Assembly: GCA_001600175.1 (NCBI GenBank)
Contig: BCJC01000004.1
Span: 2,046,001 to 2,110,000 of the forward strand
Direction: 5' to 3'
DNA from: Erythrobasidium yunnanense
Taxonomy: Eukaryota > Basidiomycota > Cystobasidiomycetes > Erythrobasidiales > Erythrobasidiaceae
Length of the DNA: 64,000 nt
A program made the translations under genes and the position numbers. Of this stretch, positions 1 to 64,000 are shown piece after piece. Below the pieces are notes generated by a model. The model did no database searches. It was given only the letters and a program-made list of their open reading frames with translations, and had not been told where the DNA came from. The number at the start of each line of letters is the position of its first letter. The first letter of the stretch is position 1.

Positions 1-410
1 ATATGCAGGATAGCAATCGGCCTTTGTTGTAAGCTACCTTGACTTTCTCGATGATCTCGCTCTTTGTCGCGTCTACATCGCCAGTGTATATAAGGCATAT
101 CACGTCAGGTTTTCCTCTCTGTAGACATGCCACAGCCGTCCAAAGCACGCGTTCACCACCTCCGCCTGCATTGCTGCCAAGATGTCAGTTCGCATTCGAT
201 ATATAGGCAAGGAGGGTCGACGAAAGCACACCAGTAGGGATGGAAAAGTCCGACTAGAGTCTTGTTGTCATTATGAATTCCCAGATCGTTCAGAAGTGCT
301 TTCCGGCGCCTGACATTGCGGTTTTCGATAGCAGAACGTAGGAGTTTCAGACCGAGAAAGCATAGTAGCAGGCATATCGTTAGTGCTGTCAGAAGCGTCT
401 GAAGAACCAT
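1..410 (-). CDS. ALG11: ALG11, GDP-Man alpha-1,2-mannosyltransferase (5' part)
   Basis: ALG11 adds the fourth and fifth mannoses to the dolichol-linked oligosaccharide on the cytosolic face of the ER. The ATG at 408-410 opens an N-terminal membrane anchor (LLTALTICLLLCFLGLKLL), followed by the family hallmark VGLFHPYC. A 58-nt intron (174-231, GT-AG) splits the codon of that cysteine. Splicing joins it to NAGGGGERVLWTAVACL, the glycine-rich start of the glycosyltransferase fold, and then to a CLIYTGDVDA segment with its usual charged tail. The rest of the gene lies beyond the left edge of the window. The HPYCNAGGGGERVLW block is highly diagnostic for ALG11 rather than other GT4 enzymes. Confidence 0.93.
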
Positions 411-565
411 TCAAAGAGGTTGGCAAAAAGCTGAAAGCCGCGAGACAACGTTGACTTCTGATTGACATCTCGGATCTGAACAAGCTGACGCTTCTTCGCC
501 TCGCTGCAAGATCTGTAATACTTTCGCGGACTCCCTACATCTACCAGTACAAGTTCAAGCACACC

Positions 566-1331
566 ATGGCAGCTCACGCCGACCCAAACTGCATCTTGTG
601 AGGGGAAAGAACACGCCGTCATTTGTGCGATATCCCTGGGCTTACCGCGTCGATAATGCGATGACTCCAGCTGCAAGATCATCAAGTAGGACATACGAAG
701 CTCGTACGGCCAGACTACGACCTGACCGGGATTCTGTTAGGGGCGACATCCCGTCTTTCAAGCTCGTAGACACCGAAAAGACCTACGCTTTCCTCGATAT
801 CGGCCCGCTAAGCAAAGGGCATGCATTAGTAATCCCTAAATGTACGCAGCGTCCTCCACAAATTTTGATGAAAGCTGAGCTTTCGTTCGTCAGATCACGG
901 GGAGAAGATCACCGACGTCCGTAAGTACTCGTACAGCACAGCTCTTGAGTGGTCTTCTGACAGCTTCTTCAGCTGACGAGCACCTTGTCGAGGTATTGAA
1001 GTACTGCAAGGCTATCGCAGCCGCAGCGGGGCACAAAGAATACAATATTTTGCAGAACAACGGCAAGCTCGCTCATCAAGTTGTGCCTCATGTGCACTTC
1101 CAGTAAGTCATACTCTGCAGCTTGCTGGTGGTTGTTGGCTGACCTTTCTTGTCATAGCGTCATCCCAAAGACGAGCGAAGAAGACGGTCTTCAAATCGGC
1201 TGGCCTACCCAGAAAGCCGACATGGAGGAGCTCAAGAAGTACTGTGAAGTAATGTGAGTGCACTATGCTTTCTGTATCATGCGAAAGAAAGCTGAAGTGG
1301 CTGAGACAATCACAGCAAGGGCAAATTGTAA
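566..1331 (+). CDS. HIT-family nucleotide hydrolase (HINT/Hnt1-like)
   Basis: Histidine-triad proteins of this branch hydrolyse adenosine 5'-monophosphoramidates and related AMP conjugates. The spliced protein is about 138 residues. It starts MAAHADPNCIFCKIIKGDIP, has the FCKI and YAFLDIGPLSKGHALVIPKYH blocks, and carries the catalytic triad motif as HVHFHV. Six exons are needed. The second is only 15 nt (671-685), and the triad itself is split by an intron after HF. The stop at 1329-1331 follows a conserved IKGKL tail. No targeting signal is seen, so the protein is probably cytosolic or nuclear. A related degenerate copy lies about 1.5 kb downstream. Confidence 0.9.
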
Positions 1332-2083
1332 ATGCAAGTCATCAAGCGTCCGAGCTATGTGTAGCATAGATGAGAGCGCCTGACCCTCAAGCGCAGAGAC
1401 GTGTTTGCACAGCTGTGTCGTCAAAACCGAATGGCCCGACCAATGACCGCACCCAGCTCTGAAAGCGATCTTTACCTCCTAATCATGCAGTATCACGGCT
1501 TACTTTATTGTCAAGGGTCATACCCTTCGTCCCTCTCTGCATGTCGACATCCTACTTGCAGCTTTCGTTCACGATGATCGGAGCTTTGGCACCAGCTGTC
1601 CATGACTAGTCCCTAGGCTCCGTAGCGTCGTCCTTTGTTGCGCTGTGGATGCATAACGGACCGGTGTAGCGCTGATGCATCGACTGCTCTTCAGGCCACA
1701 AGACGTCGATATCAAGTAGTGGAGCAGAGACAAGGTGCAGCTGCATAGCCTCACAGGTGTGAGCAAAGCGTGGAAGCGAGCAATTGGTGCGAGCGGAAAC
1801 CTTGCCGCTAGGTCGTGCAACGGTGATGAAAGGTAAGCTGTTGAACTTTCAACAGATTTTTTCCCTTGAAAGTACAAAGGTTCCCACGGACTTTCGAGCG
1901 AGCTTGGGGGGTTCAAATAGTGAGCCAGCTGCATCTCTCCTCTTTCTCTTTCGCTCCCAAAGCAAGAGTGGAAGCCAACAGCGGTACAACGTCTTTGATT
2001 CTCCAACTGTACACAGGCAAGCGATCGGCGTGCTGGGAAACCCACCCAGTAGCTAATTATGCTTCCTCTCTTTGCGAACCAGG
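1332..2083. other. intergenic stretch between HIT gene and orphan gene
   Basis: These 750 bases contain no reading frame that looks like a conserved protein. A 203-codon antisense frame (1569-2180) overlaps the start of the next gene and has a composition typical of a shadow frame. The last few hundred bases presumably hold the promoter and leader of the gene starting at 2084. Confidence 0.5.
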
Positions 2084-2713
2084 ATGTCCGCAGACCGTTC
2101 AAATCAGAGCGGTAGCGCTTCCCGCAATGTCGGCGGACGCGGCTCCATGGCCAATCAGCAAGCCAATGCCATGAGAGCATGGTTTATCTGGATAACTGAA
2201 CAAGGCGCATCGGACTGGTCAAGTATGTGGCGTGACATCTGCAGTAGGCGTCAGATGGATCAGGGTCGCCTTGAACGATACAATACTCTCCTGGCCCATT
2301 TGATCAACATCATCCTCATAGGTACACCAGCTGCACAAGATTATCTCGGCCACATCTGTCGTTGCCTTGGACAGGCATTGTACGACTACATGAAAAGGGC
2401 AGCCGATGCAGAAGTCGTTGCAAGGCGGGCCGAGGCTGCACGTCAAGCCCAGCTGAGTGATATGCAGGGCCGGTACGACTGGGTCCTGCAGCAAAACCCC
2501 TCTGACTGGGACGCTATTTTGGCTCGCGTGGCCAGCGGTAAGGGAGTGCCGCGGGCAAACCTTCGCCAGTACAACAAGTTCAAGGACTACATAAAGTTGC
2601 TCAACTCCATCAATCGACAAGGCGAAGCCAATCAAGGCACTGCCGCGACCTACCTCTTCTACCTTCGACAACGTATGGGTCTCCTTTATGATTACATACA
2701 AGACAACCTGTGA
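2084..2713 (+). CDS. orphan protein made of two tandem related repeats
   Basis: I do not recognise this 209-residue intron-less protein. A short Ser/Gly/Gln-rich leader (1-30) is followed by two copies of a domain of about 72 residues, at roughly 33-104 and 131-206. A charged helical linker rich in Ala, Arg and Glu joins them. The copies share W-(8)-W spacing ending in SDW, then an R-L-x-x-Y-N core, a hydrophobic helix, G-x-x-A and a C-terminal LYDYM/LYDYI. The repeats have diverged strongly, so the duplication is old. No signal peptide, membrane segment or catalytic motif is visible. The first ATG in a plausible context is at 2084. It lies between an intact and a decayed HIT gene on the same strand. 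Function unknown. Confidence 0.7.
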   Translation: MSADRSNQSGSASRNVGGRGSMANQQANAMRAWFIWITEQGASDWSSMWRDICSRRQMDQGRLERYNTLLAHLINIILIGTPAAQDYLGHICRCLGQALYDYMKRAADAEVVARRAEAARQAQLSDMQGRYDWVLQQNPSDWDAILARVASGKGVPRANLRQYNKFKDYIKLLNSINRQGEANQGTAATYLFYLRQRMGLLYDYIQDNL

Positions 2714-2778
2714 CAGTTGTACCTATTTGACGTTCTTCGTGTCTGTCCTTTCAATCTTTTCAGCCTCGCACGTCCAGC

Positions 2779-3412
2779 ATGTCCAGGAGCATTGTCAAGT
2801 GGCTATCGCTAGTGATACAACGCCGGTCAACGCACGTTCATCGTAGACGTCAAGGCCTACGGACTCGGCGCCGTACCATGGCATCCACGCCTACCGTCCT
2901 GTCGATGCAGTCTCTCCCGCGCATCCGTAACAAGCTCAGGATACGCTTTGCATTAGCCGATTATGCACATTACCAGATCACAGTGAGAAGCTTACGGACG
3001 TTCGTGCGTCTGCACCATCCCCCTCTCCATGCGGCGCTGCTAACGCTCGTGCATCAAGCTGACGAGCATTCTATGAAAGCTGTGAAGTATTGCAAGATGG
3101 CAGGCGCGGCAGGCCATGAGAACTACAATATACTGCAGAACAATGGCGCATTGGCATATCAATCGCTGCCTCATGTGCACTTCCAGTCAGTCATATCTTC
3201 ACAGCACGTTGATCACGCTTGACTGAGATGTGTTCTTTCTCAGCATGATCACCAAGACAGGCCCAGAAGACGGTCTGAAAGCAGAGGTGGTCATCCGGCC
3301 AGGCGATATGCAGGCGCTAGAGAAGTATTGTGAACAACTGTAAGTCCTGCTGTATAACCGTGTACCGAAAGAAGGGCTGAAAAGATCGGTCAACAGTAAA
3401 GCCAAGCTTTGA
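2779..3412 (+). pseudogene. second HIT-family copy, 5' half degenerate
   Basis: The 3' half is clearly homologous to the HIT gene at 566-1331. It has a YHSEKLTDV exon, an NYNILQNNGALAYQSLPHVH block, an intron at the same place in the triad giving HVHFHM after splicing, and a final small exon encoding KAKL before the stop at 3410-3412. The 5' half can be aligned to the other copy only with changes of frame (FIVDVKAYGLG resembles FKLVDTEKTYAF), and the CIFCKI block is not recognisable. No GT donor joins the upstream open frame to the YHSEKLTDV exon. This is most simply a decayed tandem paralogue, although a diverged active gene with an unrecognised 5' exon is possible. Confidence 0.6.
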
Positions 3413-3634
3413 AGGAAGGATCGGGAGCAGCAGGGAGAGTTTCTCTTGCGTTGATCTTGCCTTGTTATGTATCCGACAGAGATGGAAGTAGTCTCACTCT
3501 ATCTCGCTCGCAGAAGCCTGTCTTCTCAAGGGGGACAGAGATATATCAGTTTGCCTGCCGAAGAAAAGCGATCACGGCGCTTGCGTTTAGGTCACATATC
3601 GTGGCGGTATTACTATGCACAGTGGTAGATACAG

Positions 3635-6600
3635 CTAGCGACCTCTGGCTATCTTCTCCAGATTCTGCTGCCGGAGCTGAGAATCCGCAAAGAGCGCGAT
3701 GATAAGCTTGGACAGCTCCGTACAGCTGAAGTCGCTCAGATGGCCTTCGTTCCAGAGGTACATGATGTCGACCTGGTAGAACTGGCGTTCAGCATGGTTT
3801 AGCAGTTTCTGAAAGAGAGAGTCTCACCATCGAGGCCTCCAGCAACTCCGAGAGGAACTTGAACTTGAACCAGACTGGTACATGTAGTGCAACAGTAGAC
3901 TATATATAGAAGGATCAGTGCCTGCTGAAGACACCCAACTGAACTTGTCCGCCTACCTCATCCTCGTCCATGAACAGATTCTCCACATCATGTAGCATAT
4001 TACAGAGTTCCATGAGCCGATGCGACGCTTCTTCCGAGATATCTTCTTGGTTCTCGATATCTACCAGTATGCGAAGTAGGACGGCATTGACGAGGACGCC
4101 CATGCTTTCCAGATATGCACTCTTGCGCATGACGGGCTGCAATCACGCATGGTTAGCTTGACAGGATTGTATGTATATCCGGACATACCTTCCATGCTTG
4201 ACCTATCCTGACTAGCGTGGCGACTACTTGGCGGATCAGCCGCTGACATTGGGCGAATGTGGCTGGATCGTCAGTCGCCTTTAGCCCATCCGTCTCGTCA
4301 AGCGTGTCCATCAACGGCACGCGCTGCAGATTCTGCGCAGGCTGTCAGCCTCATGCATCGCTTCGAGATACTGATCTGGCTCACGATCTGTTCGTCAATG
4401 ACATATGCGCCCATCTTATCGAGAGCTGCCAAAGTCTTTCGAGCAGAGTCGCTTTCTGCTCTCCTCCATCTGCCCCTCGGTATGCGCTTCCGCAATAAAT
4501 GACTGCCTTGCCTTGCGATATGAGAGCAGTCATTCGCGAATTGCATCCCGATGGAAGGTACGCTGTTAATGAGCTGAGCGTGCGCGACTGGCATTGTCGC
4601 GCGATAGAGGTTGTAGATGTTCAGGTATGCGTGTGTGAGAAGGATCGAGGTATTGGAGAACAAGGGGATTTCGAAGCTGTATAGATACGCGGTGTGAGTG
4701 GATCCAGAAAAAGTAAACAACTCGAGCGAGACCTCACCTCGGATCGGAGACTGCTAATGCTGCCTCTAAAATCTCAAACGATATGTCCATTACGCGCTTG
4801 GATCGAGACGACACGAGCATGTTCTCGGGCGGTCTCTTGGCAGGACGGCTTGATATTTGAGGCTCGACCTGCACTGCAGCGTGTGAAGGCCCGGCTTGAT
4901 GCGGCAAAGCCTGCGATTGGGGGTCTTGCGTTTCCTGCACCGTCTCAACGATTTCGGCTTTTCGGACTGCGCCGAGCTTGCTGACTTTGACATGACGTGC
5001 TTTCTTGTTCGCTTGACTGAGGTTGGGAGACGAAGTACGCGGAGAAGAGGTGGATGTAGAAGGCTGGCCAGCCGGCTCGGCAGCTGGTGCAGGATCTCGA
5101 CTCCACGCATCCCACTCATCGTCGCTATCGGCTTTCTTGGTTGATTGTTCAGTAGCATGATCATTACTTGCTTGTTGCGGAGACAGCGGCTCATCGAAGC
5201 CCCAGCTCTGCTCTGGATCGGTCGGAGACCCGACAATCTCGTTCTTTGCTGCTGAAGTCTCAGCGATTGGTTGCGCTTCTGCTGTATGCTCGTCTTCTTG
5301 TTCTTGGAAGCCCCACCCATCCTCACTGAAAGCCGGAGACTGTTCGACCATGGGCTGTTCGGCTTTCATAGGCGGCGCAAGCGCAGGCGCCGCTGCTACC
5401 TTGGGCGAAGGCTGCGTATGTGGCTCTTCGTCTAAGCCCCATGCATCTTCCTCAATGTCCATGAGCTCCTCTTTACGCTCGGTGTCCAGTGGAGCAGCAG
5501 CTTTGATTGCAGGCGAGCTTGTTCCAGCACTCTTGACTGAAGCATTGTCCAGGCCCCATTCATCGTCCACTAACTCTTCGAGCGCACTGACGGCTGGGGC
5601 TGGTGCAGGCTGCGACGTGGTCTCGTTGGTGTGCCGTTGCGGCGGAGTGTTTATCACGGGCTCGTTGGTCAGAGTGGCCCACTCCCTCTCTTCCTCCAGC
5701 TTATCCTCCTCTTCCCACGATATCGTATCTGTTTTGTTCCAATATTCATGGCTTGTGATCTCGTTTCTGAACTGGACGAAACACCTTTCGATGACTGCGG
5801 AACTCCAGTGTTGTCCCGCATTTGACACCCATTGGCGCAGAATTGGCTCGACTGACGAATATGGCAATAGATGCGAAGCCTCGAGCGATACTATTATTTC
5901 GCAGAACCGCTGGAAATCGTCGAGTGCTGCTTTATCGGCTGTTTGTGGCAGTGAGGGCACGAGAAGGCGACTAATGAGCATTGAATGGATCGGTGGAACG
6001 AGGAAAGAAAGGAACAGGCTGGCGATCTCGTGGGGTAGAGGCGGAGAGGCGATAGTTGCGTGAATATGGTCGAAAAGGAGCTTGATGGAGCTGATCATCT
6101 GCTGCGGCGAAGTTTGCACAGTGGCCCGGACCTCTATGCCTGCATTTGCTTGTACCAGTTCGAAATTCTGGGGGAGTAGGACGGGCTCAACGAAGTTCTT
6201 CAAGATCGTATTTGCCGTCCGCGAGAAGTGCTTGTCTAAAGGCTCGAAGGCAGAGACAGACGATAGTATAGCTTGCAGCGAGATAGAATGGCCGGCTGAG
6301 ACGGGCTCGGCCACGGTCGAACTTGCCAGGCGTAGGGTAGATGTGCTTGCCTCGATCTGGAGAGGCAGACATTGTCGATATGCGGCATCTAAGCGATTTT
6401 GGAGGGTCCCTTGAAGCTCGTAGTTTCGCCTCTACGACATGATCGACTCAGATTCAGCTAGGTCTCGAAAGGCTCCAGACTTCACGCGCACCTTGAGCGT
6501 CTTATATGTATCAGACTGCTTCTTCCAGTCTTCTGCTTCGTCTAAAAGGCGCGAAGCATGTTGTACAGCTGGTACTGCAGCTTCGAGCTTTCCGTGATCA

Positions 6601-7126
6601 AGCAGCTTCGACACGTCCGCCAGGCCGGCTTGAATGGCTTGAAAAGTGCGTAGTAGATCCACGAACGTATGAGCAGATGCATGTTGGCGTGCAAGCTGCG
6701 TGTGCTTTGCAATTCGTGCGAGTAGCTTCGGCTTCACGCCAGAGCCGTCCTGCAGAACACGAAGCAAACATTGGAGGTCTGCCAGCTTGAAGCGGTCGAT
6801 GACTGCTCACTTCGCCATTCAAGTTCTGTTCCAGCTCATCTAGCTGGCTACCGACCTGCCCTAGACGTTTCTTAAGGTCATGCGTAGTCCGAAGTTGCGA
6901 TACAAAGGCCGGCCATTGCTGCTGGACTGTAGCGTGTAGTTGTTTCTGCGATGCGACATTATCTTAACAGGATGAGAGCCGTGCGCCTTGGATTCTGACT
7001 TGCCCGTGTGTCTTCGGTTTCTTTGGTGACGCGCGCGCTGAGTGTTCTGAGGTTGCCGGCTTTCAGAGCCTCTCCCGATCCGATGATAGTCTCGAGAAAG
7101 CCAGCAATACTAGCATTGTCCGCCAT
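3635..7126 (-). CDS. ZW10/Dsl1-family vesicle-tethering and kinetochore protein
   Basis: ZW10 works in the RZZ kinetochore complex in animals and in the NRZ/Dsl1 tether for Golgi-to-ER COPI vesicles in animals and fungi. The N-terminal exons from ATG 7124-7126 encode the helical start MADNASIAGFLETIIG and a long coiled region. The large central exon (4734-6314) holds LPQNFELVQANAGIEVR and EYWNKTDTISWEEEDKLEEE. The C-terminal exons read YLESMGVLVNAVLLRILVDI and VDIMYLWNEGHLSDFSC, and the stop is at 3635-3637. Between the folded halves sits a disordered insert with five repeated acidic-tryptophan motifs. In yeast Dsl1 a comparable acidic Trp segment binds COPI coat subunits. Several introns interrupt the gene. 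Confidence 0.82.
5094..5580 (-). repeat. five acidic-tryptophan motifs in the ZW10 insert
   Basis: In order along the protein the motifs are DDEWGLDN, EDAWGLDEE, EDGWGFQEQ, EQSWGFDEP and DDEWDAWS. They are separated by Pro/Ala/Ser/Thr-rich spacers of about 25-40 residues. The common core is acidic-x-W-G-(L/F)-acidic; the last copy carries two tryptophans. Tryptophan-centred motifs in acidic context are the known binding sites of the delta-COP mu-homology domain and alpha-COP in Dsl1-type tethers. COPI binding here is an inference. Confidence 0.75.
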
Positions 7127-7247
7127 GAAGGCATTAGATTTCGAGCAATCACCGGAAGGAAGAGATACGAAGCCGGCTAATGCATATTGACAGAGTGAAA
7201 TATAGATACAACAACAGATAGGCTATTCTACTACGAATGATGCGAGC

Positions 7248-10200
7248 CTATGATTGCCTGCTAGAAGCCGGCCGTAGTGTATTCAAAGCTCCTCCAGCCC
7301 TGAACCAGCTCACTTGCTCGTTCGTGAGAGTATGTGACAACTCTGTCTCTATACTTTCCCCGTTGTTCTTGCGTATGCTTAGCTTAACATTCTTCCCTGC
7401 CTGAAAGCTTTGCAAGCCTTGTACACAGAGCTGATGGCAGAATCATCAGTCGTACATCCTGTTTCACAGTCTCTGCTTGGCAACTCACCTCATCCGAACT
7501 ATCGATCTTGTCATACACAGAAGGGTCCGTGAAGAAAAGAGGCAGTAGCCCTTGCTTCTTCAGGTTCGTCTCGTGTATTCTGGCCATGCTCTTTGCAATA
7601 ATGCAGAAGCCGCCCATAAAGCGAGGAGACATGGCCGCGGCTTCTCTAGAAGATCCTTCTCCATAGTTATCGCCTGCCACGACTGCCCACTTGATGCCGG
7701 AGTCGCGGTAATGCCTGAGTCTCGAGCGGGTTAGCGCAGCATGATATCGGGCGCCAGAGCACCTACGCAGCTGTCTGTGGGACTGATCCCCATTCTCCTG
7801 TCACTTGGTTCTGAACGTTGTTTGGTTGATCCTGCGGATAGTGATCAAGTCAGTCATCCTTCGATGCGAGAAGACATGGGACGTACGTTTTCTGCATTGA
7901 TAGCGCCGATGAGCAGATTTTCTGCATGATGATATCGGGCCATTAGCTCGCTCCTATTCACGCGTATTGGGAAAGAAAGTCTGGCGCACGAGAGATGTTT
8001 TCCAGATGTCCCCTGTATTTGTACCACGGCCCAGCAGGCGATATATGATCCGTAGTACATTTTCCTTTGACCTTGATCAGTATCTTGCAGACCTGTTCAT
8101 CCTTCCCATGCCACTTCGCGAAAGGTTTCAAAATTTGTATACGATCAGAGTTCGGGTCCACTTCGACTTGTAGGTGACTGCCATCCTCCGGTGGACCAGA
8201 GTAAAAGTCCAAACTTCGATGATAGCCTGTCTCGGGGAAAGCGGAGCCGGTAGGTGCGGAGAACTTGAAGAGATCGCCGGAAGGCGTTTGAAGACTGTCT
8301 GTTAAGGGATTGAAGTCCAGACTGCCTGCGAACGCGAGGGCGGTAGCAATCTACGATGCAATCGCTCTTCGATTAGACAGAATTGGCTCGCTGTATGACT
8401 TTTGCGTACCTCTGGACTCGTCACGAAAGAGTGCGTAGCGGTATTACCATCTTGACGCCCAGCGAAATTTCGGTTAAAGGACGATACGACTAAGACGACA
8501 GTACGATCAGGCTTAGGGAGTATATCCAGTCGTAATTTTCAACTTACTAGAGTTTTTGGTGCCCTTCTTCATGCTCGGTCTATCCCATTGACCGACACTA
8601 TCGGTAAAATCGCGAACGATCAGCCTCTTTCCACATCAACTGATTTCAAGATCAGGACCTACCACGCTCCGCACGCATTTGCCAACATGTTCCCTCCTAC
8701 TTCTCTAAGTTCATCAAAGAGCCCATCTCGTTCAACTGTACTCCTAATCTCCTCCGAGCCCGGCGCGACCAAGAACTCCGTTTTGACTTTCAGACCAGCA
8801 GACAGAGCTTGATTTGCGATATTATTGGCTCGAGAAAAGTCTTCATAGGATGAATTGGTGCATGATCCGATTAGGGAGGCGGAGATTTGGAGGGGGGAAG
8901 AATTGGATTTTATGGATTGTACGAAGGAAGAGATGGGTTGAGAAATGTCGGGAGAATACCTATGGATGGAAGGCATGAGCTAGCTGGCATAATGCATGGG
9001 GTATGAGATAGGCAGACGTACGGGCCGTTGATATGGGGTTCGAGCTCATCAAGGTTCTGCATTATAGAATCCCAATGATCAGCTATTGCCAACGCCTTAA
9101 ATGGTCCGACGTACGATCTCGATGACCCTATCATATTCGCAGCCCTGGTCCGCCTTCAAGTGCTGTCTATACTCCTGCAATTCATCCACCACGTTCCCTC
9201 TCTCCGTCAATTCCAGATATCTTCCCATGTTGTCGGTATAAGGAAACACCGAAGTCGTTGCGCCTACTTCTGCACCCATATTCCCGATCGTGGACATCTG
9301 AGTGGGCGATAGAGACTCGGCGCCCGAACCGTAGTATTCAATGATGCTGCCTGTGCCGCCTTTGACAGTCAAAATAGAGGCGAGTTTGAGGATGATGTCT
9401 GCAAAAGTCGTAGATTGTATGAGCTGTGAAGTGGTATCAAAGAACTGAGCAAGGCACCTTTCGCGGACGTCCAGCCTGAGAGTCGACCAGTGAGGTGCAC
9501 ACCGATGACTTTCGGACATCTGACTTGGTAAGGCAGGCCAACCATGACATCAACGGCTTCCGCTCCTCCAACTCCGATCCTAGACATAGGCCATCAGCTA
9601 CAGCAACACATTTTCTCGAGTCGTTGCATACCCCAACATCGCCATACCAGCTGCATTTGGCGTATGTGAATCGGATCCTACGAGAAGCGAGCCTGGCTGG
9701 GCGTATCTTTCGAAGATGATCTGATGCAAGATCCCAGCACCCGGCTTCCAGAAGTCGAGTCCATACTGCACTTCAATTTTAGCTTCGCATCTAATCGTCC
9801 TCTAGCTGGGAATGTGTACCTTCGCGCAAGCCGTTTCAAGGAAACGATAGACTTCCTTGTGTTCTACTTTCGCAGCTTCTAGATCTGCAACGGCGCCTTG
9901 TCTTGCGACTATCAAGTGGTCTGTATGCACTGAAGTAGGAACTTTGACGCGTGGTAGTTCCGTTGCCATGAATTGGAGAAGGACAGTCTGCGCGTTCGCA
10001 TCTGCGTGAAACTAGTTAGATAGGTGTTTGAGCATACGCTAGAAAGCTTAGATGGACTCACCATGCAAAGCTACCCTTCCAGGCTGAAGCTTGAGTTGCG
10101 AACTTCCTCTTTCAATAGCTTGGCTTTCGGGGTCTTTGAGATGCCCATACAAGATCTTCTCAGAAAGGGTAAGTGGTCTTCTCAGTCTATTCTTGACTAT

Positions 10201-10308
10201 CTGGATGTTGTTGGATAGCCGGGCATAATCGACGACGGGCCGAGTTGCTGCTGCTGCTTTTCGATGCTGAATCCCCTCAACGGCCGTAGCTAGCTTTCGC
10301 AGTTGCAT
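7248..10308 (-). CDS. aconitase-family hydratase, mitochondrial, divergent
   Basis: This is an aconitate hydratase homologue spread over about ten exons. The ATG at 10308 opens [20 protein letters not shown], a basic amphipathic presequence, then [14 protein letters not shown]. Recognisable family blocks follow: [71 protein letters not shown] (first cluster cysteine), [20 protein letters not shown] (other two cysteines), [15 protein letters not shown] and [20 protein letters not shown]. The stop is at 7248-7250. Canonical mitochondrial aconitase has CGPC and SSREHAALEPRHLGG, so this copy differs at conserved positions while keeping all three cysteines and the active-site Ser and Arg. It may be the second fungal aconitase type (Aco2-like) rather than the TCA-cycle enzyme. 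Confidence 0.88.
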
Positions 10309-10793
10309 CAGTGAATGTTTGAAGATACGTTCCAAGCTGTCCAACCAGGCTTGCTATATATCTCCATCGTTCTGCAGTGCCTCAAAAGCAGAAATTCCCA
10401 TGGGCTTGCCGCAAGCAGCCTGGCCTGCCTTGCCTTGATGGCGGCCGGCATATTGCAGGTAGCCTGATACTGTCAGTATTGATCTACAAGTCAGTGATAG
10501 AAACGTCAATCTTCGTCGTAAAGCCTGCCGGCGATGTCTTGCTGCCAGGCTTCAGCCCAGTTTACGCGTAGCTTGAGCGCGAAATCTGTGTAGATCCTCG
10601 CTACTGCCTGTTCCGGTACCAGTGTACTGACTGCGTAACTTTGGGTATCTTTTCGATATACACTCGCTTGCTCCCTTTTGTTCTCAAGTGTACGAAATCG
10701 CGCGTCTTTCGGAGGTCAATTGCCTTTCTCTTGGTTGCTTTCTGACGACTTCAAGAGTGCTGTGATTAGCAGCAGCTCAAGACGGCTACGATA
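10309..10793. promoter_or_regulatory. divergent promoter region, aconitase / CDC4-like
   Basis: About 485 bases separate the start codons of two divergently transcribed genes. No conserved coding signal is seen. The CDC4-proximal side is rich in pyrimidine tracts such as those around 10660-10740, typical of fungal promoters. No specific factor site can be supported. Confidence 0.5.
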
Positions 10794-13700
10794 ATGAACC
10801 ATGCTTCTGGCTCGGGAAATGTACCATCAGGATCTGGGTCATCGTCAAGAGATCCCGCTGCCGCCGTCCTTCAGCTGGCGCCCATCGTTCGCCAGACAGT
10901 CGTAAAGACCATCACGACATGCACAATCAGCTATCCGCCCATTCAGCTGACCCGGCCAACGAGCCCAGAACTGACGGGCGAGTATGGCACCGACAAGACA
11001 CGCTACCCTATCGAAGTCGCAAGTCGCGCAAGTGGTGTCAAAGAAGCCCAGAGTAGTGTAAAGATGAGATTGGGAAAGAACGACATAGTCCAAGCGACGT
11101 ACACAGTCGATGCGAAAGGACATGACAAGAGGCAGCAGCAGCAAGGGGTAGCTGGCCCATCATCTGGCAAGCAGCGGGCTGCAGTGGACAGAAAGGGAAA
11201 GAGAAGGATGAGAGATGATGAAGATGATAGTAACTACGCTCAAGAACAGCAAGAAGAACTCGAAGACTTGGCTAGGGAGAAGGACTACCTTCGAACGCAA
11301 CAAGCTCTGTATGATGCACGAGAAGGAGTCGCGTCCACTTCTTCTTCATCGTCCTCTTCATCTCTGTCGGCTCTCGCACAAGCTCCGCCGAGGAAGAAGA
11401 GCAGACTTTCAGCAACGGAACTCGCATCTCCCGCTACCACTCCGGCCGACGAATCCCTTCCTTTCGAAGCAAACGCAGAGGCATCCACTTCCCAGGGATA
11501 TGCTCAAGCTGGGCTACCAAGTCCGACCATGTCGCCGCAGCTGTATGATGCAGAAGCCGACGAGCAGCGTCAAGTAGTGCATGCAGGATCATCGAGTTCA
11601 CGTACTGCACAGAAGCGCATCATTCGCTCCAAGACTAGAGAAGAAATAGAACCAGATGTAGCAGCAGATGCCGCAGAACAGGAATTAGCAGCCGTCCTAT
11701 CTGGCGACTCACCAGCCTTCAACACGCTCTTCCACCTCAACTCCCTCGTGAACCAATTCGGCGATCTTTCCTCATCCCTCCAGACTTCTGTCCTCTACCA
11801 GCTTCTTCGACGCTCCTCCGTACGCGTTCTACAAGATGTGAACAATATCATCCAGCCCGCTTTAAAGAGGGATTTCATCTCCGATCTTCCTACGGAGATC
11901 TCGCTCCAGATCCTCTTACATCTCGACTCCAAGACGATTCTGAACGGGCTCAGTGTGAGCAAGAACTGGAAGCGGTTCCTCGATTCCCAAGGCAAGATCT
12001 GGGAGAATTTACTACATAAAGAAGATCTCTGGATAGGCGATTCTTCCAGAACTGAAGAGAAGGAATGCGAGATGTTTGCTGAGCTGGGAACGAGGAACAA
12101 GAAGACTGGAGCTGAAATTGGGATAAAAGAAATTGTTCAGATGACAGATGAGAAATCTTGGAGTTTCATGAAGAGATGGAAAGCGTCAGCCACTGCGGCG
12201 TCGTCAGTCGAGAAAGGTGGCCAGGTGTGGGATGAATGGTTCGATGAGAAGAAAGCGGCTCTTCCTACAGCATATAAGATCGCCAACGCTACGCTCGAAG
12301 CCGAACAACAGCAGCGAGCTGAAGACTTCCGTCGAGCAACTGCATCATCTTCGTCTTCCGCCGCACATCTCTCACGCAACAATACATTAAGGCGAACAAA
12401 TACCACGATTTCTCGAGTAAACGGCAAGATCTCAACCGAGTCTTTCTCCAAGAACACCCGTTCTTCACCTGATAGACTGCACCTCATCCATCCCATGAAG
12501 ATCCTCTACAAGAAACGCATCGCGATTCGAAATCGCTGGCGTTCTGTCTCCGAAGAGCCTACACATACCGTTTTTCGGGGGGAGCACAAAGCAGTCGTCA
12601 CATCTCTACAGTTCGACAATGAAAAACTCGTAACTGCGTCCGATGCGCCTTTTATCGAAGTATACGATACACCGACAGGAAAACTGAAACTGCAGCTTAA
12701 AGGACATGAAGGAGGAGTATGGGCACTACAGTATGTGGGAAATATATTAGTGAGTGGGAGTACGGATAGAACTCTCAGAGTATGGGATTTGGAAACGGGA
12801 AACTGTACACACGTTTTCTATGGTCATACATCCACGGTCAGATGTCTGCAGATCATCGAGCCTGTCAACGGTGGGTCCCACTATATACAGTATATTAAAG
12901 TCAGCCTGATGTCGGTCTATCTTCAGTCAATCCGGACAAGCATGGACCACCAGTCTGGGAACCTCCCTACCCGCTCATTGTGACCGGATCCAGGGACAGC
13001 ACTCTCCGAGTGTGGCGTCTTCCAACGCCTACGAAGACTACTTCCTTACTTCCCTACGGCCCACCTTCCCCTATCGACGTGGGCGACTACTCATCTCACG
13101 GCGTAGGCAGCAATCGGCATGCTCTCTCTCTGCCTGAAAATAACCCTTATCACCTACGAGTGTTGAAGGGACACAGTCAGGCTGTCCGAGGACTAGCAGC
13201 TCATGGAAGAATACTTGTCAGCGGGAGCTATGATTATACGCTAAGAGTATGGGATGTCTTGACGGGGAACTGTAGATGGACCCTTAAAGGCCATGATCAG
13301 AAAGTATACTCTGTCATTCTGGACCATGAGAGGAAAAGATGTGCATCCGGATCAATGGATGGCACGGTGAGCCAGACAGCTTTGCTCGAATGTCGATATT
13401 AGACTAACGGAACGCCCTTGAATAATGCAGGTCCGTCTCTGGTCTATCGAGACTGGTCAATCCCTCTTCCGACTTGACGGGCATTCTTCGCTCGTTGGTC
13501 TTCTAGGTCTTTCATTCCACTACCTCGTCTCAGCAGGCGCCGACTCCACATTGAAGATCTGGAATCCGAACGATGGGACCTGCATGAACACCCTTCTAGG
13601 CAATGGCGGTCCTATCACTTGTTTCAGACATAATGACTTCAGAGTCGTTTCTGGCTCGGATGGACAGCTTAGAATTTGGGATATAAGGAAGGGACAGATC

Positions 13701-14372
13701 ATAAGAGATGTCTCGAATGACATGACGGGAGTTTGGCAGGTCCAATTTAACGACCGATTCTGTATAGCTGCTGTACAGAGAGACGATGCTACAGACTTCG
13801 AGAGTATGCCCAGGCTTCTTTTCACGAAGAAGAATAGTTTGTTGACTAATCCTCTGTGTTCAACAGTACTCGACTTCTTCCCGGAACTTCAGGAACCTAC
13901 GCAAAGAAAGTACTACAGCCCACAAGAATGGTCAGAGGAAGAAGATGACGATTCGTATCCATTCGGACACGGTCGACCCGTAACACCACCTTTCCGCTCT
14001 AACAATACTCACAAGAGGGTCGCGTCGGCGAGCACGAGCATGGCAGTCCCGGATCGAGCGAGACATTCACGCTTCCATAATCGCTTCGCACCACTGCCTA
14101 AGCGACGGAACATGAATGCGTCTCCCCAAAGACGAGTCAGTCAGGTTGTAGTGCCTGTAGAGGCTGCCCCGCCGGCAATGGTGCAGCAAGAGGAGCCGGA
14201 AGTCGAAGAAGAGGCAGAACACGAAATGATTGAACAAGAGCAAATCAACATGGAAGAGGGCGAAGAAGGTTTCTCAGGTAGTTCTGGCTGGGACGAAAGT
14301 GAAGATTACGGAGAGGAAGGAGACGAGGTTTACGACAATGACGAACATAACGACACGGGAGGAGCGCGATAG
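10794..14372 (+). CDS. Cdc4/Fbw7-type F-box and WD40 substrate receptor
   Basis: This is the substrate-recognition subunit of an SCF ubiquitin ligase; family members target phosphorylated cell-cycle inhibitors and transcription factors. A long disordered acidic and Ser-rich N-terminus contains the TVVKTITTCTISYPPIQL patch. The F-box (SDLPTEISLQILLHLDSKTI) follows, then a HPMKILYKKR linker, then seven or eight WD40 repeats with signatures such as LVSGSTDRTLRVWDLETGNC and LVSGSYDYTLRVWD. An acidic C-terminal tail ends at 14372. Introns are 12871-12926, 13367-13430 and an in-frame 63-nt one at 13804-13866, whose removal gives the expected DFEILDFF end of the propeller. The domain order matches Cdc4/Pop1/Fbw7. 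Confidence 0.92.
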
Positions 14373-14594
14373 AGCGACCCCGTACCAACGCATCCAACGC
14401 ATCCGCGGGATTGGAGGTGTCAACATACGCATCAAACTCTGTTATTATACTGCAAGAGTAGTTAGTGGCATAGCGCAGTTAATGTTGTGCTGTACTGCGT
14501 AGTTTTCACCTTCTCTTGCTAATAACATCAAGTTCTTCTGCTATAAGTCCTAAAACCCGTGCATGTCATACAGCACCTCCAGACGGTTGACGGA

Positions 14595-15899
14595 CTACTG
14601 CAGATCCATGACCACGCGCCCTTGTATCTTGCCCTCTTTCATCTCCTCAAACACACTCGTCAGATCCTCCATCTTACACAGCCTGTAGTGCGTAGACACC
14701 ACTCCCTGCGCTGCCAATTCCAGCATCTCCGTCGCATCTTTCAGACTTCCAACATTGGACCCGACTATTCGCTGCTCCAGCTCGAGAAGCATGCCAGGAT
14801 ACGCAGTGCTTATTGGCTTGAGAGGACCTTCGGGGATGCCTGTATATCGAACGCTCTTCAAGAAACGGACACGGCCAGCAAGTTACCCACTTACCGACGC
14901 AGACAAGGGTTCCGCGGAAGCGCAAGAGCGGTATTGCACTGAGCGAGGTTGTCAGTCGTCCCGTCATAACGAACAAGATAGAGAATATTGACCTAGCATA
15001 AGCGCTATTGGCAGCCGTGAGCACGACTACAGCATGAGCTCCCAAATCTTCCGTCAAAGCTTTAACATCAGCTGCTAGGTCTTTCGAAGTGGTATAGTCT
15101 ATGAAATGTTCGGCTCCCGAGCCGAGGATGAGATCTTTCTTGGATGGATGGTCGATTCCGATAACTCGCATGCCCATGCCGCGAGAGGCTATTTGAGTAG
15201 CGATGTGACCGAGGCCTAGCATCACAGCCAATGTGAGTCGAGGATACTGGAGGATGGAAAGAGATTGAACTACCTCCACCGGCTCCCATCAGTACCACAT
15301 ATTCGCCCTTGGCAACTCCGCTCTTTTTTAGTGCACTATAAGCCGTCACTCCAGCACAGAGTCTGAAAGCACGCATTCAGTCACTCTATCATGTAAATCT
15401 GCAGGCAGAGTACTCACAGCGGGGCAGCAGAAGCTGATTCCAGGCCATCCGGGATCGGTGTAACATAGTTTGCCGGCGCCAGTACATATTGCTGAAAAGT
15501 TCCAGGAGTGAAATATCCAGACACCTTCTGGTTGACGCATAGGTTATCGAACCCTGCTTTACAGGGTGCACAGGTCTGGCAGACACCGGATATCCATTTT
15601 ATGCCAACTCTTTGCCCGACTTTGGCAAAGGACGAAGCAGCTGTATCTTGATGTATCTTGACGATTTCTCCGATTCCTTCGTGGCCCCCTACTTGTCCTG
15701 CAGGCGTAGGCTCCGGTAGTATAGCCCAGCTTGAAGTCATAACGCCTAGATCCGAATGACACACGCCTGAGTGTGTAAGGCGTACAAGTATTTCACCTTC
15801 TGAAGGCTCTGGCATGTCGAGCTCCACAACTTTGGTAGATATCGTGCCGGGATTATCATAGATGCAAGCCTTATAGCGGGCCGGAAGATCGGGAGACAT
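14595..15899 (-). CDS. zinc-dependent alcohol dehydrogenase (ADH1-type MDR)
   Basis: This NAD(P)-dependent medium-chain dehydrogenase interconverts alcohols and aldehydes, probably in the cytosol. The first ATG in frame (15897-15899) gives MSPDLPARYKACIYDNPGTI. Catalytic zinc ligands lie in THSGVCHSDLG and GGHEGIGEIV. The structural zinc site is CQTCAPCKAGFDNLC. The Rossmann fold is seen as VVLMGAGGG followed by GHIATQIASRGMGMRVIGID, with the exons joined across short introns. The C-terminus contains QRIVGSNVGSLKDATEMLEL and ends at GRVVMDLQ. It runs convergent to the CDC4-like gene, leaving about 220 bases between the stop codons. Substrate specificity cannot be told. Confidence 0.9.
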
Positions 15900-16246
15900 A
15901 TTGACAGGTAGGATAGATGCAATGAAGAATAAGGGATGTCGTGGAAGACCAGCTATAGAGACGCTCAAGCTTGAGCTTTTCCAGAGAGAAAGATGAGCGG
16001 AGGAAGGGGGCTTTGGGTCCGAGGTATCAAGACAATGTCAATTTATGTAGGACAGGTCAGCTGTATATTGTTCGTGGCCATTTGCGAAGTATCGAAGAAT
16101 CGGCGTTCCGGCAAGCCATCCTTTCGCTTCTTCCGTCACACAAGTCGCGCTCGCACTACATCGCATGATCTGGCTCTCGAAGTGAGTGTCATGTTTGATG
16201 TACAAACGTATAGATCTTGGCTGATTGCGCGCGGGAAACAGAGAGA
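15900..16246. promoter_or_regulatory. divergent promoter region, ADH / Scm3-like gene
   Basis: This is a stretch of 347 bases between two divergent start codons. The short frames here begin at non-ATG codons or lack conserved features, so I treat it as shared upstream sequence. No regulatory site can be named. Confidence 0.45.
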
Positions 16247-18436
16247 ATGCCGCCTGCTTTCGGGAGGGGTCCAGGACCGTTGCTGAGGACGCTGGAACGA
16301 AGTAAAAGCAGAAGTAGCAGTAATATCGATGATACGAACAAGCCGGCACTCGCAGAAGCCCGTCAAGAATCGGCCAACAGGCTGCAGCAGGCCTGGCAAG
16401 ATATCTTTGACCGGTACATCCAGAACGACGAGCTGGAAGGGCAAGACGACGAGTACGACCTCGCTACACTCGAAGTCGTACACGATGCTGGCTTCCTGCA
16501 GAGGGAAAAGACGTACGAGATTGGATGCTTCGGCTTACCGGGAGCCATGGGCCAGGACGATGAGACGTCCGAGGAGGAAGATGCGGAGCTAGACGAGGAT
16601 GATGAAGCTGAAGGAGACGCTACAGAAGATGAGAATCAAGTCATCGAAGTCTCGTCAAGCGAAGACGAGATGGGAAACTGGGCATACAAGATCGGAGAGC
16701 CTGCAACCAAATACTTTGAACAGCGACGCGCACAAGAACTGTCAGACCGCGATATGCAGAGCTTCCTGAGCTGGAATGCTACAAAAGCGCAAGCTCAACG
16801 ACAACGCGAGTTCAGTGTGCTCACCCGGCAGCTGAAGCAGGAATCTGTAAAGCCCGTCTCTTCGACACCCTCCAAATGGACACTAGCTACAAGGGCAGAT
16901 TCTATTAAGCCCAACATCTCTACGATCTACACCCCTCCTGCATCCGTGAAGCCGGAAAGCTCTTCTTCTTCTACCATCTTCTCCCGCCCGCATGGCATCA
17001 ATAGCAGTCTTCGCAAGACCAAGCCCTTCTATTCTACACCTTCAAGCTCTTCTTCTAAGCCATGCAGTAGTATGTCTTCCTCGAGCATCACAGCAGCCGT
17101 GCAGATGACAGGCGGGAATAGCATCCACATACAAGCTGCTGCTTGCGAAAGCGATTCTTCTGGCGATGAGCTATCAATCGTATCGCCGAGCATGAGTACG
17201 CCTACTGCAGCAATGCGACTGCCTGAAGTCAAGAAGAGGGAGGACACGGTAGATGTCGGTCTCTGCTTCAGTACGCCTCAGCCGTCGAGAGTCTCGCAGA
17301 CTCCCTTCAGACAGTGTACTACCACACTTCCGGCCCCTAGATATAAACTTCAACCCGTCGTGGAGGTCATCGTCAAGCGTAACCCTCCGGTTGCATCCAC
17401 TTCTACGCTACCTATGCAATCGAATCTTCCCAAGCGCTCATCCCCGCTCAAGGAGTCGAGGATAGCCTCACCACCTAAAGCGGCGGTCATCATTCCACCT
17501 AGTCCGCCAGCTTCACGTAGCAGTCAAGCATTGACTTCGCCGGTCCATACTACCAGCAAGGGCAAGCGGAAAGCGAGCCCTTTATTGCTAAGCGATAGCG
17601 AGAGCGAGGAAGAGGGACAGTCTAAGCTGGAGGAGCTAGCAGAGGAGCCGGTAAATGCTGAGAGTAGCTCTGAAGACGAGATGGGCTTGCCTGAGGCGTT
17701 GGAGCCGGTTCGCACGCCGCGGCGAGTACGCCGGTCTGTACCGTCAACATCCTCACCTTCGCCTTTCCCTATGGACTCGAAGACTGCAATTGCGAAGAGC
17801 GATCAGCACTACTTTCCAGATGGTCCGCCAGTCGCTTCTACTTCGAGCGCACCAGCCAAAGTCCGCAAGACACCAAAGCTGCGTATGAGCAACCAGAAAG
17901 CACGTCAAGCACCAGATACAGTCAGCTCAAAGCGGAGAAGGTCGCCTTCGCCTGTCTACAAACGCGGCGAAGAGCCTTGGAGAATTCGAAGGCCTCCTCC
18001 TCTGCCTCTTCCTACTCCACCACCCTCCATTTCCTCTACAAGAGATAGTGTGCTATCAGACGAGAGTGATAGCGATGTCTTCACGCTTTCTTATACACCC
18101 AAAAGACAGATGCGAAGGCATCCAAGGCGCCTGAAATCGGAGTCGGAGGACCAATCAGATATACAAAAGACAGCAAGCACAGAGAAGAAACCTGTGCTCA
18201 AGCATGCTCCGCACATACTGTCGGACGACGATGACGATGAACTGCTATTGCTGCCTACTCCTAGCAAGACACCTTCTACAGCTCGTAAGACGGTTTGCAA
18301 AGCTTCAACGAGTCCTTTAGGGTCAGCGAAGAGTGCTATCTCACCTACTGGGAGCAGTCTACCGCGTAAGATTAGGGTAAAGACACCGCCGGACGAAGAT
18401 AGCGATGAATCGGATGATCCTCTTGGTTGTTGGTAG
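16247..18436 (+). CDS. Scm3-like centromeric histone chaperone candidate
   Basis: This single-exon gene of about 729 residues starts at ATG 16247 (MPPAFGRGPGPLLRTLERSK). Residues near 45-100 (QQAWQDIFDRYIQND, then DDEYDLATLEVVHDAGFL) match the pattern of the fungal Scm3 domain: W-x-x-I-F-x-x-Y, a short gap, then D-E-x-D-L-x-T-x-E-V-V-x-D-x-G. Scm3 brings the centromeric H3 variant CENP-A to centromeres. The rest is disordered: acidic runs, Ser-rich stretches, and many SSEDEMG and basic KRKASP/KRRRSPSP patches that suggest nuclear import and DNA or histone contact. The assignment rests on one short motif and is tentative; another disordered nuclear protein is possible. Confidence 0.55.
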   Translation: MPPAFGRGPGPLLRTLERSKSRSSSNIDDTNKPALAEARQESANRLQQAWQDIFDRYIQNDELEGQDDEYDLATLEVVHDAGFLQREKTYEIGCFGLPGAMGQDDETSEEEDAELDEDDEAEGDATEDENQVIEVSSSEDEMGNWAYKIGEPATKYFEQRRAQELSDRDMQSFLSWNATKAQAQRQREFSVLTRQLKQESVKPVSSTPSKWTLATRADSIKPNISTIYTPPASVKPESSSSSTIFSRPHGINSSLRKTKPFYSTPSSSSSKPCSSMSSSSITAAVQMTGGNSIHIQAAACESDSSGDELSIVSPSMSTPTAAMRLPEVKKREDTVDVGLCFSTPQPSRVSQTPFRQCTTTLPAPRYKLQPVVEVIVKRNPPVASTSTLPMQSNLPKRSSPLKESRIASPPKAAVIIPPSPPASRSSQALTSPVHTTSKGKRKASPLLLSDSESEEEGQSKLEELAEEPVNAESSSEDEMGLPEALEPVRTPRRVRRSVPSTSSPSPFPMDSKTAIAKSDQHYFPDGPPVASTSSAPAKVRKTPKLRMSNQKARQAPDTVSSKRRRSPSPVYKRGEEPWRIRRPPPLPLPTPPPSISSTRDSVLSDESDSDVFTLSYTPKRQMRRHPRRLKSESEDQSDIQKTASTEKKPVLKHAPHILSDDDDDELLLLPTPSKTPSTARKTVCKASTSPLGSAKSAISPTGSSLPRKIRVKTPPDEDSDESDDPLGCW

Positions 18437-18707
18437 CAGCAGCTTCTCACGATTAGTACCTTTGTGTTGTTGTACACCTAGGAAGTCCTGAGATTGAAAC
18501 CATTTCGTCTTTCATGAACGATATACACGGACCCCGTCCTTTTGACTTGTCCGACCTCACCTCATCATGGAATAGCAAAGGTCGTTCGCAGGCCTTTGCT
18601 TTTCTCCCAACTCTCCCAAAACAGATAAAAACACGCTCTCTACGCCCCGTTCTGCATACAGTCAAGCATCATCATCAATCATTCGCAGATTCCTCGGTAC
18701 AGCAGCC

Positions 18708-21700
18708 ATGGCTCCCGCAGCCAAGTTTTACGCGGTCGCTATTGGACACGGTGGCCCTCAAGTATACACGTCGTGGTGCGCCTACCCTTAAAGCGTCAGA
18801 AAAGCATGCAAAAGCTGATCTTTCGGACCGGCGTTGTTTTGTCGAGAAAGGCCTGAAGCAGAAGCAGCTGTGAGCGGCTTCAAGGGTAGTAGGCATAAAA
18901 GCTTCAAGATCAGAGAAGCTGCGATCCAGTGGCTCAAAGAACAACGTGTGTTTTGGCTCTTTACGCGTGAAAGGGACCTCCGAAACAAGCTGAACTCGTT
19001 CGCACGTAGCTCAAATCATCACTTCACCATCATCATCACCATCTATGCCTAAGTCTATGCCTATGGCTTCACAGGAGGAAAGAAAGCCGAGATTAGCGAT
19101 GCGATACGGATCCCAAGAGGCTCGCTATCAACCCTACCCCACCTCTGCTCCCTCCTCATCCAATCCTCATGAGAGAATACCCATGGTACATCCTAGTAAT
19201 GTCGGTATGGGAAGCCAGAGAATGCAAAGCTCGCCAGAAATTACCAAGAGCATGGCGCGTCAGGGCTCCTCACAAATGCTCTCTACACCAAAAACTAATG
19301 TCAAGAGCGAAGTGAAAGACGAACCAATGTCAAGCGCATATCCCGCTCGGGACCCAGACATGTCGATGTTCTCAATCAAGGCAGAAGAGCAGAGCTTGCC
19401 GATCGATGTCAAAGGCAAAGGCAAATCCACCACTCTCGATGTTGCACCTCTGCGTGTCCTGCTCAAGACTGAGGACGGTCAGGATATCGTCTGGCCTGGA
19501 TCGGAAGCTCCAACAGCTGTACCCAATACAACAGAAGTTCTCGAGGGCCCCGCTGGCTCAATCGTCCCACCTGAAGATCTGGGACCAAAATTATCTGCTC
19601 AACAACAATCCGTACTGGACATGGTACTAGCGGGACAGAGTGTCTTCATCACGGGAAATGCTGGAACCGGTATGTTCTGACTGTTCTGCCTGCACTTTGA
19701 GTTGTGTTGATTTCTTTGTACTTCAGGGAAGTCTGTTCTGACACGAGCGATCATTCGGGCTGTGCGAAAGAAGTATCGAAATGCCAAAAACTCAGAAAAT
19801 GCGGTGGCTGTGACTGCTACAACGGGTATCGCCGCTACAAATATCGGAGGCTGTACCTTGCATTCGGTAAAGGTTTTTATACCCACACTCTAGGCCATAG
19901 AGCTAATAAAAGGCGACAGTGGGCTGGTGTGGGCCTGGCAAAGCAAACAATCGAAAAGCTCTTTGGCGGACTGTTCAACAAGAAAGATAAAGGAACAAAA
20001 CTGGCAAGATGGCAAAACGCTCAAGTCCTGATTGTAGACGAAGGTACGCGAGATTGACAGGCATGATTGGGGAACGCTCATAGCCTAACATTGATCACAG
20101 TCTCTATGCTGGATGGGAAGCTGCTAGATGTGAGTCTCCTTTCTGTATCCGATTAGAGGAAGAAGAAGCTCATAGATCTGGTTTAGACGTTTGAGGCGCT
20201 GGGCCGCATGACTCGCGGTAAAGACGAACCATTCGGCGGCATTCAGCTCGGTAGGCACTTGATCACACTAGTGCTGCACAACGTACTGATCTCAACCTGT
20301 TATCTAGTCTTTGTTGGGGACTTCTACCAGCTGCCACCTGTTCCTGACTTTCAAGGCGCCTCGGGCGCACGAGCCAAGACCACCTTCGCCTTTCAAGCCG
20401 AGTGTTGGAAAAAGTGCATACCGAGTGTCGTCATGCTGACTGAGTGAGTACGGTGGTCCTAGCATGTCGTCTGATGACTGAATGAATGCCCGAACTCAGA
20501 GTCTTTCGTCAGAAAGAGCAGAGTGAGATTTCTATTCGAGATACATACGAAAATTAGCTGATGGTGAATTCTCAGGATTCGTCAACATTCTAAACGAAGT
20601 GCGAATTGGCACTCTGTCAAAAGAGACTGTCTCTGCGATAGCCAAGCTACAGCGTCCAGTCAAGTACACGGACGAATTAGAGCCCACTTGTATCTTTCCC
20701 ACAAGATCCGAGGTCTCCCATCAGAACGGAATACGCCTGAGAGCCTTGAAGACAGAGTCGAAGGCCTTCGCAGCTTCAGACAAGAGCGGTATGGACACCA
20801 AGAATGGCGGAGAACTATTCTACTCCGATCCTGTCAAACTAAGAGAGGTACTCGATAAGGTGAGCTCTTCTGTGAGTGATGACCTTTACATTATGTCGAG
20901 CGCTTCCATCCAGAATACATTGGTCGACGTAAGTCTGGAGCTCAAGATCGGCGCCCAGGTTATGCTGGTCAAGGTGAGATGTTCGCATTCAGAAAAAGTT
21001 CTCGCTGACGCGTCTGTCTAGAACCTAACAAACAAAAGCCTGGTAAATGGCTCAATCGGCAAAGTCGTAGCATTCGAGACGGGCGCAGCTGTCCAAGGCG
21101 AGCAAGGACCTAGCTCAGATTCAGGCTGGGGATTCATGGAGAACGAAGATCATGGCAGCGCTCCTGGTGGTGGTATCGAGGTCGCTCAAGCGGCTCTTAC
21201 CGACAATCAGAAGAAAAATCGTGACATCGGACGCGGACGACAACAGGACAAGGAGGTCCCTCAAGGTCTTTGGCCGGTTGTGGAGTTCAAGAACGGCCAC
21301 AAGATGCTGCTACCGCCAATGGAGTTTTCGGTGCAAAACCCCAACGGGCTCGATGAGGCTGTCAGAACTCAAGTTCCCCTTATACTGGCCTGGGCGTGGG
21401 CAGTATATCAGTCTACTTGAAGATGAGCAGCTGAAACATTCGCTTCAGGCTATCAATACACAAGTCGCAAGGTCAGACTATAGAGCGTCTAAGGATAAAC
21501 CTTGGCAAGTGTTTTGAAGCAGGTAAGGCTTATCTCTGTCGCGCGGTCTCGTTGGGAGGTATGGATTGCGGCTGAAACGTGCGTCTTCCCCTTCGCCTAG
21601 GAATGGCCTACGTAGCTTTATCGCGCGCAGTCGACATGGTACGCAGACTTTTCATTCCATGGGCCTTTGCTGATCTATCTTGTAGTCCACGCTCCAAGTG

Positions 21701-21816
21701 TCGGATTTCGTACCTTCAAAGTGAGTAGCCCCCTTAGCGGCACTGGATACTACTGACAGGCGGTCGACAGAGTACGAGCACATCCGGATGTGTTGCAATG
21801 GCACAAAAATATGTGA
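18708..21816 (+). CDS. PIF1: PIF1-family 5'-3' DNA helicase with N-terminal RNase H1-type hybrid-binding domain
   Basis: PIF1 helicases unwind G-quadruplexes and RNA-DNA hybrids and act in telomere and mitochondrial DNA upkeep. ATG 18708 opens [20 protein letters not shown] and continues TSW. After an intron comes [19 protein letters not shown] and AIQWLKEQ, together the small hybrid-binding (viroplasmin-like) fold of RNase H1. After another intron and a disordered Ser/Pro-rich linker comes the helicase: [27 protein letters not shown] (Walker A), [21 protein letters not shown] (Walker B, on a 29-nt exon 20101-20129), [48 protein letters not shown]. The stop is at 21814-21816. The helicase call is firm. 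Joining the first two exons to it is a model resting on spacing and the lack of any other partner. Confidence 0.85.
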
Positions 21817-21976
21817 GGCGTAATGTCGCAGAACTCTAAGTATGTCAGTGCAAGGCAAAGGAAGAAAAGAACAAGTTGAAGTTGTTGTTGGAATATAAAA
21901 TTGCATTGCATCGCTCTTTGTCGTCAGATTGTCATACATAGAGAAATGCTCTTTCGTTTTTTGCTGCTTACTCTTG

Positions 21977-23089
21977 CTAAGCATCGACTTCGGAGTTGCG
22001 TCGAGAGCTGGCCGTGGAAGATACTGCTGACCCTCGACGCGAGTCTACCTGCGTCGGTATTATGTTCATCATTCTATGAAGGCGATCACAGTAGTACTTC
22101 ATGTCCTTACTGACAGCATCCTGAGTACTGCGAAATAATCGGTTTCCAAGAGGCCGAAATTCTTGCAGACGACGGCAGAAGTGCCGGCTGTCCACGAGCA
22201 ATTTCACTTTGTACGCTCCGGGTCCCACCACGGGCAGGTAATTCCAATCACCACCTCTGACAGGCATGCGGCCTAATGACTGAACGGACGTTCCCCTGAA
22301 GGCGACCTCTAGCTGCTGCTCAAGAGGGCCGTGTCTATACTCACCCATGTTCTCACTCGGAATGGCGTGATGTCGGCTTGCAGAATCGTTATTCTGAGCG
22401 ACGGCGTGCGCGAGTCCTATCTGATAATGGCGCCACGACGTTCCAAGGCCTTCCAAATAGCAGCGTGTGCTTCCGCTTGTACTCTTATCAATGCGGACCA
22501 TGACCTGGTACGCCTCAAGATAGAGATCGTTAACATCGAATTTCTCAATCCGGCCTTCGTTGTCGATCTTAGCACTTATGTAGAATAGCGCCTCACAGTC
22601 ATGCTGGATGCTGAGCTTCCTCGCTGCAGCTATGACCGTTGCAGATCCTAGTGTCTGCCCTGTACTGGCGGGCATTTCGTACCCAACATTGAGGGAGATG
22701 GTTGGGTCGGGGTGATAGCCGGGAGGAGCAGTGCATGGCCAGTAGAACTTGCAGCGCAGACGTGGTATATTAAAGATCGATCTGACAACCGCCAGAATGT
22801 ACTTGTTGCCGCGTTGTTTCGGTTGCTTTTTTGGCAGATCAAAGTGACCGTCTAGCAATAGGTCAGGATACTGACGTATGGCAGGATATATCGATACTCC
22901 AGAGACACCCGAGCCCGTCTGACAGGCGCTGCCACTGCTGATAGCTGCAGCGTCGCTCTTTGCCGACACGGGAGGGCTTCGATTTGCTCTTTTAGCGAAT
23001 AACTTGGACATGCTTCGCACTGGTTTGCTTGACTTGACCAGAGGCAAGGCCAGCATGGAGAAATAGGAGGTCGACTGGGCCTGCTGCAT
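21977..23089 (-). CDS. unrecognised protein of about 370 residues
   Basis: This is a single open frame with fungal-like composition that I cannot assign. The first ATG in the frame is at 23087-23089 (MQQAQSTSYFSMLALPLVKS). The frame is open a little further upstream to a stop near 23190, so a spliced 5' exon is possible. Visible blocks are a Ser-rich N-terminus, a central segment with YILAVVRSIFNIPRLRCKFY and PDPTISLNVGYEMPASTGQT, a GGDWNYLPVVGPGAYKVKLL stretch, and a basic Ser-rich tail (DSRRGSAVSSTASSRRNS) that could be phosphorylated. No membrane segment or known motif is evident. It is convergent with PIF1, with about 160 bases between stops. Confidence 0.6.
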   Translation of the reverse strand: MQQAQSTSYFSMLALPLVKSSKPVRSMSKLFAKRANRSPPVSAKSDAAAISSGSACQTGSGVSGVSIYPAIRQYPDLLLDGHFDLPKKQPKQRGNKYILAVVRSIFNIPRLRCKFYWPCTAPPGYHPDPTISLNVGYEMPASTGQTLGSATVIAAARKLSIQHDCEALFYISAKIDNEGRIEKFDVNDLYLEAYQVMVRIDKSTSGSTRCYLEGLGTSWRHYQIGLAHAVAQNNDSASRHHAIPSENMGEYRHGPLEQQLEVAFRGTSVQSLGRMPVRGGDWNYLPVVGPGAYKVKLLVDSRHFCRRLQEFRPLGNRLFRSTQDAVSKDMKYYCDRLHRMMNIIPTQVDSRRGSAVSSTASSRRNSEVDA

Positions 23090-23648
23090 CGCCTTTCTGT
23101 CCTTTCTATCCAGCTGGACCCGACCTTGCAAGATTGGCGACACCAGAGTTGATCCGAAGTCATCGAAGCGACATAGCTGCTTCTAACAGCCAGAGTAACA
23201 GAGCTCATGCTGGTTCACCGTCTTCTGGCTCTCGGATCTCACAGCGATAGCTCTAAGGCCAATCCGTTACTGCGGTTGGCGAGCATGCACAGTCTCGCAT
23301 CATGACAGGAAGAAGGGATGCACAGAAGATGCCATTCCAGTCGGCATTTCTTGCGCAAGATACGTTGGCTTTCGGTGAAGAGACGCTCACCAAAGCATGA
23401 CAATTCCGCTTCCTGAGAGCCCCAATGCACGTCGTGAAGCCGTCCACTCATACCGACGACGTCGAGAACCCTGCACTCCTGTTCGGCGGCTCTGGTGATT
23501 TTTCGAAGTTTGAACTACTGTCTAACTAGAGGCGATACACGCAACAAGCTGACTCGCATGCTGATCACCATAAAACGCGTTGCGTGTGTCACCTCTCCTG
23601 TACCTCCTCCGCTCCTAAGGCAGATACCGAACAACTCCGTGCTTTATC
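23090..23648. promoter_or_regulatory. divergent upstream region between two unrecognised genes
   Basis: About 560 bases lie between divergent start codons. Short frames near 23208 (reading MSSVTLAVRSSYVASMTSDQ) could be a 5' exon of the minus-strand gene, but no convincing splice pair was found. Nothing else is supported. Confidence 0.4.
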
Positions 23649-24836
23649 ATGCCGTCATACAAGCATGAGCAGCATTCTCAATGGTACCCGCTCGAGACAG
23701 GCCTCCCTGCCAATGACGAAAACTCTGGAAGTGATAGCGAGAGGGCGACTCCGCCGCTTCCATGTCCGGCCTACAGGGCTAACAGCTCACTGCGCGATCT
23801 GAACAATGGCTTCTCGATGGATGCAAATGGCCGCGTGGTCTGGAACAATATTATGTCTATCGGAAAGCCACAGCGGACCAACGTTGTGGCCAAACGCGGA
23901 ACTCGACTTGACCAAGAAATACCTGCTCACGCAGGCGAGTCAAGGCGACTTATATGCCACCACTTCACCGGACAAACTGTGTAAGTCACGCTGTAGCCTG
24001 TGACTACTGGCTGCCCACCTGACATTATATTGCAGTCTACAACTGCGGCCAAGGTCATCCTGTCAAAAAGGATCGGCGATTGTCGCAGACTTCCAGACCT
24101 CCAGGACGAAGGGTTTCAACAGGCTCGGCATGCAGCCGCAGCACTGTTGAGGACCAAGGCTTTGGTATGGGTATAATCCGAAAAGACTCTCGAGATTCCG
24201 AAACACAATTCATGGGCAACGTCAAGCACAAATATCACATCGAGCGCGATGGTACTGAGCTGTACAAAGAGACGAGTGAGTGTGGTTGATACGCAAATTT
24301 CGATGTCCTAACAATCTCACATCACCCAGCCATCACGCCAAACTTTTCGCAGAAAGGAGGGGCTGCATTGCCTGCAGACGAACTATTGTTGAAGAAGCGA
24401 AGTCCTTCCAAAACAGTTCTCAGAGGAGAAAGGAAGACCAACAAGAAAGGCCAATCCGCTATTGCCGGAAAGCCTGCGCTTAAAAAACGACCATCGTCCA
24501 CCGCTTCTAGCATTTCCAGTCGCGAATCGTTTGGAAGCGAGCATTCCGTGTCGGGTGAATTCACCAATATCGGCTTCAATGAGGCCAAGACACATTATCT
24601 TCATGTTGGCTTCGGAGCTCGAGCGAAGAACACCTATCATCGAGGGAGAGATGGTAAGAAATCCAAGCCCGGACTAGGTGAGAGCCCTCGATCTTGAAAT
24701 AAGCATCAATGCACAAGCTAAAATTGATGCGTGTCCAGTCTTGACGAATGCAGACTTCGGAATGCCATACGAGGGAGCAGAGCAGGCGGACTTGGTAGTA
24801 GCAGGAGGCATACTGAACCGACGCACAAAGAAGTAG
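23649..24836 (+). CDS. unrecognised multi-exon protein, basic and Ser-rich
   Basis: The proposed start is ATG 23649 (MPSYKHEQHSQWYPLETGLP). The reading then has to change frame between MDANGRVVWNN and DLTKKYLLTQASQGDLYATT. No intron of normal size fits there, so a very short intron, a missed exon or a sequence error is possible. The later exons fit GT-AG junctions well: TTSPDKLFYNCGQGHPVKKD, a Ser/Arg segment with GFGMGIIRKDSRDSETQFMG, a Lys/Ser-rich block, NIGFNEAKTHYLHVGFGARA, and finally DFGMPYEGAEQADLVVAGG before the stop at 24834-24836. I recognise no domain. Confidence 0.45.
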
Positions 24837-25359
24837 TCCCTGGCACTAGATGGTTGAGCACCGAAAATGCGTGTACTCAGACATGACAGCGCCATGCAAT
24901 CCTCGTCTCTCGCTCGCAATGACATCTACTCTACACAAACACATCCTGATGAGTATCAGTGTACACTTATGGCTTGTTTGTTGTGCTCCGAATCTTTTGC
25001 TCCTTGTCGCTCTTGCATCGACTCTAGGCCTTGGGGCCTCCGACTTGAATTCCTCTGGCTGTGAACTTGTGTACTGACTATATTCTGTACGGCTGGTTCT
25101 GCAGCGCTCTTTGCAGCTTCAAGGCTTTCTGGCGACAGGATCTCGAAGTCGAATTCTGGCCGGCATCAAGGCCATAGCTAGAGTATCCTCTCTGGCTCGC
25201 ACAGTCAAGACGTCGTTTCGTATCGTTTATATATCATTGACGGTTGGCGTGCGTAAGTGTCGTCTGATCACGACGGTTCGTCCAAGAAAGAGAAACAAGA
25301 CAAAAGCTGAAGAAAGCTACGTTTGCGAAATCCTCAGACTTCAAAGGTGAAAGGCAGTC
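24837..25359. promoter_or_regulatory. upstream region of the CTK1-like kinase
   Basis: About 520 bases separate the preceding stop and the kinase start, both on the plus strand. Short open frames here lack conserved features. I take it as terminator, promoter and leader sequence. Confidence 0.45.
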
Positions 25360-28300
25360 ATGAGCGCAAGGAAAGGTGACTACCGCCGTCGCGACGATGA
25401 GCGCGAACCAGTCATTGCAAGAGCTCCTCTTCCGCCTCGACCAGTCATGGACTACGAAGACACAGCAAGACGTTCAAGCTACGCCAGAGGCGATGGACGA
25501 GGACGTGATGAAGGTAGCTCTTCAGCTAGGTATGGAAGCGGGCGAATGGGAAGACGGTCGCCTTCGCCAGCTGGCCGCTCAAACGACAAATTCGCAGACA
25601 GAAGGAGCAGGGATCTAGACAGCGACAGAAGCTATGCGTACTCAGATAACAGGGATAGACGTCCTGATAGGCGGGCGTCACCGCCTAGCAGCAGTGCTAA
25701 GGGAAGTTACGCCGGAAGCCGCTATTCTGGCGATGACAGGCGGCGAAACGACACCTACGACAGAAGTAGCACACAAACTAAGAGCTCATACAACGACAGT
25801 CAGCATCGCGATTCAGGTCGAAAGGGCGCTACGAGAAACGATCGCGAAGACAAGTTTTCGAAACAGCGGGCTCCACCGCCGGCTAAAGCCACGACTGTCA
25901 ACATCGAAAATAATACTGTATCCTCGGAAGCACCGACGAGCCTTCGCCGTGAAAGAGATCGCGAAGAGGAAGGCGAAGAAGACGGCGAGGCCGAAGAGGG
26001 CGAAGATCGACCTACGCTTCGAGACACTGGTAAAGAGCCTCAGAGCAAGCGACCAAGGTTAGACCTCGACGATAGCTCAGTGGAAGCCTCATTAGCAGAT
26101 CCATCGTCGTCAAAGTCTCGGTGCGTGTACCAGCATTGCAATGCAGCCAATTTTCTTCACCATGAACTTCGCTAATAGTAATTCACTTTCTTCTATGCTT
26201 TGCTGCAGTCCACTGAGTACCGCTTCGGCTTCTGGCGTAACCGCTCCTGTCCAAGCGGGGAAGACAAAGGGCAAATACGAACGGCCTCCTGATCGCGACA
26301 GCACGAGAGAAGACTCTCATGCTACAAGTGATAGGAGCACTCGAGTGCCACCTGCAAGTCGGGATGTCAGGGACGCCGATGTAAATGGATATCGCGACGA
26401 TCGTCAAGGACGTCCACGGTCGCAAAAGGAGATCTACGAGAAAATACAGCTTCGAAGATCCCTCTCTCCTACAGCTCCACCAGCAACCTTCCGCACAACC
26501 TATCGCAAACCTCCTCCTGCACGATCTAGATCTCCTTCACCTAGAAGATCATTGTCACCCTCCTCTTCAGTCAGATCTCGAAGAGTTCGACGGCCACCAA
26601 GTCCAGGTTCTCCAGTCGTAGCTCGTAAAGTATGGGTCCCCGGGCCTGGTGGTGGGCGGATCGAGCCCGCCGGTGAAAGAGGGAGAAGTCGCAGTCGAAG
26701 TTTCAGCCGCTCTCCTCCGCCGGCTTCGAGACATCGCAGGGCACCAAGCTTGACCTCTTCAGCTACCTATAGCAGGAGGACCTCTCTTTCTCCCGAACCT
26801 GGCTTTCGAGGGCGAGATTCTCGGAATGACTACAAAGCTCGCCCTATCTCCCCAGATGTCCAGAAGCCACCGCGTGTCTGGCAACAGCGAGATCGTCGAC
26901 CGTCCCCGTCATATGACCTCAACGTCGCACCAGAACCCGCTTCCATACCTGTTCAGGCTGATCAGCCGCAAGCGAGTACCAACAATTGGCCGGCACGAGG
27001 TCATGTGTCAAGCTCCAGTCATAGTGGCCTCAACGGCGATGTTAACCTGCGAGACCAGGGTTACGAACCTCGAGGGCAATCGATGTTTCGTCAAGGCAGC
27101 AATGGCGTCGATCATCCCCCTGTCCATCATCAGCATGATGCGGCAGTACCGCCTTATCGACCTCCATTCCCTATGCATGATCAGCCTCAGCCAACGCCTC
27201 ATATGTTCCCTGGCGGCGATGGGCATTACTCTGCAGCCAATCGTCCTGAGCAGCAGCACCAGCAGCAATATCAGTATCCGCCGCAGAGCAGTCATCCTGG
27301 ATACATCGCTCAACCGATACAGCTCGACCATAGTCAACAGCAACCGCATCAGCACCAGCAGCCGCCCTCTCACGCCCCTGCTCAGCCTTCATACTACCCT
27401 CCTCCCTTCCAGCCGAATCAACAACACCCTCCTCAGCATGCAAGTCAGTTTCTGGACCCAAGCCAGCTCATCCAACCTCAACCATCTCCGCAATTTCGCC
27501 AGTCTCCGGTGCAGGAAATGTCCGCACCGCACCATCTTCCAAATCAGTATCAGCCGCCTTCCATACCTCATGGCTTCCCTTTGCCTCCCTCAATACCTTT
27601 ACCGCCTGGTATGGCTCAGAGTCCGACTCTGCCGCAAGGGTCGCCGGAAGTTCGTCAATTAGCGATGGGCATTCGAGCACCTCTGCCTGGTCCAAATACT
27701 CCTGCAGTGAAAGGTTTCAGACCAATAGCCGGCTTTGTGCCCTTGCCTCCGTCACTTCAGCAGCACCAGGCGCAAAATCCAGGTTATACTCCAATCAACG
27801 GAGAGTCGGACTTTGCAGCGCCTACGCCACGACTACCATTTGATCAGGCCGAGACAGGTCAACATACTCCAATATCACGCTTTCCGGCATCTGCTGGGCT
27901 TCCAGCTCCGCCACATCTTGCCTGGCAGCAGCAGCAACAACATGCGCAACAATCGCCTCAAAGCAGTGTACCCTATGGGAACGCTCTGGAGTCCCCTAGA
28001 CAGCCTCTACCGCCTCAGAATATGCACGGCCCTCAAGATTCGGGGCACGTATATGCAGCTCCCTCCTACCAGTATCGTCCGGAGTCGAGGCAAGATCAAA
28101 GGCCTGTCGAGCTTCCTTCGTCTCACGCCCCTCCCTTCCCTGGCTTGGCTAGTCCAGAAACATCCACATCAGCTCATCCGGGCCTTCCAGCTCTTCCACC
28201 AAACCTCCCGCAAAGTCAGCCTGCACACAGACAGACTCCGTCAACGCAAGCAAACGCACCACCACCTCCCTCTCCAGCTGCAAGCAGCACGAGCGGTTTA

Positions 28301-30283
28301 CGACTGCCTCCTAAGCCCTCTTTCACCGCTAGCACTATTTTACCCTCCTTCCTGCCAGCGAAGCCTACGTTCGCAGCACTCTCCCCCGTTACGCCAAGTC
28401 AGACCCTGCAAAGTCTGCAAAACAGCTTAACGCCAGTCCCAGCTACCACCCCTCTGCCTAGCAGTCTTCCCACACCGCCAGCCAAGATATCTTTACAGCT
28501 GCTACAGCGTGATCAACCTGGTGCAGCATCGCGGAACAAGGTGCAAGCGAAGGAACCTCCGTGGGGCTCCGAGTCTGGTCTGCCGCCCAATCCATTCAAG
28601 CGGGCTGCTATGATGCAAGACAAGGAACAGAGAAGTCCATCCCCTCCGCCAGCGGAGCCAGTGGAGCAGAAGAAACCGGCGCTAGCACCTGCCTTGCCGC
28701 TCTCTGGACTGCAAGCTCTGCCACGCAGGCCAGTCACGGATTGGGATACTCAGTCGGCCCCTGTGCTGCAAGAGAGTGTCCCAGCTTCTCCTACTTCGCC
28801 TGAAACGTTGCCAGCCTCGCCGGGCCCCGAACAACAAGTTGAGAAATCGCTTGACACTTCGCCAAAGCATATCGAGCAGGAGATGAATACGGATACTCCG
28901 CCCTCGATGACACCTTCAGCAAACGCTCCGAATGCTCCATCTACTGAAGCGTTGGCAGCTGCACCACCGAAGAATGGCAAAGACACTTCTACTCGCACCT
29001 CCTCGAAACCGCGCGAATTATACGAGCGCCTGACTCAAGTTGGTGAAGGTACATATGGTAAAGTTTACAAAGCTCGCAATACAGAGACGGGTACTCTGGT
29101 GGCTATGAAGCGTATTCGAATGGAAGCTGAGAAGGACGGGTTTCCTGTCACTTCTGTGCGGGAGATCAAACTGCTTCAAAGTCTGACCCACGACAATGTG
29201 GTGCGGCTGCAGGAGATGATGGTGTCTAGAGGTAAGCAAAACTCACTTGATATGCTAGCTAGATTGCTGAACTTATATCAGGCCACGTCTACATGGTCTT
29301 CGAATATTTGGACCACGACCTTACCGGAATCCTACACCATCCGAATGTCAGCTTCAGCTCTGCGAACCTTAAATCACTCATGCAGCAACTTTTATTGGGG
29401 CTTGACTACATCCATTGGCGAGGTGTCCTTCATCGCGATCTGAAAGGGTCGAATATCCTCCTGTCAAAGCATGGCGAACTCAAGATAGCAGACTTTGGAC
29501 TGGCTAAGTTTTATGCTAAAGGCAAGAAGAACGACTATACAAATCGTGTCATTACGCAATGGTACAAACCGCCGGAGCTCCTATTTGGTGCGACCGTCTA
29601 TGGTCCCGAAGTAGATGTTTGGAGTGCTGGGTGAGCGATACTATACTGTCGTATGGTCCTCTCGCTAAATGATTCTCGTCACGGCACTATAGATGCATCT
29701 TCTTGGAGCTGTTCACCAAACGACCCGTCTTCCAAGGGCAAGATGAGATACACCAGCTTGATGTCATCTTCAAGTTGATGGGCACGCCTCGTGAGGAAAC
29801 ATGGCCTGGACTGTCCGAATTACCTTGGTACGAGCTTGTAAAGCCGAAGAAGGAGCTACCAGCAATCTTCCGGACTGCCTTCTCTCCGTAGGTCGCATCA
29901 AGGTCTGCAATATCTGCAATATGACTTCCGGACTAATATCACCCCATGACAGCGACTATATATCATCTCCAGCGGCTCTCGATTTGGCTGAAGCGCTATT
30001 GGCATTCGATCCGGCAGCAAGACCTTCTGCTGCAGATGCTCTTAAGATGCCCTACTTTACGACTGAAGAGCCTCCAGCCGCTCAAGCTACATGGTAATTG
30101 AGCTTTACGCTTGTGTCTGACTTCTGCTGAGTCTTGCGACCTACTTCCAACAGGCTTGCCGAGATCAAGGGCGACTGGCATGAAATGGAGTCGAAAGAAG
30201 CCAGCCGACGTAAACGTGGCGAGGGACGGCGGCAGCAGCAGCAAGCACAAGAGCAAGCGATGAAGCAGAAACAGCAAGCATAG
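25360..30283 (+). CDS. CTK1/CDK12-type RNA polymerase II CTD kinase
   Basis: This large cyclin-dependent kinase likely phosphorylates Ser2 of the RNA polymerase II C-terminal domain during elongation. The first 900 or so residues are disordered: an Arg/Ser/Asp-rich part resembling RS domains (ARSRSPSPRRSLSP), then a long Pro/Gln/His-rich part. The kinase domain begins RELYERLTQVGEGTYGKVY, has VAMKRIRMEAEKDGFPVTSV and REIKLL (a PITAIRE-like helix), HRDLKGSNILLSKHGELKIA, DFGLAKFYAKGKKNDYTNRV and TQWYKPPELLFGATVYGPEV. The C-terminal lobe and a Gln-rich tail end at the stop 30281-30283. The first intron is 26121-26208; four or so more lie in the kinase part. The Arg/Ser-rich N-terminus favours CTK1/CDK12 over CDK9. 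Confidence 0.9.
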
Positions 30284-30614
30284 ATGCTATTGTGGATAAG
30301 CCGATGCAGGTACAGCAGATGGTGCCTGAGACCTTTCTTTCATCTGCACTCCGGTTGGCCAAGTATGGAATGCATACATGTTGTAGACAGTAGAAGCAGT
30401 AGCAGCAGCAGCTAGCAGCAGTTGTTTATAGGCAATTCATCGTTTCAGGTACACACATTTCGCAGGCACTGCCTGCCAGCTTGAGCGGGAGTCTCCGGCT
30501 TCATTTTTGCCTTTGCGCTTCGCTGATCCGCGACTTGTTACATCAAGACAAACTTGAAGACTACCTCTTTAACTTCGCCGCAACACTTTCGCACGTCGCG
30601 CGATACATACGCCC
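30284..30614. promoter_or_regulatory. intergenic region, kinase to KGD1
   Basis: These 331 bases lie between two plus-strand genes. They include a short CAG/AGC-rich patch around 30390-30425 and pyrimidine-rich sequence before the KGD1 start. No coding signal is seen. Confidence 0.45.
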
Positions 30615-33600
30615 ATGTTGCGCGCTGTTCAAAGGTCGTTATGCCGGCAGCGGGCTCTGGCTGCAGCAAGAACGTCGTCGCTGCCTTCACGAGCTGGCGC
30701 CAGTCTGCAAGCTTCTAAAACGGCGTCAAGAGGTCTGGCGACTGCTACGGATCTGAACAAAGCTCCTGCGACTTCGGACGCCTTTGCCAATGGAAATAAT
30801 GCCTACTACTTCGAAGAAATGTACAAGCTCTGGAAGCAGGATCCGGCGCAGGTTCACCCAAGCTGGAACGTCTACTTCAGCGGGATGGCCAAAGGTCTCA
30901 GGTCTGAAGACGCTTTCAGGCCGCCGCCGAGCCAGCTAGACTTGGATCAGGTCGAGGGAGCAGACGAGCTCGCAATCTCGAGCGGAGGAGATGTAGATCA
31001 GCATATGAAGGTGAGTAATCAACGTACACACGGAGTGTCCGCAGAAGCAATCAGGCCGCTTGCGAACCTACCGTAATCCGTTAGCCACTGACTCTCAGCG
31101 TTACGCGCCCTTCTTCTCGTTTTGTTACAGGTACAACTACTTGTGCGAGCATACCAAGTGCGAGGACACCATAAAGCCCGTCTCGACCCTCTAGGAATCC
31201 TCAATGCCGACTTGGACTCCAAAATCCCAGTCGAGTTGACGCTGGATCACTATAATTGGACAAAGGCAGATCTCGACAAAGAGTTCTCCACCGGTCCTGG
31301 TATCCTGCCTCACTTCAAGGCAGCTGGAATTGACAAGTTGACCTTGAGGGACTTGATCGCAACTATGGAGCGCATTTACTGTAGGCGATCTTTCGCAACC
31401 GTCCGAGGACGTGGCTAATGTTGGTTATCAATCATAAGGCGGTGACATCGGTGTTCAGTACCTACACATCCCAAATCGAAAGGAGTGCGACTGGCTGCGA
31501 GCGCGTCTGGAGGTACCCGAACCCTGGAAGTACAGCGTAGATGAGAAGAGGATGATTCTCGACCGAATGATCTGGTCCGACTCTTTTGAACGCTTCATCG
31601 CTTCCAAGTTTCCCAACGAGAAGCGTTTCGGTCTAGAAGGAGGAGAGTCGCTCATTCCTGGTATGAAGGCTCTCATCGATAGATCCGTCGATGCTGGTGT
31701 CAAGTCTGTCGTTATTGGTATGCCGCACAGAGGAAGATTGAACGTTCTAGCCAACGTCGTCAGGAAACCTATCGAGGCTATCCTTTCCGAGTTCTCAGGA
31801 TCAGCAGACCCACAGGAGGAGGGAGGTGGTGATGTGAAATACCATTTGGGAGCCAACTATGTCCGCCCAACACCTACCGGCAAGCGAGTCGCTCTATCTC
31901 TCGTCGCCAATCCTTCTCATCTAGAAGCAGAAGATCCTGTAGTACTCGGCAAGACCCGCGCTCTCCAGTTCTTCGATGGTCACGACGATGTCAAGAGCGC
32001 TATGGCCGTCCTGCTTCACGGTGATGCCGCCTTTGCCGGACAAGGTGTCGTCTACGAGACTATGGGCTTCTACGATCTTCCCCACTACGGAACCGGCGGT
32101 ACTATCCATCTCATCGTCAACAACCAGATTGGATTCACTACCGATCCCAGACAAGGCCGTTCCACACCTTATCCTTCCGATATCGCAAAAGCTATCGATG
32201 CACCTATCTTCCATGTCAACGGAGACTCACCAGAAGCCGTCAACTTTGTGTGCCAACTGGCTGCAGATTGGCGAGCAGAGTTTGGGAAAGATGTCGTTAT
32301 CGATGTCGTGTGCTACCGAAAGCACGGACACAACGAGACCGATCAGCCCATGTTCACCCAGCCTAAGATGTACAAGGCTATTGCTAAACAACAGCCTACC
32401 CTCAACAAGTATGCAGATCAACTCGTCAACGAAGGTACTTTCAAGAAGGAGGAGGTCGACAAGCACAAGAAGTGGGTCTGGGGCATGCTGGAGAAGGCTC
32501 AAGAGGGAGCAAAGGACTACAAGGCTACGTCGCGTGAATGGCTCTCTTCCTCTTGGGATGGCTTCCCCAGCCCGAAAGAGCTAAAGACGAATGTCCTCGA
32601 AGCGCGAGCAACAGGAGTTGACGTCGAGGTCTTGAAGGATATCGGGAAGAAGATCGGTTCTTATCCAGAAAACTTCCAGCCGCACAAGAACTTGGCTAGA
32701 ATCATTGGCCAAAGAGCGAAATCTACAGAGGAAGGCCAGAACATCGACTGGTCAACTGCCGAATCTCTCGCTCTCGGATCATTGGCCGTTGAAGGCAACC
32801 ATATTCGTATTTCTGGACAGGATGTAGAGCGTGGTACTTTCTCCCAACGTCATGCTGTCCTGCACGACCAGGAAACCGATGAACGATACATGGCTCTCGC
32901 TCATTTGTCGAAAGACCAAGCGAAAGTTACCATCTGCAACTCTTCCCTTTCCGAATACGGTACTCTTGGTTTCGAGCTCGGTTACTCGCTTGTCGACCCA
33001 AATCTCCTCGTCATGTGGGAGGCGCAATGTAAGGACAGCTGCAGGCCAGACAGATAAGTAGGCCGCTTATTTCGTTCTTTTGCAGTCGGTGATTTCGCCA
33101 ACAATGCGCAAGTCATCATCGATCAATTCCTCTGCTCTGGCGAGCGGAAATGGCTGCAAAGAACTGGTCTAGCACTTTCTCTACCGCACGGATACGATGG
33201 TCAAGGACCAGAGCACTCTTCTGCACGTATCGAACGTTTCCTACAGCTTTGCGACGATCACCCATATATCTACCCTGAAGGCGATAAAATGGCTCGACAG
33301 ATTCAGGATTGTAACATGCAGCTAGTATACATGACGACACCTGCCAACTACTTCCACGTTCTCCGAAGACAGATCCACAGAGATTTCAGAAAGCCGTAGG
33401 TCCCTCCCAAAGAGAGGGGAGAGTCTGATCCAAGCTAATGTCTTGGACAACCAGCTTGATCATCTTCTTCTCCAAGTCTCTCCTTCGTCATCCTAACGTC
33501 AAGTCCTCCTTTGAAGACATGAAGGTAGGCACGCATTTCCAGCCTTACATTCCCGATGCCCACCCAGAGTCACTCGCTGCGCCTGAGGAGATCAAGAGGC

Positions 33601-34087
33601 ATATCGTAAGTCAAGTCTTTTGAATACTCACCGCCAGATAACTGATGGATTTGTCTGCTCCTTCAGCTGTGCTCTGGTCAAGTCTACTTTGCTTTGATGG
33701 AAGAGAGGGAACGACTTGGCTTGAACAACGTTGCTATCTCCCGAGTCGAGCAGTTGTCTCCGGTGCCGTATCAGCAGATCGTGCCATCGCTTGATCACTA
33801 CCCTAACTCAGATGTGATGTGGGTGCAAGAAGAGCCATTGAACGGAGGTGCATGGGGTTATATGAGGCCGAGAATCGAGACTGCTATGCGTAACAGCGAG
33901 CACCACAAGGGCGAGAGGATATCGTTCGCCGGTCGAGCACCAACGTCATCGGTTGCTACCGGAAGCAAGTACGCTCACAAGGCGGAAGTCAAGAAGGTGA
34001 GCACACGAAGGGTCTGTCAACGTCGGCATACAGCTGATATAACTTGTAATCCAGTTCTTGGCCGATGCCTTCGAGGGTCTCGCTTGA
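30615..34087 (+). CDS. KGD1: 2-oxoglutarate dehydrogenase E1 component, mitochondrial
   Basis: This thiamine-diphosphate enzyme of the TCA cycle oxidatively decarboxylates 2-oxoglutarate within the OGDH complex. The ATG at 30615 opens [20 protein letters not shown], a mitochondrial presequence. Then come [54 protein letters not shown], the ThDP/metal segment [20 protein letters not shown] with [63 protein letters not shown] and [15 protein letters not shown]. The protein ends [10 protein letters not shown] at 34085-34087. Several short introns are present (for example around 31010-31130 and 33040-33085). Length and domain order are typical of the family. Confidence 0.96.
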
Positions 34088-34358
34088 TCACCATGCCAAA
34101 AATCGATCTTCTGAACAGGGTTGGCAGCATTTGTGCTTGTACATCAGTATATCAGTATATTCAGGTGTCAATGGCCTCTATGCAATGCATTCGCTTTCGA
34201 CTAACGCAACAGCATCGTAGTGCTGTTTCAGACCGCGAGCATTGACTTTGGCTAAAGTAACAGACAACAACATCCATCCTTTGATGATCTTCACAATATA
34301 ATGCAGCAAGAACACCGCTTCAGCCTAAATACCAAAACATGGATCTTCTTCCTCTGTA

Positions 34359-37300
34359 CTATATGAACAGCCCCAACTCCCCGAAAAGGTCCTTTTTCGA
34401 TTTCTTCCTGCGTGATGGTGGAAGACTAATCCTTCGATCGATGACTCGACAAGGTGAGCGGGTGTCTGGGTTACGTTGAGGCGATGGGATGCTTCTGCTG
34501 CGGTTCTCGGGGCCTGCTTTCCAGCCATACGGATTACCAGGTAGCGCAGTCAAACCTGTACGTCTCCTTTTGGAGTCAGCAGAATGTATTCTGGAAAGAT
34601 ACGCGTTCTCCTTGAATCCCTCACCGATCCCATATCCTTCAGGAATCGGCGTAGCATGTGCATAAACAGCTGCGGCCGATGACACAAGTCCAGTGTATTG
34701 AGATTCGTCAGACCTCCTCTCTCGCATCTGTTGCATTTCTTTCTTCGACAGATCGCGTTTGCTTTTACTGTTGGGAGACTCGAAAGCTCGGTTAAGAGTT
34801 CGGTGGGAAAAGCCGTCTTCTGTGAGTCGGCCAAGGCCATGAACCTCTGTAGGATCTAAAGATTGATAATGTGGAGTTGGTCTCTCCTGGACACGCTCCT
34901 GGTGCATGCGCTGTGGCTGTAATGGAGGAGGTAGGGTGAAGTCTTCGTCATGTTCCTCGTGAAGACCGATGCGATCCATAACAGATCTGTTGGGAGGGTA
35001 TGTCGCAAATCTCGAAGAGCCGTACGGCGAATGTTTTTCCATTACAGCGGTCTGGACGTCTGCCCTGTTCGGGGGACTCAGGGCAGATGGACTGTACGCT
35101 GACCGGTGAGTTGATAGTTGCGGCTCATTAGATTCTGGAGACATATTCTGCAAGGCAGATTCGTAAGGGATTGAACTCTCCTCCAGCTGAGGATGGTAGA
35201 AATATGCCTGATATGCCTCATTTTCTGTACCGTGAAAGGCTGAAGCTTCGGTTGGAACTACTTTTGACACTTGTTGTTCATAACACTCTTCGGCCGTGAA
35301 AGCTTCTTCGGTTCCCGAGTGGATGCAAGAACCGTCGAGATTTAGGTTTGACCTGACATGAAACAGCGCGCATGACGGGCACACTGGCGAATAGTCCGAG
35401 TGAAGCGAAGTTTCTGCAGGGACCTTAGATTTTGAAAGCAGAGTGTCCGCAGGAGCTGATAGTGCTGTCGAGAGCGCGGCTTCTGATAGTATAGGCGGGC
35501 TAGGGGTTCTTGGGATACTAGCCAGAGTCTCAAGACTCTCAACATTCCTCACATGTGCAGGATTGTTTGCGCAGACTTCCACATCACCAGTGATGGAAGC
35601 GGAGCCCCAGTCGTGATCAGTCGGTTCGGGACTTAGCGTGCTTGCCCTAGCAAGACGGTTCAGCATTGCGTGCTGTGCCTCTGGCCCTCGATCCTCGAGT
35701 AGCACAGCCTCTGATGCGAAGTATAGTATAAAATCTGCAACTTCTAGCCCCTCTAGACTGGGATCCGCGTAGCTTGTGTCTCCTGTGTGGTCTGTGATTG
35801 TCAAGGGAGAAGTCGCGGAAGACATACATGCTCTTGATGACGTGGTATTGTCTGCGGCTTCGCCTGACGATTGGATCGAGTCTCTCTCGATCACTGAAGC
35901 CGGCTCGGGTGAATCACCGCCTTTAACGAACAATGCAGCTTCGTATAGCAAATGCATACTAGCGACCGCTGGTTCCTCGTCATGTAGCTGTTGCAGACGA
36001 GTACCTTCGATCTCTGCAGTGATATTAGGCTTGCCAAATGTTCCTGATGCGGCGTCGTCTGACAAAGCCTTCTCGCCTGATGGTGGCTTGGAGGGAAAGA
36101 AATATCGTTGATACTGCTTCTTCGGTGACTTCTGAGGTTTTGGAATATTTGCTAATAGATGTGATGGAGGTAGAGAAGGGAAAGTGATTTGCTGGGTTGA
36201 TGAGCGAGTCTTCCTATCACTACATGACGGTACTTTCCTTTTGCCTTTGGTTCTTGACAAACTTCCTTTTTCTTGTCCGGCAGTAATAGATGCTGTACAT
36301 ACGAGATCACTTTGCGTTGGAGCATGACCGGCGGTCTCATCCGGAGGCACAGACTGACGCGATAGACAATCTGAACCCCTTTCGAACTTGTCTTGAATAC
36401 ATTGGATAGCAGGCTCAGGTATATCTGCAGGTTGGCTTTCCTGGCCTGCCAGAGACTGTGCAGCCGGAAGGGCAGGGATGGTGACTGAAACATGGTCGGG
36501 ACTGTTTGGAGGATCCTGAACAGCTGTAGCTGCAGAATCGGTAGCCTTGTCGGACTGACCGCACACGCCATGCGAAGCGGAGTGACCCATCGTAGCAGCT
36601 TGTTCTGGTTCATTCGCCGTTGTGGAAGTAGCGGTACACATTTCGACATCCTGATCGTCGAGACTATTTGTGATGTTCTTGACCGGTCCGTCCGTAAGTT
36701 CATCGGTCTCTGTGACATCTGCAGTTTCGCCAAAGAAGTAGAAATCGTCTGAGGCTGCGGTAGAGTCTTTGCTTGCAGGTCGGAATAGAGGCTTCTTTGT
36801 GCTCTTCTCTGATGCAACGAAGGTAGACAGACTTGATGCAGGAGGAGTGGAGCTAAGTTCGGGGAAGAGCTCGCTTGCTAATTGTTCGTGCATAGCCGCT
36901 TCTTCAGCATTCTGCGGCTCGGATACTGATACGGCAGATCTTTGTGGAGTAGGGACGGGAGGAGCTTGCTTTCGTGGCCTTCCAACTTTGCGGCCTGCAA
37001 CTTTGGCTGAGACTTGCTTTTCGGGTATGTCTTCGGGCTCGGTGTCTACCATGCGGTGTGCCGCTGTCTTCTGCTTCTTCTTCGAAGGAGAGTCCACGTT
37101 GGTATTTGGCGAGGGCGGCGCACGTCTCGTGTTCCTCAGGTTGTAGATCTTCGTCAGGACGAAATCGCCCTTTGGGATAACAGTCTTGCAGGCTCGCGGA
37201 TCATCCTCGCTTTGAGGATCAGAAGAGGAAATCACTGTAAGTAACGCAGCCTTGTTCGCCTCGTCATCTTCATTTTCTTTATGATCACTCTTCAAACGCG

Positions 37301-37650
37301 CTTTCTTGCTTTGCTGTTTGTCGTCTCTGAAGTTGGTATCTTCAGTCCAAGAGACCTGTATAGTCAAGGTAGGAAGGGGCGGCCATGTCAAGTCTACGCG
37401 GTGACTTGCTTACACGCTTCCTCTTCTTCGACTTTCCGGCAATATTGGAGCTTGGACCTGCCATGGTAGCAGCACTGGGAGGCCTCAGGATAGATTTGAC
37501 AGCCTTGTTTGTGCTAGAATTGCTGCTTTCTACGGCTTTTGGCGTGGAGATGTCGCCAGAACCTGCTGCCGATGCCTTACTTGCCTGTTCCAACGCGTTG
37601 TTCAGCTTACGAAAGTCTTTGAGGCCGTCTTCCTTGCTTCTTGTGAACAT
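34359..37650 (-). CDS. large disordered AT-hook protein with SILK and RVxF PP1-docking motifs
   Basis: I do not recognise the family. Exon 1 starts at ATG 37648-37650 (MFTRSKEDGLKDFRKLNNAL). It contains KSILRPP, a SILK-type motif, and ends KSKKRKR at a GT donor. Splicing out a short intron gives KRKRVSWTEDTNFRDD, a strong RVxF-type protein phosphatase 1 docking site. The pairing and order SILK then RVxF is known from KNL1/Spc105 and inhibitor-2. Downstream is a long acidic, Ser/Thr/Pro-rich sequence with one AT-hook-like GRKVGRPRKQ and several basic clusters, ending SRRKKSKKDLFGELGLFI. I see neither the coiled-coil plus RWD end of KNL1 nor MELT repeats. Probably a nuclear PP1-recruiting chromatin protein. 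Confidence 0.65.
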
Positions 37651-37813
37651 TACGTTGTCATCAGGGAAGAAAAGACGAAGTTGGAGGAAAGCAGACCCGC
37701 AAACAAGCGCGATCTGACATATCAGGTTTCGACGTTCGCATGATAGCTACATGAATGTAACAGACACAACAACGATTGTTCGACTATATTATTCCCTTTC
37801 TGCCTCGAATCGC

Positions 37814-40454
37814 TTACATCACAGTCCCGTCAGCCCAGTTGAAACCGGTTAAGCCAAAGTCATTATTGGTAAAGGCAGGATTCCCAAAGTCCATCTGAAA
37901 GCTACTCGAGCTCAAGAAGTTGTCGATATTGAAGTCAGTCTCGAAAGAAAGAGCTGTATTCCCGAAAGTAAAGCCAGCGAAGTCCTCGAAGACAGGTACG
38001 TCGGGAATCGAAGTGGGCGTGACTTGTGGAAAAGCTGTAGATGCGAATGGGAGAGGCTCGTTGGCTCTTTTGGGTGGACTGCCAGTGCTTTTGTGCTGAA
38101 GAAGAAGACGGATCGCCCTTGATAGCTGACGAGACATTGCGTCTGGTGAGCTCATGTTGGAAAGATCACACGCGTGTCGATCTCTTGCTTGCTTCTGAAG
38201 ATCGGTAACCAATTCGAGGAGGATGCTTAGGCGGAAGATGTTCCAGTCTGACAGATATTCCGAATGCGTCGACTCCATAGCTTGCACGACGAAGAGTGCA
38301 CTGTAGACGACCATAGTGGTGCTGAAATCTTGCATCAGTACTTACACCTGATCGTTGGACGCATACTATAGCTTACTCGAAGGTATCCGAGTTGAGGGTA
38401 GCATACCATGTCTTATAGTGATTGAGAGCGCTGCAGATGACTTCCAGCGCCAGTGTCTCGCAGTATTTTCTCCCTTCCGGGTCCGTCTTTCCAGCATGCA
38501 ACTGCCTCTGGATGACAGTAGAGACCAGGACGAAAACGGAAAATCGAGCGATGATTTCATACTCGTTTCCATTGACTGTAGCTCCCCACTTCTTCCGCCA
38601 AGATGCGAGAGTTTGCTCAAGTAGAGCTTTTGCAGATGAGACAGTTGGTAGCTCTTTCGCCATGAGCTGCCGTTGTAGCATAGTCTGCGGAGTCGATAGA
38701 TTAGGAATTTTCAACTTGAAAAGAGAATGTTCGCTCACCACTATCCTACGTAATGATACTGACGCGGCGATGCCTTTATCGTATTTTGTAATTTGCGGAT
38801 GCCGTGACCAACTCTCCGCAGCAGCCACGACAGGGGGTTCTGGGAAGACAGGATACCGTCCAGCGACCATTGCCATGCTCTGTGAAGTCGAAAACGCTGT
38901 CAGAACTTGAGGAAACCATAGTAAGAAGTCCGTGACGCACTCTGTCATGGATGTACAGAAAGAAACAGGTACGTTGCTGAGAGGAGAGTCAGCTTTGAGA
39001 AGCGTAGGTGTTAAAAGATTGCTTACCGCATTCCGAATTAATAGCTCGCACAGAGCTGGGTTGCTCTCATCGTACATTGGATCGATTTGAACGCAGTATG
39101 GCAGAGAGCTATCCAGTTTCAGCTCAACGGCCAGTGCTATGTCGCAGCGTCAGTCAGTGTTCTCTGACAAGGTGCTTACTTGATGCCCACCTATAGCATG
39201 CGATATATGCATCCATGTAGCTTCCCTCGCGAGCGTAGTAGGCACTTCCTCCCAATTCGTCAGTAGAAGAAGCCCTTGCACGATCTCAATCGATTTGTAG
39301 TGGTTGGTCCTAATTTCATATTCTAGTCGCTTGACGTGCGCTTTCAAGCGGGCATGAAGATTGATGGATGGACAAATTGAGGTGAAAGTACTTGCTCCAG
39401 CTAGAATGACGGCAAGAAGGAAGGAAGAGCGTGATCGTATGGAAGCTAAGGTATGTATGCGTGGATCGAGGTACATCGATCCATTGCTTAGGTTTCGCAT
39501 ATACCTGCCGGCAAAACAGACTCATGTCAGCTTAAACAGGTGTATGGCGAGCTGGAGCTTACGCGTTGAACAGGTGCTCGGCTTCAGCTAGAGTCACTAT
39601 CTGCAAGGCTACTGCATCGTATTCTGGCTGAGCATCGGGTCGCGGCATCTGTTTATCGTATAATCAGCTGAGAGCTGCAGAGGCGCACTTTCAGAGCGTG
39701 ACAGCAACGCACGTCTATTCTTCCGCTGAAGACAGGTGGTTCCTCTAAAGATGAACTCCCTATAATCTGTTCATGCTGCTGCAAAAGCAATCGATCGACC
39801 TGGTTCACCAGGAGATTGCGCCCGTTGACAGTATGTAGCTTTGATGTCCAGTTCTGATAAGCATTGGTGATTCTGTCGCCAGTCCGCGCCATGTGATTGT
39901 CGCCAGGTGGATGCACTTCTTCTTCGCTATAAAAAGTACGCATCTCAGACCAGGCTTCGGCATAGGCAGACCAGCATGCGCCTCACTCATCTCCTGAATG
40001 CAGTCTTCGCGCCTCTGATGCCAGAACATGTAGAGGATTGGGTAGGTGTTCCGTCTCTCCAGCCGGCGTATCGGGAACAGAGCTCTCTGTGGCTGGCGAG
40101 GTGGATCTTGCCTCATCCCTTGTCTGCGATCGTTTCCTCTTGCTAGGTAAGCGGTTCTTGGAGCCTGGCTGTCTGCCAACCTTCAAAGCACACGGGAATT
40201 AGCAAAGCCGGAAGCCATAGCGCTGAAATCAGGCTGAAAGTTACCAACCTTGCGCTTCATAGTAACGCATTGTATGCCAGAAGCTCTGCATTTGTCACAC
40301 GTCTCACTTGGGTCTCGTCCTTGCTGTTCGCGATGACACCTATGGACAGATTCAGTCGCAATAAGCGGAGGGCCTTCGCTATCTTGCATGGAGGCCACTT
40401 GTATATTCACTTGATTCGCAACTTTCTGCAAGTATCGCACGCCGTTGTGTGCAT
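37814..40454 (-). CDS. Zn2Cys6 fungal transcription factor
   Basis: Splicing the first two exons gives MHTTACDTCRKLRIKC and HREQQGRDPSETCDKC plus RASGIQC, an exact Gal4-type binuclear zinc cluster C-X2-C-X6-C-X12-C-X2-C-X6-C. A basic linker follows (KRKVGRQPGSKNRLPSKRKR). The start ATG is at 40452-40454. Later exons hold the fungal-specific regulatory middle region, including YKSIEIVQGLLLLTNWEEVP and GISHAIG-like helices, and an acidic Phe/Asn-rich tail (FEDFAGFTFGNTALSFETDF) that looks like an activation domain. The stop is at 37814-37816. Several short introns interrupt it. It shares the SxEIVQGL block and zinc-cluster spacing with the factor at 56540-59009. Targets are unknown. Confidence 0.85.
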
Positions 40455-40912
40455 TTTGACCTGTCCTCACGGACTCTAGACCTCCAGGCAGCAGCTTTTG
40501 AGGCTCCAGGCTGGCTTTTCTCTCTTCTGATCTCCAGAGTTTCAAGTCTTCGGACAGATGATGCGTATGGCGTTCAAGTAGCTGCAAACGGCAAGCTGCC
40601 AGAATGAAGCAAGTTATCCTCCAGCAGGCGTATGTACGCTCGGCGGTTGGACTAACGGCAAGATGCTTCGATTGCACTCAGTGGTATACCGCTCCCTGAT
40701 ACCTCCAAGAAGATATACTTTCCATTGATCCAGAGCTGCTTACACATCCTGACTGACAATAATCGCACACCTGCTCCGGATGGGCCCCGGAGTGCAGACT
40801 CGAAAGACAATCTGATTGCGCTGAAACTGCTGTCACGAGACTCATACACAGCACTGAATCATAATGCACAGGGTCTCTCATGAGATCAATCTTCTATGCC
40901 TTGCGATCATGA
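40455..40912. other. upstream region of the Zn2Cys6 gene
   Basis: A minus-strand frame continues through 40677, but it has no conserved content and lies upstream of the zinc-cluster start codon. I regard it as leader or promoter sequence. Nothing else is seen. Confidence 0.4.
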
Positions 40913-41439
40913 TCAGCTGTCCACGACAGCGATGCATTGAAAACCAGCATCGAGCACAATGCTCGCACGTCTTGAGGTCCTGACAGCTTCTACCTCTGCT
41001 GGACTTGGGACGAGATCCAGAGGAATCGGCCTGTTGAAGCTCATATAGTGGAAGTGGGTCGTCAAAGCATTCGCTCGTGAGCCTCCATAAGATTGTATGT
41101 GGTACCCATCGTACTCCACTGGAAGAGTGAAGCGCGCAGTGGGCGGAAGTGAAGAGTCCCTGACGGTAGTCTTACGTAGGAGGTACCGAGGCACTGAGCA
41201 GATCTGTCGCGGTGAGACCATGACGATTTAAGGGCCCGACCAGCGGGATATTCAAAGTGGATGTAAGAGGGTGTTTGAAGGAACTAGTTGCAATGTAAAC
41301 AGCAGGCAGACCGAGCTGTCACGGAAGCAGAGAGAGTTAGCAAAAGTCCACCTACAAAGGCAAATCTGGTAACAGACAAGGGGGAAGCCGGTGATGGTTT
41401 GAGTTTGGTACGACTTGTAGTGGTGCTGGAACCCGACAT
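40913..41439 (-). CDS. possible small membrane or secreted protein, unresolved exons
   Basis: ATG 41437-41439 opens MSGSSTTTSRTKLKPSPASP followed by a hydrophobic stretch (FAFVGGLLLTLSASVTA) that could be a membrane segment or signal anchor; this frame stops at 41284. A second frame ending at 40913 carries TARFTLPVEYDGYHIQSYGG and ALTTHFHYMSFNRPIPLDLV, which looks like real protein. An intron between them is possible but I cannot place it with confidence. No family is recognised. Confidence 0.3.
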
Positions 41440-41571
41440 TTTGAACGAGCAAGGTCAATTAGCAAGAAAGGGGTTTCTGAAGCACTTGGGCAGGCATAGA
41501 TACCCAAAGGACAATAGTAGGTGGCTAAACGTGTGCAGACAGATATGGCTACTAGATACGCCTGAGTGGGT

Positions 41572-41841
41572 TTATCTAACATAGTTAGGCGGCAGCGGTC
41601 TGGCGTAGGCCTGACGTTGCGCTCGCGCTTGGTCCAGAGCCCTATAGTTGGGTACAGCTCCTATGTTGAATCGTCGATTACCAACAGTGAAAGAGTGGTC
41701 AAGAGCTACTAGCTCATGATCTCCATCCCGATACCCGAATGGGTTGTTTCTTGCATCATTGGCCAAATGACGGACTGAAGCGCCGGATCTAGTAGAGGAG
41801 GTGGACGAGGAAGCGCGAGGGTACTGTGGTCTGGCATTCAT
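41572..41841 (-). CDS. possible small hypothetical protein (89 residues)
   Basis: The frame starts MNARPQYPRASSSTSSTRSG and contains NDARNNPFGYRDGDHELVAL and FTVGNRRFNIGAVPNYRALD, ending in PLPPNYVR. Composition is plausible for a fungal protein and an ATG is present, but no domain is recognised. It could be a 5' exon of the gene to its left in transcription direction. Confidence 0.35.
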   Translation of the reverse strand: MNARPQYPRASSSTSSTRSGASVRHLANDARNNPFGYRDGDHELVALDHSFTVGNRRFNIGAVPNYRALDQARAQRQAYARPLPPNYVR

Positions 41842-42826
41842 GTCTATCGGATGCAGATGTGGCTAAATATCTGTACTGAGAGGCTGGATGAGGATGACCG
41901 AAAAGAAAAGACCTGCTTTTCTGATCGCTGAAGAGGGATGTTATGGCTTGTAGCTGTGGAGTGGATACAATAGAGGAGAGAGAAAGAGAGCGGCAGGAGC
42001 CTAGCCCTAGCAAACAGGCGATCACGGTTTCAAGCAGGGTGAGGTCCGAACGAAGGTTGGGAAAGCCCGACAAAGGATAGCCTCACGCAGGTTAGCAGTT
42101 GTATTACTCACATGACTGCATGCTGTAACAGAAAGGCCTTAGCAGGCAGGAGCCTCCGCAGAGCTAGTATGTTCCTGATTTGTCAATCTTTGACCGTCCG
42201 GAAAGTTGCAATATCGTTAGCACAGAGCCCCAGCTGGTCAGTTAGTTCGTGTAGATCTGAACAGAGGGACATCATCTCTTCATGGCACAAAACCAGACAT
42301 CGTAGGTAACTGCAATTTTGAGGGCATATGGAATTTCACGACAGGCGGAGTACGTGCGTTTTGGCCGATCTTTCGCGTCGCAAATCGTGTCGTATAGCGT
42401 AGACTTGTATATGGAGAAGTGCAGCATAGTATAGCTCATCCTGTTCTTCGAAATACAGAACTTCTTGTGCAGATCTTTTGGTTGATATTTCTCCGATAGG
42501 GCTTATACGGGCGTGCCTCTGCTCTCTCCCTCTGATTTCAAGCAAAAGCCCAAAAGAAAAAGTGAGGAAAAGGCGACACCGAACGACGACGAAATCAGCA
42601 GCCAGAAGTAGCAAGTCGAGTTGGGACGACAGCTGGCTCGGCGCACTTGAGCGCAGCCAGCCGCCGCTCGCTGGGTAGAGCCTAAATCCGAACTCGACAT
42701 CAGCGCAGGATTGGGCGAGAAAACGAGGGTTATATCTGGGACAGATACCTTGGACATCCACGCGCAACCTTCCCTGCGACTTGACCTCGATTCGACCTGA
42801 CCCAGTACCTTCACGACCCATACTCG
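41842..42826. promoter_or_regulatory. long upstream region of the hybrid histidine kinase
   Basis: Almost 1 kb contains only short overlapping frames on both strands without recognisable content. It separates the small minus-strand frames from the kinase and presumably holds a divergent promoter and the kinase leader. No specific site can be supported. Confidence 0.4.
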
Positions 42827-45800
42827 ATGGAAAAGGCTGGAGCGCTATCGCTCCCAGCGAGCGCGCGCAGAGACAGCAGCGTACAGCACCGTCAAGGCGC
42901 ACTCAAACGCGCAAACTTGACTGCCAATCCAGATGCTGGGCAAGCCAAGGAGGGTGCAGCGGGAGGAGGGGAGTCGTCATCAGCCGCAGTAACAACGGCC
43001 AAAGAAACGCGCAAAAGAGTACGCTCAAACGACGTAGTGATACATTATGATCATGCACAAGATGTGTCTGGCTATACCACTTCCGGCCGTGCTTCGGGGC
43101 AGCAGAAAGGCCTCCAATTTGTCAAACAACCGTTCTTCAACTTCTCGTGGGCCAAGATAAAGCGCAAGCTGCTTATGGCATCTACAGGAAGTCCTAGTGA
43201 TGGAGAAGAACGAGGGAGTGTCACATCTGGAACTTCCGCAGACTCGCGCCAGCAGCGCCAACAAGCTTATGCGCTGGGCAACAAGACTCGGCCCATGAAC
43301 CCAGACGGAACACCGAAACAGGTACACATGGAGGACGACGAAGATGCAGATGAATGGTCTGTAGATCAGATAGTTGTGGACGCAGACTACTTCGACGACG
43401 ACGGTAACCTGCTCCACTCGAACGAGAGCAAAGACGGCTCGGGCACGGGCAACCAACTGGGTGAGAGGGTATCGAATTCTGGGAGAGAAACAAATACCGC
43501 ACACTCGGAAACTGCTGGATCCCTTATCGGAGGGCCGACATACAAAGCAATCGATGGTTTCATCACCTTTTTCAGAGGATATCTGATCCCAAAATGCATA
43601 TACTTCTTTGAGCCCCGCTTTGGGGACGAAGAGAAGGAGCAGAACTTCCGCAAGGGTAGGCTTATTTCTATGTGTTCCAACCTGTTTGGCTCAAGCTGAA
43701 GCGATCATTATTTGTAGAACGCTGGTACAATACCAAGCGCAATGCATGGTTTGGCTCCTGCTTCCTCATCATCAACTGGGCACTCATCATGGGCCTTTCC
43801 ACCTTCCGTGAAACCTACGCCAAAATTATGTATTACGGCATCTATTCACTGTTCCAAATCCCGCTTCCACTGATGATAGCGACCGACATGCCGCGCAAGT
43901 ATCCGCATCTGTATAGTTGCTGGGCAGCTATTGCGACATCGGTAGCTGGGTGGATAGGCATAATCTACCTCGGAGTATGCGATTTTCTCCGAGGCGGGAC
44001 TTGCAGTGGAAACATGTTTCTCTCCCTCATGTTCAACGCGTAAGCCCATCAGACAATTCACCATACCTACCTAAAGGAAGTACGCTAAAGCTAGTCCTGT
44101 TCAATGCAGAACGGTCCTTCCCTTCATTGGCCTCTTCGCTATGCATGTGTCACGCCTTTGGATCGCTGCTGGACAGGTTACATTTGTCGTCCTAGTCTGT
44201 TCGCTGGCTGTAAGCTCCATTCTCTCGTCTCGCCTTTCCGTTGCTATGTTAATTATTGATGAATCACAATACAACAGGTGCCGAATCAGCCTGCTTTCGC
44301 TCGCCAGATCGTAAACTACCTCCTCTTCTCCGTCTTCATTCAATACCTCCACTACTCTCAAGAAAAAGTCGAAAGGCGCATGTATACCCTTCGCACGCAG
44401 CTCAAGATCAGCTATCGCGCTCAACAAAAAGCACAAATAGCAGAAAAGAAGGCAAACAACAGCAAGAAACGCTTCATTAGCTACATCTTCCATGAAGTCA
44501 GAGTCCCCTTGAATACGGCGTATCTTGCTTTCCAGAACCTGCAAGCGGGAAATACGTTTGATAAGAAAGATGAGGATCAGGCGGTAGAGATATGGGCGCT
44601 AGAAAGTAGCTTGCAGCAAGTGCAGCAGGTCTTGAACGATGTCTTGGAGTAAGTCGTGCCTCTTATGGCCTAGAGTCGCTAAATCTGACAATGTTCCGGC
44701 AGTTTGCAACGCATGGACGCCGGAAGATTCGAGTCAAGTCTGCAGCCCTTTAACTTCCATCGCGCCATCAATGCCCTCGTGGCCTCCCTAAAGGTCGCTA
44801 CAACTGCGAAAAAGCTTGCCCTAGATGTACAGCTAGACGACCGGATCGACAAATTACCGCAAAGTATCGACTGGCAAGGCAGTCGGAGCACCTTCGTTAT
44901 TGGCGATGAGATCCGTCTGCGGCAAGTCTTGACGAATCTAGCGAGTAATGCAGTAAAGTTCTCAAGAGAAGGAAGAGGTGGAATATCAGTTGTTACGAAA
45001 CTCATCTGGCCGAAAGAAGGAGTACTGCACACCGCTGAGATAGCAGTATCGCCTTCGCAGCAATGGGGAATCAACGACATCACGCCCGTCAATGTCGATG
45101 AGAACGGGAAGGTCATCGGCTTCTCAGAAGCCAAGAAGGGAGAGGACGGAGACTGCACAGAAGATACGTATGTGGCTCGATTGTCGAGAGAAGGTGCAGA
45201 CCCCGCTACGATCGATATCGAGAAGAGGGCGGGACAAGAGGTGGATACTCCTATCCCGCTGACTAAGCGGAACGACTCGCAAGGCAGCACAGACTCTGAG
45301 CGTATGCACAAGCTGCAGAAGCGCGAGTGTGTTATAGTTCGCATAGAAATTGGAGATAATGGTCCAGGGTATGTGATTCACTCTTGATTGCAGTGCAGTT
45401 CGCTGACAAGCATAACTTCTGCGCTAGTATTCGACCATCGGACTTGGTGGATCTCCGGCTGTTCAGTCCATATGTGCAGACAGAAGTCGGGCGAACACAG
45501 GGCGGGAAAGGCTCGGGTCTTGGCCTGGCCATCGTACGCGCAATCGTCCAGCTTGCAGGCGGGCGTCTCGGAGTGCAATCTAGCAATAAGGGTTCGCGAT
45601 TCTGGCTGGAACTGCGGTATCCTCTAGCGACACCTTCCGAGATCAGCGCGCATCACGAACCCTCTACACCTTTCTCTACGTCGACTGTGTCGACAAAACC
45701 TGTTCGGCCGGGCGTCAAGCCATATGAGAATGGTGCCTCTTCATGGTCTGCATATTCAGGATCAAGGCAAGAAGCAGCAAGCAATCATGATGGCTTCCCC

Positions 45801-47026
45801 GTGACGCCTATCGTGGAGAAGGATAGACCGTTCTCCCCTGCTTCGGCGCATAGACCGCCCTCAGGGTCTTCGACTGGACGACATCGGCCTGATAGTTCAG
45901 AAGTCAGACAAGGGTCGATAACGCTGCCTAACAATGCAAGTACCTCGACTACAGCCATCGATGTTACGAACCCTCTGGGTTCAGAACAATGGCAAGCACC
46001 CGGCGTGGTCGAGAGAAGCTTGCTACCAAGCATGACGGTGACAAGCCCAACACCTCCTGCAAATAACTCACAAAGCACGATACCTACCATCGGCCGCGCC
46101 AGCGGTAGAATGCCTTCGCCGAGTCCTCCTCTTCCCGAGGGTGTGAAACAGCGTACAAGCACCGACTCGGACGCTGTTCGCTCGTCTCCTCCTCGCTCAA
46201 CGCAAGCTCCACCAGTATCTCCTCCTGGCGAGGAAGCTTTCACTCCTCTGACTCGAGAAGCAGTGAAAGCGATGTCTTCTCCGCACTTTGAGCGGATGTC
46301 GCCTTTGGCTGAAGGTTCAACGCAAGGAGCATCATCGGTCAGACCAGGCACTGCGTCAGATAGACCTGGGACTGCGTCCACTACCGGTGGAGACAGGCCT
46401 ATAGCCGCTCTTGTCGTCGATGATGACGCACTCACCAGAAAGCTCATGACTAGAATGCTTTCTCGCATGGGATGTGTGGTTGAAGAAGCGGAGAATGGGC
46501 AGATGGTCGTGGACATCCTGCTTGGTACAGGAGGACAGCCTCCAAGATACTTGTCAGTCTCCTTTTCGCTCTTCGCTAGACATTCGCTAACGTCTGATTT
46601 GGCTGATACAGCGACATTGTCAGCTTGGACAACTCTATGCCTGTAAGTCCTTTACGCTAGGCCTTTCATCGCGAAGTGGAAGCTGACCTGGCATGTTGTT
46701 CTAGGTCATGACTGGCGAAGAGGCCATCCGCATCATCCGCATGGCCGGACGTAGAGACTTTATAGTCGGAGCAACTGGAAATGCGCTCAAGTCTGATCAA
46801 GCGAGCTACTTAGCTGTAAGTTGCCTGGACTTCGCTCGGTCAGTCGAAGCAATGGCTGACGCTTTTCATTCGATATCAGGCCGGCGTCGATCACATCCTT
46901 TGCAAGCCTATATCTGCAAAAGAGCTGAAAGGCTTGTGCGAGATGGCTCGCAAGCGTCGCGCAGATCGCGAGGCGGCCGAAGCAGCAACTACTCAAGCAG
47001 CCGGCACATCTTTGATACAACAATAA
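42827..47026 (+). CDS. membrane hybrid histidine kinase with C-terminal receiver
   Basis: This is a two-component phosphorelay sensor. A cytosolic disordered N-terminus (about 250 residues) leads to six or so membrane segments, for example SCFLIINWALIMGLSTF, CWAAIATSVAGWIGIIYLGV and AAGQVTFVVLVCSLAV. The dimerisation helix has the H-box ISYIFHEVRVPLN. The ATPase domain has an N-box (LRQVLTNLASNAVKFSREG), a G1 box (IGDNGPG) and a G2 box (QGGKGSGLGLAIVRAI). A Ser/Pro-rich linker of about 250 residues precedes the receiver: ALVVDDDALTRKLMTRMLSR, phosphoacceptor Asp in SLDNSMPVMTG, and the conserved Lys in DHILCKPIS. The stop is at 47024-47026. No HAMP, PAS or GAF domain is visible; the ligand is unknown. 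Confidence 0.92.
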
Positions 47027-47456
47027 CACTGGCTGCAACACTTAGGTTGCGGTCTTCGACCACAATAATCACCATACAAAACTACATTCGTTTCCGAATT
47101 AACAGGACAACCTCCTCACGCATGGACTTCGTGCAGCCGCACATACTGGGAATGTGTTCTCGTTGTTATTTCTTTATCATTCCAGCTCACAGGGCATTCT
47201 GACAAACTTCTTCTTCCCGCCCAATCGTTTGTTCTTTCCTAATCTCGGGGTATACTTGTGTAACTAGACTTAGATCTGCAGTAGTATGAGGGTTCATGTT
47301 GGGCTTTCTTCGTTAGAGTAATGGGCAATGCAGCCGGCTTTTGGGTCGCGAAGAACCGGGTTCCCCTATTTTCGAGATTGCCTGTTAAGTCGTATTGGAC
47401 CTCTGCGACTTTTTCGCTTTCGCACAACTCCCTGACCAAGTGCTGGCCTTCCCACG
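47027..47456. promoter_or_regulatory. upstream region of citrate synthase
   Basis: These 430 bases lie between two plus-strand genes. Only short frames are present. It probably holds the kinase terminator and the citrate synthase promoter; no motif can be named. Confidence 0.4.
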
Positions 47457-49639
47457 ATGGGACGAAACCTACCTGCCGATGCCCTCAAGGATGGTCCAGA
47501 AGAATCACTGACGGTCATTGACAACCGGACGGGTCGAGCGATAGATGTACCTATCAAGAACAATGCAATCCAAGCGACTGCCTTCAAGCAGCTTAAGACT
47601 GAGACTAAAGATGGCGAAAGAGCCGAAGATGACAAGGAAGCCGGCTTGCGGGTCATGGACGGGTGCGCCCTGATTGATCATGTCGGACTCTGTCAACAGA
47701 CCCTGATGTCTGATGTATGTGTCTAGAGGCTTCCAAAATACAGCCGTCATCAACAGCAGGATAACCTACATTGACGGTACGCGTGCTTATGGATTGCCCG
47801 CGAAAACAATGCTGAAATGTATCTCGTTCGCAAGGCGAGAATGGCATACTCAGATACAGGCAAGCTATCAACAGCGTGCAAGCCTACCCTCTTGGCTAAT
47901 CGTTGCGCTTACAGAGGATATCCGATCGAGCAACTGGCAGGTCAGTCGGTCTTCAACATTTTAGAAGGACGGACATGTGCTGAATATTTGCATACAGAAA
48001 AGAGCTCTTTCTTGGAGGTACGCAGAGGGCTGTGGCGGTAGCGAGCGCGATCTAATATGCAAGACAGTGTGCCTATCTTCTCATCTACGGCTCTTTGCCT
48101 AGCGAGAGCCAATTCAGCACATTTGAGAGCGAAGTAATGCACCACACCTTCACGCATGCGGACTTGGACAAGGTAGGATCCAAATTACCGCGAGCAGGTT
48201 GCCATCTACTGATGATCGACCTTGCAGCTTGTTTCGGCGTTCCGTTACGATGGTGGGAGCTGCTCTTAGTATCTATAGGGACTCGACGCTGATAATGAAT
48301 GCAGCCCATCCAATGAGCATCCTTACAACATCCATCGCAGCGTTATCGGCCTTCCACCCGGACGCAAACCCTTCCCTGCAGGGCCAAACATTGTATACGA
48401 AGGGCGCTTCTGGCGACAAGGCATCTCTGGCCGTCATGGACAAGCAGATTTACCGTCTGTGAGTACCGATCAGGTTATTTGAAGACTAGGAGTCACGCTA
48501 ACACAGTCGGTTGAAAAGGCTCGGAAAGGCTGTGACATTAGCCGCGTCAGTGCACACGAAGCGAACTGTCAAGTGACTTGCTTAACGTCTTTCTCAGTCT
48601 CGCATATCGAATCCGCCAGGGCAGGCACTTCAATGTTCCTGTCCCTGGCCTAAGCTACACGGAAACTTTCCTTTACTTGCTGGACCATTTAGGCGAGGAA
48701 GACTACCAGCCAAATCCCGTGGTTTCGAAAGCTCTGGATGTTCTGTTCATCCTACACGGTAGGCTTGCAGCTTTTTACAACGGGCAAACACTGAAGCGTT
48801 CGGGACCCAGCGGACCACGAGCTCAATTGCTCTACTGCCACTATGCTCCAAGTCGGATCATCGCTGGCAGACCCTTATGCAGCCATCGCTGCCTCTTGTG
48901 CTGCATTGTCAGGCAGCTTACATGGTGGAGTACGTGTTCCTAACCCGGAGTTGACTAAAGTATGCTAAGACCCTTTGTACAGGCCAACGAAGCCGTCATC
49001 CGTATGTTGACGCGAATCGGCAGCAAAGACAATGTCTCTGCCTACTTGGAGAAGGTGAAGAAGAAGGAAGAAGTCCTGAGCGGGTTTGGGCATCGTATAT
49101 ATCGCACAAGCGACCCGAGATCTGCGATCATTCGCAAAACTGCGGAAGAGGTCTTCGAAGTCACGGGAAAAAACCCTCTGCTGGAGACTGCGCTGGCCCT
49201 GCATGACGCCGCACTGAAAGATGAATACTTCGTCAAGAGAAGACTGTATCCGAATGTTGACTTCTTTTCCGGACTCATCTACCAGTCCCTCGGTTTCGTA
49301 CGTACTCTGCTTAGATCAGCGATAGCCAGTCAAGAACTGATTTGCATTTCCTCGCAGCCAATGGACTATTATACAGTCCTGTTCGCCGTTCCGCGTATTG
49401 TCGGATGGCTCGCACACTGGCGCCAAATGATGTTATCGCCCAGCGGAGTCAAGATCTGGCGCCCGCGACAGCTCTTTGTTGGCTCAGAAGTCCGAGACTA
49501 TGTCAACATCGAAGACCGGAAGGCCGAAAAGCAAGAAGCGGGAGGCGAGCCTACTGAAGTACCGCATCTCTTTAGCAAAAGAGCATTCTTGGCTAATTAC
49601 AAGGGGAAGAAGGCCGAAGAGAGGACGAGCAAGCTGTAG
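47457..49639 (+). CDS. citrate synthase, peroxisomal (C-terminal SKL)
   Basis: This enzyme condenses acetyl-CoA with oxaloacetate. The ATG at 47457 opens MGRNLPADALKDGPEESLTV, with no mitochondrial presequence. Exons then give NSRITYIDGENGILRYRGYP, AYLLIYGSLPSESQFSTFES, HPMSILTTSIAALSAFHP, the catalytic His regions HADHELNCST and SLHGGANEAVIRML, GFGHRIYRTSDPR, and the Asp segment YPNVDFFSGLIYQSLGFP. The protein ends EERTSKL, a peroxisomal PTS1 signal, at stop 49637-49639. This points to the glyoxylate-cycle isozyme. About eight introns are present; the one at 47860-47914 is a GC-AG intron. The stop lies 18 bases from the stop of the opposing sirtuin gene. Confidence 0.93.
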
Positions 49640-49657
49640 CGTATTTCGAAGGGGTAA

Positions 49658-50865
49658 CTAGATGTTCAATTCCAGCGGAAGCGTTTCTTCACAAGGTCCC
49701 AAGAAGACAAAGTCTGCGTCATCGTCTCCTGTCGCTGATGGTCAGATACTGATTCGAAGCATGATCCGCCGGACGAACCTTCCGAGGACTCGATATTAAA
49801 GACTGCCACCTTTCCACCACTATGCTTCACTCGAGACGCGAATCCTGCTGCAGGATACACCTTGTACAGAGCAACGAGGTCAGCGTAGTATCCCTTTCAG
49901 CATATGCCTGGGCAGCTTACTACGCTGTAAGTACCGACCACGAGAAGCAGATCGGTCTCCTTCAGGATCCCATCTATCTCATCTAGATGACGAGGCACTT
50001 CTCCAAACCATACCACACCCGGTCGTAACAGGCCCTTGCAAGATTTGCAGCGTGGCAGGTCCTTCTCTGGAATATGGACCTCTGCCAGCTTATCATTCAC
50101 TTCGCTGACGATGTTGGCTAAAGACCCGACTATGGGGCTGTCCTCGCTGAATCTTTCTGTTCTATCGCATTTCGTGCAGTATGGCTCGAGGACCTGCGGA
50201 TTGACAGAGTCTTAGCTGTATCCGAGTCCAGAATGCTAGCTTACGCTGCCATGCATTTCCAGCAGCGGGCTTGCTGACGATGAACCTTCACTCGCGATAG
50301 CTGCCCTGCGTGACAGGCCATCCACGTTCTGGTCTCATTAGCGCGAGGGCGGAGACAGAGCCAGATAGAAGCTACCTGTGTGATGAGTGCGAAGCTTTTG
50401 CAGGCGGGTGATGACGCCTGTCGAAGTTCAGGAACCGCCAACCGTGCTAAAGCTAAGTGAGCGGCATTCGGTTGCGCCGCGACAGCTCTGCACATATGTG
50501 TAGATCTCAGTTGACCGTCTAACCACGAACTTCGGCTTGTTTGCGTACACTCTGCGCCGGTACTCATAGAAGCTCTGTATGCATCATCAGATGTTGCGGA
50601 TCCGTAAAGGACGGAGAAGACGGACCCATGAGCGTGAAGGGTTTTCTTTGAAAGCTTCAGGTGTTGCGAGTGACATTGCATCGTACTTTCGCCAGAGCCC
50701 ACCTGCTCGAGCGCGAAGGACTCAGGTTCTCATCACGCCAACGTGAAGCAGCGCAGGCTTGCCAGCGCCTCGAAACGTGGGGATTCCAGATGCTGCAGAT
50801 AGTCCAGCGCCTGCAAGGACAGTCACATTCGTTGCAGTCGCCAGGCATTGCTGGAACGAGGTCAT
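49658..50865 (-). CDS. SIRT5-like (class III) sirtuin, NAD-dependent protein deacylase
   Basis: Class III sirtuins remove acidic acyl groups such as succinyl and malonyl from lysines. ATG 50863-50865 opens [20 protein letters not shown], then [16 protein letters not shown] with a GC-AG intron (50703-50762) inside the last glycines. [20 protein letters not shown] and, after an intron, [15 protein letters not shown] follow, the latter supplying the Tyr-x-x-Arg pair that binds acidic acyl chains. LLEMHGS carries the catalytic His. Zinc cysteines lie in CTKC and CKSC, followed by [20 protein letters not shown] and [20 protein letters not shown]. The end [15 protein letters not shown] leads to the stop at 49658-49660. 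No clear presequence is visible, so location is open. Confidence 0.88.
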
Positions 50866-51552
50866 GATTCCTGAATGGAGGATAGCTCGCACTTTCCGCT
50901 ACGCTGGCCTTCGACGATTGAAAGTGTTCGCTGCGGATTCAGCTCAGCTCATGGCCCAGTCCCCTTCGAAGCTTTACAAGACACGAAGGTACTCCTCCAA
51001 GATCGACCCAGCCTGTCGAAAGGACAAAATTTCCAGCACCACCAGCTCTTCCTGCTGAAATTCCTTCGTACTGATCTAACAACAACAATGTGTACAGTGT
51101 AGCTGTCTCTCAGCCCCATTTATCCTATTCAGATCATGGGCTCACTGCCGTCCGAGACAACAGCTGACCGGAACATGTAGGGACGCAGCTGACCGCCTAC
51201 GCCTACTTGTGCGACTCTCTGTAGAGACATGAGATGCTGCCCAACGAAGCGGTTCGGCTGCTGAAATCTGCATACCTACAGAACGGGCTTAACCTAGCTA
51301 GCTAGCGACTTCCGGGACTTTGCGCACTACATCCTTGCCAGAACCAGAGGCTGCGCGACTGCGTAGCTGCCTTATGGGACGCGGCCTGCAAGGCTGACTG
51401 CCTGTGCGATCCCCTTCATGCCGCTTGGCGTTGTGTGCTCCGCCCTTCACGGCACTCGGTGCTTTTCCCTTCCGAACTCCGCTACCGCAAGCTGCTGAAG
51501 CTTGAAAGAGCGAGCTTGTGGGTTGCTGACGCTTTCTTTCTCGACTCACAAG
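50866..51552. promoter_or_regulatory. divergent region, sirtuin / GH16-like
   Basis: About 690 bases lie between divergent start codons. Short frames on both strands lack recognisable features. I see no RNA gene or repeat. Confidence 0.4.
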
Positions 51553-52646
51553 ATGGCAATTCTTCGAGCGGCAGTCCCAAGCGTCCTGGCACTATATGCC
51601 TTGCTCTGCGTATGCAGTGTCAGTGCTACTACTAGCTCTTTTCAGCGCCTACGCCGACAGAGTAGCGACTGCTCCTGCGGCTACAAGCTAAACTCGAAGG
51701 ATGGGGCTTATTTCCCTTTCAAGCACGAGGTCGACTTTACTCAGATCAGTAGCGTCGAAGGACTTGCTGGAGCCAAGATGGACTACAATGGCGGTGATTG
51801 GCCTATTGGACCTACGTCTGAGACAGACGGCATATCTGTCTGCAAGGGGTCCAAAGACAACTATCGCTTCAGCGCTCAAGAAGGCATGCAGCTCATCGTA
51901 CCTGCTCAAGCTAAATCTTCGAATGGCGTCTACTCTGGTGCGGAGGTCAACTTCGCTGTACCCGTTCTGCATGCTGTATCCACAGCATCCATCAAGCTAA
52001 GCAAGATTCCGGGGTCTTCTCAGAACTTTGTGAGCAAGCAATACAGTAACCCTTGCTTCTACTGAGAAATATGGTTCTTGCAGTTCACCTTCACCAAGAA
52101 TCAGGAGGCAAGCAAGGACGAACAAGATTTCGAAGTCCCAGGTAGCTATTGGGGGAAAGGCAACGGTCATGGTCAAGTCCAGTACGGCTCATACGATCCC
52201 AATGATATGTCAAATCAACGCAAGGAATTCCAATACTACGCTTATACGGCTGAAGACGATCCTTCCGGCAAGTTCTTGGATTACGAGTAAGTATATTAAG
52301 TGGTTATATAACTACACTTAAACTAACATCATGTTAGAATCGCCTGGACGAAGTCAGGAACAACCTGGACCTTGAACGGCAAGAAGCTCGAAGGCACCGC
52401 CAAGTATCCTTCCAAGAATCCCAGCACATTCATTCTCAATAATTGGTCCAACAGTGGTCCGTTCACTGAGGTGATTTACTCTTTATTTCGCTACATAGAG
52501 AGGCGTTGCTGACTTGCCTTTCTCCACCGCAGGGCCCACCTACCGAAGACGTAGTCATGAGCGTGAAGAAATTCACCATCTATTACGCAACTGCCGAACA
52601 ACAAGAGCCCGCTGAAGGTTGTACCAACATTTGTACCGTTGACTGA
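51553..52646 (+). CDS. secreted GH16-like glucanase/lectin-fold protein
   Basis: ATG 51553 gives MAILRAAVPSVLALYALLCV and then CSVSA, a clear signal peptide. The mature part begins with a Cys-containing segment (SSDCSCGYKL) and YFPFKHEVDFTQISSVEGLA, typical of a fungal concanavalin-A-fold family near GH16. The presumed active-site strand reads KDEQDFEVPGSYWG, with acidic residues spaced E-x-D-x-E like the GH16 catalytic motif. QLIVPAQ and the DYEIAWTKSGTTWTLNGKKL block also fit. A Cys pair lies near the end (GCTNICTVD) before the stop at 52644-52646. Three introns are needed. Likely an extracellular or cell-wall beta-glucan-active protein; the substrate is uncertain. Confidence 0.75.
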
Positions 52647-52898
52647 AGCGTCCTTCATTAGCCTCAAGATAGCTCCCGGCATGGCTTTATTGTACTGTAT
52701 TGTAGTTCGCATGTAACAGGATGCTCCGTCATGTTTTGTACCATAAGAAATGCACGACCACTTGAGATCGGCATCGCGACAACGGGCTATCTCTTGGCTT
52801 CCTTCCCATACTTAAAGTTTGTTCGACCTGCGAGGCGCTCGAACAGCTCTTCTAAGTCATTGACATTCTGGAAGCTACCTTAACATACCTCTGCGCGA

Positions 52899-54275
52899 AT
52901 GCCGTCCTTGGCTACACTGCCCTCGGAGGTCCTTACCGCTGTCATCGAGCAGCTTGTCGCAATGAGCTACAGCTACGACAAGCAAGCCTTCGGGCCAACT
53001 CTACGAGCGCTGTCGCTGGTCAATCGTCGCCTTGCATCTGCTAGCGAACCATTCCGCTATCGAGATTATGAGTTCGTCTTAGAGAAGGAAGAGGGACGTC
53101 TGGAGCAGCATCTATCGCGCGCTTCCAGCATGGCGCATATCCACTTCTTGGCAGTACCAGTGTACTACTCTCCAGGAATGACAGTCGGACCCGAAGAAGC
53201 GCGGGAGATCGCAGAAACTTATGATGCTCTTCTGGCTAAAGTCATCGGCCTGGCTGTCGCAGTCAAGGAGATAACACTGGTTTTCGACGCACTGCTGTTT
53301 CAGGGTAGTAGGAAGTGGGACCCTGAAGACCCCAGCCGGAAGCTTCTCGAGAAAACGGTGCAGGCTTGTATCAACCATACACAGGTCAGAAGCCTACGAT
53401 GTAAATTTGTTTGCAATCTATCAGCTGGCGAACAAGCTTGCAAGATAATCAAGGCGTGGAGTACTCTGGAAAGGGTCGAGGTCATCACAGATACATATGG
53501 CTTGAGGGACGGAGTCGCTATCGACACCGCAAGACACCTTCTCCAAGCAGCGTGCGCGAGAGACGAGCTTCGGGAATTATTGCTCACTCCTATCACCTGG
53601 ATGAATGCGCCCTTTTCGCTCGACCCGGTCAGAGATCCTCTTGCCTTGATGCCATGTGTCATGCAAAATCTACGGAAGCTACATATCAAATACGAAGTGT
53701 CCCGGCAGATCACCGGCTGGAGCCACCTTGTAGCACAGATCCTGCGAGCCAACCCTCACCTGCATGAGATACATACTCCCATCTGTCTGCTGTACCTAGC
53801 CATGGAAGAGGGCGAGGATAGACTGGATCTCCCTCAGTTGGAGATACTCCGAATAGATACGGCATCTTACGGTCAACTTGGGTTCATGATGACGCTAGAC
53901 GAGTTTGTCGCCCATCTCCACGGCAGAAGCAACCTTCTCGCCTCCGGAAGTATGCTATCGAGTCTCTGTCTTCTTAATTACAGAAGCCTTGACTTGGCGG
54001 AGACGCTGGTAGTCAGGCCTCCTGGGTCTAGTCTTCGGTTGCTATCGGTCGAAGGCATCGTTGGCAGGCATCGAAGCAGACATGATCTGGAAAGCAGGAA
54101 GGAGTCACTCACAGCGCGCTGTGCTGAACTGCAGCTTGACTTGCGTCTGAAGCTGGTACATATGGAAGCAGGCCATGGGCGGCCCGCTATGCGCAAGCCT
54201 GTAGGCTCTTCCGATCCTAGTGAGCCCGCTCACTCATCAGTTGCGCGACATTGCTCACCAATCACTAAGTGTTAG
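52899..54275 (+). CDS. F-box-like protein with leucine-rich C-terminal part
   Basis: This single-exon gene of 458 residues begins MPSLATLPSEVLTAVIEQLV, then LRALSLVNRRLASASEPFRY and RDYEF. That is the usual fungal F-box pattern: LPxEVL at the start and a hydrophobic-S-L-V-N-R-R helix. The rest has irregular leucine-rich segments (MQNLRKLHIKYE, LPQLEILRIDTA) but no countable LRR array. Such proteins usually act as SCF ubiquitin-ligase adaptors, with targets that cannot be guessed. The C-terminus is polar and Ser-rich. Confidence 0.65.
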   Translation: MPSLATLPSEVLTAVIEQLVAMSYSYDKQAFGPTLRALSLVNRRLASASEPFRYRDYEFVLEKEEGRLEQHLSRASSMAHIHFLAVPVYYSPGMTVGPEEAREIAETYDALLAKVIGLAVAVKEITLVFDALLFQGSRKWDPEDPSRKLLEKTVQACINHTQVRSLRCKFVCNLSAGEQACKIIKAWSTLERVEVITDTYGLRDGVAIDTARHLLQAACARDELRELLLTPITWMNAPFSLDPVRDPLALMPCVMQNLRKLHIKYEVSRQITGWSHLVAQILRANPHLHEIHTPICLLYLAMEEGEDRLDLPQLEILRIDTASYGQLGFMMTLDEFVAHLHGRSNLLASGSMLSSLCLLNYRSLDLAETLVVRPPGSSLRLLSVEGIVGRHRSRHDLESRKESLTARCAELQLDLRLKLVHMEAGHGRPAMRKPVGSSDPSEPAHSSVARHCSPITKC

Positions 54276-54384
54276 ATGCGACTTCGTGATACACTAATAA
54301 AGAACATGCGGGAAGCCGTACTATACAAGACAATTCGCCAGTATAGGGTACTCCTGCAACTATATTACGTACTCCTTACTTTAC

Positions 54385-56227
54385 CTAATACCCATACCTG
54401 AACTTCGGATGTCTGTGACCAAGCTGCGCTACCTCGTCCTCGGTGAGTCCCTCAAGACGATAATCTCGTTTACCTTGCGCCCTCTGCTTATTCTCCCAAT
54501 GCATGTAGGCCAGAGTGATGACATGGACCACGACGATCACTACGGCTACCGAGATACTGGCGGTATGCCCGCGCTTGTACAGCGGAGCGTCTTTGGGAAG
54601 ATAGACCCACGTACTTAGGAGCCCACCTATGTTAAGCATCAACGTTACTACTCCGATACCAGCTGCTCGAGCGGCATCCGGCGCAAAGTTGACAGCTCCC
54701 CATGCTTGAAGCATCCCTCCCAATGCTGCGGACCCAGGAGCAACGAAGAAGGCTCCTGCATAGCGTGCGCCAGGTCTACGCAAAGCGGAGTCAGTACTCA
54801 TAGCCATGATGCTGGAAGGCAACTCACGTCTTTCCGCCTAGGAACAGACCGAAGCCTATGATGATCAAGGGTAGGCACGTTCCAAGTGACCAATAGCCAC
54901 GGTAGCCTCCGGTCTTCCAGGACAAGAACGGAATTAGGAGTGTCCAGACAAAGCCGACCGACCAAGGAGGAGCAGAGCGTAGGTTACGGATGACGGGTTT
55001 GTCGCGAGGATAGAGGCCGGAGATGATGGTAGGCAGGAAGACAGCTAGGCCTTGCAAGATAATAGAGCACAGGAGGGCAGATAGTCCAATCAGATATGCA
55101 TTGATGTTGAAGAGCCCTTGCTTGACAGCTTGTTTGTGCATCTTATCGGCGTTGTCTGAATGTATCTTTGCTGGCTCTTCGGCACGAATGCGGTTGACTG
55201 CAATGATGCGCTCTTCTGGAGTGAGGAACCATGCCCTCTCTGGCGAGTCGGCTAGACCAACCAAGGTGATGAGACCGACTCCAACAGTGACAATGCCCTC
55301 GATGAGCTGATAGGGAGACCCAGCAATCAGTCTCGGTCAATCGGATGTACGAGAAAGAAGGTTCACAAATAACATTCTCCAGCCTTTGACTGAGCCGATC
55401 TGATCGATTTCATTGACAATAGCGTAAGAGAGGACTCCTGCGAACATGCCCGCAGCTGATGCACCCGAAAGGAAGATGCCAGCCCGGAAGACTAGCTCGG
55501 AACGGGTATACCACCGTGTCAAGCAGTAGATACATCCAGGGAAGATGCCCGCTTCGGCTAGTTGAGCATTGAATATTAGTCTTGTACTTCAGATGTATAA
55601 AACTTCGATAGATTCACCTGCTCCGAGTATAAACCTGACCGCGAGCAGCTGTCCATATGTCTTGACATAGGCAGTCGCAAGAGATATGATGCCGAAAGCA
55701 ACAGTACAGCCAGGTAACCACCATCCAGGGCCGACGACTTTGCAAAGGATATTTGAGGGAATCTCGAAGACGACGTATCTGCAGATGTAGCTCATTAGGG
55801 TGGGTATCATACCGTCATACTATTAGTCAAGTACGCGATAAAGTACATCGTGAGAGCGATGTTATAGTCGAAGCCGACGAGGTGGAGTTCGCGCTCTATG
55901 CCGTATACTCTGGCATTGCCAATGTTTATTCTGTCGATGAAGCTCCATGTATACAGAAGCCATAGCATAGGCATCAACTGCAATCATTGTCAGCCGAATA
56001 GTTGCTTGATCATCAGGTAGGTACGTAGCATACGGCCAAGTCGGTCTTCCAGCGGATCCGTGAAATTGTCTTTGCATCGAAATCATTAGTGATCTGTCGC
56101 TCAGCGCGATCTGAATGTTCTGAAGCGCGCGAACGAGCTCAGCATAGTCCAGCACGAAAGGAGCGGAGTGACACGAACCAAGGAAGTCATCTCCACCCTT
56201 GTCCACGATGTCTCCATCAGTCGACAT
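54385..56227 (-). CDS. MFS transporter, Dal5 allantoate/anion permease family
   Basis: This is an anion:cation symporter-type major facilitator. The exons read MSTDGDIVDKGGDDFLGS, then MPMLWLLYTWSFIDRINIGN (TM1 with the family's FxDRxNIGNA signature), RYVVFEIPSNILCKVVGPGW (EIPSNI motif), a central ELVFRAGIFLSGASAAGMFA segment with the Dal5-type R-x-G, and VYLPKDAPLYKRGH with a C-terminal TEDEVAQLGHRHPKFRYGY tail typical of this family. The stop TAG is at 54385-54387. About seven introns are present. Known substrates of the family are allantoate, nicotinate, tartrate and sugar acids. It is divergent from the Zn2Cys6 gene at 56540. Confidence 0.88.
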
Positions 56228-56539
56228 TGCGCTCTTCGATATAAGATGCAAGCTAACAGGAAAGAAGGAACGTAGGTGCCCTCTCTTTTGTGCATTTCAT
56301 TTGGGAGCCCCCGGGTCTCTCTCTCCTGCCGTCGCCCGTGGGGCCGATACCGAAGACGGCCTCCCGCGACAGGAAGGAGAGAAGGGAGATTACAATCCTT
56401 GTATCTAGCGGCCGGTAGGTGATGCTGAGACAAGGCGAGAGAGCTTCCTCCTTTGCATCTAGCTTGAGTAGCCCGAAGAAAGACGAAGGGTCCTGCTTCT
56501 CGTGTAGTTGCCAATGCGTCCTTTTTGCAGTAATTCAGC
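56228..56539. promoter_or_regulatory. divergent promoter, Dal5-type transporter / Zn2Cys6 regulator
   Basis: A compact 312-base region separates a transporter and a zinc-cluster regulator transcribed away from each other, a frequent arrangement for locally regulated uptake systems. A C/G-rich stretch lies around 56300-56350. I cannot identify a definite CGG-type binding pair by eye. Confidence 0.45.
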
Positions 56540-59009
56540 ATGACCAGTACGAACACGGGAGATGTAGCGACAGCAGAGTCAGAAACCACGCAGCGAAACA
56601 GAGGACAGGTAGCGTGCGTCGGCTGTCGAAAAGCCAAGGTGCCGGATCTTGCAGAGCATTTGTTTGGGCAGTCATTCTGAGGCATTAGTCATTCGCAGAC
56701 ACGTTGTCATATTCAGCAGATCGAAGACATCTATCAAAGCTGTTCGCGCTGCTCAAGGCTCAAGATTAGCTGCGTTGTCACAACGCCCGTCCGGCGTCGC
56801 GGGGGAGCCAAAACGATCGTAGCAGTACCGAGGTGCATAATGACATGCTCAGTTCCACTTGCATGTATCGCTTATTGATAGCCAGCAGCAGCACCGCACC
56901 TATTCTGAGCTCACAAGCTCCTGCAGCGGTATCGGCCCCAATCTCTCACAGCGTCTCCTCCTTCCCTAACAGCAATGCCACCGCCTCTACATCCACGGCG
57001 GTATACCCCAGCCCTCCTGCCTTCATTTATCCATCCCCGTCGACAACTCTTGCCGAACTTCCGAATCCTCTGGGTCTGCTGGCTGGCGCTTCAAACGATG
57101 CTTCCGTCGCATTGCCTGACGATGCCGCGTCACGGACGACAGATCGCTTCGATGCAGACAGCGGGGTCACGGATCTCGATGGCAACTTGCCTGTTCCTCA
57201 CTTACGCGTAGGACGCGATAAATTGCGGCAAGGTCTTGCGATTGTCGGTCAGGAAACAGTCTCCAGCCCTTCTCAAGACGGCTACTTTTCCAAGTCTGAC
57301 CAGACAGCGAGCAAAAGAGATATAGGCCCAGAGTACGATCCTGTTACAAGCGGTATCGTGCCGCAGGAGCTTCTATCTGCACTCTTCGGCCATTTCTTTG
57401 CCGAGATACATCCCTTTGCGCCAACCCTAGATCCGACTACATGCACATATCAGTATGCGCAAGATCATTCCGCCCTCCTGCTCACTGCGATATGCCTGGT
57501 TTCCGCTCAAACCCTTCCTGGGTATGCGTCTTTGACGATGCAGCTGCAAGCGCATGCCGAGCAGCTCCTCGACAAGATATTCAGCCGCAACCTCTGCTCT
57601 TTGGAGATAGTCCAAGGTCTGAATGTGTATTGCACTTGGCCGCGGTCAGCTTCAAGGCTTAAAGACGATCAACAAAGCAAGTGGCTCAATGTAGCCATTG
57701 GAATGGTTCTCGATCTCCGTCTCGACTCTATATTCGAGACACCATCGTCATACAACGTCTATTTCGCTTCGAGACCGCCGTCCCCATTACAAGGTGGAAA
57801 CGCGGAGAGCACTGCTCAGCAAAGGTGCGTCAATAGCTTTTAAAGCGAGCAGGACTGATACTCCGAGACCCAAGGATGCTGGAACGTACCTTCTTGGCCA
57901 TCTTCATCTGGGATCGCAGTTTCGCTCTGGCGACAGGCCGAAATTGGACGTTTTCAGACGCTACTGTTGGTCCAATCGCCCCTTCGAAGTCAGAGAGTAT
58001 CACTGACAGATCTTACGCAGGTCGCTAAGGCAGTCCAAGGTTGGCATATGAGTCCAAGCGATGCACACCTGGTCGATGTCGCTTCTATGCGGCTTGCCTG
58101 TGTAAGCTTGATTACTTCTGATTTTTCAGAGTCTGAGGGCTGAGAGATGCTCGCAGAGTCGTATTCGTACAAATGTTGCTCAATGCTTACAGACATCTTC
58201 ACCTGAAAGCGTTCCTAAGCTTATCCTGGATGCGGTCACTAAGGAGATTGACGGATGGACTCCCCGTCTGTCTATTCTTGATATAGCAGGTACAGTACAG
58301 GCGGTCTGAGCAGCTTGATCCCGCTGATGTGGTGCACGGAACAGGCAACAGCTCCGCCTGGAAGCAGGCGATAGCTGCGAATCTGATACACGCCCAGACC
58401 AAGTTATGGGCGTTGGCGCTCGGACTCCCATACACTGGCTCGTCAGCCGAGTCGCTACAATTACGCACAGCTTGCTGGCATGCCGCTCTGCACACCTGCG
58501 AGATCGCAGTGATGCACGCTGATACTCTCCTACATCTATCGGCTAGCATAGCTCTTATGAACGTCTATGGTGCCTTGATGCTCCTTAGCATACATCCATT
58601 TGTGCCTCTGCGACATGAAGTGCCTCAAAATGCCCTTGTAGGGCTTGTAGGTCAAGTAGCACAATGGCTTACGAGAAGCGGGTCCGAGCCATCACATCGC
58701 AACGGGCCCAACGCAATCTATGGTCGCCATCTTCTCGCTGTGGCGAAGCTTCATCTTCCTTCAGCTTCTTCTGGGGCGTCGCAAAGCAAAGCAGCATCGA
58801 ATCTGTCACATCAGGAAAGTACCGTGGTGGGATACGAAAGCATACAGCAGGATGGACAAAGCAACGACTTTGCTCTCGATGCATCGTTCTATCCATGGCC
58901 ACCGGCTGCTGCTACCGTGACTGGACTAGCATCAGCTGACCTAGATGCAGGCTTAGGTGCTTGGCCGCCAATGGACTGGCTCCTAACAGATTCCGCTTTT
59001 TTATCATGA
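56540..59009 (+). CDS. Zn2Cys6 fungal transcription factor
   Basis: ATG 56540 opens MTSTNTGDVATAESETTQRN. Removing a 60-nt intron (56639-56698) gives VACVGCRKAKTRCHIQQIED and IYQSCSRCSRLKISC, an exact C-X2-C-X6-C-X12-C-X2-C-X6-C binuclear zinc cluster. A disordered Ser/Pro/Thr linker follows, then the fungal-specific factor region: GIVPQELLSALFGHFFAEIH, CSLEIVQGLNVYCTW, SKWLNVAIGMVLDLRLD and a later helical exon (LWALALGLPYTGSS). The C-terminal DLDAGLGAWPPMDWLLTDSA is acidic/hydrophobic like an activation domain. The stop is at 59007-59009. Position next to a transporter and a sugar-acid-type aldolase suggests a pathway regulator. Confidence 0.87.
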
Positions 59010-59349
59010 GCACATCTATCGTTGTAATTTTCTCTGCTATGCAGTTGTCAGCTTGCGATGTGTAGAAGTCTTCATGCCGACACCGGGTTTCTCTTTTCTT
59101 CGCACTTCGGCGCGAACCTTGATACTCTCGACGGGCAATCAGTACAGCCTGTCAGTATGCCGCAGGACCGCACACTAATACCGTTTGCTCCTCCCATGCG
59201 GCAGGCAAGGGAAGAGGAAGAGCGACCGTCGGGCCGGCAGCACGGGCGGAGCTTCACGATGCTTCTATATATGAGCTAACGACTGACGAGAGTGCTGCTT
59301 CTTCTCTCTCTTCAATTCATTTACTCTCTACATCCTCCTCTATCTAACC
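59010..59349. promoter_or_regulatory. upstream region of the DHDPS-family gene
   Basis: These 340 bases lie between two plus-strand genes. A pyrimidine-rich run (about 59297-59345) lies immediately before the start codon. Short frames look non-coding. Confidence 0.45.
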
Positions 59350-60828
59350 ATGGTCGGAACATCGAATGGCAACGGTACAAGCGTCTCTAGCGCCGACTTC
59401 AAGAAGCTCTTCTTCACACCCATCGTTCCATTCAATGAAGATGATACTATCGACTATGATAGCTACAGACAATTCATTCGTCGTTTCATGAAGGACGAGT
59501 ACCTTGAAGCAGGCATTGCGATTATTGCCAACCCGGAAGCCGGTGAACTCTTTACCCTAGACAGAGAGGAGAGACGCAACATCGTCAAGATCTGTGTGGA
59601 AGAAGCTGCTGGTAGATGCCCTGTCGTTGCAGGCGTCGTTCACGTACACACGAAGGGCTATATCGAGACTGCCAAAGATGCACAAGAGCTGTAAGTTTCG
59701 ACTGAGCTTAGACAACGCACACACAGCCGAATCTGATCTTATTCTTCCTCTGCCCTCTTAAAACAGGGGTGCTAGCGGCCTGTTCATCTTCCCACCCATT
59801 GGCGCAGGCGACATCGTCGCAATCTGTAAGTTTCGACTGAGCTTTGACAACGCACACACAGCCGAATCTGATTTTATTATTCCTCTGGCCTCTTAAAACA
59901 GGGGATTCGGACAAGTATCCTGAAGTCTTTAGCGATAGTGAGTTCTTTCGTTGTTTGGGCTTCAAGCGAATCAGGTCTAATAGCTTGATCAACCCAACTC
60001 AGTCATCAAGGATGTGACGGCCGCTGTCAACCTTCCATGCATTATTCACCCAGTCGGAAGGTACTCCATTCCTTTCGGACAAGGTCTGCCCCTGAAGACT
60101 ACCAAGGCGATCCTCGATGAGTGCCCGAACGTGATCGGCTGGTGAGTCTGTAGTCGGTCTGGACGCTCAATAGAGCTGAGTGTCGTCTTGTCTAGGAAGA
60201 TGACATACAACTTCGATGGTTACCGCAAGATCGCACGCTTCCTGCAAAATTACGAGCGACCTGTCGCTATACTTGCAGCTGTCGGACGTGAGTGCAGCTG
60301 ACCAGGCGTCGTCCTCATGAGTTGACTAGTTCCATATACAGATTACATGCACGAGAACCATGCAGACCGTATGTTTGACGGGACATCTTCTGGCGCTTGG
60401 TATGCGTGATGAGGCCATCTGCACAAATGGCTCGACTGACGGACTTGTATATAGGAACTACGCCCTTGAGCCTATGATGGAGCATCTTAAGCTGTGGAGA
60501 AAAGGAGACTGGAAGGCTGCTACCGATCTATGGGAAGGAGGTCTTGCCCAACTTCATCAGTGGTATGTTTCCAGTCAGAAGGTAGCGCCGGCTTGACCTG
60601 ACCAATCCACACAGCATATTCGAGGACATCGGTCGTCTTCACGTCAAGTACAAGACGGCAGTCTGGCTCCGAGGTATCATCAAATCACCAGTCATGCGAG
60701 CACCTATGCCCAAACCGCGTTTGGCTGAAATTGAAGAAGTCAAGGTCGCACTGAAGGGCGCTGGACTGAAGGTTCTGTCGGATAAGGAGATTCAGAAGAC
60801 CATTACTGCCATGAATATCACTTTGTAG
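59350..60828 (+). CDS. DHDPS/N-acetylneuraminate-lyase family aldolase or dehydratase
   Basis: This TIM-barrel class I enzyme acts through a lysine Schiff base. ATG 59350 opens MVGTSNGNGTSVSSADFKKL, then FFTPIVPFNEDDTIDYDSYR, the family's G-E-L-F-T-L-D-R-E-E-R block, GASGLFIFPPIGAGDIVAIW, HPVGRYSIPFGQGLPLKT (Tyr of the catalytic site) and NVIGWKMTYNFDGY (Schiff-base Lys). HENHADRMFDGTSSGAWNYA and a C-terminal helical bundle follow, ending at 60826-60828. Sugar-acid enzymes such as 2-keto-3-deoxy acid aldolases and ketodeoxyglucarate dehydratases belong here; lysine biosynthesis is unlikely in a fungus. Two of its introns are near-identical to each other. Confidence 0.85.
59691..59766 (+). repeat. 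introner-like intron, copy A
   Basis: This is a 76-nt GT-AG intron in the DHDPS-family gene, phase 2 (splits the Leu codon before GASGLF). It differs from the intron at 59826-59901 at only four positions (20, 48, 54, 63). Both copies are preceded by CT and followed by GGG in the exon. It contains a CACACACA-like run and a pyrimidine-rich stretch before AAACAG. Confidence 0.92.
59826..59901 (+). repeat. introner-like intron, copy B
   Basis: This is the second 76-nt copy, separated from copy A by a 59-nt exon. It is phase 1 (splits the Trp codon of VAIW). The exon sequences around the two copies are unrelated apart from CT before and GGG after. The two introns therefore match over their full length but do not reflect duplication of the exon. 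Confidence 0.92.
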
Positions 60829-61073
60829 TTGAGCAGGGCCTGTCAAGGCCGATCTTGATGAGTGCTTCGCAAGCTTCCGTGAAGTGCCGGAATGTATACT
60901 ATATTCTTTTGAGGTTTGCTTTTATGTGTCTATCACGATGAAAGCTCTGTTCAACCCCAGGCACTTTCCTCCGTCGGCCTTTTGCCTCTCGCTCTCAACG
61001 ATTTGCGGTTTCTTCACGACTTCGCCTTCTTCCTCACCTACTCACATCAAGAAATCTCTACTTACTGCCCACA

Positions 61074-63721
61074 ATGACCTTCACAAAGGTCAGCTCGAGG
61101 CCATGCCCTTAACGTCGTTATGCTGGCCGAGGTCTGAAAGTGCTCGCCTGCAGGACCCAAACGATGAGATCTGCTACAACACTATCCGTACGTTGGCGGT
61201 AGATACCGTTAACAAGGCAAACTCTGGCCATGTACGTTGCAGCACTCATGCGGTGACGAGCCCGAAAAGCTGACGTTCTTATCGGATTCTTGCAATCAGC
61301 CTGGGTCAGTCGAGCTGGTTCGCAAAGCTCCAGCTTGTACATATATCTGATATTCTATGTCACAGTGCTCCTATGGGAATGGCGCCAGTCGCCCACCTGC
61401 TGTGGTCCAGGTTCCTGACCTGCAACCCGAAAAACAGCCACTGGGTAAGCGTCATAGCTCCAGCATAGCTCTCGGCTCATGCATGTCTGCAACCAGCTCA
61501 ATAGGGACAGATTCGTCCTTTCGAACGGTCACGGATGCGCTCTGCAGTACATCCTGCTCCACCTCTTGGGCTACAAGGTCACCATGGATGATCTGAAAGC
61601 AGTAGGTCTCGCACGAAGAGACGCAATGCATGTACTCAAGCCTTGTGTTCCAGTTCAGAACTGTAGACTCCATCACTCCCGGTCACCCAGAAGTCGGCGT
61701 CACAGACGGTATTGAGGGTGTGTGAGGCTCCGCAAAGGCAAGAGCGTCCATGCTGATTATTCGAACAGTCACCACTGGACCTCTCGGACAGGGTGAGATC
61801 GGCCCGCTCACAGCTTTGGAAGGCCGCTGAGCAGCTTTCTAGGTATTTCAAATGCCGTCGGTTTGGCTATCGCCCAAGCGCACGTTGCTGCTACCTTCAA
61901 CAAGCCCGATCTTGAGCTCATCAACAATTACACCTACTGCTTCCTCGGTGACGGATGTCTGCAAGAAGGTGTGGCCTCCGAGGCCTGCTCTCTGGCTGGA
62001 CATCTCCAGCTCGGCCGCCTTATTGCCGTCTACGATGACAACAAGATCACCATTGATGGAGACACCGCTGTATCCTTCACCGAGAACGTAGAGATGCGCT
62101 TCAAGGCCTACGGCTGGCAGGTTCTGCACGTCGAGAATGGAGACTCCGATCTGGCCGCCATGTACGCTGCCATTGAGGAGGGCAAGAAGGAGCTCAACAA
62201 GCCTACCATTATCAACTTGAAGACTACTATTGGTTTCGGCTCGAAGCTGCAAGGTACCCATGGTGTCCACGGAAACGCACTCAAGGCCGATGACACCCAG
62301 CACATCAAGAAGAGCTTTGGCTTCGACCCTGAGAAGTTCTTCCACGTCCCGTCAGAGACCACCGAGACGTACAAGAAGATCGCGGAGAAGGGTGCAGCAG
62401 CCAATGCCGAGTGGGACAAGCTTTTCGACAAGTACAAGCAGCAATACCCTCAAGAAGCGAAGGACCTGCAGCGTAGAATCGATGGAAAGCTTCCAGATGG
62501 CTGGGAGAGCTGCCTGCCCGTTTACAAGCCTACCGACGCAGCCATCGCATCCCGCAAGCTGTCCGAGACCGCCATCTCCAAGATCGCAGACGCTGTACCT
62601 GAATTCACATGCGGTTCAGCCGATCTGACTGGCTCCAACCTTACACGATGGAAGAGCGCTGAAGACTTCCAGCCGGAGTCTACAAAGCTCGGAAGCTATG
62701 CTGGCAGATACTTCCGATACGGTGTCCGTGAACACGGCATGGGTGCAATTATGAATGGTATTGCAGCATACGGAAAGAACCTCATCATCCCATCTGGAGG
62801 CACCTTCTTGAACTTCACTTCCTATGCAGCCGGTGCGTATCAGTGATTTCGCCAACAGACAGAGCTGACACATAGCGTAGGAGCGATCAGACTGGCAGCT
62901 CTTTCTCATCAGCGTGTTATCTGGGTTGCGACCCACGACTCAATCGGTGCGCTATGCTCATCACTCTCGCCGTGCCAAAATCGGACACTTTACTAAATTT
63001 CGCGCATGCCTCGATATTCAACAGGTCTGGGAGAGGACGGCCCGACACATCAACCTATCGAAACTTTGGCTCATTTCAGAGCCTTGCCAAACTGCATGGT
63101 CTTCCGACCTGCCGATGGAAACGAGACTTCAGCCGCCTACCTCATCGCTATGAATGCACACAACCCTTCCATCATGGCCTACTCTCGACAAAACCTTCCT
63201 CAACTCGAAGGATCGACCATTGAGAAGGCTGCCAAGGGAGGATACGTTCTCCGCGAAGCACCAGAGGGCAAGAAGGCCGATATCACACTTGTCTCGACTG
63301 GTTCAGAAGTCGCTATCTGCCTTGATGTTGCTAAGCAACTAGAGTCAGCTGGAAAGACATGCAGATTGGTATCTCTACCATGCTGGGAAGTCTTCGACAT
63401 GCAGAGCCGCGAATACAGACTGTCTGTCCTTCCGTCCGGACATCCAACGATGAGTGTAGAGGCTATGTCGGTAAGTGTAGACTTTCTAGCTTTGGCGAAG
63501 CTCAATCTGACGCATTCGAACAGACCATCGGCTGGTCGAGGTATTCTCACGAACACTACGGTCTCGATACTTTCGGTGCAAGCGGACCATACAAGGAGGT
63601 ATACGCCAAGTATGGACTGGTACCAGACAATCTCACAAAGGTTGCCAATAGGGTCATCGACTTCTACAAGGGCGTCGACCTCCGAAGCCCAGTCGACACC
63701 TGCTTGACTCATGTCCTCTAG
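61074..63721 (+). CDS. transketolase
   Basis: This thiamine-diphosphate enzyme of the pentose phosphate pathway transfers two-carbon units between sugar phosphates. A short first exon (MTFTK at ATG 61074) is spliced to [20 protein letters not shown]. Then come the substrate His region [38 protein letters not shown], the ThDP motif [36 protein letters not shown], the Pyr-domain [26 protein letters not shown] joined to [20 protein letters not shown], and [20 protein letters not shown]. The stop is at 63719-63721. Length and motif order are those of fungal transketolase. Several short introns lie in the first third and around 62832-62880. Confidence 0.95.
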
Positions 63722-64000
63722 ATAGAGCTATTTGAGATACTTTGTTAGACTGTGTAATACGTCTCTAGCCAGTCTTACTAGATCGTCAGGGCATGACAGG
63801 CCAATCCGTGCAATCAAAATGATACGCCGCGTTTCTTCCACGAAAGGCTTTCTACCAGCATCGTTCCGCTTTGGCTTGAGTGTCTTGAGAAAGCTTTGCG
63901 AATGTGCTCTACCGAGCTCACTCAACCAAACCGTCTGCCTGCTCGAGACCTACTCATGCTATGCCACGCTACCTGATACCACAAGCCCTGTCTGCTCAAT
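63722..64000. other. sequence downstream of transketolase to the window edge
   Basis: A minus-strand frame (63728-63925) has no conserved feature. I see only probable 3' untranslated and intergenic sequence. Confidence 0.4.

Follow-up and report, generated by a model that had tools for sequence, protein, structure and literature searches.

Two nearly identical introns in one gene of Erythrobasidium yunnanense and the likely recent copying of an intron

The host gene and its surroundings

The gene considered here occupies positions 59350..60828 (+) of the window, i.e., the whole 64-kb stretch of Erythrobasidium yunnanense DNA (64,000 nucleotides) that was analysed. Its model, for which the hand-built version and that of the gene finder are identical, contains 8 exons and 7 introns (76, 76, 65, 54, 54, 55, and 52 nt) and is predicted to encode a 348-aa protein of the dihydrodipicolinate synthase (DHDPS)/N-acetylneuraminate lyase superfamily. 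The spliced protein gave a single match to PF00701, which covered residues 17-325 (E 8.8e-24) and crossed the junctions of both introns 1 and 2. Six NCBIfam models were also matched, all far below their cut-offs. A search of prokaryote genomes with the protein, in collections that have little power for a fungal sequence, yielded 33 pattern matches and no confirmed relative, and a search of the PDB with a fragment of it returned 3 matches only, all with E above 0.7.

Exon 2 (59767..59825 (+)) consists of the 59 nt that separate introns 1 and 2. Its first half encodes DHDPS-family sequence, in which residues 114-124 align with bacterial DHDPS (e.g., GASGLFIFPP with GADAVLVVTP of the bacterial enzyme of PDB 6xgs), and exon 2 is therefore native to the family. 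In the alignment with 6xgs, the sole one of the four shown that crosses the intron 2 junction, the host protein has about five extra residues beside this junction, in the region of 59740-59945. When these residues, which were placed, approximately, at 130-134 and were the only five tried, were omitted, the Pfam score was 88.9 bits instead of 84.2. Such a difference may be no more than the usual variation of loops in a distant subfamily, or it may indicate that the insertion at the second site was not quite seamless. The possibility that the end of exon 2 is a copy of part of exon 1 was rejected, as the similarity of 13/17 is ordinary: 37 of the 1031 17-mers of the coding sequence, that one included, match at 13 or more positions.

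The gene finder was self-written and was trained on the long open frames of the window with starting splice weights set by hand; the host gene was not supplied to it. Its intron and gene penalties were raised by hand ahead of the run behind all intron counts reported here. A total of 74 introns were predicted in 34,056 coding nt, i.e., 2.2 per kb, with a median length of 59.5 nt, as would suit a fungus and perhaps a basidiomycete. A Pfam scan was applied to 5 of the 12 predicted proteins of the window, and scans of the window with Rfam (gathering thresholds) and for tRNAs returned nothing. The DHDPS-like gene is adjoined by a transketolase gene on the same strand (61630-63721), and a glycoside hydrolase family 16 gene (51778-52646) and a partial model of a major-facilitator transporter (54385-55447) are also found in the window. 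The gene model at 3915-10308 probably joins two genes, in which an aconitase-like product is presumably followed by an unrelated sequence at the C-terminus. When the 64 kb were compared with themselves at E 0.01, the only repeat listed besides the intron pair was a direct one with 68% identity at 971-1259 and 3057-3345. The translations of its two units look like two tandem paralogous genes, both with what we take to be a HIT-like HVHF motif.

The pair of nearly identical introns

Intron 1 (59691..59766 (+)) is 76 nt long with the form GTAAGT...CAG, lies in phase 2 after codon 113, and has a candidate branch site (CTGAT) 30 nt from its 3' end. Intron 2 (59826..59901 (+)), also of 76 nt, lies in phase 1 after codon 133, has the same candidate branch site, and is identical to intron 1 at 72 of 76 positions, end to end and in direct orientation. 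The positions, identity and phases given for the two introns in the preliminary description were all reproduced. The exact match extends 2 nt leftward (CT, at 59689..59690 (+) for intron 1 and 59824..59825 (+) for intron 2) and 3 nt rightward (GGG, at 59767..59769 (+) and 59902..59904 (+), respectively) and then ends, so that an empty site would read CT/GGG, where the slash marks the place of the intron. The 30-nt flanks of the two introns agree at 27% of their positions even with the shared CT and GGG counted in. The identity of exon 2 was 22% to the 59 nt preceding the pair and 19% to the 59 nt following it; the earlier statement that the exons are not duplicated and that the introns share no more than these borders was thus borne out. 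Intron 3 (59938..60002 (+)), which starts 36 nt downstream of intron 2, is 65 nt long and of unrelated sequence, while the exon to the left of intron 1 measures 341 nt.

Splicing of introns 1 and 2 is predicted from the sequence: retained intron 1 would lead to a stop after 114 residues and retained intron 2 to a stop after 156. When scored with a weight matrix built from the 74 predicted introns themselves, the 5' splice sites of introns 1 and 2 rank 14th and 19th of the 74.

The similarity of the two introns stands apart in the window. Among the 2701 pairs formed by the 74 predicted introns, introns 1 and 2 share 95% identity, compared to 70% for the next best pair and a mean of 51%. The 81-nt pattern made up of the intron and its shared borders has 2 matches within the 64-kb window, where 0 were expected (100 shuffles). 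A search with the 76-nt intron on both strands, as had been proposed, was run within the window; with a profile of both introns, neither strand yielded a third copy (the next E-value was 4.8). Pairwise searches of the window with the introns returned weak pieces only; the top one, an antisense match of intron 2 at 19956-19892 (~70% over 66 nt, 28.3 bits, E 0.009), is attributed to chance, as 10 of 500 shuffled introns reach its score. The 27-nt intron core had no exact match among prokaryote and viral contigs, which are non-fungal collections with little power for fungal sequence. We also considered whether introns that share a gene are in general more similar to each other. The difference between the 329 within-gene pairs (without the pair of introns 1 and 2) and the 2371 between-gene pairs was not significant (p 0.06), nor was an excess found for the 61 pairs of adjacent introns (p 0.21).

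The 4 differences in 76 positions (95% limits 1.5-12.9%; Jukes-Cantor 0.055) mean that the copying event was recent on the scale of intron decay. The view that recent intron copying, and not exon duplication or ancient inheritance, gave rise to the pair is well supported by the identity of 72/76, by the 95% compared to 70% for the next pair, and by the exact limits of the match; one intron was very probably copied. Exon or tandem genomic duplication (AGGT type) was rejected, as no duplicated exon sequence was seen (22% and 19%).

Events in which an intron is copied within its gene are rare but have been described before. The closest known case among those described in the sources consulted is that of the nearly identical introns (NIIs) of Oikopleura dioica, for which four same-gene pairs among about 75,000 introns are described and read as intron copying (PMC3879977). 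As in those pairs, two introns of one gene are nearly identical here over their full length, and the surrounding exons are not duplicated; unlike them, as far as they are described, the present pair is found in an Erythrobasidium gene, has shared CT/GGG borders, and is ascribed below to a different mechanism. In the account given for Zymoseptoria tritici, other intron duplications, including tandem ones within genes, make up < 1% of single gains (PMC4457414).

Routes by which the intron may have been copied

The sequence CTGGG occurs 2 times in the 1047-nt coding sequence, compared to ~1.0 expected, and both occurrences carry the intron. A shared border run of at least 5 nt is found in 16 of the 2701 intron pairs (~0.006 by chance), and an identical border from -2 to +3 in 4 of the 2701 (~0.0015 by chance), the pair of introns 1 and 2 being included in both counts. 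As the CT/GGG motif was named after it had been seen, the larger chance figure of 0.006 is used. No target-site duplication (TSD) was found at either intron: near the borders 3-mers alone recur (4 placements for intron 1 and 2 for intron 2), and the only one of these shared by the two copies, TAA, is internal to the intron at either end. Neither is there a terminal inverted repeat (TIR), as 6 and 5 of 16 terminal positions match where 4 are expected with equal base use, or a perfect palindrome of at least 6 nt in either intron. The predicted RNA folds of -7.8 and -6.0 kcal/mol are not unusual (z 0.24 and 1.30), given that 108 and 188 of 200 shuffles, respectively, fold as well or better.

We infer that the copying took place at the DNA level, which is the uncertain part of the explanation. 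The most likely route, which we put forward tentatively, is local template copying in the course of DNA repair or replication, with the short matches CT and GGG as guides. In this proposal, the source would be an ordinary spliceosomal intron, and a strand that had broken or stalled at the empty CT/GGG would anneal to the matching intron border through 2-3 nt (CT or CTG). The strand would then copy the 76 nt and GGG and rejoin its own site by GGG pairing, so that the copy would land, in the same orientation, in the one further CTGGG that the coding sequence contains. The copied piece would be a complete intron that is spliced out, leaving the protein unchanged and the exons, as far as visible, unaltered, and the event would have survived for this reason.

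Short-match template switching at the DNA level is favoured because of the distance between the copies, the matched borders, and the kept neighbour introns. Source and target are separated by 59 nt of exon, and short matches are found at both junctions (CT on the left and GGG on the right). In the description given for yeast, template-switch insertions have templates within 100 bp and flanks with microhomology, and in one tumour sample 80% of junctions had 2-12 bp matches with an average of 3.7 (PMC8421209). The present case thus resembles these insertions in its template within about 100 bp and its short junction matches. It differs from them in that the templated insertions sought in that study, as described, were inverted copies, while a whole intron was copied directly here (PMC8421209). 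Likewise, most of the templated inverted duplications described for breaks in yeast measure about 5-34 bp (PMC11724301), whereas the intron copy is direct and of 76-81 nt, which counts against template copying. Also counting against it is that the 5-nt border match could be the result of chance or of splice-site preference. No description of intron gain by exactly this DNA route was found in the portions of the literature examined.

A route through RNA is rather unlikely by our assessment but remains a strong rival, and such intron pairs are usually explained by reverse splicing in the accounts of PMC3879977 and PMC3443670. The intron could have been reverse spliced at CT/GGG of the same transcript, followed by recombination of the cDNA, or could have entered DNA directly, either through reverse splicing or because a break captured the intron RNA. 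Consistent with this route are the transfer of a whole intron in sense orientation with no TSD, the ascription of the nearly identical same-gene intron pairs of Oikopleura to reverse splicing (PMC3879977), and intron transposition via RNA in S. cerevisiae (Lee and Stevens, 2016, as cited in PMC6726248). However, introns 1 and 3 were kept 59 and 36 nt from intron 2, and there was therefore little room for crossovers of an mRNA-derived cDNA, whose recombination would have been confined to very short exons. This argument does not affect direct insertion into DNA, and were intron 2 the source and intron 1 the copy, the 341-nt left exon would leave more room for a crossover. For fungal stwintrons, the model put forward in PMC8469720 and PMC12403724 is that intron RNA is inserted into a double-strand break. 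The sister stwintrons and cropped sister introns of Hypoxylaceae and Xylariaceae resemble the present pair in being similar introns at new positions with seamless insertion (PMC8469720; PMC12403724). They are described with internal symmetry or small TIRs and random exon borders, in contrast to the two introns here, which have no palindrome of at least 6 nt and no TIR. The lack of exon-border bias reported for sister (stw)introns (PMC12403724) also contrasts with the 5 nt shared here and argues against the RNA route.

The preliminary description had ascribed the pair to an introner-type gain, which is only partly supported. The copying of an intron and the lack of TSD and TIR agree with that ascription, while the ordinary folding, the shared exon borders, and the lack of a third copy in 64 kb do not. 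It is improbable that both introns are independent insertions of a dispersed introner or introner-like family with many genomic copies. The near-identical sequence, equal length, non-duplicated exon, and absence of TSD and TIR are as reported for fungal introners (PMC9860276), and a length of 76 nt exceeds the median of 59.5 nt, 14 of the 74 predicted introns, introns 1 and 2 among these, being at least as long. The introner-like elements (ILEs) of Dothideomycetes are similarly described as near-identical and lacking TSD and TIR; they are long for introns, and in two Passalora species four genes each have two ILEs that are 145-626 bp apart (PMC4457414). At the 95% level and with random placement, the window is at odds only with families of more than about 700 further copies in a 15-Mb genome or 1870 in one of 40 Mb. 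Against such a family are the lack of a third copy on both strands of 64 kb and of any other similar pair among the 2701, as well as the ordinary RNA folding and the shared borders. Furthermore, if two sole copies were scattered at random in 64 kb, they would start at most 135 nt apart with a chance of ~0.4% (2 x 135 / 64000); the closeness of the copies therefore makes a local event more probable than a dispersing element.

Fungal ILEs number from a few tens to about 500 copies per species in the summary of PMC3879977 and, according to PMC3443670, have predicted folds that are stable, in contrast to the 2 copies in the 64-kb window with ordinary folding (z 0.24 and 1.30) and shared exon borders; a stable-fold ILE was rejected on account of its folding. 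As in the DNA-transposon introners described in PMC9860276, the similarity between the introns stops at the splice sites. A DNA-transposon introner with TSD or TIR was nevertheless rejected, as neither mark is present, although many introner families also lack them (PMC9860276).

Gene conversion, local duplication, and assembly faults are all processes known in general. It is very improbable that one of them, i.e., older introns made alike by gene conversion, a local duplication with diverged exon parts, or a fault of assembly, explains the pair: the five extra residues beside the intron 2 junction suggest that more than a clean insertion may have happened at that site, but conversion requires sequences that are already similar and should not end precisely at the two splice sites, no trace of duplication is seen in exon 2, and an assembly artefact, which had been named as a possible refutation, is made unlikely by the 4 differences between the copies, both of which are exactly GT...AG and keep the frame.

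Implications for the origin of new introns

How new introns originate is still an open question, and there are few recent cases in which the source can be seen. In the present gene, source and copy lie side by side with shared borders, which makes the mechanism testable. If many genomic copies exist, the pair would represent a new introner family. If, on the other hand, same-gene copies elsewhere share borders and lie near their source, intron gain by local copying would form a route of its own, distinct from introners. We propose, with low confidence, that ordinary introns, as opposed to special elements, can multiply within the gene that carries them, at sites that correspond to the exon borders of the intron itself, via short-match template switching in DNA. 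A large introner survey is described as having dropped intron pairs with similar encoded proteins (PMC9860276), and same-gene pairs would therefore probably have been removed by such a filter. If the proposal is true, local copying within genes could thus be an under-counted source of new introns.
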